In this document: one piece after another, positions 1 to 64,000 of the stretch
Layout: each line of letters starts with the position of its first letter
Position numbering within the stretch: position 1 is the first letter of the stretch
Made by a program: the position numbers and the translations under genes
The notes under the pieces: model-generated
The model's input: only the letters and a program-made list of their open reading frames with translations
Database searches by the model: none
Told to the model about the DNA's origin: nothing
DNA from: Actinomyces oris
GTDB taxonomy: Bacteria; Actinomycetota; Actinomycetes; Actinomycetales; Actinomycetaceae
Assembly (NCBI RefSeq): GCF_001929375.1
Contig: NZ_MSGO01000006.1
Span: forward strand, 1 to 64,000
Direction of reading: 5' to 3'
DNA length: 64,000 nucleotides

Positions 1-363
1 GACCTTGACGCCGTCGGGCACGTCCGCGGTGATCTCCTGGCCGCCCAGGGCGAAGACCTGCTCCTTACCGGCCACCTTCGCGGTGACGATGGTGCCGGCC
101 GAGACCGAGCCGTCGTCGGCCGCCTCGCCGATCTGGGCGTTCTCCAGGGTCTCCTCGAGCTGGATGATGCGCGCCTCGTTGAGCCCCGCCTCCTCGCGGG
201 CGGCGTGGTAGCCGGCGTTCTCCCGCAGGTCACCCTCCTGGCGGGCCGCCTCCACGCGCTGGGCGATCTCCTTGCGCTCGGTCGTCTTGCGGTGCTCGAG
301 CTCGGCGGCCAGCCGGTCGTAGGCCTCCTGGGTGAGCCAAGTGCCCTGTGACTGCTCGGACAT
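1..363 (-). CDS. greA: Transcription elongation factor GreA (3' end cut by window edge)
   Basis: GreA rescues backtracked RNA polymerase by stimulating cleavage of the nascent transcript. The 121 codons visible hold the N-terminal antiparallel coiled coil, including EIAQRVEAARQEGDLREN and then GYHAAREEAGLNEARI, whose acidic tip residues are the family hallmark. The start of the C-terminal FKBP-like domain (GTIVTAKVAGKEQVFALGG) follows. The start is ATG at 363, preceded by GGAGGACCC, a clear ribosome binding site. About 40 C-terminal residues lie outside the window. In mycobacteria greA is also near a hemolysin III gene and a short-type prenyltransferase, so the order seen here looks ancestral. 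Identity is near certain. Confidence 0.95.
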   Translation of the reverse strand, partial: MSEQSQGTWLTQEAYDRLAAELEHRKTTERKEIAQRVEAARQEGDLRENAGYHAAREEAGLNEARIIQLEETLENAQIGEAADDGSVSAGTIVTAKVAGKEQVFALGGQEITADVPDGVKV

Positions 364-695
364 GGGTCCTCCTTGGATGACTGGTGATGGTCGCTCGGCA
401 GCCGGTCGGGTCACCTTGCGACGACGACACCCGGCGGCTCCTCTCAGGGCCGACCGGGTTTGAAGCGCGAGTCTACGCCGCAGCCTGAGGGAATGCTGTG
501 TGATTGGAGAAAGGTGCTGGAGTATTCCGGGGCTGCGGTCGGGCGGCGAGGCGGGCGATTCCGTGCCGGCCCACCTGATCGACGTCGTTGTGGGGTTCAG
601 GGGACTCAGCGGGAAAAGTGGGTGGCTCGACGGCGTGGCGGGCCGTGTGCTGGGCTGGTTGCCTCAGCGGCCGCCTCCCGGCGGGCCTGTCCCGT
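364..695. other. Intergenic stretch between greA and the hemolysin III gene
   Basis: This 332-bp stretch between two minus-strand genes shows no convincing coding sequence; the open frames are GC-rich and lack recognisable domains or ribosome binding sites. The first part (about 364-430) must carry the greA promoter. I see no strong hairpin with a T-run. In mycobacteria several genes including mca (mycothiol conjugate amidase) sit in this position, and none is present here. Confidence 0.5.
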
Positions 696-1406
696 CTAGC
701 GCAGAACCGCCAGGAAGCAGGCCACGCACTGGCAGGCCCATGCGGCCACGGTGCACACGTGGAAGATCTCGTGGAAGCCGAACCAGCGCGGCGAGGGGTC
801 GGGCGTCTTGCGGGCGTAGACGACGGCGCCCAGCGTGTAGGTCACGCCGCCGGCCACCAGCAGCCACACGATCGCGGGGCCGCCCGCCCGCCAGAACTGC
901 GGCAGGAACCAGACCGCCACCCAGCCCAGGATGACGTAGAGGGCGGTGGTGAACCAGCGCGGGGCGTGCATCCACAGCAGGTTCGTGGCCGTGCCGATCG
1001 CGGCCCCCGCCCACACGATCCCCAGGACCAGGGTGGCCGTGCGCGTCGGCAGCAGCGCCGCCGACAGGGGCGTGTAGGTGCCGGCGATGAGCAGGTAGAT
1101 GTTCGCGTGGTCGATCCGCCGCAGCGTGGCCGCGACCGTCGCCGGCCAGTGCCCGGTGCCGATGTGGTAGACGCCGGAGTTGGCGAACAGCAGCAGCGAG
1201 CACGTCAGGTAGACGGCGCAGGCCCACTTCAGGCCCGCTCCCGGCGCCAGCACCGTCAGCACGATGCAGGCCGCCAGGGCCAGCGGCGCGGTACCGGCGT
1301 GGATCCACCCGCGCAGCCTCGGCTTGACGGCGGCGATGACGCCCTTGGCGCTCGTGGACGCGGAGCGGCGCGAGGCCGGCGGCGTCGAAGGCGATGTCGG
1401 TGACAT
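696..1406 (-). CDS. Hemolysin III family (YqfA/PAQR-like) membrane protein
   Basis: This 236-aa protein has seven predicted membrane helices and the motifs of the hemolysin III branch of the PAQR superfamily: SGVYHIG after helix 2, DHANIYLLIAGTYTP in helix 3, and FHEIFHVCTVAAW near the C terminus. The conserved His and Asp residues of these motifs are the predicted metal site. In other bacteria the family is linked to membrane-fluidity or lipid homeostasis; the hemolysin label is historical. The start is ATG at 1406 with AAGGAC about 10 nt upstream. It is divergent from the cis-prenyltransferase gene, the same arrangement as Rv1085c/Rv1086 in mycobacteria. The family call is secure and the exact role is not known. 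Confidence 0.9.
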   Translation of the reverse strand: MSPTSPSTPPASRRSASTSAKGVIAAVKPRLRGWIHAGTAPLALAACIVLTVLAPGAGLKWACAVYLTCSLLLFANSGVYHIGTGHWPATVAATLRRIDHANIYLLIAGTYTPLSAALLPTRTATLVLGIVWAGAAIGTATNLLWMHAPRWFTTALYVILGWVAVWFLPQFWRAGGPAIVWLLVAGGVTYTLGAVVYARKTPDPSPRWFGFHEIFHVCTVAAWACQCVACFLAVLR

Positions 1407-1456
1407 GGGCGTGAGCGTCCTTCTGGGTGGTGTGGGCCGGGGCCCGGTCGATGCTG

Positions 1457-1492
1457 AACCTTACGACTCCGTAGGTTACGTGAGCGTAGGTT
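1457..1492. promoter_or_regulatory. Candidate operator upstream of the hemolysin III gene
   Basis: An imperfect palindrome AACCTTACG-ACTC-CGTAGGTT, with inner core TACG-N4-CGTA, is followed by a direct repeat of its right half (GCGTAGGTT at 1484-1492). It lies 51-86 bp upstream of the hemolysin III start in the divergent region shared with the prenyltransferase. The shape resembles a TetR-type binding site, but no regulator gene is adjacent, so the assignment is inference. Confidence 0.35.
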
Positions 1493-1789
1493 GTGGTGGT
1501 AGCGGTCCGGACGGCGATGTGACGCGGCAGGCACGTTCGCGCGCGTCGGGAGGTTCCACGGCCGCCGCCGTCGTCGTGGGACCCGGTGTGATCGCGCGTC
1601 CTGACGTGCCTCTGCTGTGCCCCGGCAGCTCCGGGCGAACCTGATGGGCGGATTTGACCCGGCTGTTAGCCGACTTGTCCAGCGCAGGAGGGGTGTCGCG
1701 CGATAGCGTTGGAGGTGGCCCCGAGCCGTCGGGCCCCGCCCCTATCACTCCCCCCATCAACTCGACCGAGGAGCCCCGAGGAACACGGC

Positions 1790-2614
1790 ATGGCAGGCGA
1801 CAACCTCCTCTACGACATCTACGAGCGCCGGCTGGCTGCGCGCATCGACCCGGCCACGGTGCCCCACCACGTGGGTGTCATCCTCGATGGCAACCGCCGC
1901 TGGGCCAAGTCCATGGGCTTCGGGGCCGCGCAGGGACACAAGCGCGGCGCGGACAAGATCGAGGAGTTCCTCGGGTGGGCCGAGCAGATGGGGGTCCAGG
2001 TCGTCACCCTGTGGCTGCTGAGCACCGACAACCTCTCCCGCGACCCGGCCGAGCTCTCGCCCCTGCTGGACATCATCGCCCACGCCGTCGACGAGCTCGC
2101 CGAGACCGGCCGCTGGAGCCTGCGCCTCGTGGGCGCCGTCGACCTCCTGCCCGAGCCGCTGGCCGAGCGCCTGCGCGCCGCCGTCGTCCGCTCCCGGCCA
2201 ATGGGCGCGGAGGCCTCTGAGTCGGGCGGGTCGGCGGGTGAGGCCGCCAAGGCTGCGGACGAGGACCGGCGCATGCAGGTCAACATCGCCGTCGGCTACG
2301 GGGGCCGGCAGGAGATCGCCGACGCCGTGCGCGAGCTGTTGCGTGAGCGGGCCGCCGCCGGGGCGAGCCTGGAGGAGGTGGCCGCCTCGCTCAGCGAGGA
2401 GGACATCACCGAGCACCTCTACACCAAGGGCCAGCCCGACCCCGACCTGGTCATCCGCACCTCGGGTGAGCAGCGCCTCTCCGGGTTCCTGCTGTGGCAG
2501 TCGGTGCACTCCGAGTACTACTTCTGCGAGGTCAACTGGCCGGCTTTCCGGCGCGTGGACTTCCTGCGGGCGCTGCGCGACTTCGCCAGCCGGGAGCGCC
2601 GCCTGGGCAGGTAG
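1790..2614 (+). CDS. uppS: Isoprenyl (cis-prenyl) diphosphate synthase, short-type Rv1086-like
   Basis: Cis-prenyltransferases condense isopentenyl diphosphate onto an allylic diphosphate to make polyprenyl diphosphates for cell-wall lipid carriers. The family signature HVGVILDGNRRWAKS lies near the N terminus with its catalytic Asp; GHKRGADKI and WLLSTDNLSRDP follow, and the C-terminal signature is DLVIRTSGEQRLSGFLLWQS. The N-terminal YDIYERRL and C-terminal WPAFRRVDFLRALRDF resemble the mycobacterial Rv1086 type, which makes short Z,E-farnesyl diphosphate, more than the decaprenyl Rv2361c type. The start at ATG 1790 (274 aa) is preferred over an upstream in-frame ATG at 1709 because CGAGGAA lies just upstream and homology begins there. 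An insertion rich in Ser, Gly and Ala (EASESGGSAGEAAKAAD) sits mid-protein. Confidence 0.93.
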   Translation: MAGDNLLYDIYERRLAARIDPATVPHHVGVILDGNRRWAKSMGFGAAQGHKRGADKIEEFLGWAEQMGVQVVTLWLLSTDNLSRDPAELSPLLDIIAHAVDELAETGRWSLRLVGAVDLLPEPLAERLRAAVVRSRPMGAEASESGGSAGEAAKAADEDRRMQVNIAVGYGGRQEIADAVRELLRERAAAGASLEEVAASLSEEDITEHLYTKGQPDPDLVIRTSGEQRLSGFLLWQSVHSEYYFCEVNWPAFRRVDFLRALRDFASRERRLGR

Positions 2615-2659
2615 CCCGCGTCATCTTTTGACCGTTGGGGGCGGGTCTGGGGCCTCAGG

Positions 2660-2791
2660 TGTCACGAATGGCGACTTTTCCGTCGATTCTGCGGCCGTTG
2701 TTCCTGGGCTGTGCCGCGAAGTCGCAGGTCACGGCGTTTCGATGGTCGCCACGGCGAGTGCCTGCGCAGTGAATAGTCGCCCGGAGTGACA
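2660..2791. repeat. Dispersed intergenic repeat family 1, copy 1 (132 bp)
   Basis: The element begins TGTCACGAATGGCGACTTTT and ends with the inverted form (AGTCGCCCGGAGTGACA), giving terminal inverted repeats of the form TGTCAC-N4-GGCGACT. A conserved CGCAGGTCA lies at offset 63. Copies with the same length and central motif occur at 5755 and 19283. It starts 45 bp after the prenyltransferase stop, between that gene and the convergent gntR, so it could form the 3' end of either transcript. Confidence 0.85.
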
Positions 2792-2823
2792 CATGGGCCG
2801 ATGCGGGCGTCCGCTGGTGGGGG

Positions 2824-3537
2824 TCAGGTCTCGAGGAAGCCGCGCAGGCCGCGTTCGAGCAGGGCGCTGCGCACCTCGGCAACGAGGTCTCGCATGGAGG
2901 ACTCCGCCGCTGTGGCGTCCCCGGTCGCGATCGCGGCGGCGACTCGTTCGTGGAGCCTGAGCGCCTCAGGCTGAGGCACTTGTACCTGGCCGGTGAGTCT
3001 GGCCCGCCCGGAGAGCACCTCCGCGATGACGTCGGTCAGCGCCTTGAAGGTGTCGTTGTGGCTGGCTTCCAGGATGAGCCGGTGGAAGGCGATGTCGTCG
3101 TCGAGATAGGAGGCGACGTTGCCGGTGGTTCCCTTGGCTCGGATCGTGGCGGCCAGCGCCAACAGACCGGAGCGCTGCTCCTCGGTGGCTCGGCGGGCGG
3201 CTGCCGCGGCAGCGACAGGCTCGATGGCGGCGCGCAGCTCGGTCAGGGCGCCGAGCTTGGGGCCGTGCGGATCGGCCTCGAGCTGCCAGCGTACGAGCTG
3301 AGGCGCCAGGGCTGACCAGTGCTCGCGTGGTTGAACCGTAATGCCCACCCGACGTCGGGAGGCGACGATGCCGACGGACTCCAGGGCGTGGACACAGTCG
3401 CGCGCCAGTGTTCGGGAGACGCCGTAACGGGACTGGATCGCCTCCAGCGTCAGGCTCTGGCCCGGCGTCATCTCCCCGGTCACGATGGCGCGCCCGAGGG
3501 AGTCGAGAACGTCGCGACGTCGGTCGGTGGAGGACAT
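2824..3537 (-). CDS. gntR: GntR-family (FadR/FCD subfamily) regulator of gluconate genes
   Basis: This 237-aa protein has an N-terminal GntR winged helix-turn-helix (about residues 8-70; LEAIQSRYGVSRTLARDCVH is the recognition region). An all-helical FCD ligand-binding domain follows, with the conserved DIAFHRLILEASHNDTFKAL segment and a later LRLHERVAAAIATGD; their Asp and His residues normally bind metal or ligand. It is divergent from gntK, so it most likely represses gntK-gntP until gluconate or a derivative binds. The start is ATG at 3537. The ligand is inferred from the neighbours only. Confidence 0.88.
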   Translation of the reverse strand: MSSTDRRRDVLDSLGRAIVTGEMTPGQSLTLEAIQSRYGVSRTLARDCVHALESVGIVASRRRVGITVQPREHWSALAPQLVRWQLEADPHGPKLGALTELRAAIEPVAAAAAARRATEEQRSGLLALAATIRAKGTTGNVASYLDDDIAFHRLILEASHNDTFKALTDVIAEVLSGRARLTGQVQVPQPEALRLHERVAAAIATGDATAAESSMRDLVAEVRSALLERGLRGFLET

Positions 3538-3591
3538 GGATGTGCTTCCGGAGGAGTGGTGCGAGATGTCTGTGGGAGATGCTATCCGACC

Positions 3592-3621
3592 CTTTTAAAA
3601 GTACTACGTTTGAGGTAAATT
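3592..3621. promoter_or_regulatory. AT-rich divergent promoter/operator region of gntR-gntK
   Basis: The 126-bp divergent region holds a perfect palindrome CTTTTAAAAG at 3592-3601, followed by an AT-rich stretch ending in TAAATT at 3616-3621. A weak promoter pair TTTAAA (3594-3599) and TAAATT (16-nt spacer) could read toward gntK and would overlap the palindrome, as expected for a repressor site. The assignment rests on position and composition only. Confidence 0.3.
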
Positions 3622-3663
3622 CGTCATATCAGTTCACGACAACGGCGTCATCAAGGAGCAGAC

Positions 3664-4191
3664 ATGAGCCGATCCGTTGAGCACCTTGTCCTCATGGGAG
3701 TCTCCGGCTGCGGCAAGACCACGGCCGCGCTCAACCTTCACAACGCACTGGGCTGGCCCGTCGCCGAGGCCGACGACTTCCACCCCAAGGCCAACATTGA
3801 CAAGATGAGCCGTGGCATCGCCCTGACCGACGAGGACCGCTGGCCCTGGCTGGAGTCCATGCGCGACTGGATGAGCGAGCGCGCCGCTGACGGCGTCAAG
3901 ACGATCGTCACCTGTTCCGCGCTCAAGCGCTCCTATCGCGACCTGCTCTCCAGCGCGCAGGGGCGGGTCTTCTTCATCCATCTGCTCGCCCAGGCGGATG
4001 AGCTCCAGGAGCGTATGGCTCATCGTGAGGGGCACTTCATGCCCCTGAGCCTGCTGCCCTCCCAGTTCGCCGCCCTCGAGCCCCTGTCCGACGACGAGGA
4101 CGGGGTCACCGTGGTCTCGCGGGCGACACCGGAGGAGACCTTCGAGGCGATCCTCACCGCACTCGAGCAGGCCTCGTCCGACGCCGTGTGA
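3664..4191 (+). CDS. gntK: Gluconokinase
   Basis: Gluconokinase phosphorylates D-gluconate with ATP to 6-phosphogluconate for the pentose phosphate route. The 175-aa length is typical. The P-loop MGVSGCGKTT sits at about residues 11-20, and the family motifs ADDFHPKANIDKMSRGIALTDEDRWPWL, VTCSALKRSYRDLL and REGHFMPLSLLPSQFAALEPL all follow in order. The start ATG at 3664 has AAGGAGCAGAC directly upstream. The permease gene follows in the same direction, and the divergent GntR regulator completes the locus. Confidence 0.95.
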   Translation: MSRSVEHLVLMGVSGCGKTTAALNLHNALGWPVAEADDFHPKANIDKMSRGIALTDEDRWPWLESMRDWMSERAADGVKTIVTCSALKRSYRDLLSSAQGRVFFIHLLAQADELQERMAHREGHFMPLSLLPSQFAALEPLSDDEDGVTVVSRATPEETFEAILTALEQASSDAV

Positions 4192-4329
4192 GCATCGTTC
4201 CTCACTGACGATCGCCCGCCTCCACACCAGCTGGCCGAGGTGCACGGCGCACAGCCACCCCCGCCCACTGAACCCGACACACGTACACCCCGTTCTCACC
4301 CCCACCTCCCAATGACAACGGAGACGACA

Positions 4330-5742
4330 ATGACGTTCACTCTTCCCGCTCAACCGGTTGCGCTGCCGGCCGCAGACACCGTGAGCCACACGGACAATCA
4401 CGTGCAGCTCATCGCGGCCGCCCTGCTTGGCATCACCTCGATCATCGTGCTCATCGTCTGGCGCAGGATGCACCCCTTCCTCGCGCTGACGCTGGGCTCG
4501 GCGGTCCTGGCCGTCGTCGCAGGCATCCCGCTGGCCGACACCTTCACCGCCTTCACCAAGGGAATGGGTTCCACGATCGGCGACGTGGGCACCCTCATCG
4601 CCTTCGGGGCGATCATCGGCCGTCTCCTCATCGACTCCGGCGGCGCCGACCAGATCGTCGACACCGTCCTGGCCCGCACTCCCGGCCCCCGCCTTCCCTG
4701 GGCGATGGCGCTCATCGCCTTCGTCGTCGGCATCCCGCTGTTCTTCGAGGTCGGCATCGTTCTGCTCATCCCCGTGGTCATGATCGTCGCCCGGCGGGCC
4801 CACCAGTCCCTCATCCTGCTGGGCGTGCCCGCCCTGGCCGGCCTGTCCGCGCTCCACGGCCTCGTGCCACCGCACCCCGGACCGCTCATTGCCATCAACG
4901 CCGTCAAGGCCGACCTGGGGCTCACCCTCGGACTGGGGCTGCTGGTCGCCGTGCCCACGGTCATCATCTCCGGGCCCGTCGCGGCCCGCTTCATGGCCAG
5001 ATGGGTGCCGATTGAGGCGCCTGAGCCTCTGGGGGCCTCGGACGAGGAGCACGAGGGGCCACGTCCCGCCTTCGCGACCTCGATCACGGTGGTCCTGCTG
5101 CCCGTGGGACTCATGCTTCTGCGCACCGTCGTCGAGACCCTCGTCCCCAAGACCGGCGGCAACCCGGCAGTCCACGCGGCCCTGTTCGTGGGCAAGCCGA
5201 TCGTCGCCCTGCTGATCACGGTTCTGGCGGCCATGTACCTCTTCGGGGTCCGCCTGGGGCTGGGCGCCGACGACGTCAGCGGGCGGGTCGGGGCCTCGCT
5301 CGGGCCCATCGCCGGGATCCTGCTCATCGTCGGGGCAGGAGGGGGGTTCAAGCAGACCCTCGTCGACTCAGGGATCGCCGACATCATCGCCGCATGGATC
5401 CAGCAGGCGGCCGTTCCCGCGCTCCTGGCCGGGTGGCTCGTCGCCGTCGCCGTGCGTCTGGCCACCGGATCGGCGACGGTGGCCACCATCACCGCGGCCG
5501 GGATCATGGCGCCGCTGGCCAGTCACATGCCGCAGACCGAGGTCGCTCTCCTCGTCCTTGCGATCGGCGCCGGCTCCGTCTTCCTCTCTCACGTCAACGA
5601 CGCCGGCTTCTGGCTGGTCAAGGAGTACTTCGGGATGACCGTGGGGCAGACCTTCAAGACCTGGTCGCTGATGGAGACGATCCTGTCTGTCGTCGCGATG
5701 GCCACGATCAGCCTCCTCGCGCTCGCCCTGGGAGTCTTCTGA
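4330..5742 (+). CDS. gntP: GntP-family gluconate:H+ symporter
   Basis: This is a 470-aa polytopic permease, the usual length for the GntP family, with about twelve hydrophobic helices. Family features include the early helices around AALLGITSIIVLIVWRRMHP, the segment GTLIAFGAIIGRLLIDSGGA, GIPLFFEVGIVLLIPVV, and the late SATVATITAAGIMAPL and LSHVNDAGFWLVKEYFGM. I chose ATG 4330 because GGAG lies 6 nt upstream; in-frame starts at 4240 and 4312 have poorer sites and would add a non-homologous leader. It imports gluconate for GntK. The gene ends 12 bp before a copy of the 132-bp repeat. Confidence 0.93.
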   Translation: MTFTLPAQPVALPAADTVSHTDNHVQLIAAALLGITSIIVLIVWRRMHPFLALTLGSAVLAVVAGIPLADTFTAFTKGMGSTIGDVGTLIAFGAIIGRLLIDSGGADQIVDTVLARTPGPRLPWAMALIAFVVGIPLFFEVGIVLLIPVVMIVARRAHQSLILLGVPALAGLSALHGLVPPHPGPLIAINAVKADLGLTLGLGLLVAVPTVIISGPVAARFMARWVPIEAPEPLGASDEEHEGPRPAFATSITVVLLPVGLMLLRTVVETLVPKTGGNPAVHAALFVGKPIVALLITVLAAMYLFGVRLGLGADDVSGRVGASLGPIAGILLIVGAGGGFKQTLVDSGIADIIAAWIQQAAVPALLAGWLVAVAVRLATGSATVATITAAGIMAPLASHMPQTEVALLVLAIGAGSVFLSHVNDAGFWLVKEYFGMTVGQTFKTWSLMETILSVVAMATISLLALALGVF

Positions 5743-5754
5743 GGGGCCCTCAGG

Positions 5755-5886
5755 TGTCACGAATGGCGACTTTTCCGCTGGTTCTGCGGCCGCTGTTTCT
5801 CGGGCGTGCCGTAAAACCGCTGGTCATAGCGTTTCGCGGGCCGCCGCATCGAATGCTTGCACAGTGAATAGTCGCCCGTAGTGACA
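5755..5886. repeat. Dispersed intergenic repeat family 1, copy 2 (132 bp)
   Basis: It has the same length and the same TGTCACGAATGGCGACTTTT left end as the copy at 2660, with right end AGTCGCCCGTAGTGACA. CGCTGGTCA is at offset 63. The interior is about three-quarters identical by eye to copy 1 (for example both have TTCTGCGGCCG and AGCGTTTCG or GGCGTTTCG). It begins 12 bp after the gntP stop, between two plus-strand genes. The helicase leader begins inside or just after it. Confidence 0.85.
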
Positions 5887-6081
5887 CATTGCGGGATCTC
5901 GGGCAGGATGACTCCCTGGTCCGGGCGTCGCCCGGCCTGGCTGGTGCCCCGGTCCCGGCGCGCGTCGACTCACCTGACGTCCCGCGCCGTCGAACCGCGT
6001 ACGCCGGCACCTCACGCACCGACGCGCACGCTGCCAGCGACACGCGCCGGCGTGCTCGCGGTCCCAAACGACAGGAACCTC

Positions 6082-7560
6082 GTGGCCGCACACCGCACCT
6101 CCGCCTCGCACCGCTTCGCCTCCGGGAAGACCCCGGCCGCGGGTGAGGCCACCTTCGCCGACCTCGGCGTGGACTCAGACCTCGCCGCCGACCTCGACGC
6201 CCGCGGCTTCACCGCGCCCTTCCCCATCCAGGCCGCCACCCTGCCCGACACCCTCGCCGGGCGCGACGTGCTCGGCCGCGGCCGCACCGGCTCGGGCAAG
6301 ACCCTGGCCTTCAGCCTGCCGCTGGTCCAGCGCCTGGCCCAGCAGGACAAGGCCCGCCCCGGCCACCCCATCGGCCTGGTCCTGGCCCCCACCCGCGAGC
6401 TCGCCCTCCAGATCGCCGAGGTCATCGAGCCCCTGGCCCGCGTGGTCGACATGGACGTGACCACCATCTTCGGCGGGGTCTCCGCCAAGCCCCAGGAGAA
6501 GGCCCTCAAGGCGGGGGTCGACGTCGTCGTCGCCTGCCCCGGCCGGCTCCTGGACCTCATGGGGCAGGGACTCGTCAGCCTCGACGAGGTCGAGATCACC
6601 GTCCTGGACGAGGCCGACCACATGGCCGACCTCGGCTTCCTGCCGGGCGTCCGCCGCATCCTGCGCGCCACCCCGCAGCGCGGCCAGCGCCTCCTGTTCT
6701 CCGCCACCCTGGACAACGGCGTGGACACCCTGGTCAAGGAGTTCCTCCACGACCCGCTGCAGCACTCCGTGGACCCCTCGACCTCGCCCGTGGACGCCAT
6801 GACCCACCGCGTGTGGATGGTCGCGGACAAGACCGCCAAGGACGGCATCGTGCGGCGCCTGGCCTCCGGGGAGGGGCAGCGCATCCTGTTCACCCGCACC
6901 AAGCACCTCGCCCGGCGCCTGGCCCGCAAGCTCGTCCAGGCCGGAATCCCCGCCGTCGAGCTGCAGGGCAACATGAGCCAGAACGCGCGCGAGCGCGCCA
7001 TGCGGGCCTTCTCCACCGGGCAGGTGCACGTCATGGTCGCCACCGACATCGCCGCCCGGGGCATCGACGTCTCCGGTATCGAGCTCGTCGTCCACGTCGA
7101 CCCGCCCGCCGAGCACAAGGCCTACCTGCACCGTTCGGGCCGCACCGCCCGCGCCGGGGCCGCCGGGAGCGTCATCACCCTGGTCCTGCCCGAGCAGAAG
7201 CACGATGTGCAGGTCCTGCTCAAGAAGGCGCGGATCCGCGCGGACATCGAGCGTATCCGTCCCGACGACGACACCGTGGCCGCCCTCGTGGGGCAGGTCG
7301 CCGAGGCCGTCGCGCTGGAGGACATGCCCGAGGGTGTGGCCATCAAGGGCGGCAGCCCCAGCGGGCGGGCCTCCACCGGACGACCGGGGCGCGGCCACGG
7401 TGAGTCGGGGCGCGGTCGGTCCGGTCGCGCCGGTCGCGGAGGTCGCAGCGGGGGAGCCCACGGTGGACGCGGCGGGAACACTGGGAACGGCGGGCGCAGT
7501 GCGAAGCGTCGCGGCTCCCGCGGTCGCGGAGCCAAGGGTGGTCAGGGCAGTCCCGCCTGA
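6082..7560 (+). CDS. DEAD-box ATP-dependent RNA helicase
   Basis: DEAD-box helicases use ATP to unwind short RNA duplexes in RNA decay, ribosome assembly or cold adaptation. All motifs are visible in order: Q-motif region FTAPFPIQAATLPD, motif I GRGRTGSGKT, Ia APTRELAL, Ib PGRLLDLM, II VLDEADHM, III FSATL, then ATDIAARGIDV and HRSGRTARAG in the second RecA domain. The C-terminal 80 residues are Arg/Gly-rich (GGRGGNTGNGGRSAKRRGSR), a typical non-specific RNA-binding tail. I prefer GTG 6082 (492 aa), with CAGGAACCTC upstream. The frame stays open to 5881, but that would run back to the end of the repeat element and add about 67 residues without helicase homology. Confidence 0.9.
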   Translation: MAAHRTSASHRFASGKTPAAGEATFADLGVDSDLAADLDARGFTAPFPIQAATLPDTLAGRDVLGRGRTGSGKTLAFSLPLVQRLAQQDKARPGHPIGLVLAPTRELALQIAEVIEPLARVVDMDVTTIFGGVSAKPQEKALKAGVDVVVACPGRLLDLMGQGLVSLDEVEITVLDEADHMADLGFLPGVRRILRATPQRGQRLLFSATLDNGVDTLVKEFLHDPLQHSVDPSTSPVDAMTHRVWMVADKTAKDGIVRRLASGEGQRILFTRTKHLARRLARKLVQAGIPAVELQGNMSQNARERAMRAFSTGQVHVMVATDIAARGIDVSGIELVVHVDPPAEHKAYLHRSGRTARAGAAGSVITLVLPEQKHDVQVLLKKARIRADIERIRPDDDTVAALVGQVAEAVALEDMPEGVAIKGGSPSGRASTGRPGRGHGESGRGRSGRAGRGGRSGGAHGGRGGNTGNGGRSAKRRGSRGRGAKGGQGSPA

Positions 7561-7701
7561 GGCGTCGCGTGGGGCGGCATCCGCTGCGAGCTCTTGGGTG
7601 TTGAAGGCGTCACGCTCTTGCTGAGCCTCTCCTCGCCCCGGCCGAGCAGAACCGGGATGCCGGTGCTACCGTCGAGTGGCTGACGGCGATCAGGAAGGTG
7701 G

Positions 7702-8595
7702 GTGGAGAGTGTGGCGGCGCACCTTTCGCGGCGAGCCCTGACCGGCGTGATGACGGGCCTCATCCTGGCCGGCTGCGCTTCTCGGGGGGTGCAGCGGGCG
7801 GTAGCGCACTCGACTCCGCCGTCGTACCTGCGCTTGCGAGGGGCCGGCGTCGCGCCGAGCCGGCGGCCGACGTCGGGAGACCTGTCGGTTCCTGCCGCGT
7901 TCCCCTACACCGACGACGAGGACGAGACCTCCGACTGCATCTTCTACGCGGCCACGGACGTACCAGTCGGACTGGTTGTCTACATCGACGGCGACGGGCA
8001 GTCCTTCCACAGTCAGGGGAACCAGCACTGGGACGAGAGGTCCCGTGGTGGCCTGGCCGGCGCCGGGGGAGTCGTCGAGGCGGCGGGCGCTCGCGGGTAC
8101 GACGTGGTCTCGGTGCGTGCTCCCGGAGACGACGGGGCCTGGTGGCTGGAGGATCAGGACGGCAAGGTCCACTACCTGGAGCAGACGCTCGACTACGTGG
8201 TCGCCGAGTGCGGCGCCACCACGGACCGGGTCTGGCTCGTGGGCTACTCCGGAGGATCGGAGTTCATCAGCCAGTGGTTCTTCCCGGCCTACGCCGAGCG
8301 CATGGCGGGTGGGGGCTTCTTGCTCTTCGGGGGCGGCGACGCGCCCGAGGAGAAGGCGGCCTTCTCCTCAGGGGCCAAGGAGCGGCTCTCGCTGAGCTGG
8401 GTGACGGGAACCCGCGACGTGCCCAGCAACAGCCTCGAAGGATTCGATGGCATCGGGCACGCCCGCAACAGCCTGGCCTACTACCGATCGGCGGGCTTCG
8501 GTCACACCTGGAGCGAATGGCCCGACGACGACCACGGCAGCATCACCGAGAAGTTCGGCCGCTATGTCGGTCGCGTGCTTGACGCCGCACAATAG
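7702..8595 (+). CDS. Secreted alpha/beta-hydrolase lipoprotein (esterase-like)
   Basis: The 297-aa product starts at GTG 7702, with AGGAAGG just upstream. It has a signal peptide ending in the lipobox LAGC, so it should be a lipoprotein. The body fits an alpha/beta hydrolase: VVYIDGDGQSFH for the first strand and oxyanion region, the nucleophile elbow GYSGGS with Ser183, and a C-terminal DDDHGSI with His278 as the likely catalytic histidine. The acidic residue is less clear. The pattern resembles secreted PHB-depolymerase/esterase-like proteins of actinobacteria, but the substrate is unknown. It stands alone downstream of the helicase. Confidence 0.7.
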   Translation: MESVAAHLSRRALTGVMTGLILAGCASRGVQRAVAHSTPPSYLRLRGAGVAPSRRPTSGDLSVPAAFPYTDDEDETSDCIFYAATDVPVGLVVYIDGDGQSFHSQGNQHWDERSRGGLAGAGGVVEAAGARGYDVVSVRAPGDDGAWWLEDQDGKVHYLEQTLDYVVAECGATTDRVWLVGYSGGSEFISQWFFPAYAERMAGGGFLLFGGGDAPEEKAAFSSGAKERLSLSWVTGTRDVPSNSLEGFDGIGHARNSLAYYRSAGFGHTWSEWPDDDHGSITEKFGRYVGRVLDAAQ

Positions 8596-9000
8596 AGAAG
8601 CTGAGCCGTATTCACAGGACTAGCCGACGCCAGCATCTGCGCAGGTCACAGCACCTTCAACGGATGCTGCGAATAAGCCTCGCTGCCTCGGAGGTTGGAT
8701 GCTGAGTCTCCGAAGCAGGCTGCGATCCACAAGGTGCGGTCCTCAGACCCGGGTTATGTCCTGTGGCTGAACGACCTGTGGCTGCGTGACCTGTGCTCAC
8801 ATCCGGCCACCTGGGCTGGCGCCGATTGAGCCTGGCCCAACATGGGTGTCCTCTCTTGTCCCTGCTGGCCGGGGCATCCACCCCAGGTGGATCGGTGCCA
8901 CCTGAGCTCACCGGATTCCAGCAACCATCACGCAGCCCGAAAGCACGTGCCTGCAGGGCTACGTGAGGGTTCCGGCACCTTACGTCTCGGGCACGAGTAA
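8596..9000. other. Intergenic stretch before tRNA-Lys, no gene seen
   Basis: This 405-bp stretch lies between the hydrolase gene and the tRNA region. An 84-codon frame on the minus strand (8657-8911) has no recognisable domain and a composition dominated by Pro, Arg and Ser, and I do not call it. A short imperfect direct repeat is visible near 8759-8792 (CTGTGGCTG and GACCTGTG units). Nothing else is supported. Confidence 0.45.
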
Positions 9001-9022
9001 GGCCCCGGTCCCTGGTGGGGCC
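9001..9022 (-). terminator. Possible terminator of tRNA-Lys
   Basis: GGCCCC at 9001-9006 pairs with GGGGCC at 9017-9022 across a 10-nt loop, starting 14 bp beyond the tRNA 3' end on the minus strand. The T-tract after it is poor (TTACTCG), so function is uncertain. Confidence 0.35.
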
Positions 9023-9035
9023 GAGGCCGGCGGGG

Positions 9036-9109
9036 TACCCCCTGTGGGGCTCGAACCCACGACCTTCGGATTAAAAGTCCGCAGCTCTAACCAACTGAGC
9101 TAAGGGGGC
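9036..9109 (-). tRNA. tRNA-Lys (anticodon UUU)
   Basis: Read on the minus strand the gene begins GCCCCCTTAGCTCAG. It has a D-loop TTGGTTA, anticodon loop CTTTTAA giving anticodon TTT, T-arm GTGGG-TTCGAGC-CCCAC, acceptor strand AGGGGGT and discriminator A. The first acceptor pair is G-U. One G-A mismatch closes the outer end of the anticodon stem. CCA is not encoded; the sequence after the discriminator is CCC. Confidence 0.93.
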
Positions 9110-9296
9110 GTGCCGACGGCCGGAAGCAGAGTCCAGACGCCATCGGCAGGGGCCAGCATAGCCGGACAACCGACCACCGTGTCGAACCGGCCTCACCGTC
9201 GGCCGGAAGTGAACCCGTGGGGGAGCGCCCATGCTCCCGCGAGACAATGGGTCTGCGCGTCGTCGCCGGCGCGCCCGCACCGCGTGAGGAGTCCCC

Positions 9297-9959
9297 ATGG
9301 CCCGCCAGTTCCACCGCCCCGCCCGGCTCGACCCCGAGGCCGCCGAACAGATCGAGGGCAGCACCGACACCGCCGTCGCCTCCGAGCTCGCCCACCGCGC
9401 CGCCCAGGCCCTCATCGGCGGCTTCCCCAGCAGCGAGATCGAGGACGACCCCATCACCCGCTCCGGCATCGTCGCCGCGGTCGCCTCCAACGGCATCGAC
9501 GACATCGCCGAGCTGTGGGCCGACTCCCCGGCCACCACCCTGCCCGGCACCCTGTGGCGCCTGTTCCTCGTGCGCGAGTGGATCCGCCGTGACCCCGAGC
9601 TCGTCGCCCGCCGCTACGCCACCGTCATCGACCTCACCGAGGCCGACGACACCACGAACGCCCGCCTCGAGTCCGCCCTCAGCGAGGCGCGCCCCGCACC
9701 CTCCCCGACCGACCTGCGCGAGCGCCTCGACGCCGTCCTGGCAGGCAGCGTCGAGGGCTCCGTCACCGAGATCGCCCCACTGCTGAGCGCCACCGCCGGA
9801 TTCCTACGCGCCCTGGCGGCCGGCTCCAACCCCGTGTGGATCGAGGACGACACCGATGAGCTCGCCGACCGCGTCACCCGCCGCGACTCCGCCCTCCTGG
9901 CCACCGCCGAGGAGCTCACCGACGCCGCCCGCCGCGCCGCCGCCGGACTCCTCGACTGA
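9297..9959 (+). CDS. Conserved actinobacterial protein of unknown function
   Basis: The 220-aa product starts at ATG 9297 with GTGAGGAG upstream. It is soluble, with no signal peptide or membrane helix. The composition is rich in Ala, Glu, Asp and Arg and the pattern suggests an all-helical fold. The segment IAELWADSPATTLPGTLWRLFLVREWIRR looks like the conserved core of a small actinobacterial family of unknown function; I recall homologues being mislabelled as an RNA polymerase subunit, which the sequence does not support. It lies between tRNA-Lys and ppk and is followed after 34 bp by a 120-bp palindromic repeat. I assign no function. Confidence 0.75.
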   Translation: MARQFHRPARLDPEAAEQIEGSTDTAVASELAHRAAQALIGGFPSSEIEDDPITRSGIVAAVASNGIDDIAELWADSPATTLPGTLWRLFLVREWIRRDPELVARRYATVIDLTEADDTTNARLESALSEARPAPSPTDLRERLDAVLAGSVEGSVTEIAPLLSATAGFLRALAAGSNPVWIEDDTDELADRVTRRDSALLATAEELTDAARRAAAGLLD

Positions 9960-9993
9960 GAGGGCCTTGCGTAGGGGCTATCCGGGCGCGGGA

Positions 9994-10113
9994 TGTCCAA
10001 ATCTGCAGCAAAGGCATCAGTCAGACTGGAACGTGCGAGGCAGAACCGCATGATTCCGCGGTTCTGTCAGCGTCCTGACCGGGCCTCAGGCTCCTTTGCT
10101 GCAGATTTGGACA
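9994..10113. repeat. 120-bp double-palindrome repeat family 2, copy A
   Basis: Outer arms of 21 bp (9994-10014 and 10093-10113; ends TGTCCAAATCTGCAGC and complement) are perfectly complementary. At the exact centre (10053.5) an inner hairpin has 9-bp arms CAGAACCGC/GCGGTTCTG and the 8-nt loop ATGATTCC. Copies with identical length and geometry are at 21772 and 27006. It begins 34 bp after the stop of the upstream gene. As RNA or as single-stranded DNA it would fold into a long two-part hairpin. Confidence 0.9.
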
Positions 10114-10413
10114 CGATCGGCACCATCGGCGAGATCATGAACGCTGCGTCGGCGCAGTACCCACGTGTATCGCTCCCGCTGCGTGCAGGAAAGCTGGCGC
10201 TCGGATGCGGTTGCCGCACAGCCGCTGTGCGAGGACTCGATCACCGTGAGGAATAGGGAAGTGCACCGCACGCGAGGTGGGGGAGCGCGAAGCGGGGTCG
10301 ACTATCGGCCGTGAGTCCCGAAGAGCGGGCGGGAGCGGCGGAGCCTCGCATATTCGCCGAACCGGACCGGACCTCCGCCCCACAAGGCTGCCCGGACGTG
10401 GGACCATGTGGCC
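10114..10413. other. Leader region of ppk
   Basis: This is 300 bp of non-coding sequence between the 120-bp repeat and ppk. It contains a perfect 17-nt palindrome CGCACAGC-C-GCTGTGCG at 10215-10231, which could be a regulator site or a short hairpin. The ppk promoter should lie here, but no convincing -35/-10 pair is seen. Confidence 0.4.
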
Positions 10414-13341
10414 ATGACCAACGACGCGCCCCACTCCGCCCCCACGCCGCTCTCCCGCTTCCTGGGCGGGTGGATGCGTCACCCCGGCCCTCAGGGACCC
10501 GAGCAGGTGGCCGACGACGCCGAGGCGACCGAGGTTGTTGAAGCCGCTGAAGCCGCTGAGGCCACTAAGTCCGCCGAGTCGGTGGTCTCGCCCGAGGCCG
10601 CGAGCACCGACGGGCCGGCCGTCTCCGCCGAGGTCGCCGGTCCCGACACCCGGGGCGGGCCCGGCGCCGCCCCGACCGCTCCCGGTGACTCGTCCGCCGG
10701 TGACGAGACCCCTGTGGGGCAGGAGGTCCCCGAGCGCGCCGATGCCTCGGGAGAATCCCCCGATCTGGCAGACCCAGCCGACCCCGAGGGCGCCGAGGAG
10801 ACGGTCGAGGAGGAGCACATTATCGAGGTCGCCGACCCGCGCGACTTCGCCGATGACTCCGGCCCCCAGTACGAGGACGAGGACTTCGACGACATCGTCG
10901 ACGGCGAGGGCGCCCCCGCCCCCGGCCCCATCGGCACCGCGACCCCCGCCATCGCCCCCTCCTTCATCACCTCCGCCAGCTCGCACTCGGCCCCGTCAGC
11001 CGCCGAGGCCCTGGCGACCCCGTCGACCACGGCGCCGGGGGACCGGGGCCTGTCCGCTCCCGGCAGCGCCCCCAGCTCGGGCCCCGCCGTCAGCTCCGCC
11101 AGCGCCCCCTCCGCAGCCTCCTCTGCGGCCTCCTCACTGAGCGCAGCCGGCGCGGCCGGTGTCGGCGCCGCCGATGCAGCGGCCTCGGCAGCCTCCGCTG
11201 ACACCGCCCAGGTGGACCCCGAGGACCTCCTGCCGCCCCTGAAGTCCTTCAAGAACCGCTTCATCGACCGGGAGCTGACCTGGCTGGACTTCAACGAGCG
11301 CGTCCTGGAGCAGGCCGAGGACCACACCCTGCCCCTGCTGGAGCGCGCCTGGTTCCTGTCGATCTTCTCCTCCAACCTGGACGAGTTCTACATGGTGCGT
11401 GTCGCCGGACTCATGCGCCGCATCAAGGCAGGCATCACCCCGGTGCGCGCCTCCGGCCTGGACGCCCACCAGGTCCTGGCCCAGGTCACCAGCCGCACCA
11501 AGGAGCTCACCGCGCGCCAGGCCGCCCTCTTCCAGGAGGACATCCGCCCGGCCCTGGCCGAGCACAACGTGAGGATTCTGGGCTGGGACGAGCTCAACTC
11601 CGACCAGCAGGAGCGCCTGACTCGCTACTTCCGCCACCAGATCTACCCGGTCCTCACCCCGCTGGCGGTCGACCCCTCCCACCCCTTCCCCTACATCTCG
11701 GGCCTGTCCCTCAACCTCGCCGTCATCCTGCGCAACCCGCGCAGCGGCAAGGAGCACTTCGCCCGCATCAAGGTGCCCGACTCCCTGCCGCGCCTCATCC
11801 AGGTCCCCGGCCGCGAGCTCGACGCCGCGGACAAGGCCGCCGGCTGCGCCGTCATCCCCATCGAGATCGTCATCGGCCAGCACCTCGACCACCTCTTCCC
11901 GGGCATGGACATCCTGGAGCACCACCTCTTCCGGGTCACCCGCAACGAGGACCTCGAGGTCGAGGAGGACGACGCCGAGAATCTCCTCAAGGCCATGGAG
12001 AAGGAGCTCGAGCGGCGCCGCTTCGGCGACTGCGTGCGCCTGGAGGTGGAGGACACCATCTCCTCCTTCACCCGCCGCTACCTGGTGCGGGCCCTGGGCC
12101 TCAAGGCCGACGACGTCTTCGAGCTCCCCGCGCCTCTGGACCTGACCTGCCTCAACCAGCTCCACGACCTGGACATCCCCGACCTGAAGTACCCGCGCTT
12201 CGTGCCGGTGACGGCCGCGGGCCTGGCCGCCTACGAGTCCTCCTCCGCGCCGGACGTCTTCGCCGCCATGCGCGAGCACGACGTCCTCCTGCACCACCCC
12301 TACGACTCCTTCTCCACCTCCGTCCAGGAGTTCGTGGCCCAGGCCGCCGCTGACCCCAAGGTCCTGGCCATCAAGCAGACCCTCTACCGCACCTCCGGCG
12401 ACTCCCCGATCGTGGATGCCCTCATCGAGGCCGCCGAGGCCGGCAAGCAGGTGGTGGCCATCGTGGAGATCAAGGCCCGCTTCGACGAGGAGGCCAACAT
12501 CTCCTGGGCCCGCAAGCTCGAGCGCGCCGGCGTCCACGTCGTCTACGGCATGGTCGGCCTCAAGACGCACTGCAAGCTGCTGCTCGTCGTGCGCCAGGAG
12601 TCCGACGGTCTGCGCCGCTACTGCCACGTCGGCACCGGCAACTACCACCCCAAGACTGCCCGCGGCTACGAGGACCTGGGACTGCTGACCTGCGACCGCG
12701 ACGTCGCCCAGGACCTGACCACCCTGTTCAACCAGCTCTCCGGCTACGCCCCGCGCGCCCGCTTCCGCCGCCTGCTCGTGGCCCCCCGTGGCCTGCGCGA
12801 CGGGCTCGTGGAGCGCATTGAGCAGGAGATCGCCAACCGGAAGGCCGGCCTGCCCGCCTGGATCCGCATCAAGGTCAACTCCATCGTCGACGAGACCGTC
12901 ATCGACGCCCTCTACCGCGCCTCGCGCGCCGGGGTACCGGTCGACATCGTGGTGCGCGGCATCTGCGGCCTGCGCGCCGGTGTCGAGGGCCTCAGCGAGA
13001 ACATCCGCGTGCGCTCGATCCTGGGGCGCTTCCTGGAGCACTCGCGCATCTACGCCTTCGCCGGCGGTGGTCAGACCGAGCTGTTCATCGGCTCGGCCGA
13101 CCTCATGCACCGCAACCTCGACCGCCGCGTCGAGGCCCTGGTGCGCATCACCGACCCCGCCATGGTCGAGGACCTCGAGTGGCTGGTCACCCACTGCGCC
13201 TCCGACGACGTCGCCTCCTGGCACCTCCAGCCCGACGGATCCTGGGAGCGTCGCCTCCTCGACGCCGAGGGCAACCGCCTCGAGGACATCCAGGACAGCC
13301 TCATGGCCCGGGCGCGCTCGCGCGTCAAGGGCCGGCACTGA
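10414..13341 (+). CDS. ppk: Polyphosphate kinase (PPK1) with long disordered N-terminal extension
   Basis: PPK1 reversibly polymerises the gamma-phosphate of ATP into polyphosphate. From about residue 277 the protein has the canonical four-domain enzyme: [18 protein letters not shown] at the N-domain start, [15 protein letters not shown], the catalytic [20 protein letters not shown] with autophosphorylated His at about 738, and [16 protein letters not shown] near the end. The first 270 residues are low-complexity Ala/Pro/Ser/Glu/Asp, unlike the usual 690-740-aa enzymes. I take ATG 10414; GTG 10408 is also possible and GGGA precedes both. mutT1 follows after 12 bp, the same ppk-mutT1 order as in mycobacteria. 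The downstream Pst operon links the region to phosphate handling. Confidence 0.95.
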
Positions 13342-13353
13342 GACGGCCGTGCT

Positions 13354-14382
13354 ATGAGCTCCTCCAGCAGGAAGAACGGCTCGCGCGAGACCGTGAAGGC
13401 CGCCGGCGCCCTCGTGTGGCGTGAGAACGGCAAGCACCTCGAGGTGCTCCTGGTCCACCGTCCCCGCTACGATGACTGGTCCATCCCCAAGGGCAAGGTC
13501 GAGCCCTGCGAGTCGGTGCGCACCTGCGCCGTTCGTGAGGTCGCCGAGGAGACCGGCGTCCAGGTGATCCTGGGCCAGCCCCTCAGCCGCGTGCGCTACA
13601 AGCTCGCCGACGGCTCCCGCAAGGAGGTCCACTACTGGGCCGCCCGCGTCGCCCCCGACTCCTCGGCCGCCGTCGCCGCCCGCTGCGCCGTCAAGCCCGC
13701 CTCGACCAAGGAGATCGACGACGCCGAGTGGCTGCGCGTGGGGCAGGCCCGCAAGCGCCTGACCTACTCCTACGACCGCGACCTGCTCGGCGAGCTCGTC
13801 GACCTGTGGGAGGACGGCAAGCTCGACACCTGGACCCTGGTCCTCGTGCGCCACGGCCGCGCCGTCAAGCGCTCCGTGTGGAACCGCCCCAAGGAGCGGG
13901 ACAAGGAGACCGACGAGGCCACCCGCCCCCTGACCCACGACCAGGGCGAGACCCGGGCCCGCGCCCTCGTCCCGATCCTGGCCGCCTACGGGGTCGGGCG
14001 CGTCCTCACCAGCCCCTGGAAGCGCTGCGTGGACACGGTCGCCCCCTACGCCGCGGCCGCGGGCCTGGACCTGGAGACGGCCGGGGCGCTGACCGAGATG
14101 GCCCACGCCCAGAGCCCCAAGGGGGTTCGCTCCGTGGTCAAGAAGGTCCTGCGCGTGCGCGAGGAGCCGACGGCGCTGTGCACCCACCGCCCGGTCCTGC
14201 CCACCATCATGGAGGTCGTCTCCCAGTACGCCCCCGGCAGGCTCCTGCGCTCCGTGCCCGACCGGGACCCCTGGCTCAAGACTGGTGAGATCCTCGTGGT
14301 CCACATGGCCCGCCGCCCCCGCGGCAAGATCCGCGCCGTCGCCATCGAGAAGCAGCGCCCGGTCCTGTCCGAGGGGCGCTGA
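13354..14382 (+). CDS. mutT1: MutT1-type NUDIX hydrolase fused to histidine phosphatase
   Basis: This is a two-domain protein of 342 aa. Residues about 15-150 are a NUDIX domain with the box GKVEPCESVRTCAVREVAEETGV (G-x5-E-x7-REVxEExG). Residues about 160-330 are a histidine phosphatase (phosphoglycerate mutase-like) domain with LVRHGRA (His167), LTSPWKRCVDTVAPY and the second-histidine region. Mycobacterial MutT1 has this fusion and hydrolyses 8-oxo-(d)GTP and diadenosine polyphosphates; it is also encoded next to ppk. That supports a nucleotide-sanitation or Ap4A role here. ATG 13354 lies 12 bp after the ppk stop, so the two are probably cotranscribed and end at the hairpin at 14413. Confidence 0.93.
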   Translation: MSSSSRKNGSRETVKAAGALVWRENGKHLEVLLVHRPRYDDWSIPKGKVEPCESVRTCAVREVAEETGVQVILGQPLSRVRYKLADGSRKEVHYWAARVAPDSSAAVAARCAVKPASTKEIDDAEWLRVGQARKRLTYSYDRDLLGELVDLWEDGKLDTWTLVLVRHGRAVKRSVWNRPKERDKETDEATRPLTHDQGETRARALVPILAAYGVGRVLTSPWKRCVDTVAPYAAAAGLDLETAGALTEMAHAQSPKGVRSVVKKVLRVREEPTALCTHRPVLPTIMEVVSQYAPGRLLRSVPDRDPWLKTGEILVVHMARRPRGKIRAVAIEKQRPVLSEGR

Positions 14383-14412
14383 CCAGACCGATCTCTGCTG
14401 GGAGAACTATGG

Positions 14413-14450
14413 GCTCGCGGGTTACCAGGATTCTCCGGTAACCCGCGAGC
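14413..14450. terminator. Hairpin terminator between convergent genes
   Basis: A perfect 14-bp stem GCTCGCGGGTTACC/GGTAACCCGCGAGC with a 10-nt loop lies 30 bp after the mutT1 stop and 27 bp from the stop of the convergent minus-strand gene. The run after it (TGATTCCCCTCTT) is only partly T-rich. Its position fits a bidirectional terminator. Confidence 0.75.
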
Positions 14451-14477
14451 TGATTCCCCTCTTGAGATGACGGAATG

Positions 14478-14807
14478 CTACTGGTGGGTGACGTGGTCGT
14501 GCGGTAACGCCCCGTTGATCACATCCGGCTGCTGGGGCACGTGGCGGCGGGACCTGCGCCATGCCAGGAAGGCGAGGACGTCAAGGGCCAGGAGGCTGAG
14601 CAGTGAGGCGTGCGCGGCGAACCAGAACGGTATGGCGTGGGGCAGCAGCTGGCTGGGGTCGAAACCGTGCTCCTCGGCACGGTTGACCGCCGCGGTGTCG
14701 GCATTGCTCCACAGCACGAAGAAGCTGATGACCGAGGCGTTGAGCGCCGCCAGCACGGAGAGGAACGCGGGGCGTGAGGAGATCGTGAGGTTGCTGTCAT
14801 GCGTCAT
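14478..14807 (-). CDS. Small two-helix membrane protein, unknown function
   Basis: The 109-aa product starts at ATG 14807, with TAAGGACATCGAC upstream. An in-frame ATG at 14918 would add a hydrophilic leader without homology signs and would run through the phosphate-box region. Two hydrophobic helices are visible: PAFLSVLAALNASVISFFVL and AHASLLSLLALDVLAFLAW. The C terminus is hydrophilic and His-rich (LPHDHVTHQ). It is divergent from pstS, so the PHO-box-like repeats at 14880 could also influence it. I do not recognise the family. Confidence 0.6.
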   Translation of the reverse strand: MTHDSNLTISSRPAFLSVLAALNASVISFFVLWSNADTAAVNRAEEHGFDPSQLLPHAIPFWFAAHASLLSLLALDVLAFLAWRRSRRHVPQQPDVINGALPHDHVTHQ

Positions 14808-14879
14808 GTCGATGTCCTTACTTCTGAAGCGGTCGTCTCCCCACCACCGTATCGAAGTATGACCGTCCTCACGGGAGGT

Positions 14880-14901
14880 GTTTACCAACCGTTTACCCCG
14901 G
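14880..14901 (+). promoter_or_regulatory. PHO-box-like direct repeats upstream of pstS
   Basis: Two direct repeats GTTTACC start at 14880 and 14891, exactly 11 bp apart, followed by a weaker GGTCACC. In Streptomyces and other actinobacteria PhoP binds direct repeats of 11-nt units beginning GTTCACC. The match in unit, spacing and position (about 105-125 bp upstream of pstS) makes this a likely PhoP site controlling pstSCAB. No phoP/phoR gene lies in the window. Confidence 0.65.
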
Positions 14902-15004
14902 TCACCCGGAACCTTCATCCGGGGCGCCTATCGTGACCGCTGCCTGACCATCACCCGGTATTCGACTGGACCCCCGACCCCCTCTGACTGAGCGAGGAGA
15001 GCCC

Positions 15005-16078
15005 GTGCTCCTGACCCGTCGCGGCGCCCTGGGCGCCCTGAGCGTGGCCACCCTGACCGCGCTGACCGCCTGCGGGCGCGATGCCGGCGCCCCCGACCCC
15101 GACGCCTCCAGCGACCTGGTGGGGGAGATCCGCGGCGCGGGCGCCACCTCCCAGTCCGACGCGCAGGACGCCTGGATGAACACCTTCATGGGCGCCAACC
15201 TGCGCGCCACCGTCGACTACGCCGGCGGCGGCTCCGGGGCCGGGCGCACCAAGCTCGTCGAGGGCGCCATCGACTTCGCCGGCACCGACACCCCCATGAC
15301 CGTCGACGAGATCAGCAGGATCGGCGGCGCCGTCGAGCTGCCCCTCTACATCTCCCCGATCGCCGTGGCCTACAACCTGCCCGGCTTCACCGGCGAGTCC
15401 CACGTCAACATGACCGGCGAGGTCCTCGCCAAGGTCCTCTCCGGGGCCATCACCCGCTGGAACGACCCCGCCCTGGCCACCCTCAACCCCGGAGCCGCCC
15501 TGCCCGACCAGCGGATCATCGTCGTGGGCCGCTCCGACGACTCCGGCACCACCAAGGCCCTGACCACCTACCTGGCCACCGTCGCCCCCAAGGCCTGGCC
15601 CCACGAGCCCGAGGAGACCTGGCCGCTGCGAGGCGGCCAGTCCGGCGACGGCACCGCCGGCATGATCCAGACCGTCTCCGCGGCCACCGGCACCATCGGC
15701 TACGCCGACGCCTCCAAGGTCCCCGCCACCCTGGGCACCGTCGCCGTCGGCAGCAACGGGGCCTACGTGCCCGTCTCCGCCAAGGCCGCGGCCGCCGCCC
15801 TCGACGCCGCCACCCTGGGCGCCGAGGCCGACGAGACCCGCCTGCTCTACCAGCCCAGCCACGACGCCGAGGGCGCCTACCCCATCGTCCTGGTCTCCTA
15901 CCTCGCCGCCCGCCTGCGCTACGACGACGCCCAGATCGCCGCCGTCGTCAAAGCCTACCTGCGCTTCGCCGCCTCCACCAGGGGGCAGGACGCCTCCACC
16001 AAGGCCACCGGCTGCGCCCCCATCACCCGCCAGATGCGCGAGAAGATCAACGCCGCCATCGACAAGATCGCCGCCTGA
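15005..16078 (+). CDS. pstS: Phosphate-binding lipoprotein PstS
   Basis: PstS captures inorganic phosphate outside the membrane and delivers it to the PstCA channel. The 357-aa product starts at GTG 15005 after GCGAGGAGAGCCC. It has a signal peptide ending in the lipobox LTAC. Phosphate-binding motifs are visible: GAGATSQSDAQDAW, YAGGGSGAGRTKL, FAGTDTPM and GRSDDSGTTKALTTYL. The C-terminal segment SYLAARLRYDDAQIAAV matches the closing helix. It is the first gene of pstSCAB, behind PHO-box-like repeats. Confidence 0.96.
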   Translation: MLLTRRGALGALSVATLTALTACGRDAGAPDPDASSDLVGEIRGAGATSQSDAQDAWMNTFMGANLRATVDYAGGGSGAGRTKLVEGAIDFAGTDTPMTVDEISRIGGAVELPLYISPIAVAYNLPGFTGESHVNMTGEVLAKVLSGAITRWNDPALATLNPGAALPDQRIIVVGRSDDSGTTKALTTYLATVAPKAWPHEPEETWPLRGGQSGDGTAGMIQTVSAATGTIGYADASKVPATLGTVAVGSNGAYVPVSAKAAAAALDAATLGAEADETRLLYQPSHDAEGAYPIVLVSYLAARLRYDDAQIAAVVKAYLRFAASTRGQDASTKATGCAPITRQMREKINAAIDKIAA

Positions 16079-16176
16079 GGCCGCCCGGCCGGCCACCCCG
16101 ACGCCGCACGAACCACATGACCAGCCAGCACCCACCCGCCCAGCCGCCGCCCCAGACACCCCGAGGAGGGTCAGCC

Positions 16177-17190
16177 GTGGCCAGCACCACCGCACCGTCG
16201 TCGCCGCCCCCAGCGGGCGCCGCGACCGCCTCCAGCAGCGCCGACGACGCCATCATCCAGCCCGGCAAGGCCCCCGGGCAGACCGGCAACCGGATCTTCA
16301 CCGGACTGTCCTTCGGCGCCGGCACCCTCATCATGGTGGTCCTCGCCCTCGTGGCCGCCTTCCTCATCCGGGAGACGCTGCCCGCCCTGACGGCCTCGCG
16401 CCAGACCCTGGAGTCGGTCTCCTTCATGCGCGACCGCAGCCTGTGGGGCTACGTGGCTCCGCTCGTCTTCGGCACGCTGCTGTCCTCGACCATCGCCCTG
16501 GGCGTCGCGGTGCCGCTGAGCATCGGGGTGGCCCTGTTCATCTCCCACTTCGCCCCGCGTCGCCTGGCCCAGGCCCTGGGCTACATGGTGGACCTGCTGG
16601 CCGCGATCCCCTCCGTGGTCTTCGGTCTGTGGGGCTTCCTGTGGCTGGTGCCCCTGCTCGACCCCATCAACACCTGGCTGAGCGACAACCTCGGCTTCAT
16701 CCCGCTGTTCGCCGACTACACGGCCCCGGCCAAGAACATCACCACCGCCTCCCTGGTCCTGGCCGTCATGATCCTGCCGATCATCACCGCCACCATCCGC
16801 GAGATCTTCCTCCAGACGCCCACCCTCCAGGAGGAGGCCTCCCTGGCTCTGGGGGCCACCCGCTACGAGATGATCCGCCAGGCCGTCCTGCCCTTCGGCC
16901 GCTCCGGCATCATCTCCGCCTCCATGCTGGGGCTCGGTCGCGCCCTGGGGGAGACCATGGCCGTCCTCATGATCCTCTCACCCGGCATGGGGCTGAACCT
17001 CCGAGTCCTCCAGGCCGGCCAGCACCAGACCATCGCCGCCAACATCGCCTCGCAGTTCCGCGAGGCCTACGGGCTGAGCGTCAACGTGCTCATCGCCACC
17101 GGCCTGGTCCTGTTCATCATCACCTTCGCGGTCAACTCCCTGGCGCGGTGGATCATCGCGCGCCGCTCCGAGTTCTCAGGAGCCAGCTGA
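16177..17190 (+). CDS. pstC: Phosphate ABC transporter permease PstC
   Basis: This is one of the two membrane subunits of the Pst phosphate importer, with about six helices after a 45-residue Pro/Ala/Ser-rich cytoplasmic leader. Family segments include PLVFGTLLSSTIALGVAVPL, AAIPSVVFGLWGFLWLVPLL, the ABC-permease EAA loop EEASLALGATRYEMIRQAVLP, and ALGETMAVLMILSPG. I choose GTG 16177 (337 aa) because the strong site GAGGAGG lies 7 nt before it; ATG 16117 in the same frame has no comparable site. The stop is one base from the pstA start, so the two are translationally coupled. Confidence 0.94.
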   Translation: MASTTAPSSPPPAGAATASSSADDAIIQPGKAPGQTGNRIFTGLSFGAGTLIMVVLALVAAFLIRETLPALTASRQTLESVSFMRDRSLWGYVAPLVFGTLLSSTIALGVAVPLSIGVALFISHFAPRRLAQALGYMVDLLAAIPSVVFGLWGFLWLVPLLDPINTWLSDNLGFIPLFADYTAPAKNITTASLVLAVMILPIITATIREIFLQTPTLQEEASLALGATRYEMIRQAVLPFGRSGIISASMLGLGRALGETMAVLMILSPGMGLNLRVLQAGQHQTIAANIASQFREAYGLSVNVLIATGLVLFIITFAVNSLARWIIARRSEFSGAS

Positions 17191-17191
17191 C

Positions 17192-18415
17192 ATGACGCCC
17201 ACGAACACACCCGAGCCCACCGCCGGCGCCGCTCCCGACGGCGCGGTCCCCCGCCCCGACCCGGCCGCCGCTGCCGGTTCCGCAGGCGAGACCGGTGCCC
17301 CCGCGCCCAAGTCCCTCAAGGCCGCGCTCGCGGCCGCCGAGGCCCCGGCCGCCCCCGTCGACCCCCTGGCCGACCCGCCCACCATCGAGGGCGTGCCCCT
17401 GACCTCCTACCGCCTGCCCGACTGGTTCATCTGGGCCGCGCTGGGAGCCGCCTTCGTCGTCGTCGGCGGGATCGGCCTGCTGGCCGGGTGGAGCATCGCC
17501 GCCGTCGTCGCCCTGACCGCCCCGGTGTGGGTGGTGGGCGCCACTGCCGTCTCCTGGGTGCGCGAGGGCGAGCGCTGGGGCCGCAACACCCTGGTGACCC
17601 TCCTCATCTACCTGTCCTTCGCCGTCGTCATGGTGCCGCTGGTCTCCCTGGTGTGGATGGTCCTGTCGGGCGGCTCGGCCCGCTTCGGCTACGACTTCCT
17701 GACCACCAACATGCGCGGCGCCGACGCCTCCAACGGCGGCTTCTACCACGGCATCGTCGGCACCCTTCAGATCACTGGGATCGCCACCCTCATCTCGGTG
17801 CCCCTGGGACTGTTCACCGCCGTCTTCCTCGTGGAGTACAACGGCGGCTGGATCGCCCGGGTCATCACCTTCCTCGTCGACGTCATGACCGGCATCCCCT
17901 CGATCGTGGCCGGGCTGTTCGCCTACTCGATCTTCCTCATCGCGGCCGGCCCCCGCTACCAGGCCGGCATCATCGGGGCCGTCGCCTTGAGCGTCCTCAT
18001 GACGCCGGTGGTCATTCGCGGCGTGGAGGAGATGCTCAAGCTCGTCCCCTCCCACCTGCGCGAGGCCTCCTACGCGCTGGGCGTGCCCAAGTGGCTCACC
18101 ATCGTCAAGGTCGTGCTGCGCACCGCGGTGGCCGGCATCACCACCTCCGTCATGATCGCCATCGCCCGAGTCATCGGTGAGACCGCCCCGCTGCTCATCA
18201 CCGTGGGCCTGACGATCCGCACCAACACCAACCCGCTGGACGGCTCCATGTCCACCCTGCCGGTACTCGTCTACGACCAGTACTCCCGCGGGGAGGCCGC
18301 CGCCATGGAGCGGGCCTGGGCCGGGGCGCTGACCCTCATCATCCTGGTCATGCTGCTCAACCTCGCGGCCCGCCTCATCTCCAAGTACTTCAGCCCCAAG
18401 GGCGGCCGGCGCTGA
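17192..18415 (+). CDS. pstA: Phosphate ABC transporter permease PstA
   Basis: This is the second membrane subunit of the Pst importer. The 407-aa protein has a leader of about 65 residues rich in Ala and Pro, then two closely spaced helices, then the permease core: [40 protein letters not shown], the EAA loop [20 protein letters not shown], and [17 protein letters not shown] 17192 starts one base after the pstC stop, with TCAGGAG upstream. Usual PstA proteins are about 300 aa, so the N-terminal extension is notable. pstB follows after 71 bp. Confidence 0.94.
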
Positions 18416-18486
18416 GCCGCGCCCGAGCCATCGCGCCCGCAGCGCCCCAGAGCCCTCCACCGTTCACCTCAGGTAAAGGAACCGAC

Positions 18487-19266
18487 GTGTCCAAGCGCAT
18501 CGACGTTATCGGCGAGAACATCTACTACGGCGACTTCCTGGCCGTGAAGGACGTCAACGTCGTCATCGAGCCCAAGTCCGTCACCGCCCTCATCGGCCCC
18601 TCCGGCTGCGGGAAGTCCACCTTCCTGCGCACCCTCAACCGCATGCACGAGACCATCCCCGGTGCCCGCGTCGAGGGCCAGGTCATCGTCGATGGCGTCA
18701 ACCTCTATGGCCCCGGCGTCGATGCCGTCCAGGTGCGCCGCGCCATCGGCATGGTCTTCCAGCGGCCCAACCCGTTCCCCACCATGTCCATCGCCGAGAA
18801 CGTCCTGGCCGGCGTGCGCCTCAACAACCGCCGCATCAAGAAGTCCGATGCCGACGACCTGGTGGAGGCCTCCCTGCGCGGAGCCAACCTGTGGGACGAG
18901 GTCAAGGACCGCCTGGACCGGCCGGGCCTGGGGCTCTCGGGCGGTCAGCAGCAGCGCCTGTGCATCGCCCGCGCCATCGCGGTCAAGCCCGCCGTCCTGC
19001 TCATGGACGAGCCCTGCTCCGCCCTGGACCCCATCTCCACGCTCGCCATCGAGGACCTCATCTCCGAGCTCAAGACGGACTACACGATCGTCATCGTCAC
19101 CCACAACATGCAGCAGGCCTCGCGCGTGAGCGACATGACCGGGTTCTTCAACCTGGAGGCCACCGGCAAGCCGGGACACCTCGTCGAGTACGACTCCACC
19201 GACAAGATCTTCTCCGCTCCCAGCCAGCAGGCCACTGAGGACTACATCTCGGGCCGCTTCGGCTGA
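18487..19266 (+). CDS. pstB: Phosphate ABC transporter ATPase PstB
   Basis: The 259-aa ATPase drives phosphate import through PstCA. It has Walker [10 protein letters not shown], the PstB-specific [20 protein letters not shown]-loop [15 protein letters not shown], signature [14 protein letters not shown], Walker [14 protein letters not shown] and H-loop VTHNMQQA. It starts at GTG 18487 with AAAGGAACCGAC upstream. No phoU gene follows. The gene ends 16 bp before a copy of the 132-bp repeat, which may form the operon's 3' end. Confidence 0.97.
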
Positions 19267-19282
19267 GGATCGAGGGGCCAGG

Positions 19283-19415
19283 TGTCACGAATGGCGACTT
19301 TTCAGGTCGCCTGAGGCCTGTCCGAGCGTCCCCTGATTCACGTCCCCGCAGGCCAGCGCGTGACACGTTGATCCGGGAGCTCTTACCGCGCAGGTAAAAG
19401 TCGCCCTGAGTGACA
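19283..19415. repeat. Dispersed intergenic repeat family 1, copy 3 (133 bp)
   Basis: The left end TGTCACGAATGGCGACTTTT is identical to copies at 2660 and 5755, and the right end reads AAAAGTCGCCCTGAGTGACA. These give the best inverted pair of the family (16 of 20 positions, with the mismatches confined to the four variable bases). CGCAGGCCA is at offset 64. The rest of the interior differs from the other two copies. It lies between pstB and the convergent GlnR-type gene. Confidence 0.82.
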
Positions 19416-19713
19416 CTTGTGGGTGCCTGGCGTGACGCGGCGGTGCGGTTACGAGGGGAGGCGGGCGACAGGCCGCTGGGGAGAGATGGGGACGTCGGGC
19501 CGGAGAGCGCCAGTCGGCGCGAATGCCGCTCGCGGCGGCTTGAGTTGGAGCCCGGGGCCCGTCACGGCCCGACGCCGCCCACGAGTCTACAGGTCCGGGC
19601 TCCGGGCCGCGGCGGTGTCCACCCAGTGAATCCACCCGGCGGTCAGGGAGACGTCTGGGCTGCTCCTGGCTGGGTCTGCCCGGGCCTTCTCAGGCTCCCC
19701 GGGGCCGGTGTGC
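19416..19713. other. Spacer between repeat and GlnR-type gene, no gene seen
   Basis: This is 298 bp of GC-rich sequence downstream of the convergent regulator gene. Short open frames here have no domain, no ribosome binding site and no conserved look. I see no strong hairpin other than the neighbouring repeat. Confidence 0.45.
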
Positions 19714-20385
19714 TCAGGCGTCCTCGGGGGCGTCCAGGCGGTAGCCGACGTTGCGCACCGTGCCGATGAGGTTGTCGTGCTCGGTGCCCAGCTTGGCGCG
19801 CAGGCGACGGATGTGCACGTCCACCGTGCGTGAGCCGCCGATGTAGTCCTCGCCCCACACCTCGTGCAGGAGCGCGTCACGGGTCAGGACCCGCCCCCGG
19901 TTGGCGGCCAGGAACTTCAGCAGCTCGAACTCCTTGTAGGTCAGGTCCAGGATCGTGCCGCGCAGTCGGGCCGTGTAGGCGGTGACGTCAATGACGAGGT
20001 CACCCACGTCGATGCGGTCGTCGTCGGCCTCGTCCACGACCGGGACGTGGGCGCGCAGCAGCCGCAGCCGGGCCGACAGCTCGGCGGGCTTGGCGCCGGC
20101 CATGACGAAGTCGGCGGCGCCCCAGTCGATCTGCACTGCGGCGGCGCCGCCCTCCTCCACGATGAGGATGATGGGCGGGCAGTCCATGGGGCCGGTGAAG
20201 AGCTGGCACAGAGCGCGGGCACGGGTCAGGTCCCCGCGGGCGTCGATCATGACGACATCGGCGCTGTCCACCTCCGCGTAGGAGGAAGGCGTCGGGGGGA
20301 GGCACTCCACCGGGGAGTCGAGGAAGGCGGTCGCCGGCAGGACGTCAGTGGCGTCACTCTCACGAGTGAACATGATGATCCGCAT
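19714..20385 (-). CDS. glnR: GlnR-type (OmpR-family) response regulator
   Basis: This 223-aa regulator has an atypical N-terminal receiver domain and a C-terminal winged helix. The receiver segment ARALCQLF...CPPIILIVEEGGAAAVQIDWGA matches the pattern of Streptomyces GlnR, with Asp48 at the phosphorylation position. The DNA-binding domain has DLTYKEFELLKFLAANRGRV, SRTVDVHIRRLRAKLG and IGTVRNVGYRLD. GlnR controls nitrogen assimilation genes without a partner kinase. In mycobacteria the Rv0818 homologue is near the pstB-like gene phoT, matching the position here. The start is ATG 20385 with GGAAGGAGCAGCC upstream; the longer frame to 20472 is rejected. The family is secure and the exact regulon is not known. 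Confidence 0.85.
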   Translation of the reverse strand: MRIIMFTRESDATDVLPATAFLDSPVECLPPTPSSYAEVDSADVVMIDARGDLTRARALCQLFTGPMDCPPIILIVEEGGAAAVQIDWGAADFVMAGAKPAELSARLRLLRAHVPVVDEADDDRIDVGDLVIDVTAYTARLRGTILDLTYKEFELLKFLAANRGRVLTRDALLHEVWGEDYIGGSRTVDVHIRRLRAKLGTEHDNLIGTVRNVGYRLDAPEDA

Positions 20386-20592
20386 GGCTGCTCCTTCCGT
20401 GGCTCGCGACCTGGAACCGCCGGCGCAGTCGAGCTGAGCAGCGGCGATACTATTGGGACAAGTCAACCACACCTGGTCGCAGGCGAAATCCCCAGGGGCA
20501 ACGACTGTCCGGATAGTGGCCGTCCAGGGGGAGGCCGGAGCGGGGGCCGTGTGAGGTCACACTGGGCCCTGCGGCCGCCCGGGTGTGGGACG

Positions 20593-21729
20593 ATGCGTGC
20601 TGTGACTACCCACCACCGACGAGCCCAACCGGCCGCGCGCGCCCGCGGAGCCTCTCGAGGCTCGCGCGATGACTCCCAAGCCGTAGCCGTTCCAACGGCC
20701 GCCGGTGGCGCGGCGGACTGGGCCAGCGTCATCGGCGTGGGCGACTCTCTCGCCTCGGCTGGGCCCGCCGGGTCGGAGCCCGCCGTGCGCTCGTCCGGCT
20801 CGGATACCCCCGGCGAGTCGGACGGTCCCTCCGATGCTCCGGCGGCGGCCCGCTCAGCGGACTCGGGGGATGACGTCGACCTCACCGAGGACCTGGGCTA
20901 CGCCACCCGCCGCGCCTCCAACCGCCCCAAGGAGCCGGGCCTGGTGGACCCAGCCTGGACCCGGCTCGCCTTCGCGGGCGTGGTGCCGCTGCTGCTGGCG
21001 GTCGGCTCGGTCCTGCCCGGCTGGGTGAGGCTGGCCCTCGTGGCCGCCCTGGTGCCGGCCGCCGCGCAGGGCTGGCCCGCGCTCGTGCGCGCCCGGCACG
21101 ACCTGGGCGGCACGATCGTCATGACGATCACTGGACTGTCGGCCGCCGTCAGCGTCTACCTCCTCGACGACATGGGGGTGGCCGGACTGGTCATGGCCTT
21201 CTCGATCCTGGCGGCCTTCGTCGGCCAGATGCTGCGGCGCGACGGCCGTCATAACCTGGTCGAGGACCTGTCCTCAACGGTGGCCGGCTGCCTCGTGGCG
21301 GTCTCCGGTTCGGCCTGGTGCGCTCTGGAACCGGGGCTGGCCGACCCGGCCATTGTCGTGCCCACCTGCCTGGCGCTGTTCGTCGGCGCCGTCCTGACCG
21401 TCCTCAACGTGCGTGCCCGGATGCTGGAGGCCCTCACCGTCACGGTACCCGCCGTGCTCGCCGGCGCTGCCGGCTACGTGCTGGCCTCGGCCGGCTTCTT
21501 CGGCCTGTCCCACATCAGTGCGACCGCGGCCCTGCAGAGCGCCGTGGCCTGCGTGGCCGTCGGCTTCGTGGCGGGGGTCCTCATGGCCTCGGGCAACCGC
21601 GTCTTGTGGACCCACCGGTGGGTGCCCGGCGGGCGGGCGGCGGTGGCCTCCGCGCTCGTGCCGATCCTGTCGGTCGGTGTGCCGGTCTACGCCATCGCCC
21701 GCCTCCTGGGCGGCTTCATCGCCGGCTGA
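20593..21729 (+). CDS. Polytopic membrane protein, unknown function
   Basis: The 378-aa product starts at ATG 20593 (GTG 20602 is possible). The first 115 residues are a hydrophilic low-complexity region rich in Ser, Ala, Gly and Asp. The rest has about eight to ten hydrophobic helices, for example LAFAGVVPLLLAVGSVLPGW, VAGLVMAFSILAAFVGQML and SALVPILSVGVPVYAIARLL. No transporter or enzyme motif is recognisable. It is divergent from the GlnR-type gene. The organisation resembles uncharacterised actinobacterial integral membrane proteins; I give no function. Confidence 0.7.
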   Translation: MRAVTTHHRRAQPAARARGASRGSRDDSQAVAVPTAAGGAADWASVIGVGDSLASAGPAGSEPAVRSSGSDTPGESDGPSDAPAAARSADSGDDVDLTEDLGYATRRASNRPKEPGLVDPAWTRLAFAGVVPLLLAVGSVLPGWVRLALVAALVPAAAQGWPALVRARHDLGGTIVMTITGLSAAVSVYLLDDMGVAGLVMAFSILAAFVGQMLRRDGRHNLVEDLSSTVAGCLVAVSGSAWCALEPGLADPAIVVPTCLALFVGAVLTVLNVRARMLEALTVTVPAVLAGAAGYVLASAGFFGLSHISATAALQSAVACVAVGFVAGVLMASGNRVLWTHRWVPGGRAAVASALVPILSVGVPVYAIARLLGGFIAG

Positions 21730-21771
21730 CCTGCCCCGCGAGGCCCCGAGCGCCGCGTCACGGCGGCCGGA

Positions 21772-21891
21772 TGTCCAAATCGGTGACAAAGAGGCTCCGA
21801 AGCCCTGCGGTCAAGCGAAGAAACCGCGGAATCATGCGGTTTCATCTGGCGCGCTCAGTGCTCCTCACCGCCTTTGTCACTGATGTGGACA
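21772..21891. repeat. 120-bp double-palindrome repeat family 2, copy B
   Basis: This copy is 120 bp, TGTCCAAATC...GATGTGGACA, with nearly complementary outer arms (TGTCCAAATCGGTGACAAAG against TGTCCACATCAGTGACAAAG). The inner hairpin AAACCGC/GCGGTTT has the loop GGAATCAT, the reverse complement of the loop in copy A, so it is in the opposite orientation. The hairpin centre (21831.5) coincides with the element centre. It begins 42 bp after the membrane-protein stop. Confidence 0.88.
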
Positions 21892-22020
21892 CCACAGTGC
21901 CGATCCTGCCCGGATCTGCGGCTCCAGGATGCGCCGGACGCTCAGGGCGCCGGCGGCTCCGCCCGGCCGGGGCGGGCGGCGCGTGTGATGCGGCCCGGGG
22001 TGACGTCGTAGGCTGCGGGC

Positions 22021-22770
22021 ATGGCATTCACGCTTCCTGACGACCTGGCCCCCGAGCTCTACCCGCTGGCCTGGCTGGCCGGCACCTGGCGCGGCTACGG
22101 CATCCTCACCTACGGCGAGACCGTGCCCGAGCAGGCCGTCTACCAGGAGATGACCTTCGACCACGACGGCGGCCCCTACCTGCGCCAGACCACCACCATC
22201 TGGACGGTCGACGCCACCCGCTCCAAGAACCTCGACTTCGAGATGCCCGGCCTCCAGGGCGCGTCCCTCCTGGCCCCCGCCCAGATCTGGTCCACCGAGA
22301 CCACCTACTGGCGGCCCGTCGGCCAGGAGCAGCCCGACGGCGCCGAGACCACTGAGCCCGTCGAGGACGCCGCCGACACCAAGGGCTCCGGCGGTCCGCT
22401 CACCCCCGTCACCCGCCTCGAGCTCGTCTCGGCCGACCCCGCCGGCCACGTCGCCGTCTGGGAGGGCTGGATTCAGGGGCCGCGCGCCCAGGTCGGCACC
22501 CAGGCCGTGGGTCGGGCCCGCACCGCCGTCCCCGTGGAGGAGATGACCCGCATGTTCGGGCTCGTGGGCGGCGACCTCATGTGGACCCAGGACATGGCCG
22601 CCTTCGGTCAGAGCGAGGTGACTACCTACGCCTCGGGCCGCCTCGGCCGCGTCGACGACGTGAACGACCCCGCCGCCCAGCCCGGCTCCGCCCTCGACCC
22701 GGCTGAGCCGGCGGAGGAGCCCTCCGACTCCTCCGCGCCTGCCTCCGACGACGCCGAGCCGACCGCCTGA
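22021..22770 (+). CDS. FABP/nitrobindin-like beta-barrel protein
   Basis: The 249-aa protein shows the family opening LYPLAWLAGTWRGYG, with the GxWxGxG motif at residues 21-27, then YQEMTFDHDGGPYLRQTTTIW and the late GGDLMWTQDMAAFGQSE. These mark the heme-binding nitrobindin/FABP-like beta-barrel family (peroxynitrite detoxification in studied members). The usual C-terminal histidine of the heme-binding members appears replaced (TTYASGRL where PHLSARL is common), so heme binding is doubtful. A Pro/Ser/Asp-rich tail of about 30 residues follows. The start is ATG 22021. The stop overlaps the ygfZ start in TGATG, so the two are coupled. Confidence 0.82.
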   Translation: MAFTLPDDLAPELYPLAWLAGTWRGYGILTYGETVPEQAVYQEMTFDHDGGPYLRQTTTIWTVDATRSKNLDFEMPGLQGASLLAPAQIWSTETTYWRPVGQEQPDGAETTEPVEDAADTKGSGGPLTPVTRLELVSADPAGHVAVWEGWIQGPRAQVGTQAVGRARTAVPVEEMTRMFGLVGGDLMWTQDMAAFGQSEVTTYASGRLGRVDDVNDPAAQPGSALDPAEPAEEPSDSSAPASDDAEPTA

Positions 22771-24017
22771 TGCTCCCCTCCCCACTGCTGACCCGCCCCG
22801 GCGCCGTCGCCTCCGCCCCGGACGACCCCGACGAGGCAGTCCCCGCCCATCTCGGCGACCCCGGCCGCGAGCAGTCCGCCCTGGTGGAGGGGCGCGCGGC
22901 CTGCGCCCTGGCGCGCGACGTCGTCACCGTCACCGGGCCGGACCGCCTGAGCTGGCTGACCACGCTGTCCAGCCAGGTGCTCACCTCCCTGGAGCCCGGC
23001 GACGGCGGCGCGGAGACGCTGCTCCTCGACGCCCAGGGGCACATCACGCATGCGCTCGCGGCCCTCGACGACGGCCGCACGCTCTGGCTCGTCACGGAGG
23101 CCGGCCGCGGCGCGGCGCTGGCGGCCTTCCTGGACTCCATGCGCTTCATGCTGCGCGTCGAGGTGACCGAGCGGCTGGACGTCATGGCGCTGGGCGCCCT
23201 GGGGGAGGGGCTCGAGGCCCTGGCCCAGGCGGCGCGCGACACCGCGCCGGACGCCTCCGATCCACAGGCCGAGGCCGGCGACGCCGAGCCCCAGGACAAC
23301 GCCGGGCCTCAGGGCTCACTCATCGGCCTGTGGCGCGACCCGTGGCCGGGCGTCGTCGAGGGCGGCACGAGCTACGACGTCGGAGCGGACCGGCCGCATC
23401 CCGGCCAGGGCTACCAGGGCGGCTTCGTCCTGGTGCCCGCTCGGAGCGTGGACGCCGTGGCGCGGGTCTTCCTCACTGCGGAGGAGGGTCGGCGCCTGGC
23501 CGGCGCCCTGGCCTGGGAGGCCTTGCGCATTGAGGCCGGCCGCCCCCGCTGGGCCCGCGAGGCCGACGCCCGCGCGATCCCCCACGAGCTGGACTGGCTG
23601 CGCACGGCCGTGCACCTGACGAAGGGCTGCTACCCGGGGCAGGAGACGATTGCGCGCACCCTCAACCTGGGCCGGCCTCCGCGCCGCCTCACCGTGCTCC
23701 AGCTCGACGGTCTCGTCGGCGACCTGCCCCGGCCGGGGGCGAGTGTGCGCATGGGGGAGCGGGCCGTGGGCGCCGTGACCTCCGTGGCGCGACACCACGA
23801 GCTCGGCCCCATCGCCCTGGCTCTGCTGCGCCGGGCCGTGCCCGCGGGTGAGCAGCTGACCGTGGAGATCACCGAGGTCGACGAGGCCACCGGTGAGACC
23901 GTCCCGGTCGGTCGGGTTGACGCCGCCCAGGAGGTGCTGGTCTCCCCCGAGGGGCGCGCCCAGGCCAGTCCCTCCGAGCGGCCCGGCGCCGAGCTGCGCA
24001 AGGGCCTGCGGCTCTGA
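22770..24017 (+). CDS. ygfZ: YgfZ/GcvT-type folate-binding protein
   Basis: YgfZ proteins bind tetrahydrofolate and support assembly or repair of some iron-sulfur enzymes. The N-terminal GcvT-like domain has VTGPDRLSWLTTLSSQ and LLLDAQGHITHAL. The diagnostic motif KGCYPGQETIAR, with its conserved Cys, is present, followed by the barrel region PPRRLTVLQLDG. The 415-aa length is on the long side because of acidic Ala/Asp-rich insertions around residues 155-180. ATG 22770 overlaps the previous stop, and the pair is likely one transcript. Confidence 0.9.
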   Translation: MLPSPLLTRPGAVASAPDDPDEAVPAHLGDPGREQSALVEGRAACALARDVVTVTGPDRLSWLTTLSSQVLTSLEPGDGGAETLLLDAQGHITHALAALDDGRTLWLVTEAGRGAALAAFLDSMRFMLRVEVTERLDVMALGALGEGLEALAQAARDTAPDASDPQAEAGDAEPQDNAGPQGSLIGLWRDPWPGVVEGGTSYDVGADRPHPGQGYQGGFVLVPARSVDAVARVFLTAEEGRRLAGALAWEALRIEAGRPRWAREADARAIPHELDWLRTAVHLTKGCYPGQETIARTLNLGRPPRRLTVLQLDGLVGDLPRPGASVRMGERAVGAVTSVARHHELGPIALALLRRAVPAGEQLTVEITEVDEATGETVPVGRVDAAQEVLVSPEGRAQASPSERPGAELRKGLRL

Positions 24018-24249
24018 GCGGTCCCGAGCTCGATTGGTTTCGGTTGTCCCGGGCCCGGGCCGGCTGCTATGGGGGTGGAGCCGGACGTCTGCCCGGTGAT
24101 GGTCCGGGGGCTGTCACCCGCGGTGGCCAGTCGCTGTCGGCTCGAGGCTGATGGAACGGCTGACGGCCGCCACGTGAGGCCTCAGCTGTTCTCGCTGGGC
24201 GTGGCCGCCCGTCTGGGATCGGTGACCGGCGACCGGTAGCCTGGTGTGC

Positions 24250-24639
24250 GTGAGCGTCCTCAATGCTGTGTCATTCTTTCTCTCCGAGGCGGTCAGGTGG
24301 AGCTGGACCGCCGCCCAGGTTGTCTCTCTCGTCATGGGGATCTGGGCGCTGATCGACTCTCTGATGCGGCCGGCGGAGTACTACGCGGCGGCCGGCAAGA
24401 GCACCAAGCGGTTCTGGAACGTGGTTAACGCCGCGGGCACGGCGGTTGTCGGCCTGCTCGGGGCCGCCTCGATGTTGGGCCTGCTGGGCGTGGTGGCCAG
24501 CGCCGTCTACCTGGCGGATGTGCGCCCGGCGCTGCAGGCGCTGGCGCCGGTGCGGGTTCGCTCCTCGATCCGCATCCCGGGGCGGGCCTCCCAGCGTCGG
24601 CCGGGGCATGGCGGGCGCGGCAGGAGCGCTGGTCGCTGA
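24250..24639 (+). CDS. DUF2516-like small membrane protein
   Basis: This 129-aa protein has two to three hydrophobic helices (AAQVVSLVMGIWALIDSLMR and GTAVVGLLGAASMLGLLGVV). A conserved middle, RPAEYYAAAGKSTKRFWNVV, is typical of the actinobacterial DUF2516 family. The C-terminal 30 residues are Arg/Gly-rich. GTG 24250 is chosen over GTG 24244 by family length; no strong ribosome site is seen. The stop overlaps the dtd start as ATGA. The 3' part of this gene (24551-24607) recurs in decayed form at 26194. Confidence 0.7.
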   Translation: MSVLNAVSFFLSEAVRWSWTAAQVVSLVMGIWALIDSLMRPAEYYAAAGKSTKRFWNVVNAAGTAVVGLLGAASMLGLLGVVASAVYLADVRPALQALAPVRVRSSIRIPGRASQRRPGHGGRGRSAGR

Positions 24640-25067
24640 TGCGCGCGGTCATTCAGCGGGTCAACCGGGCGGCGGTCCGCGTCGACGGTGAGGTGGTCGG
24701 CGAGATCACCCGGCCCGGCCTCATGGTCCTCGTGGGCGCCACGCACGACGACGGCCCCACCCAGGTGGCCACCGTGGCCCGCAAGATCGCGGACCTGCGG
24801 CTCCTGGAGGGCGAGCTCTCGGTGACCGACGCCGGGGCGCCCGTGCTCGTCGTCTCCCAGTTCACCCTGTACGCCGACACCCGCAAGGGCCGGCGCCCCA
24901 CCTGGAACAAGGCGGCCCCCGGCGAGGTGGCCGAGCCCCTGGTGGAGGCGGTGGTCGAGGACCTGCGCGGGCGCGGCCTGGAGGTGGCCACCGGACGCTT
25001 CGGCGCCGACATGAAGATTGACATGGAGGCCGACGGCCCGGTGACGATCTTGATCGAGGCTGAATAG
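24639..25067 (+). CDS. dtd: D-aminoacyl-tRNA deacylase
   Basis: DTD hydrolyses D-amino acids mischarged on tRNA. The 142-aa length is standard. The start MRAVIQRVNRAAVRVDG, the catalytic motif VSQFTLYADTRKG and the closing Gly-cisPro motif DGPVTILIE are all present. ATG 24639 overlaps the stop of the upstream gene. The last 154 bp of the gene are repeated at 26292-26445 with about 94% identity. Confidence 0.96.
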   Translation: MRAVIQRVNRAAVRVDGEVVGEITRPGLMVLVGATHDDGPTQVATVARKIADLRLLEGELSVTDAGAPVLVVSQFTLYADTRKGRRPTWNKAAPGEVAEPLVEAVVEDLRGRGLEVATGRFGADMKIDMEADGPVTILIEAE

Positions 25068-25116
25068 GGCCTGTTGCGAAACTGGGGCGAGGTGACCGCG
25101 TGTTCATACCCTCTAC

Positions 25117-25147
25117 CCTTGAACGCGCGCCCCAAGGTACGACCGCG
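25117..25147. repeat. Partial copy of the GTACGACCGCG repeat
   Basis: CCTTGAAC...GCGCG...AAGGTACGACCGCGA matches one arm of the element at 47612-47682 and the repeat units at 58392. No second arm is seen here, so it looks like a fragment. Confidence 0.45.
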
Positions 25148-25290
25148 ACGTCGACGACCGGTGTACGGACATCGGCCCACAGTCGTGACGGGAGGCGGGG
25201 CCACGGCTCCTCCTCGGTGATTGAGGCACGACACCGCCGGTCCGTAGCGTTGCGGGTAACGTGAGACCCGCACAACGAGAGGAGCCGGAG

Positions 25291-26115
25291 ATGAGCGCAG
25301 GGGCCAGAAGAGAGAGAGTTGTGGTCACCCACGTCGCCGGGAGGATCGGCGACCACAACGACCGAGCCATGGCGGCCTCGCCACGCCTGGCCGCCGCCCT
25401 GGCGCGGCGCTACGACGTCGAGCCCGTCGTCATCGGATCACCCCGCCCGGCGCTGAGCGTGGGTTGGCAGGTCGAGCTCGACGCCGCCCGCGACGAGCTG
25501 GAGGCGCTCGCGTCCCACTACGAGGTGCTGTGGGCCGGCTCTGCCGTGCCGGTGACTGCGTTGAGCCGCTGTGCCGGGGCGCTGGCGACCCTGCCCGTCG
25601 TCGCTGCCAACCGGCCCGACGCGCTCGTCGTGTGGTTCGACGCCCACGCCGACCTCAACTTCCCGGAGACCACGCCGAGCGGCTACCTCGGCGGTCTGGC
25701 CCTGTCCGGACCGTTGGGGCTGTGGGACTCCGGACTCGGCGCCGGGTTGGGCACGGACAACGTGGTCCTGGCCGGGGTGCGCGACATCGACCCGCCCGAG
25801 GCCGATCTCATCGAGGGGGCGGGCATCCCCCTCGTCGGCCCTGGAGAGGGCTTCGCTGAACGGCTCGGGCGGGTGGTGGACGGCAGGCCCGTCTACATCC
25901 ACATCGACTGTGACGTGCTGGAGCCCGGTGTCGTGCCGACCGACTACCTCGTCGGCGGAGGCCTGAGCCTGGTCGAGCTGCGCCAGGCGGCCGAGGTCCT
26001 CGCCCGCGGCGAGGTCGTCGGCATCCAGATCGGCGAGCTCGAGACGGCCACTGGGGAGGAGGACCTCGCCCCGCTGCTAGACGCCCTGTCCCCCGTGCTC
26101 GACGCCGTCGGCTGA
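25291..26115 (+). CDS. Arginase/ureohydrolase-family protein with altered metal site
   Basis: The 274-aa protein has the second and third family motifs: FDAHADLN (Asp117, His119, Asp121) and HIDCDVLEPG (Asp206, Asp208). These normally hold the two manganese ions of arginase, agmatinase or formiminoglutamase. The first motif, usually GGDH or GGDC, reads WAGSAV at residues 81-86, so one metal ligand seems to be missing. Activity is therefore uncertain; it may use one metal or have a different role. ATG 25291 has GAGAGGAGCCGGAG directly upstream. The gene lies between dtd and a partial duplicate of dtd, which suggests it was inserted here. Confidence 0.8.
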   Translation: MSAGARRERVVVTHVAGRIGDHNDRAMAASPRLAAALARRYDVEPVVIGSPRPALSVGWQVELDAARDELEALASHYEVLWAGSAVPVTALSRCAGALATLPVVAANRPDALVVWFDAHADLNFPETTPSGYLGGLALSGPLGLWDSGLGAGLGTDNVVLAGVRDIDPPEADLIEGAGIPLVGPGEGFAERLGRVVDGRPVYIHIDCDVLEPGVVPTDYLVGGGLSLVELRQAAEVLARGEVVGIQIGELETATGEEDLAPLLDALSPVLDAVG

Positions 26116-26193
26116 GCCGGGCCAGCCCTTGCAACCTGTCCCGCCCATGGACGGGGTGACTGCTGTGGGGCGACAATGAGACATGACCAAGCG

Positions 26194-26445
26194 TGCGGGT
26201 GCGCTCCTCGATCCGCATACCGGGACGGGCTTCGCAGCGTCGGCCGGGGCGCGGTGGCGGCCGAGGGCCGTGTGACTGGAATGGTCGCTGCGGCCCCCGG
26301 CGAGGTGGCTGAGCCCTTGGTGAAGGCGGTGGTCGAGGACCTGCGCGGGCGCGGCCTGGAGGTGGCCACCGGCCGCTTCGGCGCCGACATGAAGATTGAC
26401 ATGGAGACCGACGGCCCGGTGACGATCCTCATCGAGGCCGAGTAG
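26194..26445 (+). pseudogene. Decayed partial duplicate of the DUF2516-dtd region
   Basis: Positions 26194-26250 match 24551-24607 (end of the DUF2516-like gene) and 26292-26445 match 24914-25067 (end of dtd), the latter with about ten mismatches in 154 bp. The intervening 306 bp are missing and replaced by about 41 bp. An 89-codon open frame (26176-26445) crosses the junction and ends in the intact dtd C terminus, but it lacks the catalytic N-terminal half and should not be functional. Confidence 0.85.
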
Positions 26446-26484
26446 GCCGACTAAGCTGAGGACGCCGCAGAAGGAGCCGCTGAG

Positions 26485-26991
26485 ATGACGGGGCGCTCGC
26501 GGGTGATGGTCGTCGTCATGATGCTGTGGTGGGCCTTCTTCGGCTGCATCAGCGTGTCCTGGGCGCTGGGCTCCCCGTGGCTGGTCGACACGGTCCTTCA
26601 GGGTGAGGGGCTGCGGCTCGCCCAGGAGAGACCCACCTGGCTCGTTGCGGTCGTCCTCGTCTCCGGACTGGTGAAGCTGGGGTTCGTCGTCTTCGGCTTC
26701 GCCCTTCTGCGCCCGGACATCATCAGGGTGCCGCGCTGGATGCGCCTGGCCTTCGGCTGGGTCTCGGGAGCCCTGCTCATGGCCTATGGGCTGGTCGGTT
26801 CGGCGCAGGCGATCCCGAGGCTGCTGGCGGGGGAGCCGCTTTCACGATACGGCTGGTGGCGGCTGGTTCTGTGGATGCCTCACTTCTGGGTGGGCGGGAT
26901 CCTGGTGCTGGCCGCGACGGTCGCCTACCTGCGCTGGAGCCGGCCCGTGGCGACCGGTCCTGCCGGGCACGTGGGCCCTGCTGGACGCTAA
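26485..26991 (+). CDS. Four-helix membrane protein (DUF3995-like)
   Basis: The 168-aa product starts at ATG 26485 with GAAGGAGCCGCTGAG upstream. Four hydrophobic helices are visible: VMMLWWAFFGCISVSWAL, VAVVLVSGLVKLGFVVFGF, LAFGWVSGALLMAYGLVG and FWVGGILVLAATVAYLRW. The WWAFFG and LxxGGxxYL-like features recall small actinobacterial DUF3995-type proteins, but this is weak. A 120-bp repeat begins 14 bp after its stop. Confidence 0.65.
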   Translation: MTGRSRVMVVVMMLWWAFFGCISVSWALGSPWLVDTVLQGEGLRLAQERPTWLVAVVLVSGLVKLGFVVFGFALLRPDIIRVPRWMRLAFGWVSGALLMAYGLVGSAQAIPRLLAGEPLSRYGWWRLVLWMPHFWVGGILVLAATVAYLRWSRPVATGPAGHVGPAGR

Positions 26992-27005
26992 CTCTCTGCG
27001 GTGAG

Positions 27006-27125
27006 TGTCCACAGCGCTGACATCAGGGCGCCGACGTCGCCGCCCCAGATTTCTCAGCCGCGTGATTCCGCGGTTCTCCGGATGGTGCAGGCCGCCGGGA
27101 CCGCTTGATGTCAGCGCTGTGGACA
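27006..27125. repeat. 120-bp double-palindrome repeat family 2, copy C
   Basis: This copy is again exactly 120 bp. The outer arms TGTCCACAGCGCTGACATCA (27006-27025) and their exact complement (27106-27125) are perfect over 20 bp and extend outward by GAG/CTC. The inner hairpin AGCCGC/GCGGTT with loop GTGATTCC is centred at 27065.5, the exact element centre. The arm sequence differs from copies A and B after TGTCCA, yet it is self-complementary. It lies between convergent genes. Confidence 0.9.
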
Positions 27126-27291
27126 CTCGGGACGGAGGTAGGTCCCGGTCGGCGCCGCCGGGGCAGAGGAGAGGGCCGGGTGTGCGCCCCCGACTGCGCT
27201 TCCCGGCCCTCGCTCGAGTGTTACTCGGACGGTGTCCCGGGTTCAACGGGGAGTATTCCCCGACCGGCCATCAGGTATGGAGTGGCCGGCT

Positions 27292-28317
27292 TCAGCAGCT
27301 GAGGGTCGCATCGGTGCCGACGGCGGCTCCGGCGGAGATGCCGGCGAGCTCGTGGTCGTCGGCGTTGCCGCCGGTGCAGACGATCGCGCAGGGGCCCTGA
27401 CGGGTGGGGTCGGCCATGAGGCCGGCCAGGCTCGCGGCCCCGGCGCCCTCGGCCAGGGTGTGGGCGTGGGTGGCCATGAGGCCGACGGCGTCCTGGATCG
27501 CGTCGTCGTCGACCAGGATGAAGTCGTCGAGGCCGCGGCCCAGCACCGACTGGGTGAGGGCGAAGCTCGCCCCGACGGCCAGACCCGCCACGCGCGTGCG
27601 GCTGTGGACGGTGGCCGGCTCCCCGGAGGTCCAGGCGCGGTGCGCGGCCGGCGCGGCGCTGGACTGGACGCCGATGACCCGGCACCCGGGGGCCAGGGCG
27701 TCGCGCACGAGGCAGGCGCCGGCGGCCCCGGAGCCCGAGCCGACCGGCGCGTAGACGGCATCCAGGCCCGGGTGGCGGCGGAAGAGCTCGAGGTAGACGG
27801 TGGCGTGCCCGAGCGCGATGGCCGGCTCGTCCCCGGGGGAGACCATGCGCATCCCCTCGGCCAGAGACAGGGCCTCGGCGTGGGCCAGCGAATCGCACAT
27901 CGTCTCCCCCTCGACGACGACCCGGGCGCCCAGCGCGCGCACCGCGGCCACCTTGCGGGGCGGTGCGTCCACCGGGACGACGACGGTGACGGGGACCTCG
28001 CTGCGGGCGCCGGCCCAGGCCAGGGACTGGGCGTGGTTGCCGGTGGAGGCGGTCACGACGCCGCGGCGCCGCTCCTCGGGGTTGAGCGCCGCCATGAGCG
28101 CCACCCCGCCGCGGACCTTGAAGGCGCCGGTGGGTTGGACGTTCTCGTGCTTGACCACGACCTCCACCCCGGCCTCGGCGTTGAGCAGCGGGTAGGACCA
28201 GGCGGGAGTCTCGGGCAGGACGCGCGAGACGGCCTCGTAGGTGCGCAGGACGGCGTCGAAGTCGAGGCCGGACTGGGGGGTGGCGGGAGACTGGGGCAGG
28301 GTGTCGGTGACGGTCAT
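27292..28317 (-). CDS. PLP-dependent threonine/serine dehydratase
   Basis: This 341-aa fold-type II PLP enzyme is likely a threonine or serine dehydratase producing a 2-oxo acid and ammonia. The cofactor lysine lies in PTGAFKVRGG, the substrate loop is TASTGNHAQSLAWAG, and the phosphate-binding glycine loop is APVGSGSGAAG. It has no ACT regulatory domain, so it is not a classical feedback-inhibited biosynthetic IlvA; a catabolic role is more likely. The start is ATG 28317; the open frame continues upstream antisense to the LysR gene and is ignored. A divergent LysR regulator is probably its controller. Confidence 0.88.
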   Translation of the reverse strand: MTVTDTLPQSPATPQSGLDFDAVLRTYEAVSRVLPETPAWSYPLLNAEAGVEVVVKHENVQPTGAFKVRGGVALMAALNPEERRRGVVTASTGNHAQSLAWAGARSEVPVTVVVPVDAPPRKVAAVRALGARVVVEGETMCDSLAHAEALSLAEGMRMVSPGDEPAIALGHATVYLELFRRHPGLDAVYAPVGSGSGAAGACLVRDALAPGCRVIGVQSSAAPAAHRAWTSGEPATVHSRTRVAGLAVGASFALTQSVLGRGLDDFILVDDDAIQDAVGLMATHAHTLAEGAGAASLAGLMADPTRQGPCAIVCTGGNADDHELAGISAGAAVGTDATLSC

Positions 28318-28361
28318 GGCTTCATGATGCGGGCGGCCGGGGTATCGGTCCAATGAATGTT

Positions 28362-28399
28362 TTGACAGATACTCATCGATATCAGACATACTTGGTGTG
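28362..28399 (+). promoter_or_regulatory. Promoter of the LysR gene with probable leaderless start
   Basis: A consensus -35 TTGACA (28362-28367) is followed after 19 bp by CATACT (28387-28392). Transcription would begin about 7 bp later, at 28399, which is the GTG start codon itself. There is no ribosome binding site, so a leaderless mRNA is likely. The 81-bp region is shared with the divergent dehydratase. Confidence 0.5.
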
Positions 28400-29310
28400 T
28401 GATCGATGTGCAGCAGCTGCGGGCCCTCGTGGAGCTCTCCCGCCTCGGCACCGTCTCGGCCGCCGCCGAGTCCCTGGGGTTCAGCCAGTCCACCGTCTCC
28501 CACCAGCTCGCCGCCCTGTCGCGCGCGACCGGCGCGGTCCTGCTGACGCGGGCCGGACGCGGCGTGCGGCTCACCGAGGAGGGCCGGGCGCTGGCAGCCC
28601 GGGGCCAGGAGGTCCTCGACCTGCTGGACCGCACCGAGCGCGAGGTCGTCTCCATGGCCCGCGCCGAGGCGGGGCGCGTGCGCCTGGCCGCCTTCCCCTC
28701 CGCGGTGGCCTCCCTGGTGCCGGGGGTGCTCGACGTCGTCGGCCGGCAGTACCCGGGCCTGGAGGTCGAGCTCGTCGACGCCGAGCCGCCCGAGGCCCTC
28801 GACGCGCTGCGGCGCGGGCGGGTGGACGCGGCCCTGTCCTTCTCCTACGTCGACGACGACGCCGGTGAGGGCCTTCAGGCCGAGCAGCTGCTCGATGACG
28901 TCCTCTACCTCGTCACCCACCCCGGCGGCATCACGCGCATCGCCGACGGCGCCCAGTGCCGGTGGGTGACCGGCTGCGCGCGCTGCCGCGAGGAGCTCAT
29001 CGCCGTGGGGCGGGCCAACGGCTTCACGCCCGAGACCGCCTACGCCTCCGACGACTACGTGGCCGTGCAGGCGCTCGTCGCCGCCGGGGTGGGGGCGGCC
29101 CTGCTGCCCGGGATGGCGCTGAGCGCCTACCGGCACGAGGGGGTCCAGGTGCGGCCCCTGGCCCGCGAGCAGCGGCGCGTCGAGGTGGTCACCCGCGCCG
29201 AGCAGCCCCGGCCGCTGGCCATCGACGTCCTGGTGGAGGCCTGCCAGGCGGTGGCCCACCGCACGAGCCTGCGCCGCCCCGCGGTCAAGGGCGCGGCAGC
29301 GACGCCCTGA
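28399..29310 (+). CDS. LysR-family transcriptional regulator
   Basis: The 303-aa protein has the LysR N-terminal helix-turn-helix (QLRALVELSRLGTVSAAAESLGFSQSTVSHQLAAL) and a periplasmic-binding-like effector domain with AGRVRLAAFPSAVASLVPG and LRRGRVDAALSF. The conserved VGAALLPGMAL segment lies near the end. It starts at GTG 28399, probably leaderless. It is divergent from the dehydratase gene, the classical arrangement for a LysR activator and its target. The effector is unknown. Confidence 0.92.
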   Translation: MIDVQQLRALVELSRLGTVSAAAESLGFSQSTVSHQLAALSRATGAVLLTRAGRGVRLTEEGRALAARGQEVLDLLDRTEREVVSMARAEAGRVRLAAFPSAVASLVPGVLDVVGRQYPGLEVELVDAEPPEALDALRRGRVDAALSFSYVDDDAGEGLQAEQLLDDVLYLVTHPGGITRIADGAQCRWVTGCARCREELIAVGRANGFTPETAYASDDYVAVQALVAAGVGAALLPGMALSAYRHEGVQVRPLAREQRRVEVVTRAEQPRPLAIDVLVEACQAVAHRTSLRRPAVKGAAATP

Positions 29311-29341
29311 ATCACCCTCCCGAGCAGGACGGCAAAAGGCA

Positions 29342-29656
29342 TTGATTGACGTGAGTAACGGTGCTAAAGCGGGCATGGGCAACATCATGCTCAACGGTCT
29401 CGGCATCGAGCTCTCCCCGAAGGACAACCCCGGCTACCTTCCGGGACTCAACGCCGGGGCCTTCAACCTGGGCGCCGGGATCTCCTTCGCGATCCTGTAC
29501 GCGGTGAAGACCGCTGCGGGAGACGTGGGACGAGGAGCCTACGTGGCCACCATCATCGCCGGTGTGGTGCTGCTTGTATTGGCCTTCCTCGCTTCGCTGC
29601 TGATCCCCCGAGCGGCGGCCGACGGTGAGGCGCCGGTCGGGTCCACGGGCAGCTGA
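29342..29656 (+). pseudogene. C-terminal remnant of an MFS transporter
   Basis: About 104 codons resemble only the last quarter of a major facilitator transporter: KAGMGNIMLNGLGIELSP, then LPGLNAGAFNLGAGISFAIL, then one more helix YVATIIAGVVLLVLAFLASL. An MFS protein needs about 400 residues, so the N-terminal three quarters are missing. The frame opens with TTG at 29342, 31 bp after the LysR stop. Its neighbours (LacI regulator, ribokinase) suggest the intact gene was a sugar or nucleoside carrier. Confidence 0.65.
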
Positions 29657-29708
29657 GAGCCCGGAGCGGCCGCGGTCGGCTCAGGGACTCGCCACGAGGT
29701 GGGAGACG

Positions 29709-30700
29709 ATGGTTACTCAGAGGGATATTGCTCGCGAGCTGGGAGTGGCGGTGTCGACCGTCTCCAGGTCCCTGAGCGACGTGCCCGGAATCCCTGAGAC
29801 GACCAAGGAGCGCGTCCGTCAGGCTGCTGAGCGGCTGGCGTACCGCAGGGATGCGCACGCCGCCTCCCTGCGGACCGGCCGCTCGGGGACGATCAGCCTC
29901 GTCGTCGGAGCCATCGACAATCCCTTCTTCGCTGAGCTGGCCCACCACGTGGAGACGCAGGCGAACCGTCTGGGGCTCCTGTTGATGATCGCCAATGGTC
30001 AGGAGGACCCGCAGGCTCAGGAGAGGGTGGCGCTGTCGATGCTCGAGCAGCGGGTCGACGGCATGATCCTGGTGCCGGTGGGGCCCCCACGAGCGGGTTG
30101 CAGGAGCTGGTGGCGCAGACCCCGACTGTCGCCGTGGACCGACTCCTGCCCGGGGCCGGCGTCGACTCGGTCCTGGTGGATCCCCGAGATGCCGTCCGCG
30201 AGCTGGCCGGGCACCTGCGCGATGCGGGCTACCAGCGTCCGGCCGTGATCTCAGGGCCGGACGCCACCAGTACGGGTGCCGGACGCGCTCGGGTGGTCGC
30301 CGAGGAGCTGGAGGCCGCCGGATGGTCCGGTTTCCCGGTACTGTCCTCGGCACATGACGCCTCGCAGTCTCAGGAGCGTGCGGAGTTCCTCCTCGCCGAC
30401 TATCGGCCGGATGTCCTCATCTGCGGAGGCAACGTCATCACACTTGGTGCGCTGCGCGCGATGAAGCGGCTGGGGGTCGAAGTCGGTGCCGACGTCGGAG
30501 TGGCCACATTCGATGATCTTCCGTGGTTTGATCTGATGAGTCCGGCACTGACGTCCATATCGAATGACATTCCACGCATGGCGGCCGAGACGGTTCGGCT
30601 GCTGCTGCAGCGGATTGAGAACCCCGATGGGGCTGTCCAGAAGGTGGTTCACGAGGCCTCGCTCAGCCTGCGTGAGTCCACCCGCGGTCCTCGTCCGTGA
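29709..30700 (+). pseudogene. LacI-family regulator interrupted by a frameshift
   Basis: The first frame (ATG 29709) encodes the LacI helix-turn-helix TQRDIARELGVAVSTVSRSL and the start of the sugar-binding domain to VDGMILVPVG. The rest (from LQELVAQTPTVAVDRLL to the end at 30700) is in another frame. The break lies at a CCCCC run (30084-30088): one extra C would give a continuous reading VPVGPPTSGLQELVAQ. The full product would be about 330 aa, a normal LacI length. It is either a true inactivating or phase-variable slip, or a sequencing error. It sits immediately upstream of the ribokinase gene. Confidence 0.85.
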
Positions 30701-30729
30701 ATCGATGCCACATGAAAGGGAGAAATCTG

Positions 30730-31713
30730 ATGCATACGTGTGTGCGAGCTGTTCTGGGTGACGTATCCGGCGAGGTCGCCGTCTTCGGGTCCCTCAATGC
30801 TGACCTGACGGTCCGAACGGAGCGCTTTCCCAAGCCCGGTGAGACGATCAGCGGGGAGGATCTGGTGATCCTGCCGGGAGGCAAGTCCGCGAACCAGGCG
30901 GTTCAGGCAGGTCTTCTCGGCGCTCACGTGAGGATGATCGGGGCAGTCGGTGCGGACGGTCACGGCGACCTGCTCCTCGAGTCCCTCCAGCGCGCCGGCG
31001 TGGACACCTCCGAGGTCCAGCGCGAGGAAGTGTCCACCGGCACCGCCATCATCACCGTGGACTCCGCGGGGGACAACACCATCGTGGTGTCCCCCGGTGC
31101 GAACGGGAGGGTGGATGTCCCGACGGCGCAGCGGCACCGCGACGTCATCGGCGAGGCCCGCGTGCTGGGGCTGTGCATGGAGGTCAGCCCCGACGCGGTG
31201 GAGGCCGCGGCCCGCATCGCCCACGACGCCGGTACCCGCGTGGTCTTCAACAACTCTCCGTTCCACCCCGTCCTGTCCGCCGGGCTCCTGGAGGCCATTG
31301 ACGTCCTGGTCGTCAACGAGCATGAGCTCGCCGACATGCTGAAGCCGGGTACGAGCGATGCTGCGGCCGAGCCGGAGTGCGAGCGGGCCGACGACGCCAC
31401 GGACTGGGGCGATTGCGCGAGGAGGTTGGCCGCCATGGGGATCCCCTCCGCGGTGGTGACTCTGGGGGGCCGCGGGTCGATGGTGATCGAGGGGGAGGAG
31501 ATCACCCCGGTCGATCCCTTCCCGGCTGATGTCGTGGACACCACCGGTGCCGGCGACTCCTTCCTGGGCACGCTGCTGGCGGCGCTCGCCGCAGGGGCGG
31601 GACTCAAGGAGGCTGCAGGTGCGGCCTCGGCCGTCTCCGCCTTCGCGACGACCTCAGTGGGAGCGCAGGCCTCCTACGGGGACATCGCCGCAGTCGAGCA
31701 GCACTTCGCCTAA
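30730..31713 (+). CDS. rbsK: Ribokinase (PfkB family)
   Basis: Ribokinase phosphorylates ribose to ribose 5-phosphate. The 327-aa protein has the opening VFGSLNADLTVRTERFPKPG, the GGKSANQAVQAGLLGA substrate-binding motif and the catalytic anion-hole motif DTTGAGDSFLGTL. ATG 30730 follows AAAGGGAGAAATCTG; an in-frame start at 30697 lacks such a site. An acidic insertion (SDAAAEPECERADDATDWGD) is present near residue 215. It follows the interrupted LacI gene. Confidence 0.92.
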   Translation: MHTCVRAVLGDVSGEVAVFGSLNADLTVRTERFPKPGETISGEDLVILPGGKSANQAVQAGLLGAHVRMIGAVGADGHGDLLLESLQRAGVDTSEVQREEVSTGTAIITVDSAGDNTIVVSPGANGRVDVPTAQRHRDVIGEARVLGLCMEVSPDAVEAAARIAHDAGTRVVFNNSPFHPVLSAGLLEAIDVLVVNEHELADMLKPGTSDAAAEPECERADDATDWGDCARRLAAMGIPSAVVTLGGRGSMVIEGEEITPVDPFPADVVDTTGAGDSFLGTLLAALAAGAGLKEAAGAASAVSAFATTSVGAQASYGDIAAVEQHFA

Positions 31714-31818
31714 GCGCGGCTCGACGAGCAAGGCGAGAGGGTTGAGGCGGCTCGCAGCGGCTGCAGAGGCATGTGAGCCTCAGGGGAGGGGTGAGGACAC
31801 GGGCCGCCGGCCCGCGCC
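31714..31818. other. Convergent gap between rbsK and the cassette array
   Basis: This is a 105-bp gap. A short GGGCC-GCC-GGCCC hairpin lies at 31801-31813, five bases beyond the stop of the last array gene. It is too short to call a terminator with confidence. Confidence 0.3.
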
Positions 31819-33051
31819 TCAGTTGTTCTCGAACTGCTCGAGGTCCTCGGTGTGGGGGTGGCCGTCATCGGTCGAGCTGAGCCAAAAAACAGGGGCGTAC
31901 TTGGCGTTGACGTCCTCTGAGGGAACCCGCTTGAGCGCAAGGAGACCTGGCCCTGTGGGGAGGCCGACTTCTTTCATCAGGAGATCTGTGATGTCGGTGT
32001 GTTGACCTGAATCGGGATCCACGAGTTCCCGCCGTATGCTTCTCAATTGCTCATTCGAGGCTTGACGTTCTTGTATGCCGATGGGGTCGTAGATTTGAGC
32101 CAGTAATGATGACGCGGCAGCTGGATCGGAAAATCTTGATATCCAGCCCCCGGAGTAGACATCGATGACTCCGGAGACGGTGTCGATCGTTTGACCTGTG
32201 CCGCCGATGCGAGAAACCGTCATAGGGGTGCAGTGGTCGCTATTGCAGGGATCTCCATACTTGTAGTTACTCAAAAGAAAAGAGTTGTGGCTAGTGCCAA
32301 TAAGCCATTGTGTTGTGGGTGTCGTGACCGGAGGTGCGCCTTGGTTTAATAAAGACAGAACTGTCAACGTGGCGTTTCCGGACCCTCCGGGGAAAGGTTG
32401 GTCAGATGTTTCGACAGCAAGATGTGTGTCAGTCAGCGCGACACCAATGATTCTGCGAGTGATATGGGTTGTCCGGACAACCGTTCCGGTGGAGGCCTCA
32501 ACAACCGCAAAATAGGCTGTCGCTTTCGTTGAACTATTGAGCTTGAATACTACGTACTTCCCGTTGGGGCTGAGTGTCCAGTCGTTAGTAAGGGCGGTGG
32601 TCTTGGTTGATGGTGACTGTTCATTCGAAGAATCTGGGTGGGTCGGCGCATCAAGAGGATGCGTGAAATCGTTCACTCTGATCTGTGTTGCCCATACTAT
32701 GCTCTTGTCCGAGGATCGCCTTCCGAACACGGAGAGCGAGGGAGGTTCACCTCCGGTTCCCTCGTCTATGAACTGGCTTACTCCGGTGATGTAGTACCCG
32801 TTCCCGGCGATGGAGTTCTTCCACGATGTGAGGTTTGGGGGATTTTCGGTCGAATCTATCGACTCGGCCTTAGAAAGATCCAGTGATGTGACCTTAAGTT
32901 CAATGTTAGAATCTAGGGAACGATGGTAATGGCAGGTGCTGATTGTCAGCATAAGTGTGATCGCAAGCGCCAGGGCGGTGAATGCTCTGACGTCTCTACG
33001 TAGTTCCTGTTCCACGTATGAGTCGGACACGGCAGTGTGTGGGGAAGTCAT
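31819..33051 (-). CDS. Cassette array gene A1: propeller-like lipoprotein
   Basis: The 410-aa protein is the last gene of the array. A single N-terminal hydrophobic segment ends in ISTC, a weak lipobox with Thr before the Cys. The body alternates short beta-strand-like segments and shares with paralogues A2-A4 the features VEASTGTVVRT, LLNQGAPPVTTPTTQWLIGT and the closing WLSSTDDGHPHTEDLEQF. Its ATG overlaps the B1 stop by 4 bp, so translation is coupled. Base composition is visibly lower in GC than cassettes 2-5. No enzyme motif is recognised; an extracytoplasmic anchored protein is inferred. Confidence 0.72.
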   Translation of the reverse strand: MTSPHTAVSDSYVEQELRRDVRAFTALALAITLMLTISTCHYHRSLDSNIELKVTSLDLSKAESIDSTENPPNLTSWKNSIAGNGYYITGVSQFIDEGTGGEPPSLSVFGRRSSDKSIVWATQIRVNDFTHPLDAPTHPDSSNEQSPSTKTTALTNDWTLSPNGKYVVFKLNSSTKATAYFAVVEASTGTVVRTTHITRRIIGVALTDTHLAVETSDQPFPGGSGNATLTVLSLLNQGAPPVTTPTTQWLIGTSHNSFLLSNYKYGDPCNSDHCTPMTVSRIGGTGQTIDTVSGVIDVYSGGWISRFSDPAAASSLLAQIYDPIGIQERQASNEQLRSIRRELVDPDSGQHTDITDLLMKEVGLPTGPGLLALKRVPSEDVNAKYAPVFWLSSTDDGHPHTEDLEQFENN

Positions 33052-35255
33052 ACGTTCCTCTCTGTAGCCCCGTAGAGGCGATAGGTGGAGGAACGCTCGC
33101 TAGGGCCGCTGATATTCAGAAGGATAGTGGTGCATCCAGGAGTGCTCGTGAACTCCAGGTAAGGTCTCCGTTGGTCCTCTTTGTCTGCCATAAGTTGGTG
33201 CACTCCCTCAGAGAGAATGAGTGGACTAGTGTCAATAGTGTTGCCGTTAACTGGAATAGTGAGTTCTGGCGACCCGTCTGACGGACGTAGGAATATGTTT
33301 GCAATGATGGAGTCGTCGCTTGAACGTGGGGAGATCCCTACATGAGCAGAAGCTAAGCCCGGGTAGTGCGCTGCAGGTGTGGCTGTCCTGTTCGTGGGTG
33401 TGAATACTGTGGTGACTCGTGGAGTGTTCCAGGTCGTCATGACGTCATATATGGACTTGTCGGAACCGTAGTAAGGGTATGTCGACAGAGTTTGAGATGC
33501 GGTGGATGCGACTTCGTTAATGCCTGACGCTGCGCCAAGAGGAATTTTGTCTATGTCGTGAGAATCAGTCTTGGAGGCTTGGTCGATGTTGATGGCGTGT
33601 GCAGTAGGGTTCCCGTCATCGTCGCTTTGATTGGTGAACTGGGCGGCCCATCCAGAAATGATGACCGGATTTGCTCCCATGTCATCGCTGTGGCTTCGCG
33701 ACCGTAAGTTATCAACGACTATCGGATCAATGAGGAGATTATTGACACGGGTGCTTGCGGACGGGGTGGTGTCGGGAGCCACGGCGACGCTTGAGGTTCC
33801 TGCCCATTTTTCTTCATCTGCGTTCTCACTGTCTTGTTCGAAGGTTGCGACAATGAAGGTACTGTGGCCGGCTGCCCCCATGAATGTGGTATCAATGGCG
33901 TCTCTGTTGCTCCACAACTTCCTCCCGTCCTTCAAGGAGTATGCCGTGTCCCCATCGAGAAGGGCGGAATCTGTGAGCTGTAAGGTGCCACCGTGACTTA
34001 TATGGCGTATGACCGGAGCTCCTGTTCGAGTGTCAAACACTAGCGTCGTCTCTGGTGGGTCGGATGCTGACAAGTATTCATCAGAATCGATGACTAGATC
34101 ATCCGGGATTCGTGCCCTTAGGACGAGGTAGTTTCTATTCGGGCTCGTAAATACGAATGAAGCATGCAGGTGCGCCCCATACTCCCATAGGATGCTGCCG
34201 TGGGTCGGCTCCAATGCGGTGATTCCCTCGCTGCTGATCACAATAGGTCCTGTCGATCCGGCAATGACGTGATCGACTCCCACCATATCTTTGACCCAGC
34301 TCATTTTGGTGTCGATTGTTATTGGGATGGGAGGTGTCTTGTGTGGCGCGGCAGAGGTGTTGTGTGTGAAAGGTGTCACGAGGTAGTGTGCTGTTGATGT
34401 CAGCAATGAGAGTGCGATGATTGGCGTGAGTGATATGGCAGCAAGTTTTACCTTCGTGATCGGTTGGAGTTTTAATGATGCTTGCTTGGTTACCTTGACG
34501 CTGCTCTCGCCTGGCTGAGGACGTGCCGGGAGATACAGCTTGCGCCAGCGGGCCGGATTGCTGAACTGCCTAGGGTGTATGGAAAGTAGGGTTCGCACGC
34601 GATGCAGGATGATGCTCGTGCAGATGAGTGTTGTGAAGCCGAGGGTCTCTGCTGCGTGGCACAGGAAAATGGGGATGGAGATTCCCGACCGCTCGTATAC
34701 TGTCATCCAGTGGTGAATATTGATGCCTGCCGTCGCGGCACCAAGTAGTGCAATGAGGCTGACGATGACGATCATTGCCGTTCGCCTCAACTGATTGGCG
34801 ACCGCGGCGAAGGACCATAAGAGGAGTTGTAGTGCGAACATTGCGACGGTAGCCTGTACTGCCAAGTCGGAGAAAGGTCGCACTGATTTCATGTGAAGGA
34901 CGTCGATGTCGATCCCGTAGATCGAACTCAGTAATTTTGCGATACCCGACGAGGCAAACATCGCTAATACTCCGCCCCAGCGCAGGGCGCGCAGGGCGAG
35001 GACGCCGCGCGGTGGGAAGGACTCGCCCTCGTTCTTGCCTTTGGCCTCGCCGTTGCTTTCACCGGTGTCGGTTGCGGCCTGGTCGGCCTCAACGGCATCA
35101 CAGTTGGCGCTGCCTTCGGCCTCACCCGTGTCCGGCTCGGTCGAGGCCTCGTCGCTGGAGGCGGCTGCGCTCGGCTGGGTTCCGATCCCCTGGCTGCCGG
35201 GATCGGTGCTGTGCTGATCGGTGCCGTTGTCGTCGGCGTCGGGCGTAGTGGGCAT
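33048..35255 (-). CDS. Cassette array gene B1: five-helix membrane protein with extracytoplasmic propeller
   Basis: The 735-aa protein has a hydrophilic acidic N terminus of about 85 residues and then five hydrophobic helices (the last near VKLAAISLTPIIALSLLTST). About 450 residues of outside domain follow, with PQQ-like/beta-propeller signatures such as VIAGSTGPIVISSEGITALE, HGSILWEYGA, VFDTRTGAPVIRH and ALLDGDTAYSLKDGRKLW. ATG 35255 with GGGA upstream is preferred to ATG 35264; both lie in a leader resembling that of B5. GC content is clearly lower than in the other cassettes. It is separated from A2 by 101 bp, so it may have its own promoter. Confidence 0.75.
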   Translation of the reverse strand: MPTTPDADDNGTDQHSTDPGSQGIGTQPSAAASSDEASTEPDTGEAEGSANCDAVEADQAATDTGESNGEAKGKNEGESFPPRGVLALRALRWGGVLAMFASSGIAKLLSSIYGIDIDVLHMKSVRPFSDLAVQATVAMFALQLLLWSFAAVANQLRRTAMIVIVSLIALLGAATAGINIHHWMTVYERSGISIPIFLCHAAETLGFTTLICTSIILHRVRTLLSIHPRQFSNPARWRKLYLPARPQPGESSVKVTKQASLKLQPITKVKLAAISLTPIIALSLLTSTAHYLVTPFTHNTSAAPHKTPPIPITIDTKMSWVKDMVGVDHVIAGSTGPIVISSEGITALEPTHGSILWEYGAHLHASFVFTSPNRNYLVLRARIPDDLVIDSDEYLSASDPPETTLVFDTRTGAPVIRHISHGGTLQLTDSALLDGDTAYSLKDGRKLWSNRDAIDTTFMGAAGHSTFIVATFEQDSENADEEKWAGTSSVAVAPDTTPSASTRVNNLLIDPIVVDNLRSRSHSDDMGANPVIISGWAAQFTNQSDDDGNPTAHAINIDQASKTDSHDIDKIPLGAASGINEVASTASQTLSTYPYYGSDKSIYDVMTTWNTPRVTTVFTPTNRTATPAAHYPGLASAHVGISPRSSDDSIIANIFLRPSDGSPELTIPVNGNTIDTSPLILSEGVHQLMADKEDQRRPYLEFTSTPGCTTILLNISGPSERSSTYRLYGATERNV

Positions 35256-35356
35256 GGATCCCATTGTGGTGACCCAGTCGTGACTATGTCAGGCGTTTGT
35301 AAGGCCATCGCGCGGTTGAACGGACAAGGGAAGGAGTACTCCGGAGGGCCGGGCTA

Positions 35357-36307
35357 CTAGCGTTGCTTAGGTCGCTCCCAGTGCTTCAGGTCGGGAGCGG
35401 TGACGCCTTCAATGGTGCCGAGCTTTCGCCCCCGGGTATCGACGCGGGTGAGCGTCACCGACATGTCGTCACGCCGTTCGGTGGCCAGCGACTGTGGGGA
35501 CAGGAGCAGGGCGCCGTCGTCGATCCCGGTGAGCCACTGGTCGGTGGCGAAGGATGCTGGAGCGGCGGGCGTGTCGGTCAGGGAGTAGACGGTGACCGTC
35601 CCCTTGCCGTCCCCGGCCGGGTAGTAGGTCCGGGCGGTCTCCACGGCCAGAGAGTCGTTGGTCAGCACCTGCCCCAGGACGAGCCCCGAGACCTCCACGG
35701 TGCGGACCGTCTCCCCGGTGGCGGCATCGAGGACGAGGACGTGGGTGCGCTGAGCGGCGACGTCGAGCGGGTTGCGGTCGTCGTCCGAGTCGTGAAGCAC
35801 GGGCCTCATCTGCGGTGGACGCAGGACGAGCGAGACATAGCGGGCATCGGGGCTGACGACGGCGTAGCCTGCCGGCCGCCACGCGAGGAGACCGTGGGCA
35901 ACGTCCTGGGCAGAGCTGCCGTCGTCGTCGAGCCAGTTGACGACGGTCGGCTTGATCTCACGCGCCCACAGCACCGAGCCGTCCGAGCCGCGGTACCTGG
36001 CGACGATGGAGCTGTTCGCCCCCGACCGGTCCCGCCAGTTGCGTTGCGCCTTCTCCTTCTCCGTCAGTTCCTGAGCGGAGACGTGGAGGAAGTCCTCGCC
36101 GACGGGTGTGGAGTAGTAGTCAGTGCTGGTGGGAGTCTCCGAGATGCGCTCCTTGACCTGCGAGGCGCTCAGCGCGGTGGTCTCCACCTGCTGCAGCCGC
36201 GAGGGGGTCGGGCTGCAGGCGCTCATGGCCCCCGCGAACAGGACAGCCGCAGCCAGGGCCGAGCCGACGATCCGCCGGCGACGGGGGTGAGGGTGTGTGC
36301 TGGTCAT
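35357..36307 (-). CDS. Cassette array gene A2: truncated propeller-like lipoprotein
   Basis: The 316-aa paralogue of A1, A3 and A4 has a signal peptide ending in the lipobox MSAC. Shared segments include VVSPDARYVSLVLRPP, HVLVLDAATGETVRTVEVSG and LVLGQVLTNDSLAVETARTY. The protein stops after GTIEGVTAPDLKHW and lacks about 100 C-terminal residues present in the others, including the HPHTENLEQF tail. The reading frame is otherwise intact. The ATG overlaps the B2 stop by 4 bp. Confidence 0.75.
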   Translation of the reverse strand: MTSTHPHPRRRRIVGSALAAAVLFAGAMSACSPTPSRLQQVETTALSASQVKERISETPTSTDYYSTPVGEDFLHVSAQELTEKEKAQRNWRDRSGANSSIVARYRGSDGSVLWAREIKPTVVNWLDDDGSSAQDVAHGLLAWRPAGYAVVSPDARYVSLVLRPPQMRPVLHDSDDDRNPLDVAAQRTHVLVLDAATGETVRTVEVSGLVLGQVLTNDSLAVETARTYYPAGDGKGTVTVYSLTDTPAAPASFATDQWLTGIDDGALLLSPQSLATERRDDMSVTLTRVDTRGRKLGTIEGVTAPDLKHWERPKQR

Positions 36308-38379
36308 GACGAGGCTCCTGAGATGCCGAAGATGCGGAAGGAGTGGGAGCCCTTGTCCGGGCCGGTGGCCATGATGACGAGGGTCGTTCCCGGCGTGCTC
36401 AGGGTGGTGAGCAGCGGATTCGACGACGGTGAAGGATCATCGATGGTCCACAAGTGCCGAGTCCCGGGTGGGTAGTAGGTGGAGCCTGCGGGGACGTCCA
36501 CCGTCGTCGGGGTCCGCTCCCCGCTGCTGACGCTCAGGACGCCGCCACCACCGGACTCGGCGCGGGCGAGGCCGGCGTAGGACAGGATTCCGGCCTCCTG
36601 CGCCGAGTGGGAGACGGCCCGGGTCTGTGGGTCGAAGATCGCGGCGACGGCTGTACCGCCCTCAAAGTCCTTAGGGGACGGCGGCGCATCGAGGACCGAG
36701 TCGCCCTTTGCCCGTCGAGGCAGAGTCGTCAGCGTGCCCGTGGCGCGGGAGGCTGTGCTGTTGGTTCCGGAGGTCAGGCCCAGGTCGTAGGTGCTGGTGT
36801 CGGCACCGGCGACGCCGGCCATGGCATCGAGGTTGACGGCCTGCGCCGCCCAGCCCGTCGGGGAGGTCTGGAAGTCGATCGGTGTGGGTGTCTGCGTGAA
36901 GGCGGCCACCCATCCGCCGACGACGAGAGGACTGCCCCGGCCATCGGTGACCAGTGGGGCGCTCTCACGGCGCGTGGCGGGGGAGGTGTCCGACATGAGT
37001 GTGTAGGTCGCGTACGGTCCGCGCCGGTCTGGTTCCCCCTCGGGACTGCGCGGTATGCCCCCGAGGAGGAAGGTGGAATGACCGGCCGTGCCCCAGTAGG
37101 GCCGGGTATCAGGTGACACGGAGACGTCCTCCTTGTCGATGGACCACAGTCGGGAGCCGTCGGTGAGCGAGTAGCCGGTGGCGCCGTTGAGCAGGACGGA
37201 GTCGGTGAGTTGGAGAACGCCTTCCTGCATGAAGCCTTCATAGGTGACGCGCCCGGTCACCGAATCGAGGACCACCACCAGGGATTCGATGCTCATTCCC
37301 TCCGGCTGCTCGCCGTCGGTGGAATCGAGGGTCACCGCGAGGTGACGGCGGTCCGGGCTCGAGTGGCTGCGGATGAAGCGCGCATGCTTGCGCGGATAGG
37401 TCCACCGGATCGAGCCGTCGGCGGGATTGAGACCGACGACGCCGTCGCTGCTCAGGACGACCGGCCCGGCAGCACCGGCCACCACCTCCGCCATGTTGTG
37501 GATGTCCTGCGACCAGGCCGCCGTCGAGGCGAAGGACCGGGGCAGTGCCGGAAGCGCAGAGGTGTCGATACTCGCAGCGGTCGACGGCGTGACCCGCCCC
37601 CAGACCAGGTGTGGGACCGTGGCCGCTGCCCCGAGGGCGAGCGGCGGAATGACGATGAGAACGACCGCGCCGAGGACGGAGCGCCACGAGGGCCGGGGCA
37701 GCCGAATCCTCCGCAGGCCTCCCAGCCGCGCCCTCAGGTGCTGCTTCTGCGACGGCGGGACATAGGTGGCCCGGGTGGCACGAACCAGGAGATCGGTAGC
37801 CGCCAGCAGGCCCATGCCCAGCGCCCCCATCGCCAGCGTGAGCAGCTGGTTGATACTGACCGAGGTGCTGCGTAGCTGGGCGTGCCACAGGCGAAGAAGG
37901 ACGACGGTGAAGCCGCCCGAGAACACCAGGAAGCACAGCGGTTGGAAGAGGACTGTCTTCCTGACGAGCGCTCGCGGTGAGCTGGGATAGCTCTTCAAGG
38001 CAGAACGCGCGGTCTCTGCCCACTTGAAGTAGCCGGCGATCCATATGAGTACGGCCAGGCCGCCAACGAAGCCTCCGACCCCCTTCATCGCGTGACCGGG
38101 ATCCCTCATCCCGCTCTGGTAGACGAGGAACAGGACGGCCATCGCCCCGACCGCCAGGAGCCAGCCGAGGCGCAGGGCCCGCAGCATCGTGAGGATGCGC
38201 CGCGGAGGATTGGGGACCGACCCGTCTGAGGCGCCAACGGATCCAGCGGTCTCCGCGGCCTCGGTGGCCTCGGCGGACTCAGCGGAGCCGGCGGACTCGG
38301 CGGACTCGGCGGACTCCGCCGAGCTGGCGGGTGCAGGGGACTCGGTGTCCTGGGACTGGTCGTTGTGCTGATCGGTCAT
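36304..38379 (-). CDS. Cassette array gene B2: five-helix membrane protein with extracytoplasmic propeller
   Basis: This 691-aa member of the B family has an N terminus made of Ser/Ala/Glu repeats (SAESAESAGSAESAEATEA). Five hydrophobic helices follow, then the outside domain with EVVAGAAGPVVLSSDGVVGL, NPADGSIRWTY, VLDSVTGRVTYEG and VLLNGATGYSLTDGSRLWS. The C-terminal strand STPGTTLVIMATG is shared by all B proteins. ATG 38379 has ACGGAAGACAGCACG upstream. It begins 19 bp after the A3 stop and is likely in the same transcript. Confidence 0.8.
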   Translation of the reverse strand: MTDQHNDQSQDTESPAPASSAESAESAESAGSAESAEATEAAETAGSVGASDGSVPNPPRRILTMLRALRLGWLLAVGAMAVLFLVYQSGMRDPGHAMKGVGGFVGGLAVLIWIAGYFKWAETARSALKSYPSSPRALVRKTVLFQPLCFLVFSGGFTVVLLRLWHAQLRSTSVSINQLLTLAMGALGMGLLAATDLLVRATRATYVPPSQKQHLRARLGGLRRIRLPRPSWRSVLGAVVLIVIPPLALGAAATVPHLVWGRVTPSTAASIDTSALPALPRSFASTAAWSQDIHNMAEVVAGAAGPVVLSSDGVVGLNPADGSIRWTYPRKHARFIRSHSSPDRRHLAVTLDSTDGEQPEGMSIESLVVVLDSVTGRVTYEGFMQEGVLQLTDSVLLNGATGYSLTDGSRLWSIDKEDVSVSPDTRPYWGTAGHSTFLLGGIPRSPEGEPDRRGPYATYTLMSDTSPATRRESAPLVTDGRGSPLVVGGWVAAFTQTPTPIDFQTSPTGWAAQAVNLDAMAGVAGADTSTYDLGLTSGTNSTASRATGTLTTLPRRAKGDSVLDAPPSPKDFEGGTAVAAIFDPQTRAVSHSAQEAGILSYAGLARAESGGGGVLSVSSGERTPTTVDVPAGSTYYPPGTRHLWTIDDPSPSSNPLLTTLSTPGTTLVIMATGPDKGSHSFRIFGISGASS

Positions 38380-38398
38380 CGTGCTGTCTTCCGTGCCG

Positions 38399-39643
38399 CT
38401 ACTTGCTGGTGAACTGCTCGAGGTTCTCGGTGTGGGGGTGGCCGTCGTCGGCGGAGCTGAGCCAGAAGACCGGGGCGGAGGTCTTCTTCCCGCTCGCGTC
38501 AGTGGTCGTCCGGCTGACCACCAGCCCGGGCCCGGTCGGGACGCCCTGGTCTTCGACGGTCGTTTCGGTGACGTCCAGGCTGCTGCCGGTGGAGACGTTG
38601 ACGACCTGCCGCGTCAGGCCCTGCAGGGCGGCGTTGAGAGAGGGCGGTTTCTCCTTCTTGCCCGTCGCCGCGTGGTTGGCCGAAGCGTTGACCGCTGCCG
38701 GATCACTGACCTGCGTGACCCAGCCGCCGGGGTGCACCGCCTCAACACCGTTGATGGTTGCGCGGATATCCCCGGAGGCATCCACCTGGGTGATGGTCAA
38801 TGCACCGGAGACGCTTGCCGGGGAAGGCGCCTGCGGTGACAGCAGCAGCGAGTCGGTCCCGGCCCCCGCGAGCCACTGATCAGTGTCGAATGACGAGGGC
38901 GTGGCGGACGGGTCGTCCAGCCCGAAGACACGGACCTGGCCCGTCCCCTGACCTCCGGGGAAGTAGTCGTAGGCGATCTCCACGGCCAGAGAGCTATTCG
39001 TCAGACCCTGCCCCAGGACCACTCCGCTGAGCTCCTCGGTGCGCACCACGGCGCCGCTGCTGGCGTCCAGGACGACGACGTAGGACGCCTGCTCGGCGAG
39101 CCTCCCCTCGAGCTGCCCGCGATGCGGCGTGAGGATGAGGGAGACGCGGCGCCCGTCGGGGCTGACGACGATCTCTCCGCTGGTACGGGACTGCAACAGG
39201 TATGCGAGGTTCCGCTGCGGGACCTGTGCGTCCCTCAGCGCACTGAGCGATGCACCCGGTGGCGTGATCGTTACCGCCCACTTCAGGGCGCTGTCTGATC
39301 GGTTCCGGCTGACGAGGGTGGTTCCCAAGGGCTTGCGATGGTTCTTCTCCCAGTTGATGAGCACCGTGATGGTGCTGTTGCTAGCGGGAAGCGTTTCGAA
39401 CTCGACGTCCGGGTCCGTGTTGGCGTCGGCCTCAAGGCTCGTGACCTGATCGGCGGTGAGCGCGGTGGCCTTGACAGTGGCCTCCTGCGTGGCCCGGTCC
39501 GAGGCGGAGGGCTGCTGACCTGTGCAGGCGCTCAACGGGAGGGCCAGCAGCGCTGCGGCAAGGAGCAGTCGGGGGGATCGACGTCGACGGCGCGCAGGCG
39601 CAGCGAACGTGCGGTGGGGGTGCCGGGCGGCTTGCTGACTCAT
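38399..39643 (-). CDS. Cassette array gene A3: propeller-like lipoprotein
   Basis: The 414-aa protein has a twin-Arg-rich N terminus, a hydrophobic stretch LLLAAALLALPL and the lipobox LSAC. The body contains VVSPDGRRVSLILTPH, VVVLDASSGAVVRTEELSG, LGQGLTNSSLAVEIAYDYFP, TINGVEAVHPGGWVTQVSDP and the full tail SSADDGHPHTENLEQFTSK. The strand and turn pattern matches the propeller domain of the B proteins, suggesting A arose from, or pairs with, B. The ATG overlaps the B3 stop by 4 bp. Function is unknown. Confidence 0.78.
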   Translation of the reverse strand: MSQQAARHPHRTFAAPARRRRRSPRLLLAAALLALPLSACTGQQPSASDRATQEATVKATALTADQVTSLEADANTDPDVEFETLPASNSTITVLINWEKNHRKPLGTTLVSRNRSDSALKWAVTITPPGASLSALRDAQVPQRNLAYLLQSRTSGEIVVSPDGRRVSLILTPHRGQLEGRLAEQASYVVVLDASSGAVVRTEELSGVVLGQGLTNSSLAVEIAYDYFPGGQGTGQVRVFGLDDPSATPSSFDTDQWLAGAGTDSLLLSPQAPSPASVSGALTITQVDASGDIRATINGVEAVHPGGWVTQVSDPAAVNASANHAATGKKEKPPSLNAALQGLTRQVVNVSTGSSLDVTETTVEDQGVPTGPGLVVSRTTTDASGKKTSAPVFWLSSADDGHPHTENLEQFTSK

Positions 39644-41757
39644 GACGAGGCTCCTACCAGTCCGTAGAGACGAAGGCGTGTGCCGGTGGCCTGGCTCTCG
39701 TCAGTGGGGCGCAGAAGCACGACGGTGACGCCCGGCGCGCTGAGTGCGCTGATGCCGTCGTTACCCCCTGGATTATTGACGGAGAAGTCGAGAAGACCGG
39801 GGTTGCGGCCGCTTGCTCGTGAATCGAAGGAGACTGTGCCGTTCTCCAGAGGGATGGAGGTGGCTTTCGACTTGTCTCCCGACTGAAGGCTGATGCGCCT
39901 CTGGCCGTCGTCGGCCCGGGTGACCCCGACCGCTGTGACGAGCCCCGGGTCCTGGGAGGCTGCCAGCACAGCGCGTGTCCTGGGGTTGAAGGTGGTGGCG
40001 ACTGTGGAACGGTTCTTCCAGCCATCGGGGACGGGACTATCGTCCGGCTCGACCGAGTCGGGTGCGGTCTGCGGCAGGACAGCCAGCCTCCCGGAGAGCC
40101 GGGAGGCCATCGGGGCGATGCCGAGGGTCTGGCCCAGGTCGTAGGTGTGGGTGTCGGCGCCGGGAGCTTTCGCCAGGGCGTCAAGGGAGACGGCCTGGGC
40201 ACGGTGAGTCTTCGAGTAGTCCCAATCGACGTCGGTGGACTCGTCCTTCGTGGCCTCGGGGTAGGTGACCGTCCAGCCCTCGACGATGAGCGGCTCCTGG
40301 TTGGCGAAGGCGACCAGAACATCCCTGACGATTCCGCGGGGGTTGGTGTCCGGGACGAGCGTGAGACGGCCGACCCCGTTGTGGCTTCCTCCATTGTCTT
40401 CTTTTGTGAGAATGAGGCTGGCGTGCCCTGCTGTACCTGTGTACTGGTGGTCCTCCTCGGAGAGATCGACGTCGACGTCGCCGAGCTGCCACATCACGGA
40501 GTCGTCGGCCAGTGAGTAGACGGTGCCGCTGGCCAGGAGGACGGAGTCGGTGAGCTGGACGGCCTTGCCGTCGTGGAAGTGCTCGTTGGTGACGCGTCCG
40601 GTCACGGTGTCCAGGACGATGGTGAGGGTCGGCTCCAGACCGAAACCGCCGTCGGACTTGTCTTGCGGGGATTCCAGCTCCCCGAGTGTCAGGGCGACGT
40701 GGCGCCTGTCCGGGCTGGTGATGAGATAAGGGGGCTCACCGCGGACCCCGTCCAGCCTTCCCCCGTACTGGGCGAACTTCCTGCCTTGACGGTGGTAGTC
40801 CCAGCGAATCGACCCCGTGGAGGGATCCAGACTGATGAGGCTGTCATCGGTGAGGACGAGGGGCCCGGCGGCCCCTGCGGTCACGTCCAGCACGGAGGGG
40901 ATGTCGTGGGTCCAGGTCGCCTGAGACGGGAAGGAGGTCGGGTAGGAGGGCAAGGTGGCGGGGGCGGCCACAGGGATCGGGAGGGATCGGTCCCAGTCAT
41001 ATGCGAGGTAGGCGCTTCCGCTCAGGAAGAGGGACGGGGTCAGGAGGATCACCACCAGAACGATGCGTGAGCTCCAGGAGTGGGTGCCCCGGAGGCGAGT
41101 GGGCAGAAGGTGTGGGATACGGATGGACCTGTCACGGCGCCGTGGACGGCGCGAGGAGGCCTGTGCGACCTCGGGGAAGAAGGACCGGGTGACACGCTGG
41201 AGAAGATCGAAGGCGAAGAAGGCGCCCAGCCCCAGGGCCGCTATCGCGAAGGCGAGCAGCTCGCCTGCGCTAGCGTCCAGCGACATGAAGATGTCGTGCC
41301 ACAGGCCCAGCGTGCCTCTGGCGCTGAGCAGGCCGCAGGCGGCCACCCCGGCCACGGGCAGGAGCCGCTTGATGATGCGCCGGCAGGTCCTCACCCGATG
41401 CTGCCGGTCGACCCAGTACTCGGCGGGCTCCTGCCAGGCGAGAATGCCGATCCCCCACAGGACGAGCGCCGCGACCAGTGGCGCGAGGCCGAGGTAGAGG
41501 AACACCCACCGCATCGTCAGATCAGTGCGCCACATCAGGTAGAGGCCGGCCGCCACGAGGACGGAGAGCATTGAGCCGACCTTCAGCGCCCAGAAGAGGC
41601 CCTCGATCCGCCGCGACCAGACCTGACGGCGCTCTTGAGGTGTGCGGGGGCGCCGACGGCGGGCAAGGGCTGATAGCGAGGAGTAGGGATTCTCTGAGGT
41701 GAGGGAAGTGGGAGCCGCGAGAGGCTCTGCGTCCTCTCCGGGTCGCTGATCGGTCAA
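39640..41757 (-). CDS. Cassette array gene B3: five-helix membrane protein with extracytoplasmic propeller
   Basis: The 705-aa protein probably starts with TTG 41757, with AAGGACACCACA just before it. Five helices are clear, from VGSMLSVLVAAGLYLMW to IVLVVILLTPSLFLSGSAYL, placing the C terminus outside. The outside domain carries DVTAGAAGPLVLTDDSLISL, DPSTGSIRWDY, VLDTVTGRVTNEHF, VLLASGTVYSLADDSVMWQL and SAPGVTVVLLRPT. These TG-x-x-x and W-rich repeats suggest a PQQ-like beta-propeller, although no PQQ ligand set is evident. It begins 19 bp after A4. Confidence 0.8.
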   Translation of the reverse strand: MTDQRPGEDAEPLAAPTSLTSENPYSSLSALARRRRPRTPQERRQVWSRRIEGLFWALKVGSMLSVLVAAGLYLMWRTDLTMRWVFLYLGLAPLVAALVLWGIGILAWQEPAEYWVDRQHRVRTCRRIIKRLLPVAGVAACGLLSARGTLGLWHDIFMSLDASAGELLAFAIAALGLGAFFAFDLLQRVTRSFFPEVAQASSRRPRRRDRSIRIPHLLPTRLRGTHSWSSRIVLVVILLTPSLFLSGSAYLAYDWDRSLPIPVAAPATLPSYPTSFPSQATWTHDIPSVLDVTAGAAGPLVLTDDSLISLDPSTGSIRWDYHRQGRKFAQYGGRLDGVRGEPPYLITSPDRRHVALTLGELESPQDKSDGGFGLEPTLTIVLDTVTGRVTNEHFHDGKAVQLTDSVLLASGTVYSLADDSVMWQLGDVDVDLSEEDHQYTGTAGHASLILTKEDNGGSHNGVGRLTLVPDTNPRGIVRDVLVAFANQEPLIVEGWTVTYPEATKDESTDVDWDYSKTHRAQAVSLDALAKAPGADTHTYDLGQTLGIAPMASRLSGRLAVLPQTAPDSVEPDDSPVPDGWKNRSTVATTFNPRTRAVLAASQDPGLVTAVGVTRADDGQRRISLQSGDKSKATSIPLENGTVSFDSRASGRNPGLLDFSVNNPGGNDGISALSAPGVTVVLLRPTDESQATGTRLRLYGLVGASS

Positions 41758-41776
41758 TGTGGTGTCCTTCGTGCCG

Positions 41777-43066
41777 CTACTTGCTGGTGAACTGCTCGAG
41801 GTTCTCGGTGTGGGGGTGGCCGTCGTCGGCGGCGCTGAGCCAGAACTGCCGGGTGCTGTTGTTGTCGTCGGCGGCCTTCTGACTGATGAGCAGGCCGGGG
41901 CCGGTGGGGACGCCGACCGACCTGGCCTCTCCTTCCGTGAGGTCGTGCGTGCTTCCGGAGTTCAGGTCGACGATCTGGGTGGGCAGGGCGTCCCAGGCGG
42001 CTTGAGCCTGGTCATCGTTCTTCCCGACCGTGCTGGCGGCGAGTGCGGCCGCGGCGGCCGGATCGCTGAAGCGTTGAAGCCATCCACCGGGGTGGATCTG
42101 GTTGACACCGGTGATGGTCCGGCGCACTTTGCCGTCGGTGCCCATCTGGGTCACCGTGAACGGGCGGAGCCTGGTGCTCCAGTCGTTGCCGGCGGAAGGG
42201 GAGTACGGGGACAGGAGGAGTGAGTCCCGGGAGGCGCCGATGAGCCAGTGGTCGCTGGGGATCGTGGACGGTTTGCCCGCAAGGTTGCTCAGCGGATAGA
42301 CGGAGATGACTCCCTGACCCTCGGCTCCCGGGTAGTAGTTGTGGGCGGTCTGGATGGCCAGGCTGTCATTGGTGAGGACCCGCCCCAGGATCAGTCCGGA
42401 GACCTCCACCGAGCCTTCGAGCGTGCCCGTCTCGGCGCTGAGGACGACGACGTAGGTGCGCTGGGCCGAGAAGTCGTTGTCCTCAGCGGTCCGGTGCGGT
42501 TGGAGAATGAGCGAGATGTGTTGCCCGTCGGGACTGACGACGCCCACACCGGAGGACTCCTGCTTGAGAAGGTCGTAGGTCTGCGTCTGGGTGGTCGAGT
42601 TGCGGTAACGGTCACCCAGGTCGCTGGTTTTGAGAATGGGGTGATTGAGGCGGGTGGCCCACTGAAGGGTCTTGGTCTTCGGTTCGTCGTCGGTGCTCCC
42701 AGGTTTGTCGCTGGTGACGACTCCTGAGGACAGAGAGCCATCATCTGATTCGGGTGGTGAGTTGTCCGCGCTGACCGTCCCGTAGTGGATGGGCAGGTCG
42801 CGGACATAGACGGAAGAGAAGCTCTTCCGCTCGGACTCCACCTGATGTGCACTGAGCGGTGTGACGGAGACTCCCGCCGACGGCGTGGTTGCCGCGGTCT
42901 TTGGGGATGAGGAGCCGCAGCCGGACAGTGGCAGTGAGACGAGGAGTGCTGTCACCAGGGCGCGGGCGGCGCGGCTCGCCGCCGAACCGGTGCGGTGACG
43001 GGGCATCGAGGGCATGGGGGTGGGCGTGGGGCTGGGCTTCGTCGTGTGTGTCGTGTGGCTCATCAT
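41777..43066 (-). CDS. Cassette array gene A4: propeller-like lipoprotein
   Basis: The 429-aa member of the A family has a signal peptide ending in the lipobox LSGC followed by GSSSPK. Shared segments are VVSPDGQHISLILQPH, YVVVLSAETGTLEGSVEVSG, LTNDSLAIQTAHNYYPG, TGVNQIHPGGWLQRFSDPAA and the tail SAADDGHPHTENLEQFTSK. The last 63 bp of coding plus leader are identical to the A3/B2 junction, evidence of recent recombination. ATG 43066 overlaps the B4 stop. Confidence 0.78.
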   Translation of the reverse strand: MMSHTTHTTKPSPTPTPMPSMPRHRTGSAASRAARALVTALLVSLPLSGCGSSSPKTAATTPSAGVSVTPLSAHQVESERKSFSSVYVRDLPIHYGTVSADNSPPESDDGSLSSGVVTSDKPGSTDDEPKTKTLQWATRLNHPILKTSDLGDRYRNSTTQTQTYDLLKQESSGVGVVSPDGQHISLILQPHRTAEDNDFSAQRTYVVVLSAETGTLEGSVEVSGLILGRVLTNDSLAIQTAHNYYPGAEGQGVISVYPLSNLAGKPSTIPSDHWLIGASRDSLLLSPYSPSAGNDWSTRLRPFTVTQMGTDGKVRRTITGVNQIHPGGWLQRFSDPAAAAALAASTVGKNDDQAQAAWDALPTQIVDLNSGSTHDLTEGEARSVGVPTGPGLLISQKAADDNNSTRQFWLSAADDGHPHTENLEQFTSK

Positions 43067-45168
43067 CGGGTTTCTCCTCCCACGGCGTAGATGCGAGAGG
43101 TCCCGGAGTGCTGCGTGCCGGTCCGAACCATGATGATGGTGGCGCCGGGAGTACTGACGGCGGTCACCAGACTGTCTTCATCGTTGCCGTTGGCCAGTGC
43201 CAGATCCTTGAGCTGAGGGTTGTAGAAGATGTCTCCCGGCGGAGCGAATGTTGTCCCCGGCGCCAGGGGGACTGATACGCCCGATGACCCGTTTGCGGGC
43301 TTGACGCTGATCCGTCCCTCGACGGCTTCACCGACGGCGGCCTGGGTGATGCCGACGGAGGCGGCGGCCAGCCCCGGTGTCTGTGCCGCCGTCGTCACTG
43401 CCAGGGTCCGAGGGCTGAAGACGGAGCCGACGGTGCCGGAGGCCTCCCACAGGAAAAGGTCCGAGTTTGACTTTTTCTTAGGCTTCTCGGCTGGGAGGGG
43501 CGGGAAGGTCACGAGGGCTCTGGCCTTCATGGAGGCGATGTCGTTGACCGCAGAGGTCATGCCGAGGTCGTAGGCCCGGGTATCTGCTCCGGGAACACCG
43601 GCCAGGCCGTCGAGGCTGACGGCTTGGACCTCCCGGTCCTGCGGGTCGTTCTCCGTGGACCACGACGGCCTGGACTGTTTCCCACGAGGCTTGTCAATGA
43701 CCATCCAGCCGTCGATCACCAGAGGAACGTCCGCCTTGTTGTACTCAAAGTAGATACGTCCGTCTGACCGGGGGGTGAGGGTCGGGAGCTCATGGGTGGC
43801 GGTGGGATCACTCTGCGGGACCGCAACGTCATGGTATGTCGCGGGGCGACTCAGGACGAAGGCCGAGTGACCGGCTGCGCCGGAGTAGGCGGCCTGGGCG
43901 GCCTGAGAGCCTGAGGCGCCGTCAACGGTGAGCTTTCGAAGGTCCCACATGGTTGACCGGTCCTTCAGCGAGTAGGCGGTGGTGCCGTAGAGGACCGCCG
44001 AGTCGGTCAGTTGGAGGGGACTGTCGCCGCGCCAGTCGAAGACCGTGGCTCCGGTGACGGTGTCCAGGACAACGGTGGTCTTCGGCGTCGAGGCACTGAG
44101 ATTTCCGTCCGTTCCGGTCATGGACGTGTAGACGTCCGGCTCATCGAATCTCAACGCCATGTAGCGGCCGTCGGGGCCGGGGATGACGCCCGTCGCTGTC
44201 GAGCCCTTGCGCTGGTAGCTCCACCGGTTCGAGCCGTCTCGGGGGTCGAGCCCGGCAGCTCCATCGGAGGTGAGAACGATGGGGCCGGCGGCTCCGGCGA
44301 TCACGTCCTGTCCGCTCGCCAGGTTCTTGGTCCACATCTCCTTCGAGGCGAAGCCGGTGGGGTACGACGGCAGCTGGTCGGCGTTCACCGACGGGCCCGT
44401 GGCCTGGGTGATGGTGGGCCGGCCGGACGCCGTCGGGTGGCCGAGGTAGGGGACGGCGAAGGAGGCGACGAGCGCCACGACGGGAACGAGGGCGAGCAGG
44501 GCGCGAGGGCCCAGGGTCCGGAGGGAGGATCGCCACGGTCGCCGCAGCTGATCGCGCAGGTCGTGTATCCGCGCCGAGATCGGATTGGGAACGTACAGCG
44601 ACTCGCCGGCATAGGGCTCGAATAGGGCGCGTGAGGCCCGCAGAAGAATGTTTGTGGACAGCAGCAGGGCGAAGGCGGCGATCCCCATGATGTAGGCCAG
44701 GGCCTCGCCGAGGCTGACCGCGTAGGTGGAGAACACGGACCTCCAGAGCCTGACGACTGGGAGGGCGGCGTACACGGCAACGGCCGGGACCAGGACAGCG
44801 GGTAGGAGCATGAGCGCTGAGCGGGCCGCGGTCAGGCCCCTGTTGCGCGTGCTGCGGCTGTCACTGCGTGGCTCGGGCCAGAGGACGACCCCGCACGCCC
44901 ACAGGAACACGGTCAGCGCCAGGCCCTTCCAGGTCAGCTGAGGGAGCTTGAACAGCACCTTGGCGATCCCGCTGCGGCAGATGACGGAGAGGGCGACCGC
45001 GGCCACCATACTGAGGAAGCAGCCGAAGCGCAGCGACGTCAGGGCCGCGATGATGCGCTGATGGCGGCGTCTGCGCCGGTTGAGGGCCGCATCGTCCTGG
45101 TCGGCGCTGTGGCCGGAAGCGGAGGGGGAGTCGTCGATGGGTTGGTCGACGTCGGCGGCGGGCGGCAT
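43063..45168 (-). CDS. Cassette array gene B4: five-helix membrane protein with extracytoplasmic propeller
   Basis: The 701-aa member of the B family starts at ATG 45168, where MPPAADVD resembles the B5 start and GAAGGACCCCAACGCC provides a ribosome site; a GTG at 45189 is possible. Five helices precede the outside domain, which has DVIAGAAGPIVLTSDGAAGL, DPRDGSNRWSY, VLDTVTGATVFDW, AVLYGTTAYSLKDRSTMWDL and VSTPGATIIMVRTG. It begins 36 bp after the A5 relic stop. Confidence 0.78.
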   Translation of the reverse strand: MPPAADVDQPIDDSPSASGHSADQDDAALNRRRRRHQRIIAALTSLRFGCFLSMVAAVALSVICRSGIAKVLFKLPQLTWKGLALTVFLWACGVVLWPEPRSDSRSTRNRGLTAARSALMLLPAVLVPAVAVYAALPVVRLWRSVFSTYAVSLGEALAYIMGIAAFALLLSTNILLRASRALFEPYAGESLYVPNPISARIHDLRDQLRRPWRSSLRTLGPRALLALVPVVALVASFAVPYLGHPTASGRPTITQATGPSVNADQLPSYPTGFASKEMWTKNLASGQDVIAGAAGPIVLTSDGAAGLDPRDGSNRWSYQRKGSTATGVIPGPDGRYMALRFDEPDVYTSMTGTDGNLSASTPKTTVVLDTVTGATVFDWRGDSPLQLTDSAVLYGTTAYSLKDRSTMWDLRKLTVDGASGSQAAQAAYSGAAGHSAFVLSRPATYHDVAVPQSDPTATHELPTLTPRSDGRIYFEYNKADVPLVIDGWMVIDKPRGKQSRPSWSTENDPQDREVQAVSLDGLAGVPGADTRAYDLGMTSAVNDIASMKARALVTFPPLPAEKPKKKSNSDLFLWEASGTVGSVFSPRTLAVTTAAQTPGLAAASVGITQAAVGEAVEGRISVKPANGSSGVSVPLAPGTTFAPPGDIFYNPQLKDLALANGNDEDSLVTAVSTPGATIIMVRTGTQHSGTSRIYAVGGETR

Positions 45169-45204
45169 GGCGTTGGGGTCCTTCGTCACGGGGTGGCTTG
45201 GGCG

Positions 45205-45385
45205 TTACTTGGTGGAGAACTGCTCGAGGTTCTCGGTGTGGCGGTGGCCGAGGCCTCGTTCGAGCCGCTGCCCTTCGGGGCGGTGTGCTGCCGTCCTTGA
45301 CCTCCTCGGTGTGAACAGCCTTTCCGGTCTCGGTCTCGATGACGACGACGTGGGCGCGCTGGTCTGCAACGGTGAAGTCCCTCAT
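45205..45385 (-). pseudogene. Cassette array gene A5: relic of a lipoprotein gene
   Basis: Only pieces of an A gene remain. An ATG overlapping the B5 stop by 4 bp opens a frame reading DFTVADQRAHVVVIETETGK, equal to an internal part of A2-A4 (near residue 190). After a few codons the frame is lost. The family tail follows in another frame, HRHTENLEQFSTK, ending at the TAA at 45205-45207. The lipobox, the N-terminal half and most of the C-terminal half are gone. The relic shows that cassette 5 once had a normal B-A pair and that internal deletion happens in this array. Confidence 0.85.
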
Positions 45386-47490
45386 CCTGTCGCTGCTCCC
45401 TCCGTGAGGCCGAAGAGGCGATAAGTGTGAGGGGTGTGGAACTTCTGGGCGGCGGAGTTGAGGATGATGATGTTGGCGCCCGGCGCGTGAAGTGCGGACA
45501 CCTCCGAGTAATGCTGGAGCGCGGTGGCGATATCCTTCATGTCGGGGTTGTAGCGAAATGAGCCCGGCGTGTGGAAAGTACTTCCTGGTGCGATGGTGAA
45601 GGAGACTTCCTCCCCGCCGCCCATGGGGGCGACTCGCATTCTTGCCTCGAGGCTGTCGGGTGTACCCGCAGGTGATATCCCAACCGCTCGGACGAGGCCC
45701 GAGGGCTGGTCCATGGGCAGAAGCTTCTGCGTGGAGGGGTCGAAGACCGCTGAGACTGTCGTGGGATCGACCCAGGAGCAGAAGGAGTGCTCATTGAAGG
45801 AGTCTCGCGCGGAAGGTGAGGGCGTCCCTGGAAGTATGGCGAGTTTTCCCGTGGTCATTGACGCGGGGACGTTGATGGTGACACCTCGGCCCAGGTCATG
45901 CTTTTGCTGCTGAGAGTCGGCCTCGGATGCTAGAGAATCCAGGGTGACGGCTTGCATCTCCCAGCCCTGGTTGAAGGAACCATTAGTGCTTGTCGGAGCC
46001 TCGTCGCTATAGATGGCCGTCCAACCATCAATGCAGATCGCATTCGGAGATTTTATCCTCATTGCTGTCGGAGCAGAGGTGCGGATCTGCTTGAAATCGG
46101 CCTGCGAGACCAGGGACAGGCGGAGGTATGAGATTCTGTTCTCATCTAGGCGATTTTCTGATTCAGTGTCGATGTTGATGATGAAGGTCGAGTGCCCTGC
46201 TGTCCCTGAGTAGGGCGTTGCTCGGCCGAAGGGGTCGATGTCGTGCTCATCGAAATCCCACAGCTCGACGTCACTGCCGATGCTGTAGATCGTGTTCCCG
46301 TCCATGATTGCAGAATCGGTGATCTGAAGGGGACCGTCATCTGAGAGGCGGTCGTTGAGTACCTGGCCGGTGATGGTGTCCAGCACGATCGTGATCGCCG
46401 ACTGGCCGATGCCTTCTCCGTCTCTTGTCTCCCCGGGGCCGGCCATGCGGAAGGTGACGTAACGATGGTTGGGGCTGACTGCCAGTGTTCGTTCGTGCTC
46501 CTCACCCATCAGGTGCGTGAGGGCTCCACGAAGTCTGAGATACGTCGCGTCCTGACGCACATAGCTCCACAGGACGCTTCCGTCCACGGGGTTGAGACCC
46601 ATGACGCCGTCGGCTGTGTGGACGACAGGGCCCGCGGCTCCCGCCGCAATATCGAGCGCATTCTTAATGTCCTTGATCCAGGCGGGCTTGCCGGCCAAGG
46701 AGGCGGGGTAGGCGGGAAGGCTCTTGGCGGCTGAAGACGGAGCCAGCCTCTGGATCGGCTTCTTGCTCCGGCTTAACGGAAAGACGGCCGCCCCGGCGAG
46801 GATGACAGAGGGCGCCAGGACCAGGGCCGCACGTGTAAGAGTCCGACGCCGCGGGCCCCGGAGACGCTGGACCGACTTTCGGGGCCGCCGGAGGCGTGCC
46901 CACCACCTCTTGCGAAGGAGCTCCGGGGGCAGTACGGCGGCCCGGAGCGTGCGAAGGAGAATGTCAGTGACGCTTAGAAGCGCCAGACCCGCCGTGCCCA
47001 TGGCGATGGCGATGAGGTCCACGGTGTTGACCCCGGTGCGGAAGAGCACCGAGGACCATCTCGACAGGCAGTCCCGGATCATCTCGGGGGTCAGCGCCAC
47101 GATTCCGCCGATCGCCAGGATCGCAACCGCCGTGCGTATGACGGCGATGCGGGAGCCGTGGACAGGGTCGCGGAACCGCGAGGGCCGAGGGCGGACAATG
47201 ACGGTCGCCATCCAGAGAGTGCCGATCATGGCGGGAGGCATGCCCCACAGGGGGAAGGTGCGAACGCCGCTCGGCCAAGCGAAGAAAAGCACGACGGAGC
47301 CGATGACGCTGAGCAGCGCCCCGACTCTCAGCGCCGGCAGGGCGTGCAGAAGGCGTTGTGCGATGCCTACGGCCCCTCGTCTGGTCTCCCGCGCTTCGGT
47401 GTCAAAGTCCTGAGTGGTGGACGTGCTGGAAGTGTTGGCCGGCGCCGTGTCGTCGTGATCGGCGTCGGCGGGAGAAGTCGCGGGAGGCAT
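45382..47490 (-). CDS. Cassette array gene B5: five-helix membrane protein with extracytoplasmic propeller
   Basis: This is the first gene of the array. I take ATG 47490 (702 aa), with GGAGGTC directly upstream; the frame is open to 47649 but that leader has no homology. Five helices are followed by DIAAGAAGPVVHTADGVMGL, NPVDGSVLWSY, VLDTITGQVLNDRL, AIMDGNTIYSIGSDVELWD and HAPGANIIILNSA in the outside domain. The leader around the start (CCACCACAATGG) resembles that of B1, so B5 and B1 may each begin a transcription unit. Its A partner is only a relic. Confidence 0.78.
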   Translation of the reverse strand: MPPATSPADADHDDTAPANTSSTSTTQDFDTEARETRRGAVGIAQRLLHALPALRVGALLSVIGSVVLFFAWPSGVRTFPLWGMPPAMIGTLWMATVIVRPRPSRFRDPVHGSRIAVIRTAVAILAIGGIVALTPEMIRDCLSRWSSVLFRTGVNTVDLIAIAMGTAGLALLSVTDILLRTLRAAVLPPELLRKRWWARLRRPRKSVQRLRGPRRRTLTRAALVLAPSVILAGAAVFPLSRSKKPIQRLAPSSAAKSLPAYPASLAGKPAWIKDIKNALDIAAGAAGPVVHTADGVMGLNPVDGSVLWSYVRQDATYLRLRGALTHLMGEEHERTLAVSPNHRYVTFRMAGPGETRDGEGIGQSAITIVLDTITGQVLNDRLSDDGPLQITDSAIMDGNTIYSIGSDVELWDFDEHDIDPFGRATPYSGTAGHSTFIINIDTESENRLDENRISYLRLSLVSQADFKQIRTSAPTAMRIKSPNAICIDGWTAIYSDEAPTSTNGSFNQGWEMQAVTLDSLASEADSQQQKHDLGRGVTINVPASMTTGKLAILPGTPSPSARDSFNEHSFCSWVDPTTVSAVFDPSTQKLLPMDQPSGLVRAVGISPAGTPDSLEARMRVAPMGGGEEVSFTIAPGSTFHTPGSFRYNPDMKDIATALQHYSEVSALHAPGANIIILNSAAQKFHTPHTYRLFGLTEGAATG

Positions 47491-47611
47491 GACCTCCATT
47501 GTGGTGGGCCGCCCCGGATCATGCGGCAGAATTCGTGAGGCAGTTCTTCCTGCGCCGCTCGAATGGGCCGGTCTGAAGGCGCCCGTAGCCGTGCCGACGC
47601 CTTCCCTGCCA

Positions 47612-47682
47612 TCGCGGTCGTGCCTTATGTCGCGCGATCGAGGGTTCAAGGTGCGATCGCGAGACCTAACCTACGACCGCGA
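47612..47682. repeat. Inverted repeat with GACCGCGA arms upstream of clpC
   Basis: The arms TCGCGGTCGT (47612-47621) and ACGACCGCGA (47673-47682) enclose a second palindromic pair around CGCGATCG/CGATCGCG (47633 and 47654). The sequence AAGGCACGACCGCGA on the opposite strand resembles the fragment at 25117 and the units at 58392, so these three loci share a repeat family. Confidence 0.6.
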
Positions 47683-47730
47683 CCGGTGGGGCGGGGCGCC
47701 AGGCGGAGGCTGAGCCCCGCGACTCCTCAT

Positions 47731-47751
47731 CTTGAGTCGACCCGGCTCAAG
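47731..47751. promoter_or_regulatory. HAIR-type HspR binding site upstream of clpC
   Basis: The sequence CTTGAGT-N7-GCTCAAG matches the actinobacterial HspR inverted repeat (CTTGAGT-N7-ACTCAAG) with a single difference. It lies about 165-185 bp upstream of clpC. HspR represses heat-shock genes such as dnaK and clpB, so clpC here is probably heat-inducible through HspR. Confidence 0.7.
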
Positions 47752-47760
47752 GCTTACTCA

Positions 47761-47774
47761 CGCCTACCGCGAAC
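47761..47774. promoter_or_regulatory. ClgR-type binding site upstream of clpC
   Basis: CGC-CTACC-GCGAAC matches the inverse of the ClgR core GTTCGC-N5-GCG, and ClgR activates clpC and clpP genes in Streptomyces and Corynebacterium. It lies 9 bp from the HspR-type site, about 140 bp upstream of the clpC start. Confidence 0.6.
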
Positions 47775-47913
47775 AGGGGCATGGCCTGGGCGTCGGCCTG
47801 GTTAGCCTTGTCAGCACGTGCTCTCAGCGCCATCTCTCCCCGGCGCTGCGACATCCCTCGCCACCACCGGACGAGCGGTCCCGCACTGAGCGCGTGCCGA
47901 GGAGGAATTACTG

Positions 47914-50514
47914 ATGTTTGAACGCTTTACCGACCGCGCCCGTCGCGTCGTCGTGCTCGCGCAGGACGAGGCGCGGGCGCTGAACCACAACTACATCGGC
48001 ACCGAGCACCTCCTCCTCGGCCTCATTCACGAGGGCGAGGGGGTGGCCGCCAAGGCGCTGGAGTCCATGGATATCTCCCTGGACGCCGTGCGCAGCCAGG
48101 TCATTGAGATCATCGGCGAGGGGCAGTCCGCCCCCACCGGCCACATCCCCTTCACGCCGCGCGGCAAGAAGGTCTTCGAGCTCTCCATGCGCGAGGCCCT
48201 CCAGCTCGGCCACAACTACATCGGCACCGAGCACCTCCTCCTCGGCCTGCTGCGCGAGGGCGAGGGCGTGGCCGCCCAGGTCCTGACCAACCTCGGCGGG
48301 GACCTGTCCAGCGTGCGCCAGACCGTCATGCAGATGCTCTCCGGCTACGAGGGCAAGGAGACCGTCAATGCCGGCGGCCCCTCCAAGGAGGGCACGCCCT
48401 CGGGCAGCGCCATCCTGGACCAGTTCGGCCGCAACCTCACCGCCGCCGCCCGCGAGGGCAAGCTGGACCCGGTCATCGGCCGCAAGAAGGAGATGGAGAG
48501 GGTCATGCAGGTCCTCTCCCGGCGCACCAAGAACAACCCCGTCCTCATCGGGGAGCCGGGCGTGGGCAAGACCGCCGTCGTCGAGGGCCTGAGTCAGGCC
48601 ATCGTCCACGGCGACGTCCCCGAGACCCTGCGTGACAAGCAGCTCTACTCCCTGGACATGGGCTCGCTCGTGGCCGGCTCGCGCTACCGCGGTGACTTCG
48701 AGGAGCGCCTCAAGAAGGTCCTCAAGGAGGTGCGCACCCGCGGTGACATCGTCCTGTTCATCGACGAGATCCACACTCTCGTCGGGGCCGGAGCCGCCGA
48801 GGGCGCCGTCGACGCCGCCTCCATCCTCAAGCCCATGCTGGCCCGCGGCGAGCTCCAGACCATCGGGGCCACCACCCTGGACGAGTACCGCAAGATCGAG
48901 AAGGACGCCGCCCTGGAGCGCCGCTTCCAGCCGGTGACCGTCGAGCAGCCCAGCATCGAGGAGACCATCGGGATCCTCACCGGCCTGCGCGACCGCTACG
49001 AGGCCTTCCACCGCATCGTCATCACCGACGAGGCCATCGAGGCCGCCGCCAAGCTCGCCGACCGCTACATCAACGACCGCTTCCTGCCGGACAAGGCCAT
49101 CGACCTGGTCGACGAGGCCGGCGCCCGCCTGCGCATCCGCCGCATGACGGCTCCGCCCGAGCTGCGCGAGATCGACGAGCAGATCGCCCAGGTCAAGCGG
49201 GAGAAGGAGTCCGCCATCGACGACCAGGACTTCGAGCGCGCCGCCTCCCTGCGCGATGACGAGCGCCGCCTGGCCGACGAGCGCGCCGCCAAGGAGAAGG
49301 CCTGGAAGTCCGGAGACCTCGACCAGGTCGCCGAGGTCGACGAGGCGCTCATCGCCGAGGTCCTGGCCATGTCCACCGGCATCCCGGTGGTCAAGCTGAC
49401 CGAGGCCGAGTCCGCCAAGCTCCTCAACATGGAGGCCGAGCTCCACAAGCGCATCATCGGCCAGAACAAGGCCATCGAGGCCCTGTCGAAGTCGATCCGC
49501 CGCACCCGTGCCGGGCTGAAGGACCCCAAGCGCCCCGGTGGCTCCTTCATCTTCGCCGGCCCCACCGGCGTCGGAAAGACCGAGCTGGCCAAGGCCCTGG
49601 CGGAGTTCCTGTTCGACGACGAGGACGCCCTCATCCAGCTCGACATGTCCGAGTTCGCCGAGAAGCACACGGTCTCGCGTCTCTTCGGCGCCCCTCCCGG
49701 CTACGTCGGCTACGACGAGGGCGGACAGCTCACCGAGAAGGTGCGCCGCCGGCCCTTCTCCGTGGTCCTGTTCGACGAGGTCGAGAAGGCCCACCCGGAC
49801 ATCTTCAACTCCCTGCTGCAGATCCTGGAGGACGGGCACCTCTCCGACGCCCAGGGGCGCGTGGTCGACTTCAAGAACACCGTCATCATCATGACCACCA
49901 ACCTCGGCTCCAAGGACATCGGCAAGTCGGTGGCCACCGGCTTCCAGTCCACCGAGTCCGGCGCCATGGACTACGAGGAGATGAAGGCCCACGTCAACCG
50001 CGAGCTCAAGCAGCAGTTCCGGCCCGAGTTCCTCAACCGTGTCGACGACCTCATCGTCTTCCCGCAGCTGACCAAGGAGGAGGTGCGCCAGATCGTCGAC
50101 CTCATGATCGTGCGCCTCGACAGGCGCCTGGCCGAGCAGCAGATGACCATCGAGCTGACCGAGGCCGCCAAGGACCTCCTGGCCGAGCGCGGCTTCGACC
50201 CGGTGCTCGGCGCCCGTCCGCTGCGCCGCGCCATCCAGCGCGACATCGAGGACGCCCTGAGCGAGAAGATCCTCTTCGGGGAGCTCGAGCGGGGTCAGAA
50301 GGTCATCGTCGACGCCGAGGGCGAGTCCATCCTGGGTGAGTTCATCTTCCGCGGCGAGCCCTGGGAGCAGGGCGAGGCCGAGGTCGCCGCGCTGCGCGAG
50401 GCCGAGGATGCCGCGGCCGGCGGCGGGGGAGGGGCCTCCAGCCCGCTGCGCATCTCCTCCCCGCCCATCAGCCGCAACGGCGGCGCCTCACCGGCCGCCG
50501 AGCCCGGACGCTGA
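47914..50514 (+). CDS. clpC: AAA+ unfoldase ClpC
   Basis: ClpC unfolds substrates for the ClpP peptidase. The 866-aa protein has two N-terminal Clp repeats ([18 protein letters not shown] and [18 protein letters not shown]), AAA domain 1 with Walker A GEPGVGKT and [12 protein letters not shown], a UVR/coiled-coil middle around [23 protein letters not shown] domain 2 with GPTGVGKT and the [20 protein letters not shown] pore/hinge segment, and a C-terminal Ala/Pro tail. The start ATG follows AGGAGGAATTACTG. Upstream HspR- and ClgR-type sites point to stress control. Confidence 0.97.
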
Positions 50515-50597
50515 CCTCACTGCGTCTCACGGGCCTCACCGAGCCCGCCGGGCGCGGGCGCCGCGCCAGTGCCTCGAATCCCCTTATCAATTCCATA

Positions 50598-50634
50598 CGA
50601 TGGGCCGCAACCCCACTGGGGGTGCGGCCCATCG
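50598..50634 (+). terminator. Hairpin downstream of clpC
   Basis: CGATGGGCCGCAACCCC-ACT-GGGGGTGCGGCCCATCG forms a long stem with one unmatched base, 84 bp after the clpC stop. There is no T-run directly after, so it may act as a processing or stability hairpin as much as a terminator. Confidence 0.6.
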
Positions 50635-50693
50635 TCGTCGCTGCACCGTGGGGCCCTCGGTCTGCAAGAGCCATTGATGCGAACCACAGGCAA

Positions 50694-50728
50694 GGTGGTG
50701 GACCCGCATTGGCTCCGCCACCATTTTT
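50694..50728 (+). terminator. Rho-independent-like terminator
   Basis: GGTGGTGG (50694-50701) pairs with CCGCCACC (50715-50722), allowing one G-U pair, with a 13-nt loop, followed by ATTTTT. This is the best classical terminator shape after clpC. Confidence 0.5.
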
Positions 50729-51140
50729 CCAGGTGGCGACCATTACCTTGAACGCAAGAGATTGCGGGGCGCGGTTCGCAGTTATGAATATGTACGGGTT
50801 CCGGCCTTGGCCTTGCGGAGAAGCAAGCACATGAAAATTGAATGAAATCTGAATGGAGCAAGAGAATGTTCTGAGAGTTTGGCTTGGCTGTCTCATGTCT
50901 GTCCTCTGCCAGATACAGTGGAGTGACGATCCGTCGAAAGTCGTCCCTCGGACATGGTCGATCGGTGTCGTCACCCCGCCCCGCGCGGGGCCGTCTCAAC
51001 CGTCATCGCCCCTACATGTCCTCACTGTCCGTACCTGTCCGCCCTCATTCAGACTGCCGCGACGCTCCTCGATCGCGGCGCCGGAATGTCCGGCTCGGAT
51101 CGCCCGTGCGTGCTCACGCATTCTTGGTGCCGCTACTCCC
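50729..51140. other. Leader region of the Pel-like cluster, unusually AT-rich at first
   Basis: About 410 bp without a supported gene. The first part (about 50740-50910) is AT-richer than the surroundings (for example ATGAAAATTGAATGAAATC), a likely promoter area. The downstream gene's frame is open through here from 50853, but the encoded leader has no membrane or domain character. Confidence 0.4.
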
Positions 51141-52589
51141 ATGACCCAACTCAGATACGAACCGCGACATTTCCACCAGCATCGTTTTCCGCGCCTGCGG
51201 ACCGCCAACGCTGCTGTGACCCTGGGCGTCCTCGGCGTGGTGGCGGCGGTGCTGCCCTGGATCGGCTGGCCGAAGCAGGTCACCGTCAGCGTTCTGGTCC
51301 TCACCGTCCTCATCGGCCTGGGGCTGATCACAGCGCCTCCCACCCGGGCGCTCAAGCGCGGCGGCATCGCCCCGGGCGCCCGCTGGCACTGGGGTGCGGC
51401 GATGCTCCTGGGAATGTCCCCGGCGATCCTTCTGGGCCTGAGCTTCCCCGTCGTCTCCCAGAAGATGGCCGCCAGCACGGTGAGCGGGACGGGACTGCCG
51501 GTCATCGTCCTGAGCGTGTCGGTGGCGGTGCCCTGGCTCAGCCAGATCATCGGCACCCCCGTCTACCGGCTCCTGGGCGACTCCATCGGCCGCGGTCCGC
51601 GGGCGGTCCTGGAGCGCTACTGCTCCATCTGGCCGGCACTGTTCGTGTGGGCGCTCCTGCCCACGGCGCTGGAGATCCTCGTCGTGGCCGCCGTGACCGG
51701 TTGGAACCCGCACGTCCTGGGCGTCCACACCGCCCTGCTCCTCCTGCACGTCGTCTTCGTGCAGTCGCTCATCGTCGCCGACGTCGCCGGGCGACGCCGC
51801 CTGTGGTCGGTGGGCTGGCTCTGCTACGCCGTCGCGCTCGTCGCCGAGCCCACCTGGTGGTACCTGCCCCCGCTGGTGGGAGCCCTCAGCCAGCTGCTGT
51901 CCATGGGACGCTGTCTGGGCAGGATCCTGCGGCCCCGCGGGGTCGCCACCGGCATCCTCGTGCAGGACATGCTCCGCGGCGCGATCCTGGGGGGAGTGCT
52001 GTGGTCGGACAAGTTCTTCCTCTTCCTGGGTGCCGGTCGCGACTTCGACGTGGCGCTGGTCTACCTGTGCCTCCAGCCCGCCGTCGTCGCCTACTGCTAC
52101 TACTTCGCGGTCACCGCGCCGCGGGTCAACACCGAGATCGCCCTGTTCCAAACGGTTCTCAAGCGTGAGGGCATGACCAGCCTGCGCGAGCGCGGGCGCA
52201 CCCTGCGCCGGCTGCTGGACGCCAGCCTCATCCGCGCCTGCATCGTGGGGGCCGCCGGCGTCATCGTCGTGGTGTGCTCCATGGCGCTCATGTCCGCCGA
52301 GCAGGTTCCGCTGGTCCTCGAGGTGTGCCTGTCCTCGACCCTGTTCACGGTGCTGACGCTCCTGAGCTACGAGATCGACCACATCGGAGACTCGACCACC
52401 GCCCTGCTCCTGTCCGGCATCCACGTGGCGATCGCCGCGGCCCTGCTGCTCAAGGTGGCCGACGCCGCCGCCTACCTGCCGCTGGCCGGCGTCGACCTGG
52501 TGCTGTGCACGCTGGGGCTGCTGCTCTACCGCAAGCGGTGGGCCGCACCCGAGTACTCCTTCTTCTGGGGAAAGGCCATGTCCTGGTGA
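51141..52589 (+). CDS. Polytopic membrane protein, probable PelG-like polysaccharide export partner
   Basis: The 482-aa protein has about twelve hydrophobic helices, for example AAVTLGVLGVVAAVLPWIGW and VAIAAALLLKVADAAAYLPL, and little else. It directly precedes, and overlaps by 4 bp, a PelF-type glycosyltransferase. In Pel systems PelG is a 12-helix membrane protein working with cytosolic PelF to make and move the polymer. Position, size and topology fit PelG, and SDKFFLFLG mid-protein loosely resembles it, but I cannot confirm homology by eye. ATG 51141 has no clear ribosome site; MTQLRYEP begins the plausible protein. Confidence 0.6.
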   Translation: MTQLRYEPRHFHQHRFPRLRTANAAVTLGVLGVVAAVLPWIGWPKQVTVSVLVLTVLIGLGLITAPPTRALKRGGIAPGARWHWGAAMLLGMSPAILLGLSFPVVSQKMAASTVSGTGLPVIVLSVSVAVPWLSQIIGTPVYRLLGDSIGRGPRAVLERYCSIWPALFVWALLPTALEILVVAAVTGWNPHVLGVHTALLLLHVVFVQSLIVADVAGRRRLWSVGWLCYAVALVAEPTWWYLPPLVGALSQLLSMGRCLGRILRPRGVATGILVQDMLRGAILGGVLWSDKFFLFLGAGRDFDVALVYLCLQPAVVAYCYYFAVTAPRVNTEIALFQTVLKREGMTSLRERGRTLRRLLDASLIRACIVGAAGVIVVVCSMALMSAEQVPLVLEVCLSSTLFTVLTLLSYEIDHIGDSTTALLLSGIHVAIAAALLLKVADAAAYLPLAGVDLVLCTLGLLLYRKRWAAPEYSFFWGKAMSW

Positions 52590-54967
52590 GCTCGTCATCC
52601 TCCTTCCGCGCCCGCCTGGAGAGCCTCCCGCTGCGCTACTCGGCTCCTGCCGGCGGCTACGCCCCGATGCCCAGCCCCGACGACGCCCCCGGCATCGGCG
52701 ACCGGGGCGAGGAGACTGGCCCCAGGATCAAGGTCGGCCCCGACGGCTACGGCGTCGTCGTCACCACCGGCGGGGCCGGCACCCCGAGCGGCCCCTCGGT
52801 CGCCGCCCCCTCCACCGGCTCGCCCACTACTGAACCGGCTGCGCAGCCGGCCGCGGCGTCGGCCTCCACTCCTGAGAACCCGGCCGCACCGATCTACGGT
52901 GTGGTCCAGGCCCCGGCGCCGGCCGGCTACGGCGTGGTCCAGCCGCGCCCCAAGAGCCCGGAGTCGGCCTCCCCGCAGAGCCCCGACGTCCTGGACTCCC
53001 CGATCTTCGGTGCCGTGAGCTCGGCGGCCTCGGGCGCCTCGGCGTCCTCGCCGGTGGAGCCGGCCGCTCCCCGCTCCGCCGCGTCACCGGCTCCCGATGA
53101 CGTTGAAGCCCCTGACGCCACGGCAGCGTCGGCGCCCTCTGAGCCTTCTGAGCCTTCTGAGCCCCCGGCGCACGGCGAGTCCCAGGCCCCCACGGCCATC
53201 GTCTGGGAGTCCGTGGCCTCGGCCGCCTCCCACGCCTCCGCGATCCCCCTGTCCCAGCAGACCGCCCAGGAGGAGGCCGAGGACGAGGAGGCCCCCGCCG
53301 GCGCGGCCGAGCTGATCCGGCTCCCCGAGGAGCCGGAGCCCGAGGCCGACGACCAGGTGCTGCCCGACGGCGTCCCCGAGGACGGCGTGTACGCCGACGT
53401 CGACGTCGCCATCGTCATGGAGTCCACCTACCCCTATCTCAAGGGCGGGGTATCCGCGGTGGTCCACGACATCATCACCGGCAACCCGGACCTCACCTTC
53501 GGGATCATCCACATCACCTGGGACTCCCACTCCCCGCTCAAGGACCTCTACGGCATGCCGGACAACATCGCCTGGGTGAAGGTCCTCTACCTGTCCATGG
53601 AGGAGCACCAGGAGGACTTCCTGCGCGCCCGTCCGCGTGACCTGCGCATGAACCGCCGCCAGCGCCGCGAGCTGTCCCGGCGCATCCTGGGCGCCCTGCT
53701 CTCCCTGGCCCAGGACGGTCAGACCGAGCCGCTGTGGGACATCATCAGCGAGGGCCTGAGCGCCTCGCGCCGCTACCCGGTCTGGGCGATCCTGGGCACG
53801 CGCGAGTTCATGGAGGCCTATCACGACATGATGCCGGACCTGGGGATGTCGATGACCGACATCTTCTGGTGCCTGCGCGACTTCTTCTCCCTGGCCTACG
53901 CGGTCCTGGCCGAGCCGGTCCCGCGCGCCCAGGTCTACCACGCCCACACCACCGGCTACGCCATGCTGCTGGGCGTCAACGCCGCCCGCGAGCACGGCAC
54001 CAAGGTGCTGCTGACCGAGCACAACCTCTACGTGCGCGACACCGTCAACACCCTCCTGGAACGCAGGCTGGACCTCAACGTCAGGCTCACCGACTACCGC
54101 ACCTTCGACGTCACCGGCCGCGAGCGCATGTGGATGGCCTGGTGGCTGGAGATGGGGCGCCTGTGCTACCCCTACGCCTACGCCTCCACCTACCTCTATC
54201 CTCGGGCCATCACCGAGGCCAATGAGCTCGGCGGTGACTCGGGGCGAGCCATCGTCATCCCCAACGGCATCGTCACCAAGGAGTTCGACGCCTCCTACGC
54301 CGCCCGCCTGGCCGCCATCGAGGAGATCAAGAAGGAGGGGGCGGACAAGCACCTGTGGAAGCTGGTGTACATCGCCCGCGTCGTACCCATCAAGGGGCTG
54401 CTGGACATGATCGACTCGGTGCGCCTCATGGTGGACCGGGGCCTGAACATCCACCTGGACGTGTGTGGGCCCACCGAGCACATGCCCTCCTACTTCGAGC
54501 AGTGCCTGACCCGCATCGTCGAGCAGGGCCTGGAGAGCGTCATCACCATCCGCGGGACCGTCAAGGTCCGTGAGCTCCTGCCTGAGTTCGACCTGTTCGT
54601 CCTGCCCAGCTACAACGAGGGCCTGCCGGTCGTCTCCCTGGAGACCATGGGGGCCGGCATCCCCACGGTGAGCACCGACGTGGGCGCCGTGCGCTCCGTC
54701 GTGGAGGACTTGATCGTCACCGACGAGGGGGAGACCTGGGACCCCTGCGGCATCATCATCGAGCCCGGTGACCCCGCCGTCATGGCGGACAAGGTCCAGG
54801 AGGTCATCAGCGACGTCGATCTCTACGAGCGCCTGAGCCTCAACGCCCGCGGCCGCGTGGAGGCGGCCTACGACCTGGTCAAGGTCAACGCCTCCTACAA
54901 CAAGATCTACCGTCAGGGCGGTGCCGGCGAGCAGACCGGTACCCGCGCCGACCGAGGAGGAGCATGA
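52586..54967 (+). CDS. pelF: PelF-type GT4 glycosyltransferase with long disordered N terminus
   Basis: PelF is the cytosolic UDP-sugar glycosyltransferase of Pel exopolysaccharide synthesis. From about residue 270 the DUF3492/GT4 domain begins: VAIVMESTYPYLKGGVSAVV, DLTFGIIHITWDS, then HAHTTGYAMLLGVNAAREHG, LLTEHNLYVRDTVNTL, IPNGIVTKEFD, ARVVPIKGLLDMIDS and the nucleotide-binding LPSYNEGLPVVSLETMGAGI. The first 265 residues are Pro/Ala/Ser-rich and hold four short repeats (GYGVVV, IYGVVQ, GYGVVQ, IFGAVS). GTG 52586 overlaps the previous stop as GTGA. The 793-aa length is much above the roughly 500 aa usual for PelF because of the extension. Confidence 0.85.
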   Translation: MSSSSSFRARLESLPLRYSAPAGGYAPMPSPDDAPGIGDRGEETGPRIKVGPDGYGVVVTTGGAGTPSGPSVAAPSTGSPTTEPAAQPAAASASTPENPAAPIYGVVQAPAPAGYGVVQPRPKSPESASPQSPDVLDSPIFGAVSSAASGASASSPVEPAAPRSAASPAPDDVEAPDATAASAPSEPSEPSEPPAHGESQAPTAIVWESVASAASHASAIPLSQQTAQEEAEDEEAPAGAAELIRLPEEPEPEADDQVLPDGVPEDGVYADVDVAIVMESTYPYLKGGVSAVVHDIITGNPDLTFGIIHITWDSHSPLKDLYGMPDNIAWVKVLYLSMEEHQEDFLRARPRDLRMNRRQRRELSRRILGALLSLAQDGQTEPLWDIISEGLSASRRYPVWAILGTREFMEAYHDMMPDLGMSMTDIFWCLRDFFSLAYAVLAEPVPRAQVYHAHTTGYAMLLGVNAAREHGTKVLLTEHNLYVRDTVNTLLERRLDLNVRLTDYRTFDVTGRERMWMAWWLEMGRLCYPYAYASTYLYPRAITEANELGGDSGRAIVIPNGIVTKEFDASYAARLAAIEEIKKEGADKHLWKLVYIARVVPIKGLLDMIDSVRLMVDRGLNIHLDVCGPTEHMPSYFEQCLTRIVEQGLESVITIRGTVKVRELLPEFDLFVLPSYNEGLPVVSLETMGAGIPTVSTDVGAVRSVVEDLIVTDEGETWDPCGIIIEPGDPAVMADKVQEVISDVDLYERLSLNARGRVEAAYDLVKVNASYNKIYRQGGAGEQTGTRADRGGA

Positions 54968-56073
54968 GGAGCAGCACCGGCGGCGTCGGCGCCTGGATCC
55001 GTTACGGAAACCCGCTCGAGCCCGGGGAGCTGGACTTCGCGATCGCCCACTACCGGGCGGCGATCCTCCAGCCCTGGGAGACCGAGGCAGCAGCCCGCCT
55101 CAAGGAGGCGCGACCGGACATGACGGTCCTGGCCTACCGGTGCCTGTCCTCCACGCGAGACTTCGAGCCGGACTCCATGCGCGCCTCGGGACTGTCCTAC
55201 CGCGAGGCCCTCCGCCGCGGTTGGCTCGCCAGGCGTGACAACGGCGACCTGGTCGAGTGGAACACCTACCCCGGCCACTTCCAGGCCCGTGTGTGGGACC
55301 CCGACTACCGCGCCCGCTGGGTGGAGGAGGTCTGCCAGGCCACCGCTGAGACCGCCTTCGACGGCGTCATGGCGGACAACGACGTCTTCGACGACTACTA
55401 CGGCCTGGACCTCCCCCTGGACGGAATCGCCGACACCGCCGCCCTGCGCGCTGAGCTGAACATCTTCGTGGACCAGGCCGGTGCCGGCCTCAACGGCGTC
55501 GGCAAGATCCTCATCCCGAACGTGGCCGAGGCCCGCCGGGAACCCGGCCGCTGGGAGCGCCACTCGGCCTGGGGTGGTGGCTTCGACGAGTGCTGGCTGG
55601 GCTGGGGGGACCATCACCTCTTCGATGAGGCCACGGCCCTGGCCCAGATTCACGAGCTGCGAGGGCCGGGCCTGTCCATCGTGCGCACGCCCGACGGCGG
55701 GGACGGCGGCTCCATGTCCGGTGCCCGCACGTCCCCCGGCCTCTACGGGCTGGCGGCCTTCTGGGTCTTCGGGGGAGGGGAGGGCGCCTACACGGCCACC
55801 GGTCACGACGACTACTCGCGCACTCCCTGGTTCCCCGCCCTCGACGCCGACCTGGGGCGCCCGCTGGGACGGCCCCGGAGGACCTCGGGCGCCTGGGTGC
55901 GCGAGTTCGAGGGCGGAGTGGCCGCCGTCGCGCTCGGCGAGGAGGGAGGCGGCACCGTGCGTCTCCCGGCGGGCCTCAGGTCACCGGGGCCCACCGGGGA
56001 CCCGGACGGTGAGGCGCTGGCTCTGGAGGTGCGCCTCAGCGCGCATCGTGGGATGATCGCTCTGCGTGCCTGA
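54964..56073 (+). CDS. Putative glycoside hydrolase (GHL15-type), third gene of Pel-like cluster
   Basis: The 369-aa protein has a TIM-barrel-like pattern: AWIRYGNPLEPGELDFAIAH at the start, then LKEARPDMTVLAYRCLSSTR, VWDPDYRARWVEEVCQ and the probable catalytic strand FDGVMADNDVFDDYYG with several Asp. The pattern resembles the hypothetical glycosyl hydrolase family GHL15. No signal peptide is present, so it looks cytoplasmic. ATG 54964 overlaps the pelF stop as ATGA, so the three genes are coupled. In Pel systems PelA is a secreted hydrolase/deacetylase; this gene may fill a related but different role. Confidence 0.7.
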   Translation: MRSSTGGVGAWIRYGNPLEPGELDFAIAHYRAAILQPWETEAAARLKEARPDMTVLAYRCLSSTRDFEPDSMRASGLSYREALRRGWLARRDNGDLVEWNTYPGHFQARVWDPDYRARWVEEVCQATAETAFDGVMADNDVFDDYYGLDLPLDGIADTAALRAELNIFVDQAGAGLNGVGKILIPNVAEARREPGRWERHSAWGGGFDECWLGWGDHHLFDEATALAQIHELRGPGLSIVRTPDGGDGGSMSGARTSPGLYGLAAFWVFGGGEGAYTATGHDDYSRTPWFPALDADLGRPLGRPRRTSGAWVREFEGGVAAVALGEEGGGTVRLPAGLRSPGPTGDPDGEALALEVRLSAHRGMIALRA

Positions 56074-56112
56074 GTCATGACCCGGTCCGGCTTGTGCGAG
56101 ATCCGATAATGC

Positions 56113-56138
56113 GACTAAAGACCTGTTAAACGTTAGTC
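56113..56138. promoter_or_regulatory. Candidate operator upstream of the MFS sugar transporter
   Basis: GACTAA and TTAGTC form an inverted repeat with 14 bp between, and TAAACGTT with a central CG lies inside it, a feature of LacI-type operators. It is about 140 bp upstream of the transporter start. No regulator is adjacent. Confidence 0.3.
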
Positions 56139-56275
56139 ATGTTGGGTGGATCATTGACCTGCTTGACTTCCTGAGATCCCCGCCGTCCCGTACAGCGTTC
56201 TCTCGGGCAGGAAGCGCGGCGTCCGTCTCGGGCGGCGTCGACAGAGTTCCACAGGGCCCAGGACAAGGATGACCT

Positions 56276-57688
56276 ATGGCACAGACTTCCCAGAATAGCG
56301 CGGCGGACATCGCGCACAAGCCCATGATGAGCACTGCTCAGATCCTGCTGATGAACGTCGGATTCTTCGGCATCCAGTACTCCTTCGGCATGCAGCAGAA
56401 CGCCATGTCGCCCATCTACCAGTTCCTCGGGGCTTCCGCTGACGAGATCCCCATCCTCAATCTGGCCGGACCCGTCACCGGCCTGCTCATCCAACCGCTC
56501 ATCGGGGCGCTCTCGGACCGGACCTGGAGCGAGAAGTGGGGACGCCGTAAGCCCTTCTTCCTGATCGGGGCCGTCGGCTGCTCCGTGTTCCTGTTCCTCA
56601 TGCCCTTCGTCACCGCCGTGTGGATGGCGGTGCTGTGCCTGTGGCTGCTGGACGCCTCGAACAACACGGCCATGGAGCCCTACCGGGCCTTCATCGGCGA
56701 CCGCCTGCCCTCCAAGCAGCTCGCCAAGGGCTTCCTCGCCCAGTCCCTGTTCATCGGCGCCGGCTCGGCCCTGGCCGCCGGGACCCTCGTCGTTCTGGAG
56801 AAGACCCTGGCGGGCGCCACCGCCGCCGGCATCCCCTACTGGGTCTTCGGCGCCTTCATGGTGGGGTCGGTGTGCTCCATCGGCTCGGTGCTCATCTCGG
56901 TGCTCTCCACCAAGGAGCTGCCGCCCACGCCGGAGGGCTTGGTCGAGCTCGAGCGCAAGAAGCGGGAGGAGGGCCCCTTCGGCTTCGTCAAGGACATCGG
57001 CGTCGCCATCGTCGAGATGCCCCGCGGCCTGAAGAAGATGGCCCTGGTCTACCTCTTCCAGTGGTACGCCATGAACGTCTTCTGGCAGTACCTGGGCCTC
57101 ATGTGCGCCGTCACCTACTTCGGCGTGAACCTGTCCGACCCGGGGTACGCCAAGACCAAGGCCTTCAACGACGCCTCCGGCTTCGCCACCGGGCTCATGG
57201 TCGCCTACTACGTCTCCTGCACGGTCGTCGCCCTCTTCCTGGCGCGACTGTCCAACCGCATTGGCCCCAAGCACGTCCACACCGCGGCGCTGTGCCTCGC
57301 CGCCGTCTGCCTGGTCCTGCTCACCCGCATCGGCAGCCCCGGCCACACCGCGGTCCTCTACCTGCCCATGATCGGCATTGGTGTGGCCTGGGCTTCTATT
57401 ACGGGCGTACCCTACATCATGGCCATTGAGATGATCCGCAAGGAGCGCCGAGGCGTCTACATGGGCGTTATCAATATGATGATCGTCATCCCCCAGTTCA
57501 TCCAGACCCTCACCTTCGGTCCCATTTACAAGCACCTGCTCGGCGATCACCCGGTCAACGCCATGCTCTTCGTCGCAGTCTTCCTCGTCATCGCCGGTCT
57601 GCTCATCGAGTGGATCGACACCGTCAAGGACGCGGACCCGCGGGTGCGCGCCGCCGCCGTGTCCGCCACTGAGACTGCCGTGGCCTGA
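56276..57688 (+). CDS. MFS transporter of the sucrose/maltose (SLC45/GPH-like) type
   Basis: The 470-aa protein has twelve helices. Family features are the N-terminal FFGIQYSFGMQQNAMSPIYQ, PVTGLLIQPLIGALSDRTWS with GRRKPFFLIGAV in loop 2-3, and ASNNTAMEPYRAFIGD in helix 4-5; these match the proton-linked disaccharide carriers related to plant SUT and SLC45. The likely substrate is a disaccharide or glucoside, inferred only. ATG 56276 follows CAAGGATGACCT. A universal stress protein gene follows after 28 bp in the same direction. Confidence 0.85.
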   Translation: MAQTSQNSAADIAHKPMMSTAQILLMNVGFFGIQYSFGMQQNAMSPIYQFLGASADEIPILNLAGPVTGLLIQPLIGALSDRTWSEKWGRRKPFFLIGAVGCSVFLFLMPFVTAVWMAVLCLWLLDASNNTAMEPYRAFIGDRLPSKQLAKGFLAQSLFIGAGSALAAGTLVVLEKTLAGATAAGIPYWVFGAFMVGSVCSIGSVLISVLSTKELPPTPEGLVELERKKREEGPFGFVKDIGVAIVEMPRGLKKMALVYLFQWYAMNVFWQYLGLMCAVTYFGVNLSDPGYAKTKAFNDASGFATGLMVAYYVSCTVVALFLARLSNRIGPKHVHTAALCLAAVCLVLLTRIGSPGHTAVLYLPMIGIGVAWASITGVPYIMAIEMIRKERRGVYMGVINMMIVIPQFIQTLTFGPIYKHLLGDHPVNAMLFVAVFLVIAGLLIEWIDTVKDADPRVRAAAVSATETAVA

Positions 57689-57716
57689 CCGGGTGCCCCA
57701 CGAAAGGATGTCATCC

Positions 57717-58172
57717 GTGACCTATACCACCATTGTCGCCGGAGTCGGCGATGTCGAGGCGAACACCCACGTCATCGATCGCGCCTGCGAGATGGCTCGC
57801 CTGTGCGACGCCGCTCTTCTCCTCGTCGCCGGCTTCGACCCCGTCTCGGCGCGGGACAAGGCTCGCATCAACGAGTTCGCCCCCGTCGCCGATGTGCGGG
57901 TCGTCGAGGCTCGGCTCACCGAGGACCAGGCCTACGCCGTCGTCGAGAAGGCGCGTGATACCGCCGTTGAGCGCGGCGTCGCCCTCGCCCAGGGCGTCGT
58001 CGTCGAGGGCACGGCGGTCGATGCCGTCACCCTCGTCACCTTGGAGACCGAGGCGGACCTCGTCATCGTCGGATCCAAAGGCGTCGATTCGCTGTTCGGC
58101 CGCATCTTCGGAGCCGTCTCCGTCCAGGTGCTCCGCAAGTCGAAGTGCGACGTCCTCGTCGTCGTTCCCTAG
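57717..58172 (+). CDS. Universal stress protein (UspA family)
   Basis: The 151-aa single-domain USP has the opening YTTIVAGVGD and the nucleotide-binding loop VIVGSKGVDSLFGRIFGAVS, close to the G-2x-G-9x-G-(S/T) pattern, then VLRKSKCDVLVV. GTG 57717 is chosen because AAAGGA lies 8 nt upstream and homology begins there; earlier in-frame starts (57693, 57708) are poorer. It is probably cotranscribed with the MFS gene and ends at the strong hairpin at 58224. Confidence 0.92.
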   Translation: MTYTTIVAGVGDVEANTHVIDRACEMARLCDAALLLVAGFDPVSARDKARINEFAPVADVRVVEARLTEDQAYAVVEKARDTAVERGVALAQGVVVEGTAVDAVTLVTLETEADLVIVGSKGVDSLFGRIFGAVSVQVLRKSKCDVLVVVP

Positions 58173-58223
58173 TCGCCGGATAGACGTCGGACGCACGCGT
58201 CGGATCCTGCGCGATCGGACCGG

Positions 58224-58265
58224 CGGCGGATGCCCGCCACGCGGAAGTGTGGCGGGCATCCGCCG
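58224..58265 (+). terminator. Strong hairpin terminator of the MFS-usp unit
   Basis: A perfect 17-bp stem CGGCGGATGCCCGCCAC/GTGGCGGGCATCCGCCG with an 8-nt loop is followed by CTATGTTTTG. It lies 51 bp after the USP stop and immediately before the MITE-like element. Confidence 0.85.
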
Positions 58266-58276
58266 CTATGTTTTGA

Positions 58277-58544
58277 GGTTCTTCGTGTGTGAGGGCGTGG
58301 TCGGGGTGAGCGGGTGCCGGTGGTTCGGCGTCTCGGGGTCCTGCGCGGTCGTACTCGGCGTCGCGCGGTCGTACCTTAGAGGGGCTCTAAGGTACGACCG
58401 CGCGGTTTTACGTACGACCGCGTGCGCTGGGGGTACGACCACGCGGTTTTACGTACGACCGGGTGGGATCGCGTACGACCACGTACCCCGAGACCCCGAC
58501 GAGGAAAGCCCCGCACAACCCCATCCCCACGACACGAAGAACCC
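58277..58544. mobile_element. MITE-like nested inverted repeat with GTACGACC units
   Basis: The ends are inverted (GGTTCTTCGTGT at 58277-58288 and its complement at 58532-58543), as is a second block (GTCTCGGGGT at 58330-58339 and its complement at 58485-58494). At the core is a perfect 20-bp palindrome CGCGCGGTCGTACCTTAGAG (58362-58381) with its complement at 58385-58404. GTACGACC or its complement occurs seven times: inverted at 58347 and 58367, direct at 58392, 58412, 58433, 58453 and 58473, always 20-21 bp apart within each arm. Eight-base direct repeats GTTTTGAG flank the element (58270-58277 and 58545-58552), like a target duplication. No transposase is encoded. Confidence 0.75.
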
Positions 58545-58552
58545 GTTTTGAG

Positions 58553-58878
58553 CAGTTGTCGTAACTCCTGTGATACGTGGGGCCGGGCTGGGCGCATGGT
58601 GGCGCTGCGTCTGCCCGGGTGGCCCCGCGCCCCGACCCGCTCCGGGACGCGGCGCTCGGCGTTCCCTGAATCTCCTCCCCTCGACGTCGGCCGCCCATGC
58701 CGCCGAGCCCCGCGGCGTCGGCGGGCGCGCCGGGAGGAGGCGCGCTGGAGTCGGCGTGTTTGGTCTAGGACTGAAGTCACACTAGAGTCATATCGTGAAC
58801 GACGCGTCGCCGCGTCACGCCTGCATCAGGACGATCTGAGGCAGACCCGAGAACGACCCGAATCAGAAAGGGGCATCG
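58553..58878. other. Upstream region of ppdK
   Basis: This is 326 bp with no supported gene. A weak promoter TTGGTC (58760) with 17-bp spacing to TAGAGT (near 58783) lies about 95 bp before the ppdK start and could drive it. Nothing else is distinct. Confidence 0.35.
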
Positions 58879-61578
<2,700 letters not shown>

Positions 61579-61584
<6 letters not shown>

Positions 61585-61623
61585 CCGAGTAACCGGGTAA
61601 CCGAATAGCGAGGTCCGCGGACC
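61579..61623. repeat. Short tandem repeat and palindrome after ppdK
   Basis: Three 8-bp units GAGTAACC, GAGTAACC, GGGTAACC (61579-61602) span the ppdK stop codon, followed by the perfect 12-bp palindrome GGTCCGCGGACC (61612-61623). It lies between convergent genes; a weak terminator role is possible. Confidence 0.45.
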
Positions 61624-61650
61624 AACGGCGTCGTGGGGGCCGGGCTGGGA

Positions 61651-63123
61651 TCAGGAGACCGGCGACGGCGAGGCGATACCCAGGCGCCCGCCCAGCCAGT
61701 CGAGCTGGTCGGCCAGCGCCGGCCCCCACACGGCCCAGGTGTGGGCGCCGTCGTACTGGCGGGTGCTCACCGTCATGCCGGACTTCGTGGCGGCCTCGGC
61801 CAGGACGGGCACGGCCCCGCGGTAGCCCTTGTCCTGGCGGCCCACCGACAAGATGCCGGCGATGCCGTCGTAGCGGCCGGGTGGGGCGGTGGACATCAGG
61901 GAGATCGGGTCGTTGGCCTCGTAGGCGGCACGGTCCCCGCCGAAGCCCTCGGAGATGGTGCGTTCCACGCCGCCCAGCGTGGGGTGCTCCTCGGCACTGA
62001 TAGCCAGGAAGGTGCGGTAGACGCCCGGTGAGCGGGTGACGACCTGCATCGCGCAGGTGCCCCCGTTGGACAGGCCGGCCACCGCCCAGTGGGTGGGGTC
62101 GTCGTCGACCTGCAGGTTCGCCCTGATCCAGGCCGGGACGTCCTTCTCCAGGTAGGTGGCCGCCTTGCCGCCCGCCTCGGTGTCGGAGCACAGGGGATTG
62201 ACGTACGGGCTGCCCAGGAGGTCGGCGACGACGACCACCGGGGCCAGGCCGTGGTGGTCGGCCGCGTAGGCGTCCATCGTGTCCTTCAGGTTCCCCAGCT
62301 CGAACCAGTCCGACGGGCTTCCCGGCTGCCCGGTGAGCAGGACGAGGACCGGAAGGGCCGGGCGCTGTGAGCCCAGGTAGGCCGGCGGCAGGTAGATGAA
62401 GGCCCCTCGCGGTGCGAAGCCCTTCGTCCCGGACTGGTCACCGGCCGGGATGTCGGCGGTGACCGCCTCACCGCGCACGGGCATGTCCGACGGCGGCCTC
62501 CAGGTCTCCTCCAGCGTCCCGCGTCCGCGTCCGCGTACGGGTGCCGGTGACCGGGCCGCGGCGCCCTGCAGGCGGTTGAGCGGCGTGGTCGCCACCCCGC
62601 AGCCCAGGACCGATGCCAGGGTGGGGTAGGAGGCGAAGAAGGTGTTGATCGCCAGCAGGCAGGAGGCCACCACGGCTACGAGGCTGGAGGCGGACTCAGT
62701 GGCGCGCACCAGGCGGCGGTTGCGTGAACGCACCGCCTGGTGACGCCCCTCGGTGCGGTTGCCGGTGACCAGCTGGGCGATGACGAGGCCGATGACTCCC
62801 ACCCAGGTCCACACGAACCAGCCGACGCCGTCGGCGATGGGATGCCAGATGACGTCCACGGCCAGCCAGAAGGTCACCGCGCTCACTGCTGCGGCAGCGG
62901 GTACGACGAGCTGCCGAGGCCAGGGCAGGTGGCGGGTGCGCCGCCACCACAGCCAGGCGATGACCACCACGGCGACGACCGCGCAGGCCGTCCCCAACCA
63001 GGGCTGGAGGATGTGGACGGCCTTGAGAGCGCCCACGACGCCGCCCGAGGCCTGCACGTCGGCGGTGCTGCCGGCAGTGACGGCGTCGGCGGTGGGCGCG
63101 CCAGCACCGCTGATCTCAGTCAC
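61651..63123 (-). CDS. Membrane-anchored esterase of the antigen 85/esterase D type
   Basis: The 490-aa protein has four N-terminal hydrophobic helices (for example WLGTACAVVAVVVIAWLWW), a linker, and a C-terminal extracytoplasmic alpha/beta hydrolase: FIYLPPAYLGSQRPALPVLV, the nucleophile elbow AVAGLSNGGTCAM and the catalytic histidine region YDGAHTWAVWGPAL. GTG 63123 overlaps the end of the upstream aminoacyltransferase gene by 8 bp, so the two are coupled. Corynebacteria and enterococci have reported hydrolases that remove amino acids from aminoacylated lipids, encoded near the synthase. That role is plausible here but is inference. Confidence 0.8.
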   Translation of the reverse strand: MTEISGAGAPTADAVTAGSTADVQASGGVVGALKAVHILQPWLGTACAVVAVVVIAWLWWRRTRHLPWPRQLVVPAAAAVSAVTFWLAVDVIWHPIADGVGWFVWTWVGVIGLVIAQLVTGNRTEGRHQAVRSRNRRLVRATESASSLVAVVASCLLAINTFFASYPTLASVLGCGVATTPLNRLQGAAARSPAPVRGRGRGTLEETWRPPSDMPVRGEAVTADIPAGDQSGTKGFAPRGAFIYLPPAYLGSQRPALPVLVLLTGQPGSPSDWFELGNLKDTMDAYAADHHGLAPVVVVADLLGSPYVNPLCSDTEAGGKAATYLEKDVPAWIRANLQVDDDPTHWAVAGLSNGGTCAMQVVTRSPGVYRTFLAISAEEHPTLGGVERTISEGFGGDRAAYEANDPISLMSTAPPGRYDGIAGILSVGRQDKGYRGAVPVLAEAATKSGMTVSTRQYDGAHTWAVWGPALADQLDWLGGRLGIASPSPVS

Positions 63124-64000
63124 GGCTCATCAGCACTTGGGCGAAGCGCGCCGTCTGGGAGGGCTTCAGACCGGGCAGGTAGGCCCGGGCGATGGCGATC
63201 CCCACCGTGGGCAGGTCCACCAGGTCGGGAACGGCCAGGTACATGGGCACCGCCCGCGGCTTGAACTTGCGCTTGTAGGCGTGCAGGGAGCTGAATCCGT
63301 AGGCCGGCTCCAGCACGGAGGCCAGCAGGTTCAGGAGGCGGTCGAAGGGGGAGGAGGCGCCGCCGTCGGCCGGTGCGGAGCGGGTCAGCGGCGCCCCGGA
63401 CAGGGAGAGGATCTCCAGGCCCTCGGCCTGGGCGTCCTGGGCGGCGCGCCCGATGAGGTACTCCATGACGGGGCGGAAACCGCCCTCGCGGCGTCGCATG
63501 AAGTCCAGGGTCAGGCCGATGATGCGCCCGTCGCGGTAGACCGGCAGCCAGGAGGTGACGCCCTGGACGGTGCCGTCGGCGTCGATGGCCAGCAGCAGGC
63601 GCGTCTCGGCGTCGTCGAGCTCGGCCAGGCCACCCAGGGTGAAGCCCATCTCCGGCAGCGGCTTGTCACTGGCCCAGGCCTGGGAGATGGCCCGGATCTG
63701 GTCGCGCCGACCGGCCGGGCAGTCGCGGAAGGTGGTCCACACCGCCTCAACGCCCTCCTTGTTGGCGTGGTTGAGGGCGGTGCGCACGTCCTGGTAGGCC
63801 TTGCCGCGGAAGGCCAGGTCCGGCAGGTCCAGGACGGCCTCCTCGGCCACCTGCAGGATCGTCCAGCCCATGGCACGGGCTGCCTCCATCGCCGGGGTGT
63901 GCACCGAGTACAGGGCCGGGATGAGTCCGGCGTCGGTGGCGAAGTCGGCGAAGTCGCGCACCGCCTGGGCCACGTCGGCGTCGTCGGCGGCGGGGTCCCC
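63116..64000 (-). CDS. DUF2156-type lipid aminoacyltransferase, C-terminal part (5' end outside window)
   Basis: The visible 294 codons are the soluble C-terminal domain of aminoacyl-phosphatidylglycerol synthases (MprF-like, DUF2156): VHTPAMEAARAMGWTILQVA, EEAVLDLPDLAFRGKAYQDVR, WLPVYRDGRIIGLTLDFMRRR, a segment VMEYLIGRAAQDAQAEGLEI and the final YGFSSLHAYKRKFKPRAVPM. The family transfers an amino acid from aminoacyl-tRNA to phosphatidylglycerol or related lipids, altering surface charge. The N terminus, with its membrane helices, is cut by the window edge. The esterase gene overlaps its stop. Confidence 0.85.
   Translation of the reverse strand, partial: GDPAADDADVAQAVRDFADFATDAGLIPALYSVHTPAMEAARAMGWTILQVAEEAVLDLPDLAFRGKAYQDVRTALNHANKEGVEAVWTTFRDCPAGRRDQIRAISQAWASDKPLPEMGFTLGGLAELDDAETRLLLAIDADGTVQGVTSWLPVYRDGRIIGLTLDFMRRREGGFRPVMEYLIGRAAQDAQAEGLEILSLSGAPLTRSAPADGGASSPFDRLLNLLASVLEPAYGFSSLHAYKRKFKPRAVPMYLAVPDLVDLPTVGIAIARAYLPGLKPSQTARFAQVLMSRD

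Follow-up and report, generated by a model that had tools for sequence, protein, structure and literature searches.

Tandem two-gene cassettes for predicted beta-propeller proteins in Actinomyces oris appear to be gained and lost as whole units

Analysis of open reading frames in the window, the 64,000-nucleotide stretch of Actinomyces oris DNA studied here, placed five B genes (691-755 aa), four A genes and one A relic on the minus strand at positions 31819-47649. B is a predicted membrane protein and A a putative lipoprotein, and the five tandem two-gene B-A cassettes read from this DNA in a preliminary description are real. The array lies between rbsK and clpC, with all of its genes on the minus strand. 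Lipoboxes of the A genes were read by eye. The names B1 to B5, A2 and A3 follow the preliminary description, while sequence types are always called types.

47650..47913, minus strand, intergenic region shared with the divergent clpC, candidate site of the array promoter
45382..47649, minus strand, B of cassette 1 (B5; type B8), 755 aa as the longest open reading frame
45205..45385, minus strand, A relic of type A7, opening at 45385, with its tail and start in different frames
43063..45189, minus strand, B of cassette 2 (B4; type B5), 708 aa
41777..43066, minus strand, A of cassette 2 (type A9), 429 aa, lipobox by eye
41792..41824, minus strand, homogenised A-tail block of cassette 2, exact 33-mer
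39640..41757, minus strand, B of cassette 3 (B3; type B10), 705 aa, modelled as five helices and then a beta-propeller
38399..39643, minus strand, A of cassette 3 (A3; type A10), 414 aa, lipobox by eye, modelled as a beta-propeller
38414..38446, minus strand, homogenised A-tail block of cassette 3, exact 33-mer
36304..38379, minus strand, B of cassette 4 (B2; type B9), 691 aa
35357..36307, minus strand, A of cassette 4 (A2; type A5), 316 aa, conserved short form without the tail
33048..35264, minus strand, B of cassette 5 (B1; type B1), 738 aa
31819..33051, minus strand, A of cassette 5 (type A1), 410 aa, lipobox by eye
31834..31866, minus strand, A-tail block of cassette 5, 33-mer with one mismatch

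We found the 4-bp overlap between each A start and the preceding B stop, as first described, in five of five cases including the relic. By longest open reading frame the A-to-B gaps are 15 (relic), 19, 19 and 92 bp; most gaps had initially been given as 15-36 bp. In cassette 1 the profile match of B begins at 47529 and the A partner has been lost, its relic consisting of two pieces that correspond to approximately nucleotides 554-639 and 1166-1235 of a 1260-base stretch with an intact type A7 in genome G021. The remaining four B proteins of the window are 25-35% identical to B3 and the remaining three A proteins 33-41% identical to A3, and the clpC products of the window (866 aa) and of G020 share 99.5% identity. 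The array promoter likely lies within 47650..47913, beside the divergent clpC; the promoter scan found no promoter-like match there, and the promoter and terminator scans gave counts near background (three promoter-like matches versus 1.5 expected, six terminator-like matches versus 7.1).

The predicted model of B3 contains five long helices followed by an all-beta region, and the model of A3 is a beta-propeller by structure comparison. Predicted models and structure comparison thus support the proposed propeller fold for A3 and B3 and suggest beta-propellers in both A and B. Five helices had been proposed for every B, which holds for the B3 model and, by simple hydropathy, for three of the five window proteins, while hydropathy gives four helices in one and three in another. 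Profile-profile comparison aligned A and B as homologues. Based on the models, B is predicted to start with a disordered N-terminus, to cross the membrane with five helices and to end in a beta-propeller, and A would be a lipobox-bearing protein whose beta-propeller is homologous to that of B. Proteins of G017, G178 and G013 that score with the A profile also show five hydrophobic helices, indicating that A is not always a lipoprotein. Within A, the N-terminal part is the most variable and the tail the least.

No model of Pfam, NCBIfam or PADLOC fits the window proteins, and at E 0.01 the anti-phage models of PADLOC matched none of the nine. Searching solved structures with phmmer returned two chance-level matches for B3 and none for A3. 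Our data therefore describe a diversified protein-pair family named by none of the curated libraries searched. The preliminary description knew of no account of such a system, and the results of literature searches aimed at it contained none.

We compared cassette number between strains and found that arrays between clpC and rbsK in the A. oris group hold one to nine cassettes: nine in G021 and in G001, eight in G022, five in the window (one A lost), four in G020, two in G018 and one in G040, with at least five in G035, where contig ends interrupt the array. The B-A family occupies approximately 30 kb of the 3.0 Mb genome of G021. Across 18 of 30 regions, adjacent genes were BA in 61 cases, AB in 48, BB in six and AA in one, and BA gaps were shorter than 200 bp in 59 of the 61, the other two being separated by an insert of 9.6-9.7 kb. 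Distance matrices of A and B from 59 cassettes correlated with r 0.909, compared to a mean r of 0.288 and a maximum of 0.407 in 1000 shuffles of partners within genomes; for 41 of the 59 cassettes, A and B had the same nearest neighbour. This match between A and B distances indicates that cassettes evolve as units. Clustering within the A. oris group gave 11 B types and 10 A types, with one A type per B type except for type B4 (types A3 and A4), types B1 and B2 (both with type A1) and type B11, which is a fragment of a split gene. Cassette order is mostly common across the group, with two cassettes swapped in G035. The cassettes represent old types, each gained or lost as a complete B-A unit; the amplification and diversification of pairs proposed at the outset is supported by adjacency, the distance match and the map of types.

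For 12 hand-chosen ortholog pairs, with a LacI comparison (57 codons aligned) excluded, dN/dS was 0.22-0.54 for B and 0.24-0.61 for A, compared to 0.03-0.10 for clpC, 0.17-0.24 for rbsK and 0.28 for one further flanking gene. Values for A and B lie above clpC and mostly above rbsK and never exceed 1 gene-wide, and thus do not point to an arms race. We rejected a local truncation as the origin of A2 (316 aa), since a similar short form is present in seven of the eight A. oris-group genomes examined. This short form (35357-36307 in the window), which lacks the tail and the last strands, is retained in those seven genomes, with a dN/dS of 0.37-0.38 in two ortholog pairs.

A conserved tail had been claimed for A. 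The sequence DDGHPHTENLEQF is present in three of the four A proteins of the window (one with D for N) and, in another frame, in the relic, while A2 lacks it. The tail is present in 31 of the 40 paired A genes from eight genomes; the other nine comprise seven short forms, one gene broken close to its end and one situated at a contig end. Beyond the A. oris group, A lacks the tail or, in G004, has an altered one. We found that the last approximately 60 bp of A are homogenised between paralogues, synonymous sites included. Codon entropy at conserved residues is 0.41 in the tail (16 columns) versus 1.35 for other parts of A (33 columns; p 3e-6); B gives 1.38 (50 columns). In the last 26 codons, 83% of bases agree between A paralogues of one genome, versus 34-70% in other windows of the gene. 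Furthermore, of the 92 exact tracts of at least 20 bp between different A types of one genome (121 pairs), 83 have their end no more than 90 bp from the 3' end. In B there are 20 exact tracts (136 pairs), 13 of which start in the first 400 bp; since B starts were taken from the longest open reading frames, some of these 13 fall within the A tail that precedes the gene. With up to three mismatches allowed, the 33-mer of the tail occurs four times in the genome, always in the array and including the relic, and we therefore rejected the block as a genome-wide site.

The first B of G020 has a leader and initial codons that pass directly into an A tail, and the switch point sits in a short stretch that is alike in the B start and the A tail. 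This junction is a whole-cassette deletion placed within the A-tail block. The A 3' block looks like a recombination hinge for complete cassettes, since homologous exchange there would add or remove whole cassettes and keep partners together; such a hinge gives a direct account of array change without mixing of partners. Conservation of the tail by an essential peptide and strong codon bias, rather than by recombination of DNA, appears unlikely to us. The tail is the most conserved peptide of A and is ordered in the A3 model to residue 410 (pLDDT 90 and 86 for the block, 60 for the last four residues), and a conserved peptide would in part produce exact tracts, but not readily tracts of up to 67 bp between types or a deletion junction inside the block. 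Codon entropy in the tail compared to elsewhere in A also argues against it for Leu (0.21 versus 0.57-1.83), Ser (0.35 versus 0.99-1.93) and Thr (0.21 versus 1.12-1.27), although Asp, Gly and Pro show little or no such contrast. The peptide may be under selection in addition to recombination of the DNA, as the two are not exclusive.

The B profile matched 31 of 49 genus genomes and the A profile 21. Among the 32 genomes with either, 20 have both, 11 have B only and one has A only; homologues are therefore not always alone and scattered, the pattern that the preliminary description had set against its proposal. The 11 genomes with B and no A match indicate that B can do without a profile-visible A. 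B-only genomes include G010, G024 and G028, where tandem B-like genes (L064, L068 and L070, respectively) mix five-helix and one-helix forms without a recognised A and could be the B-A array in a diverged form or one that lacks A; in G028 the family-wide search placed one marginal A match (E 2.6e-4) inside the B array, and the genus search placed none. Across the family, A matched 31 of 213 genomes, several marginally, and B matched 30 of 200 with at most five candidates scored per genome. The order-wide B search, with at most two candidates scored per genome, matched 15 of 396 genomes, of which five are Actinomyces and the other ten reached E 1.7e-7 or worse. Of six order-wide regions, two have a single gene with five helices and a propeller-like part (one at E 0.28), one has a transporter-like protein and three are without a match to the larger profile. 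The single proteins of this form elsewhere in the order at L116:2934-4820 and L118:2503-4785 are possible distant relatives of B.

Gene order and surroundings also vary. G078 (genus g8) has a short A and B in an array in which A overlaps the start of the next B, and the reversed order, A before B, occurs in G078 and G178, both of other genera. In seven A. oris-group genomes clpC and rbsK lie near the array, with clpC approximately 4 kb off in G018, and in six other genomes a phosphoglucomutase gene shares the stretch with arrays or B genes. In G000 (C32; L067:7154-9610) and G014 (L084:7312-9666), B-like genes of 784-818 aa and a pullulanase gene are arranged head to head; these B-like genes are perhaps an older unpaired form. 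Searches bearing on a mobile origin found no relative on viral contigs (tail-bearing A) or plasmids (B3): patterns of the A tail matched 123 viral stretches, none of them a relative, and B3 had no match among 72,556 plasmid records.

A metal-resistance-like island splits a B from its A in two A. oris genomes, its gene families having been scanned in G001. There, a 9.6 kb insert (L052:2255-11690, C25) carries genes for a Mu-type transposase, a heavy-metal P-type ATPase, a multicopper oxidase, a two-component system and DUF6803, and the adjoining B contains a stop codon. At the corresponding position G020 (C4) carries an insert of 9.7 kb (region 15081-24615 of L057+L058), with four genes equal in length to those of G001. 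The array of G029 (L062:9080-15216) contains a transposase gene, a GmrSD gene and a DUF6571 gene, the last overlapped by a gene for 278 aa of no Pfam family. DUF6571, a name not found in our literature search, looks like an expanded family, with matches in 27 of the 49 genus genomes and up to 19 in each; among the matches listed, read by eye, only that of G029 lies inside an array.

We hypothesize that the array consists of whole-unit cassettes with a hinge in the A tail, encoding B-A complexes with type-specific partners in a repertoire edited by recombination, and we give this reading a probability of roughly 0.45. Propellers are binding platforms. For two homologous propellers that are encoded by overlapping genes, one with a five-helix anchor and one with a lipid anchor, the best reading is a complex of two parts outside the membrane, which the B and A of each cassette would form on the outer face. 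The preliminary description took each pair for a surface sensor or adhesion complex; such roles, like those in immunity or towards phages, are conjectural. Each cassette type might recognise a different partner, such as a ligand, an envelope component or a foreign surface, which fits the finding that variation is highest in the N-terminal part of A and between types. The array would then be a repertoire trimmed and extended by recombination, in which exchange at the A 3' end joins complete cassettes and leaves each B with its own A. The distance match could be explained by linked duplication as well as by binding. That the array is a modular recognition repertoire of a new kind in Gram-positives, with paired propellers that have their own targets and are edited at the A 3' end and the partly similar B 5' end so that B-A pairs would be swapped, added or excised intact, is a more doubtful proposal. 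If the pairs are recognition complexes, they would be candidates for explaining why related Actinomyces differ in the partners they bind, in phage sensitivity or in the make-up of the envelope.

The main rival reading, which we consider possible but tentative, is that the pairs would be envelope-assembly scaffolds that hold a glycosyltransferase or division enzyme, with paralogues serving different enzymes. The passages available on Rv3035, a mycobacterial propeller, place it with FecB and AftB in a wall-enzyme complex, showing that an actinobacterial propeller can belong to such a complex and keeping this rival close. A range of zero to ten B matches per genome within one genus, fragments included, is however odd for a core assembly factor, and unrelated propellers match equally well or better. 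An immunity repertoire, in which each pair would shield the membrane from a contact-delivered or secreted toxin, is quite improbable: the tandem, diversified membrane-protein and lipoprotein genes gained and lost as units, the DUF6571, GmrSD and transposase genes inside the G029 array and a loose association of B with DUF6571 in a hand tally of 49 genus genomes (both 21, B only 10, DUF6571 only 6, neither 12; Fisher p 0.036, uncorrected for kinship) fit this idea, but the 20 scanned proteins in or near arrays of five genomes included no named toxin family (DUF6571 being a family of unknown function), G001, G018, G020, G021, G042 and G047 have A and B and no DUF6571 match, and PADLOC matched none of the nine window proteins. 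The lead of DUF6571 as a toxin was dropped, given its presence in 27 of 49 genomes and its absence from these six.

Several known systems share features with the cassettes. PQQ_2 / BamB (PF13360) shares the beta-propeller fold predicted for A and B, but the best scores of 15.2 bits among the nine window proteins and 20.5 bits in a relative lie below the PQQ_2 cut-off of 27.6 bits, and here B has a five-helix membrane part and the genes form tandem pairs. To our knowledge, no outer-membrane assembly machine is expected in Actinomyces. The Rv3212 family (NF050114) aligns weakly to the first part of the B propeller, at 13-19 bits in four window B proteins (best 18.9) and 16-22 bits in three relatives (best 22.1), compared to a curated cut-off of 150 bits; the passages available on this family mention neither tandem pairs nor a five-helix part, unlike the B-A cassettes. 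When B3 and A3 were searched against solved chains, the sequence matches up to E 5 did not include Rv3035. We know of no paired tandem array for Rv3035. BtuG and XusB work with outer-membrane transporters. They are, as predicted for A, lipoprotein beta-propellers, theirs binding ligand at a surface, and in Foldseek the A3 model matches both at 9-11% identity. Staphylococcal lpl arrays are tandem paralogues of surface or immunity lipoproteins and, like the B-A array, consist of diversified tandem copies in variable number; in contrast to them, the array described here repeats a unit of two overlapping genes whose 3' block is homogenised.
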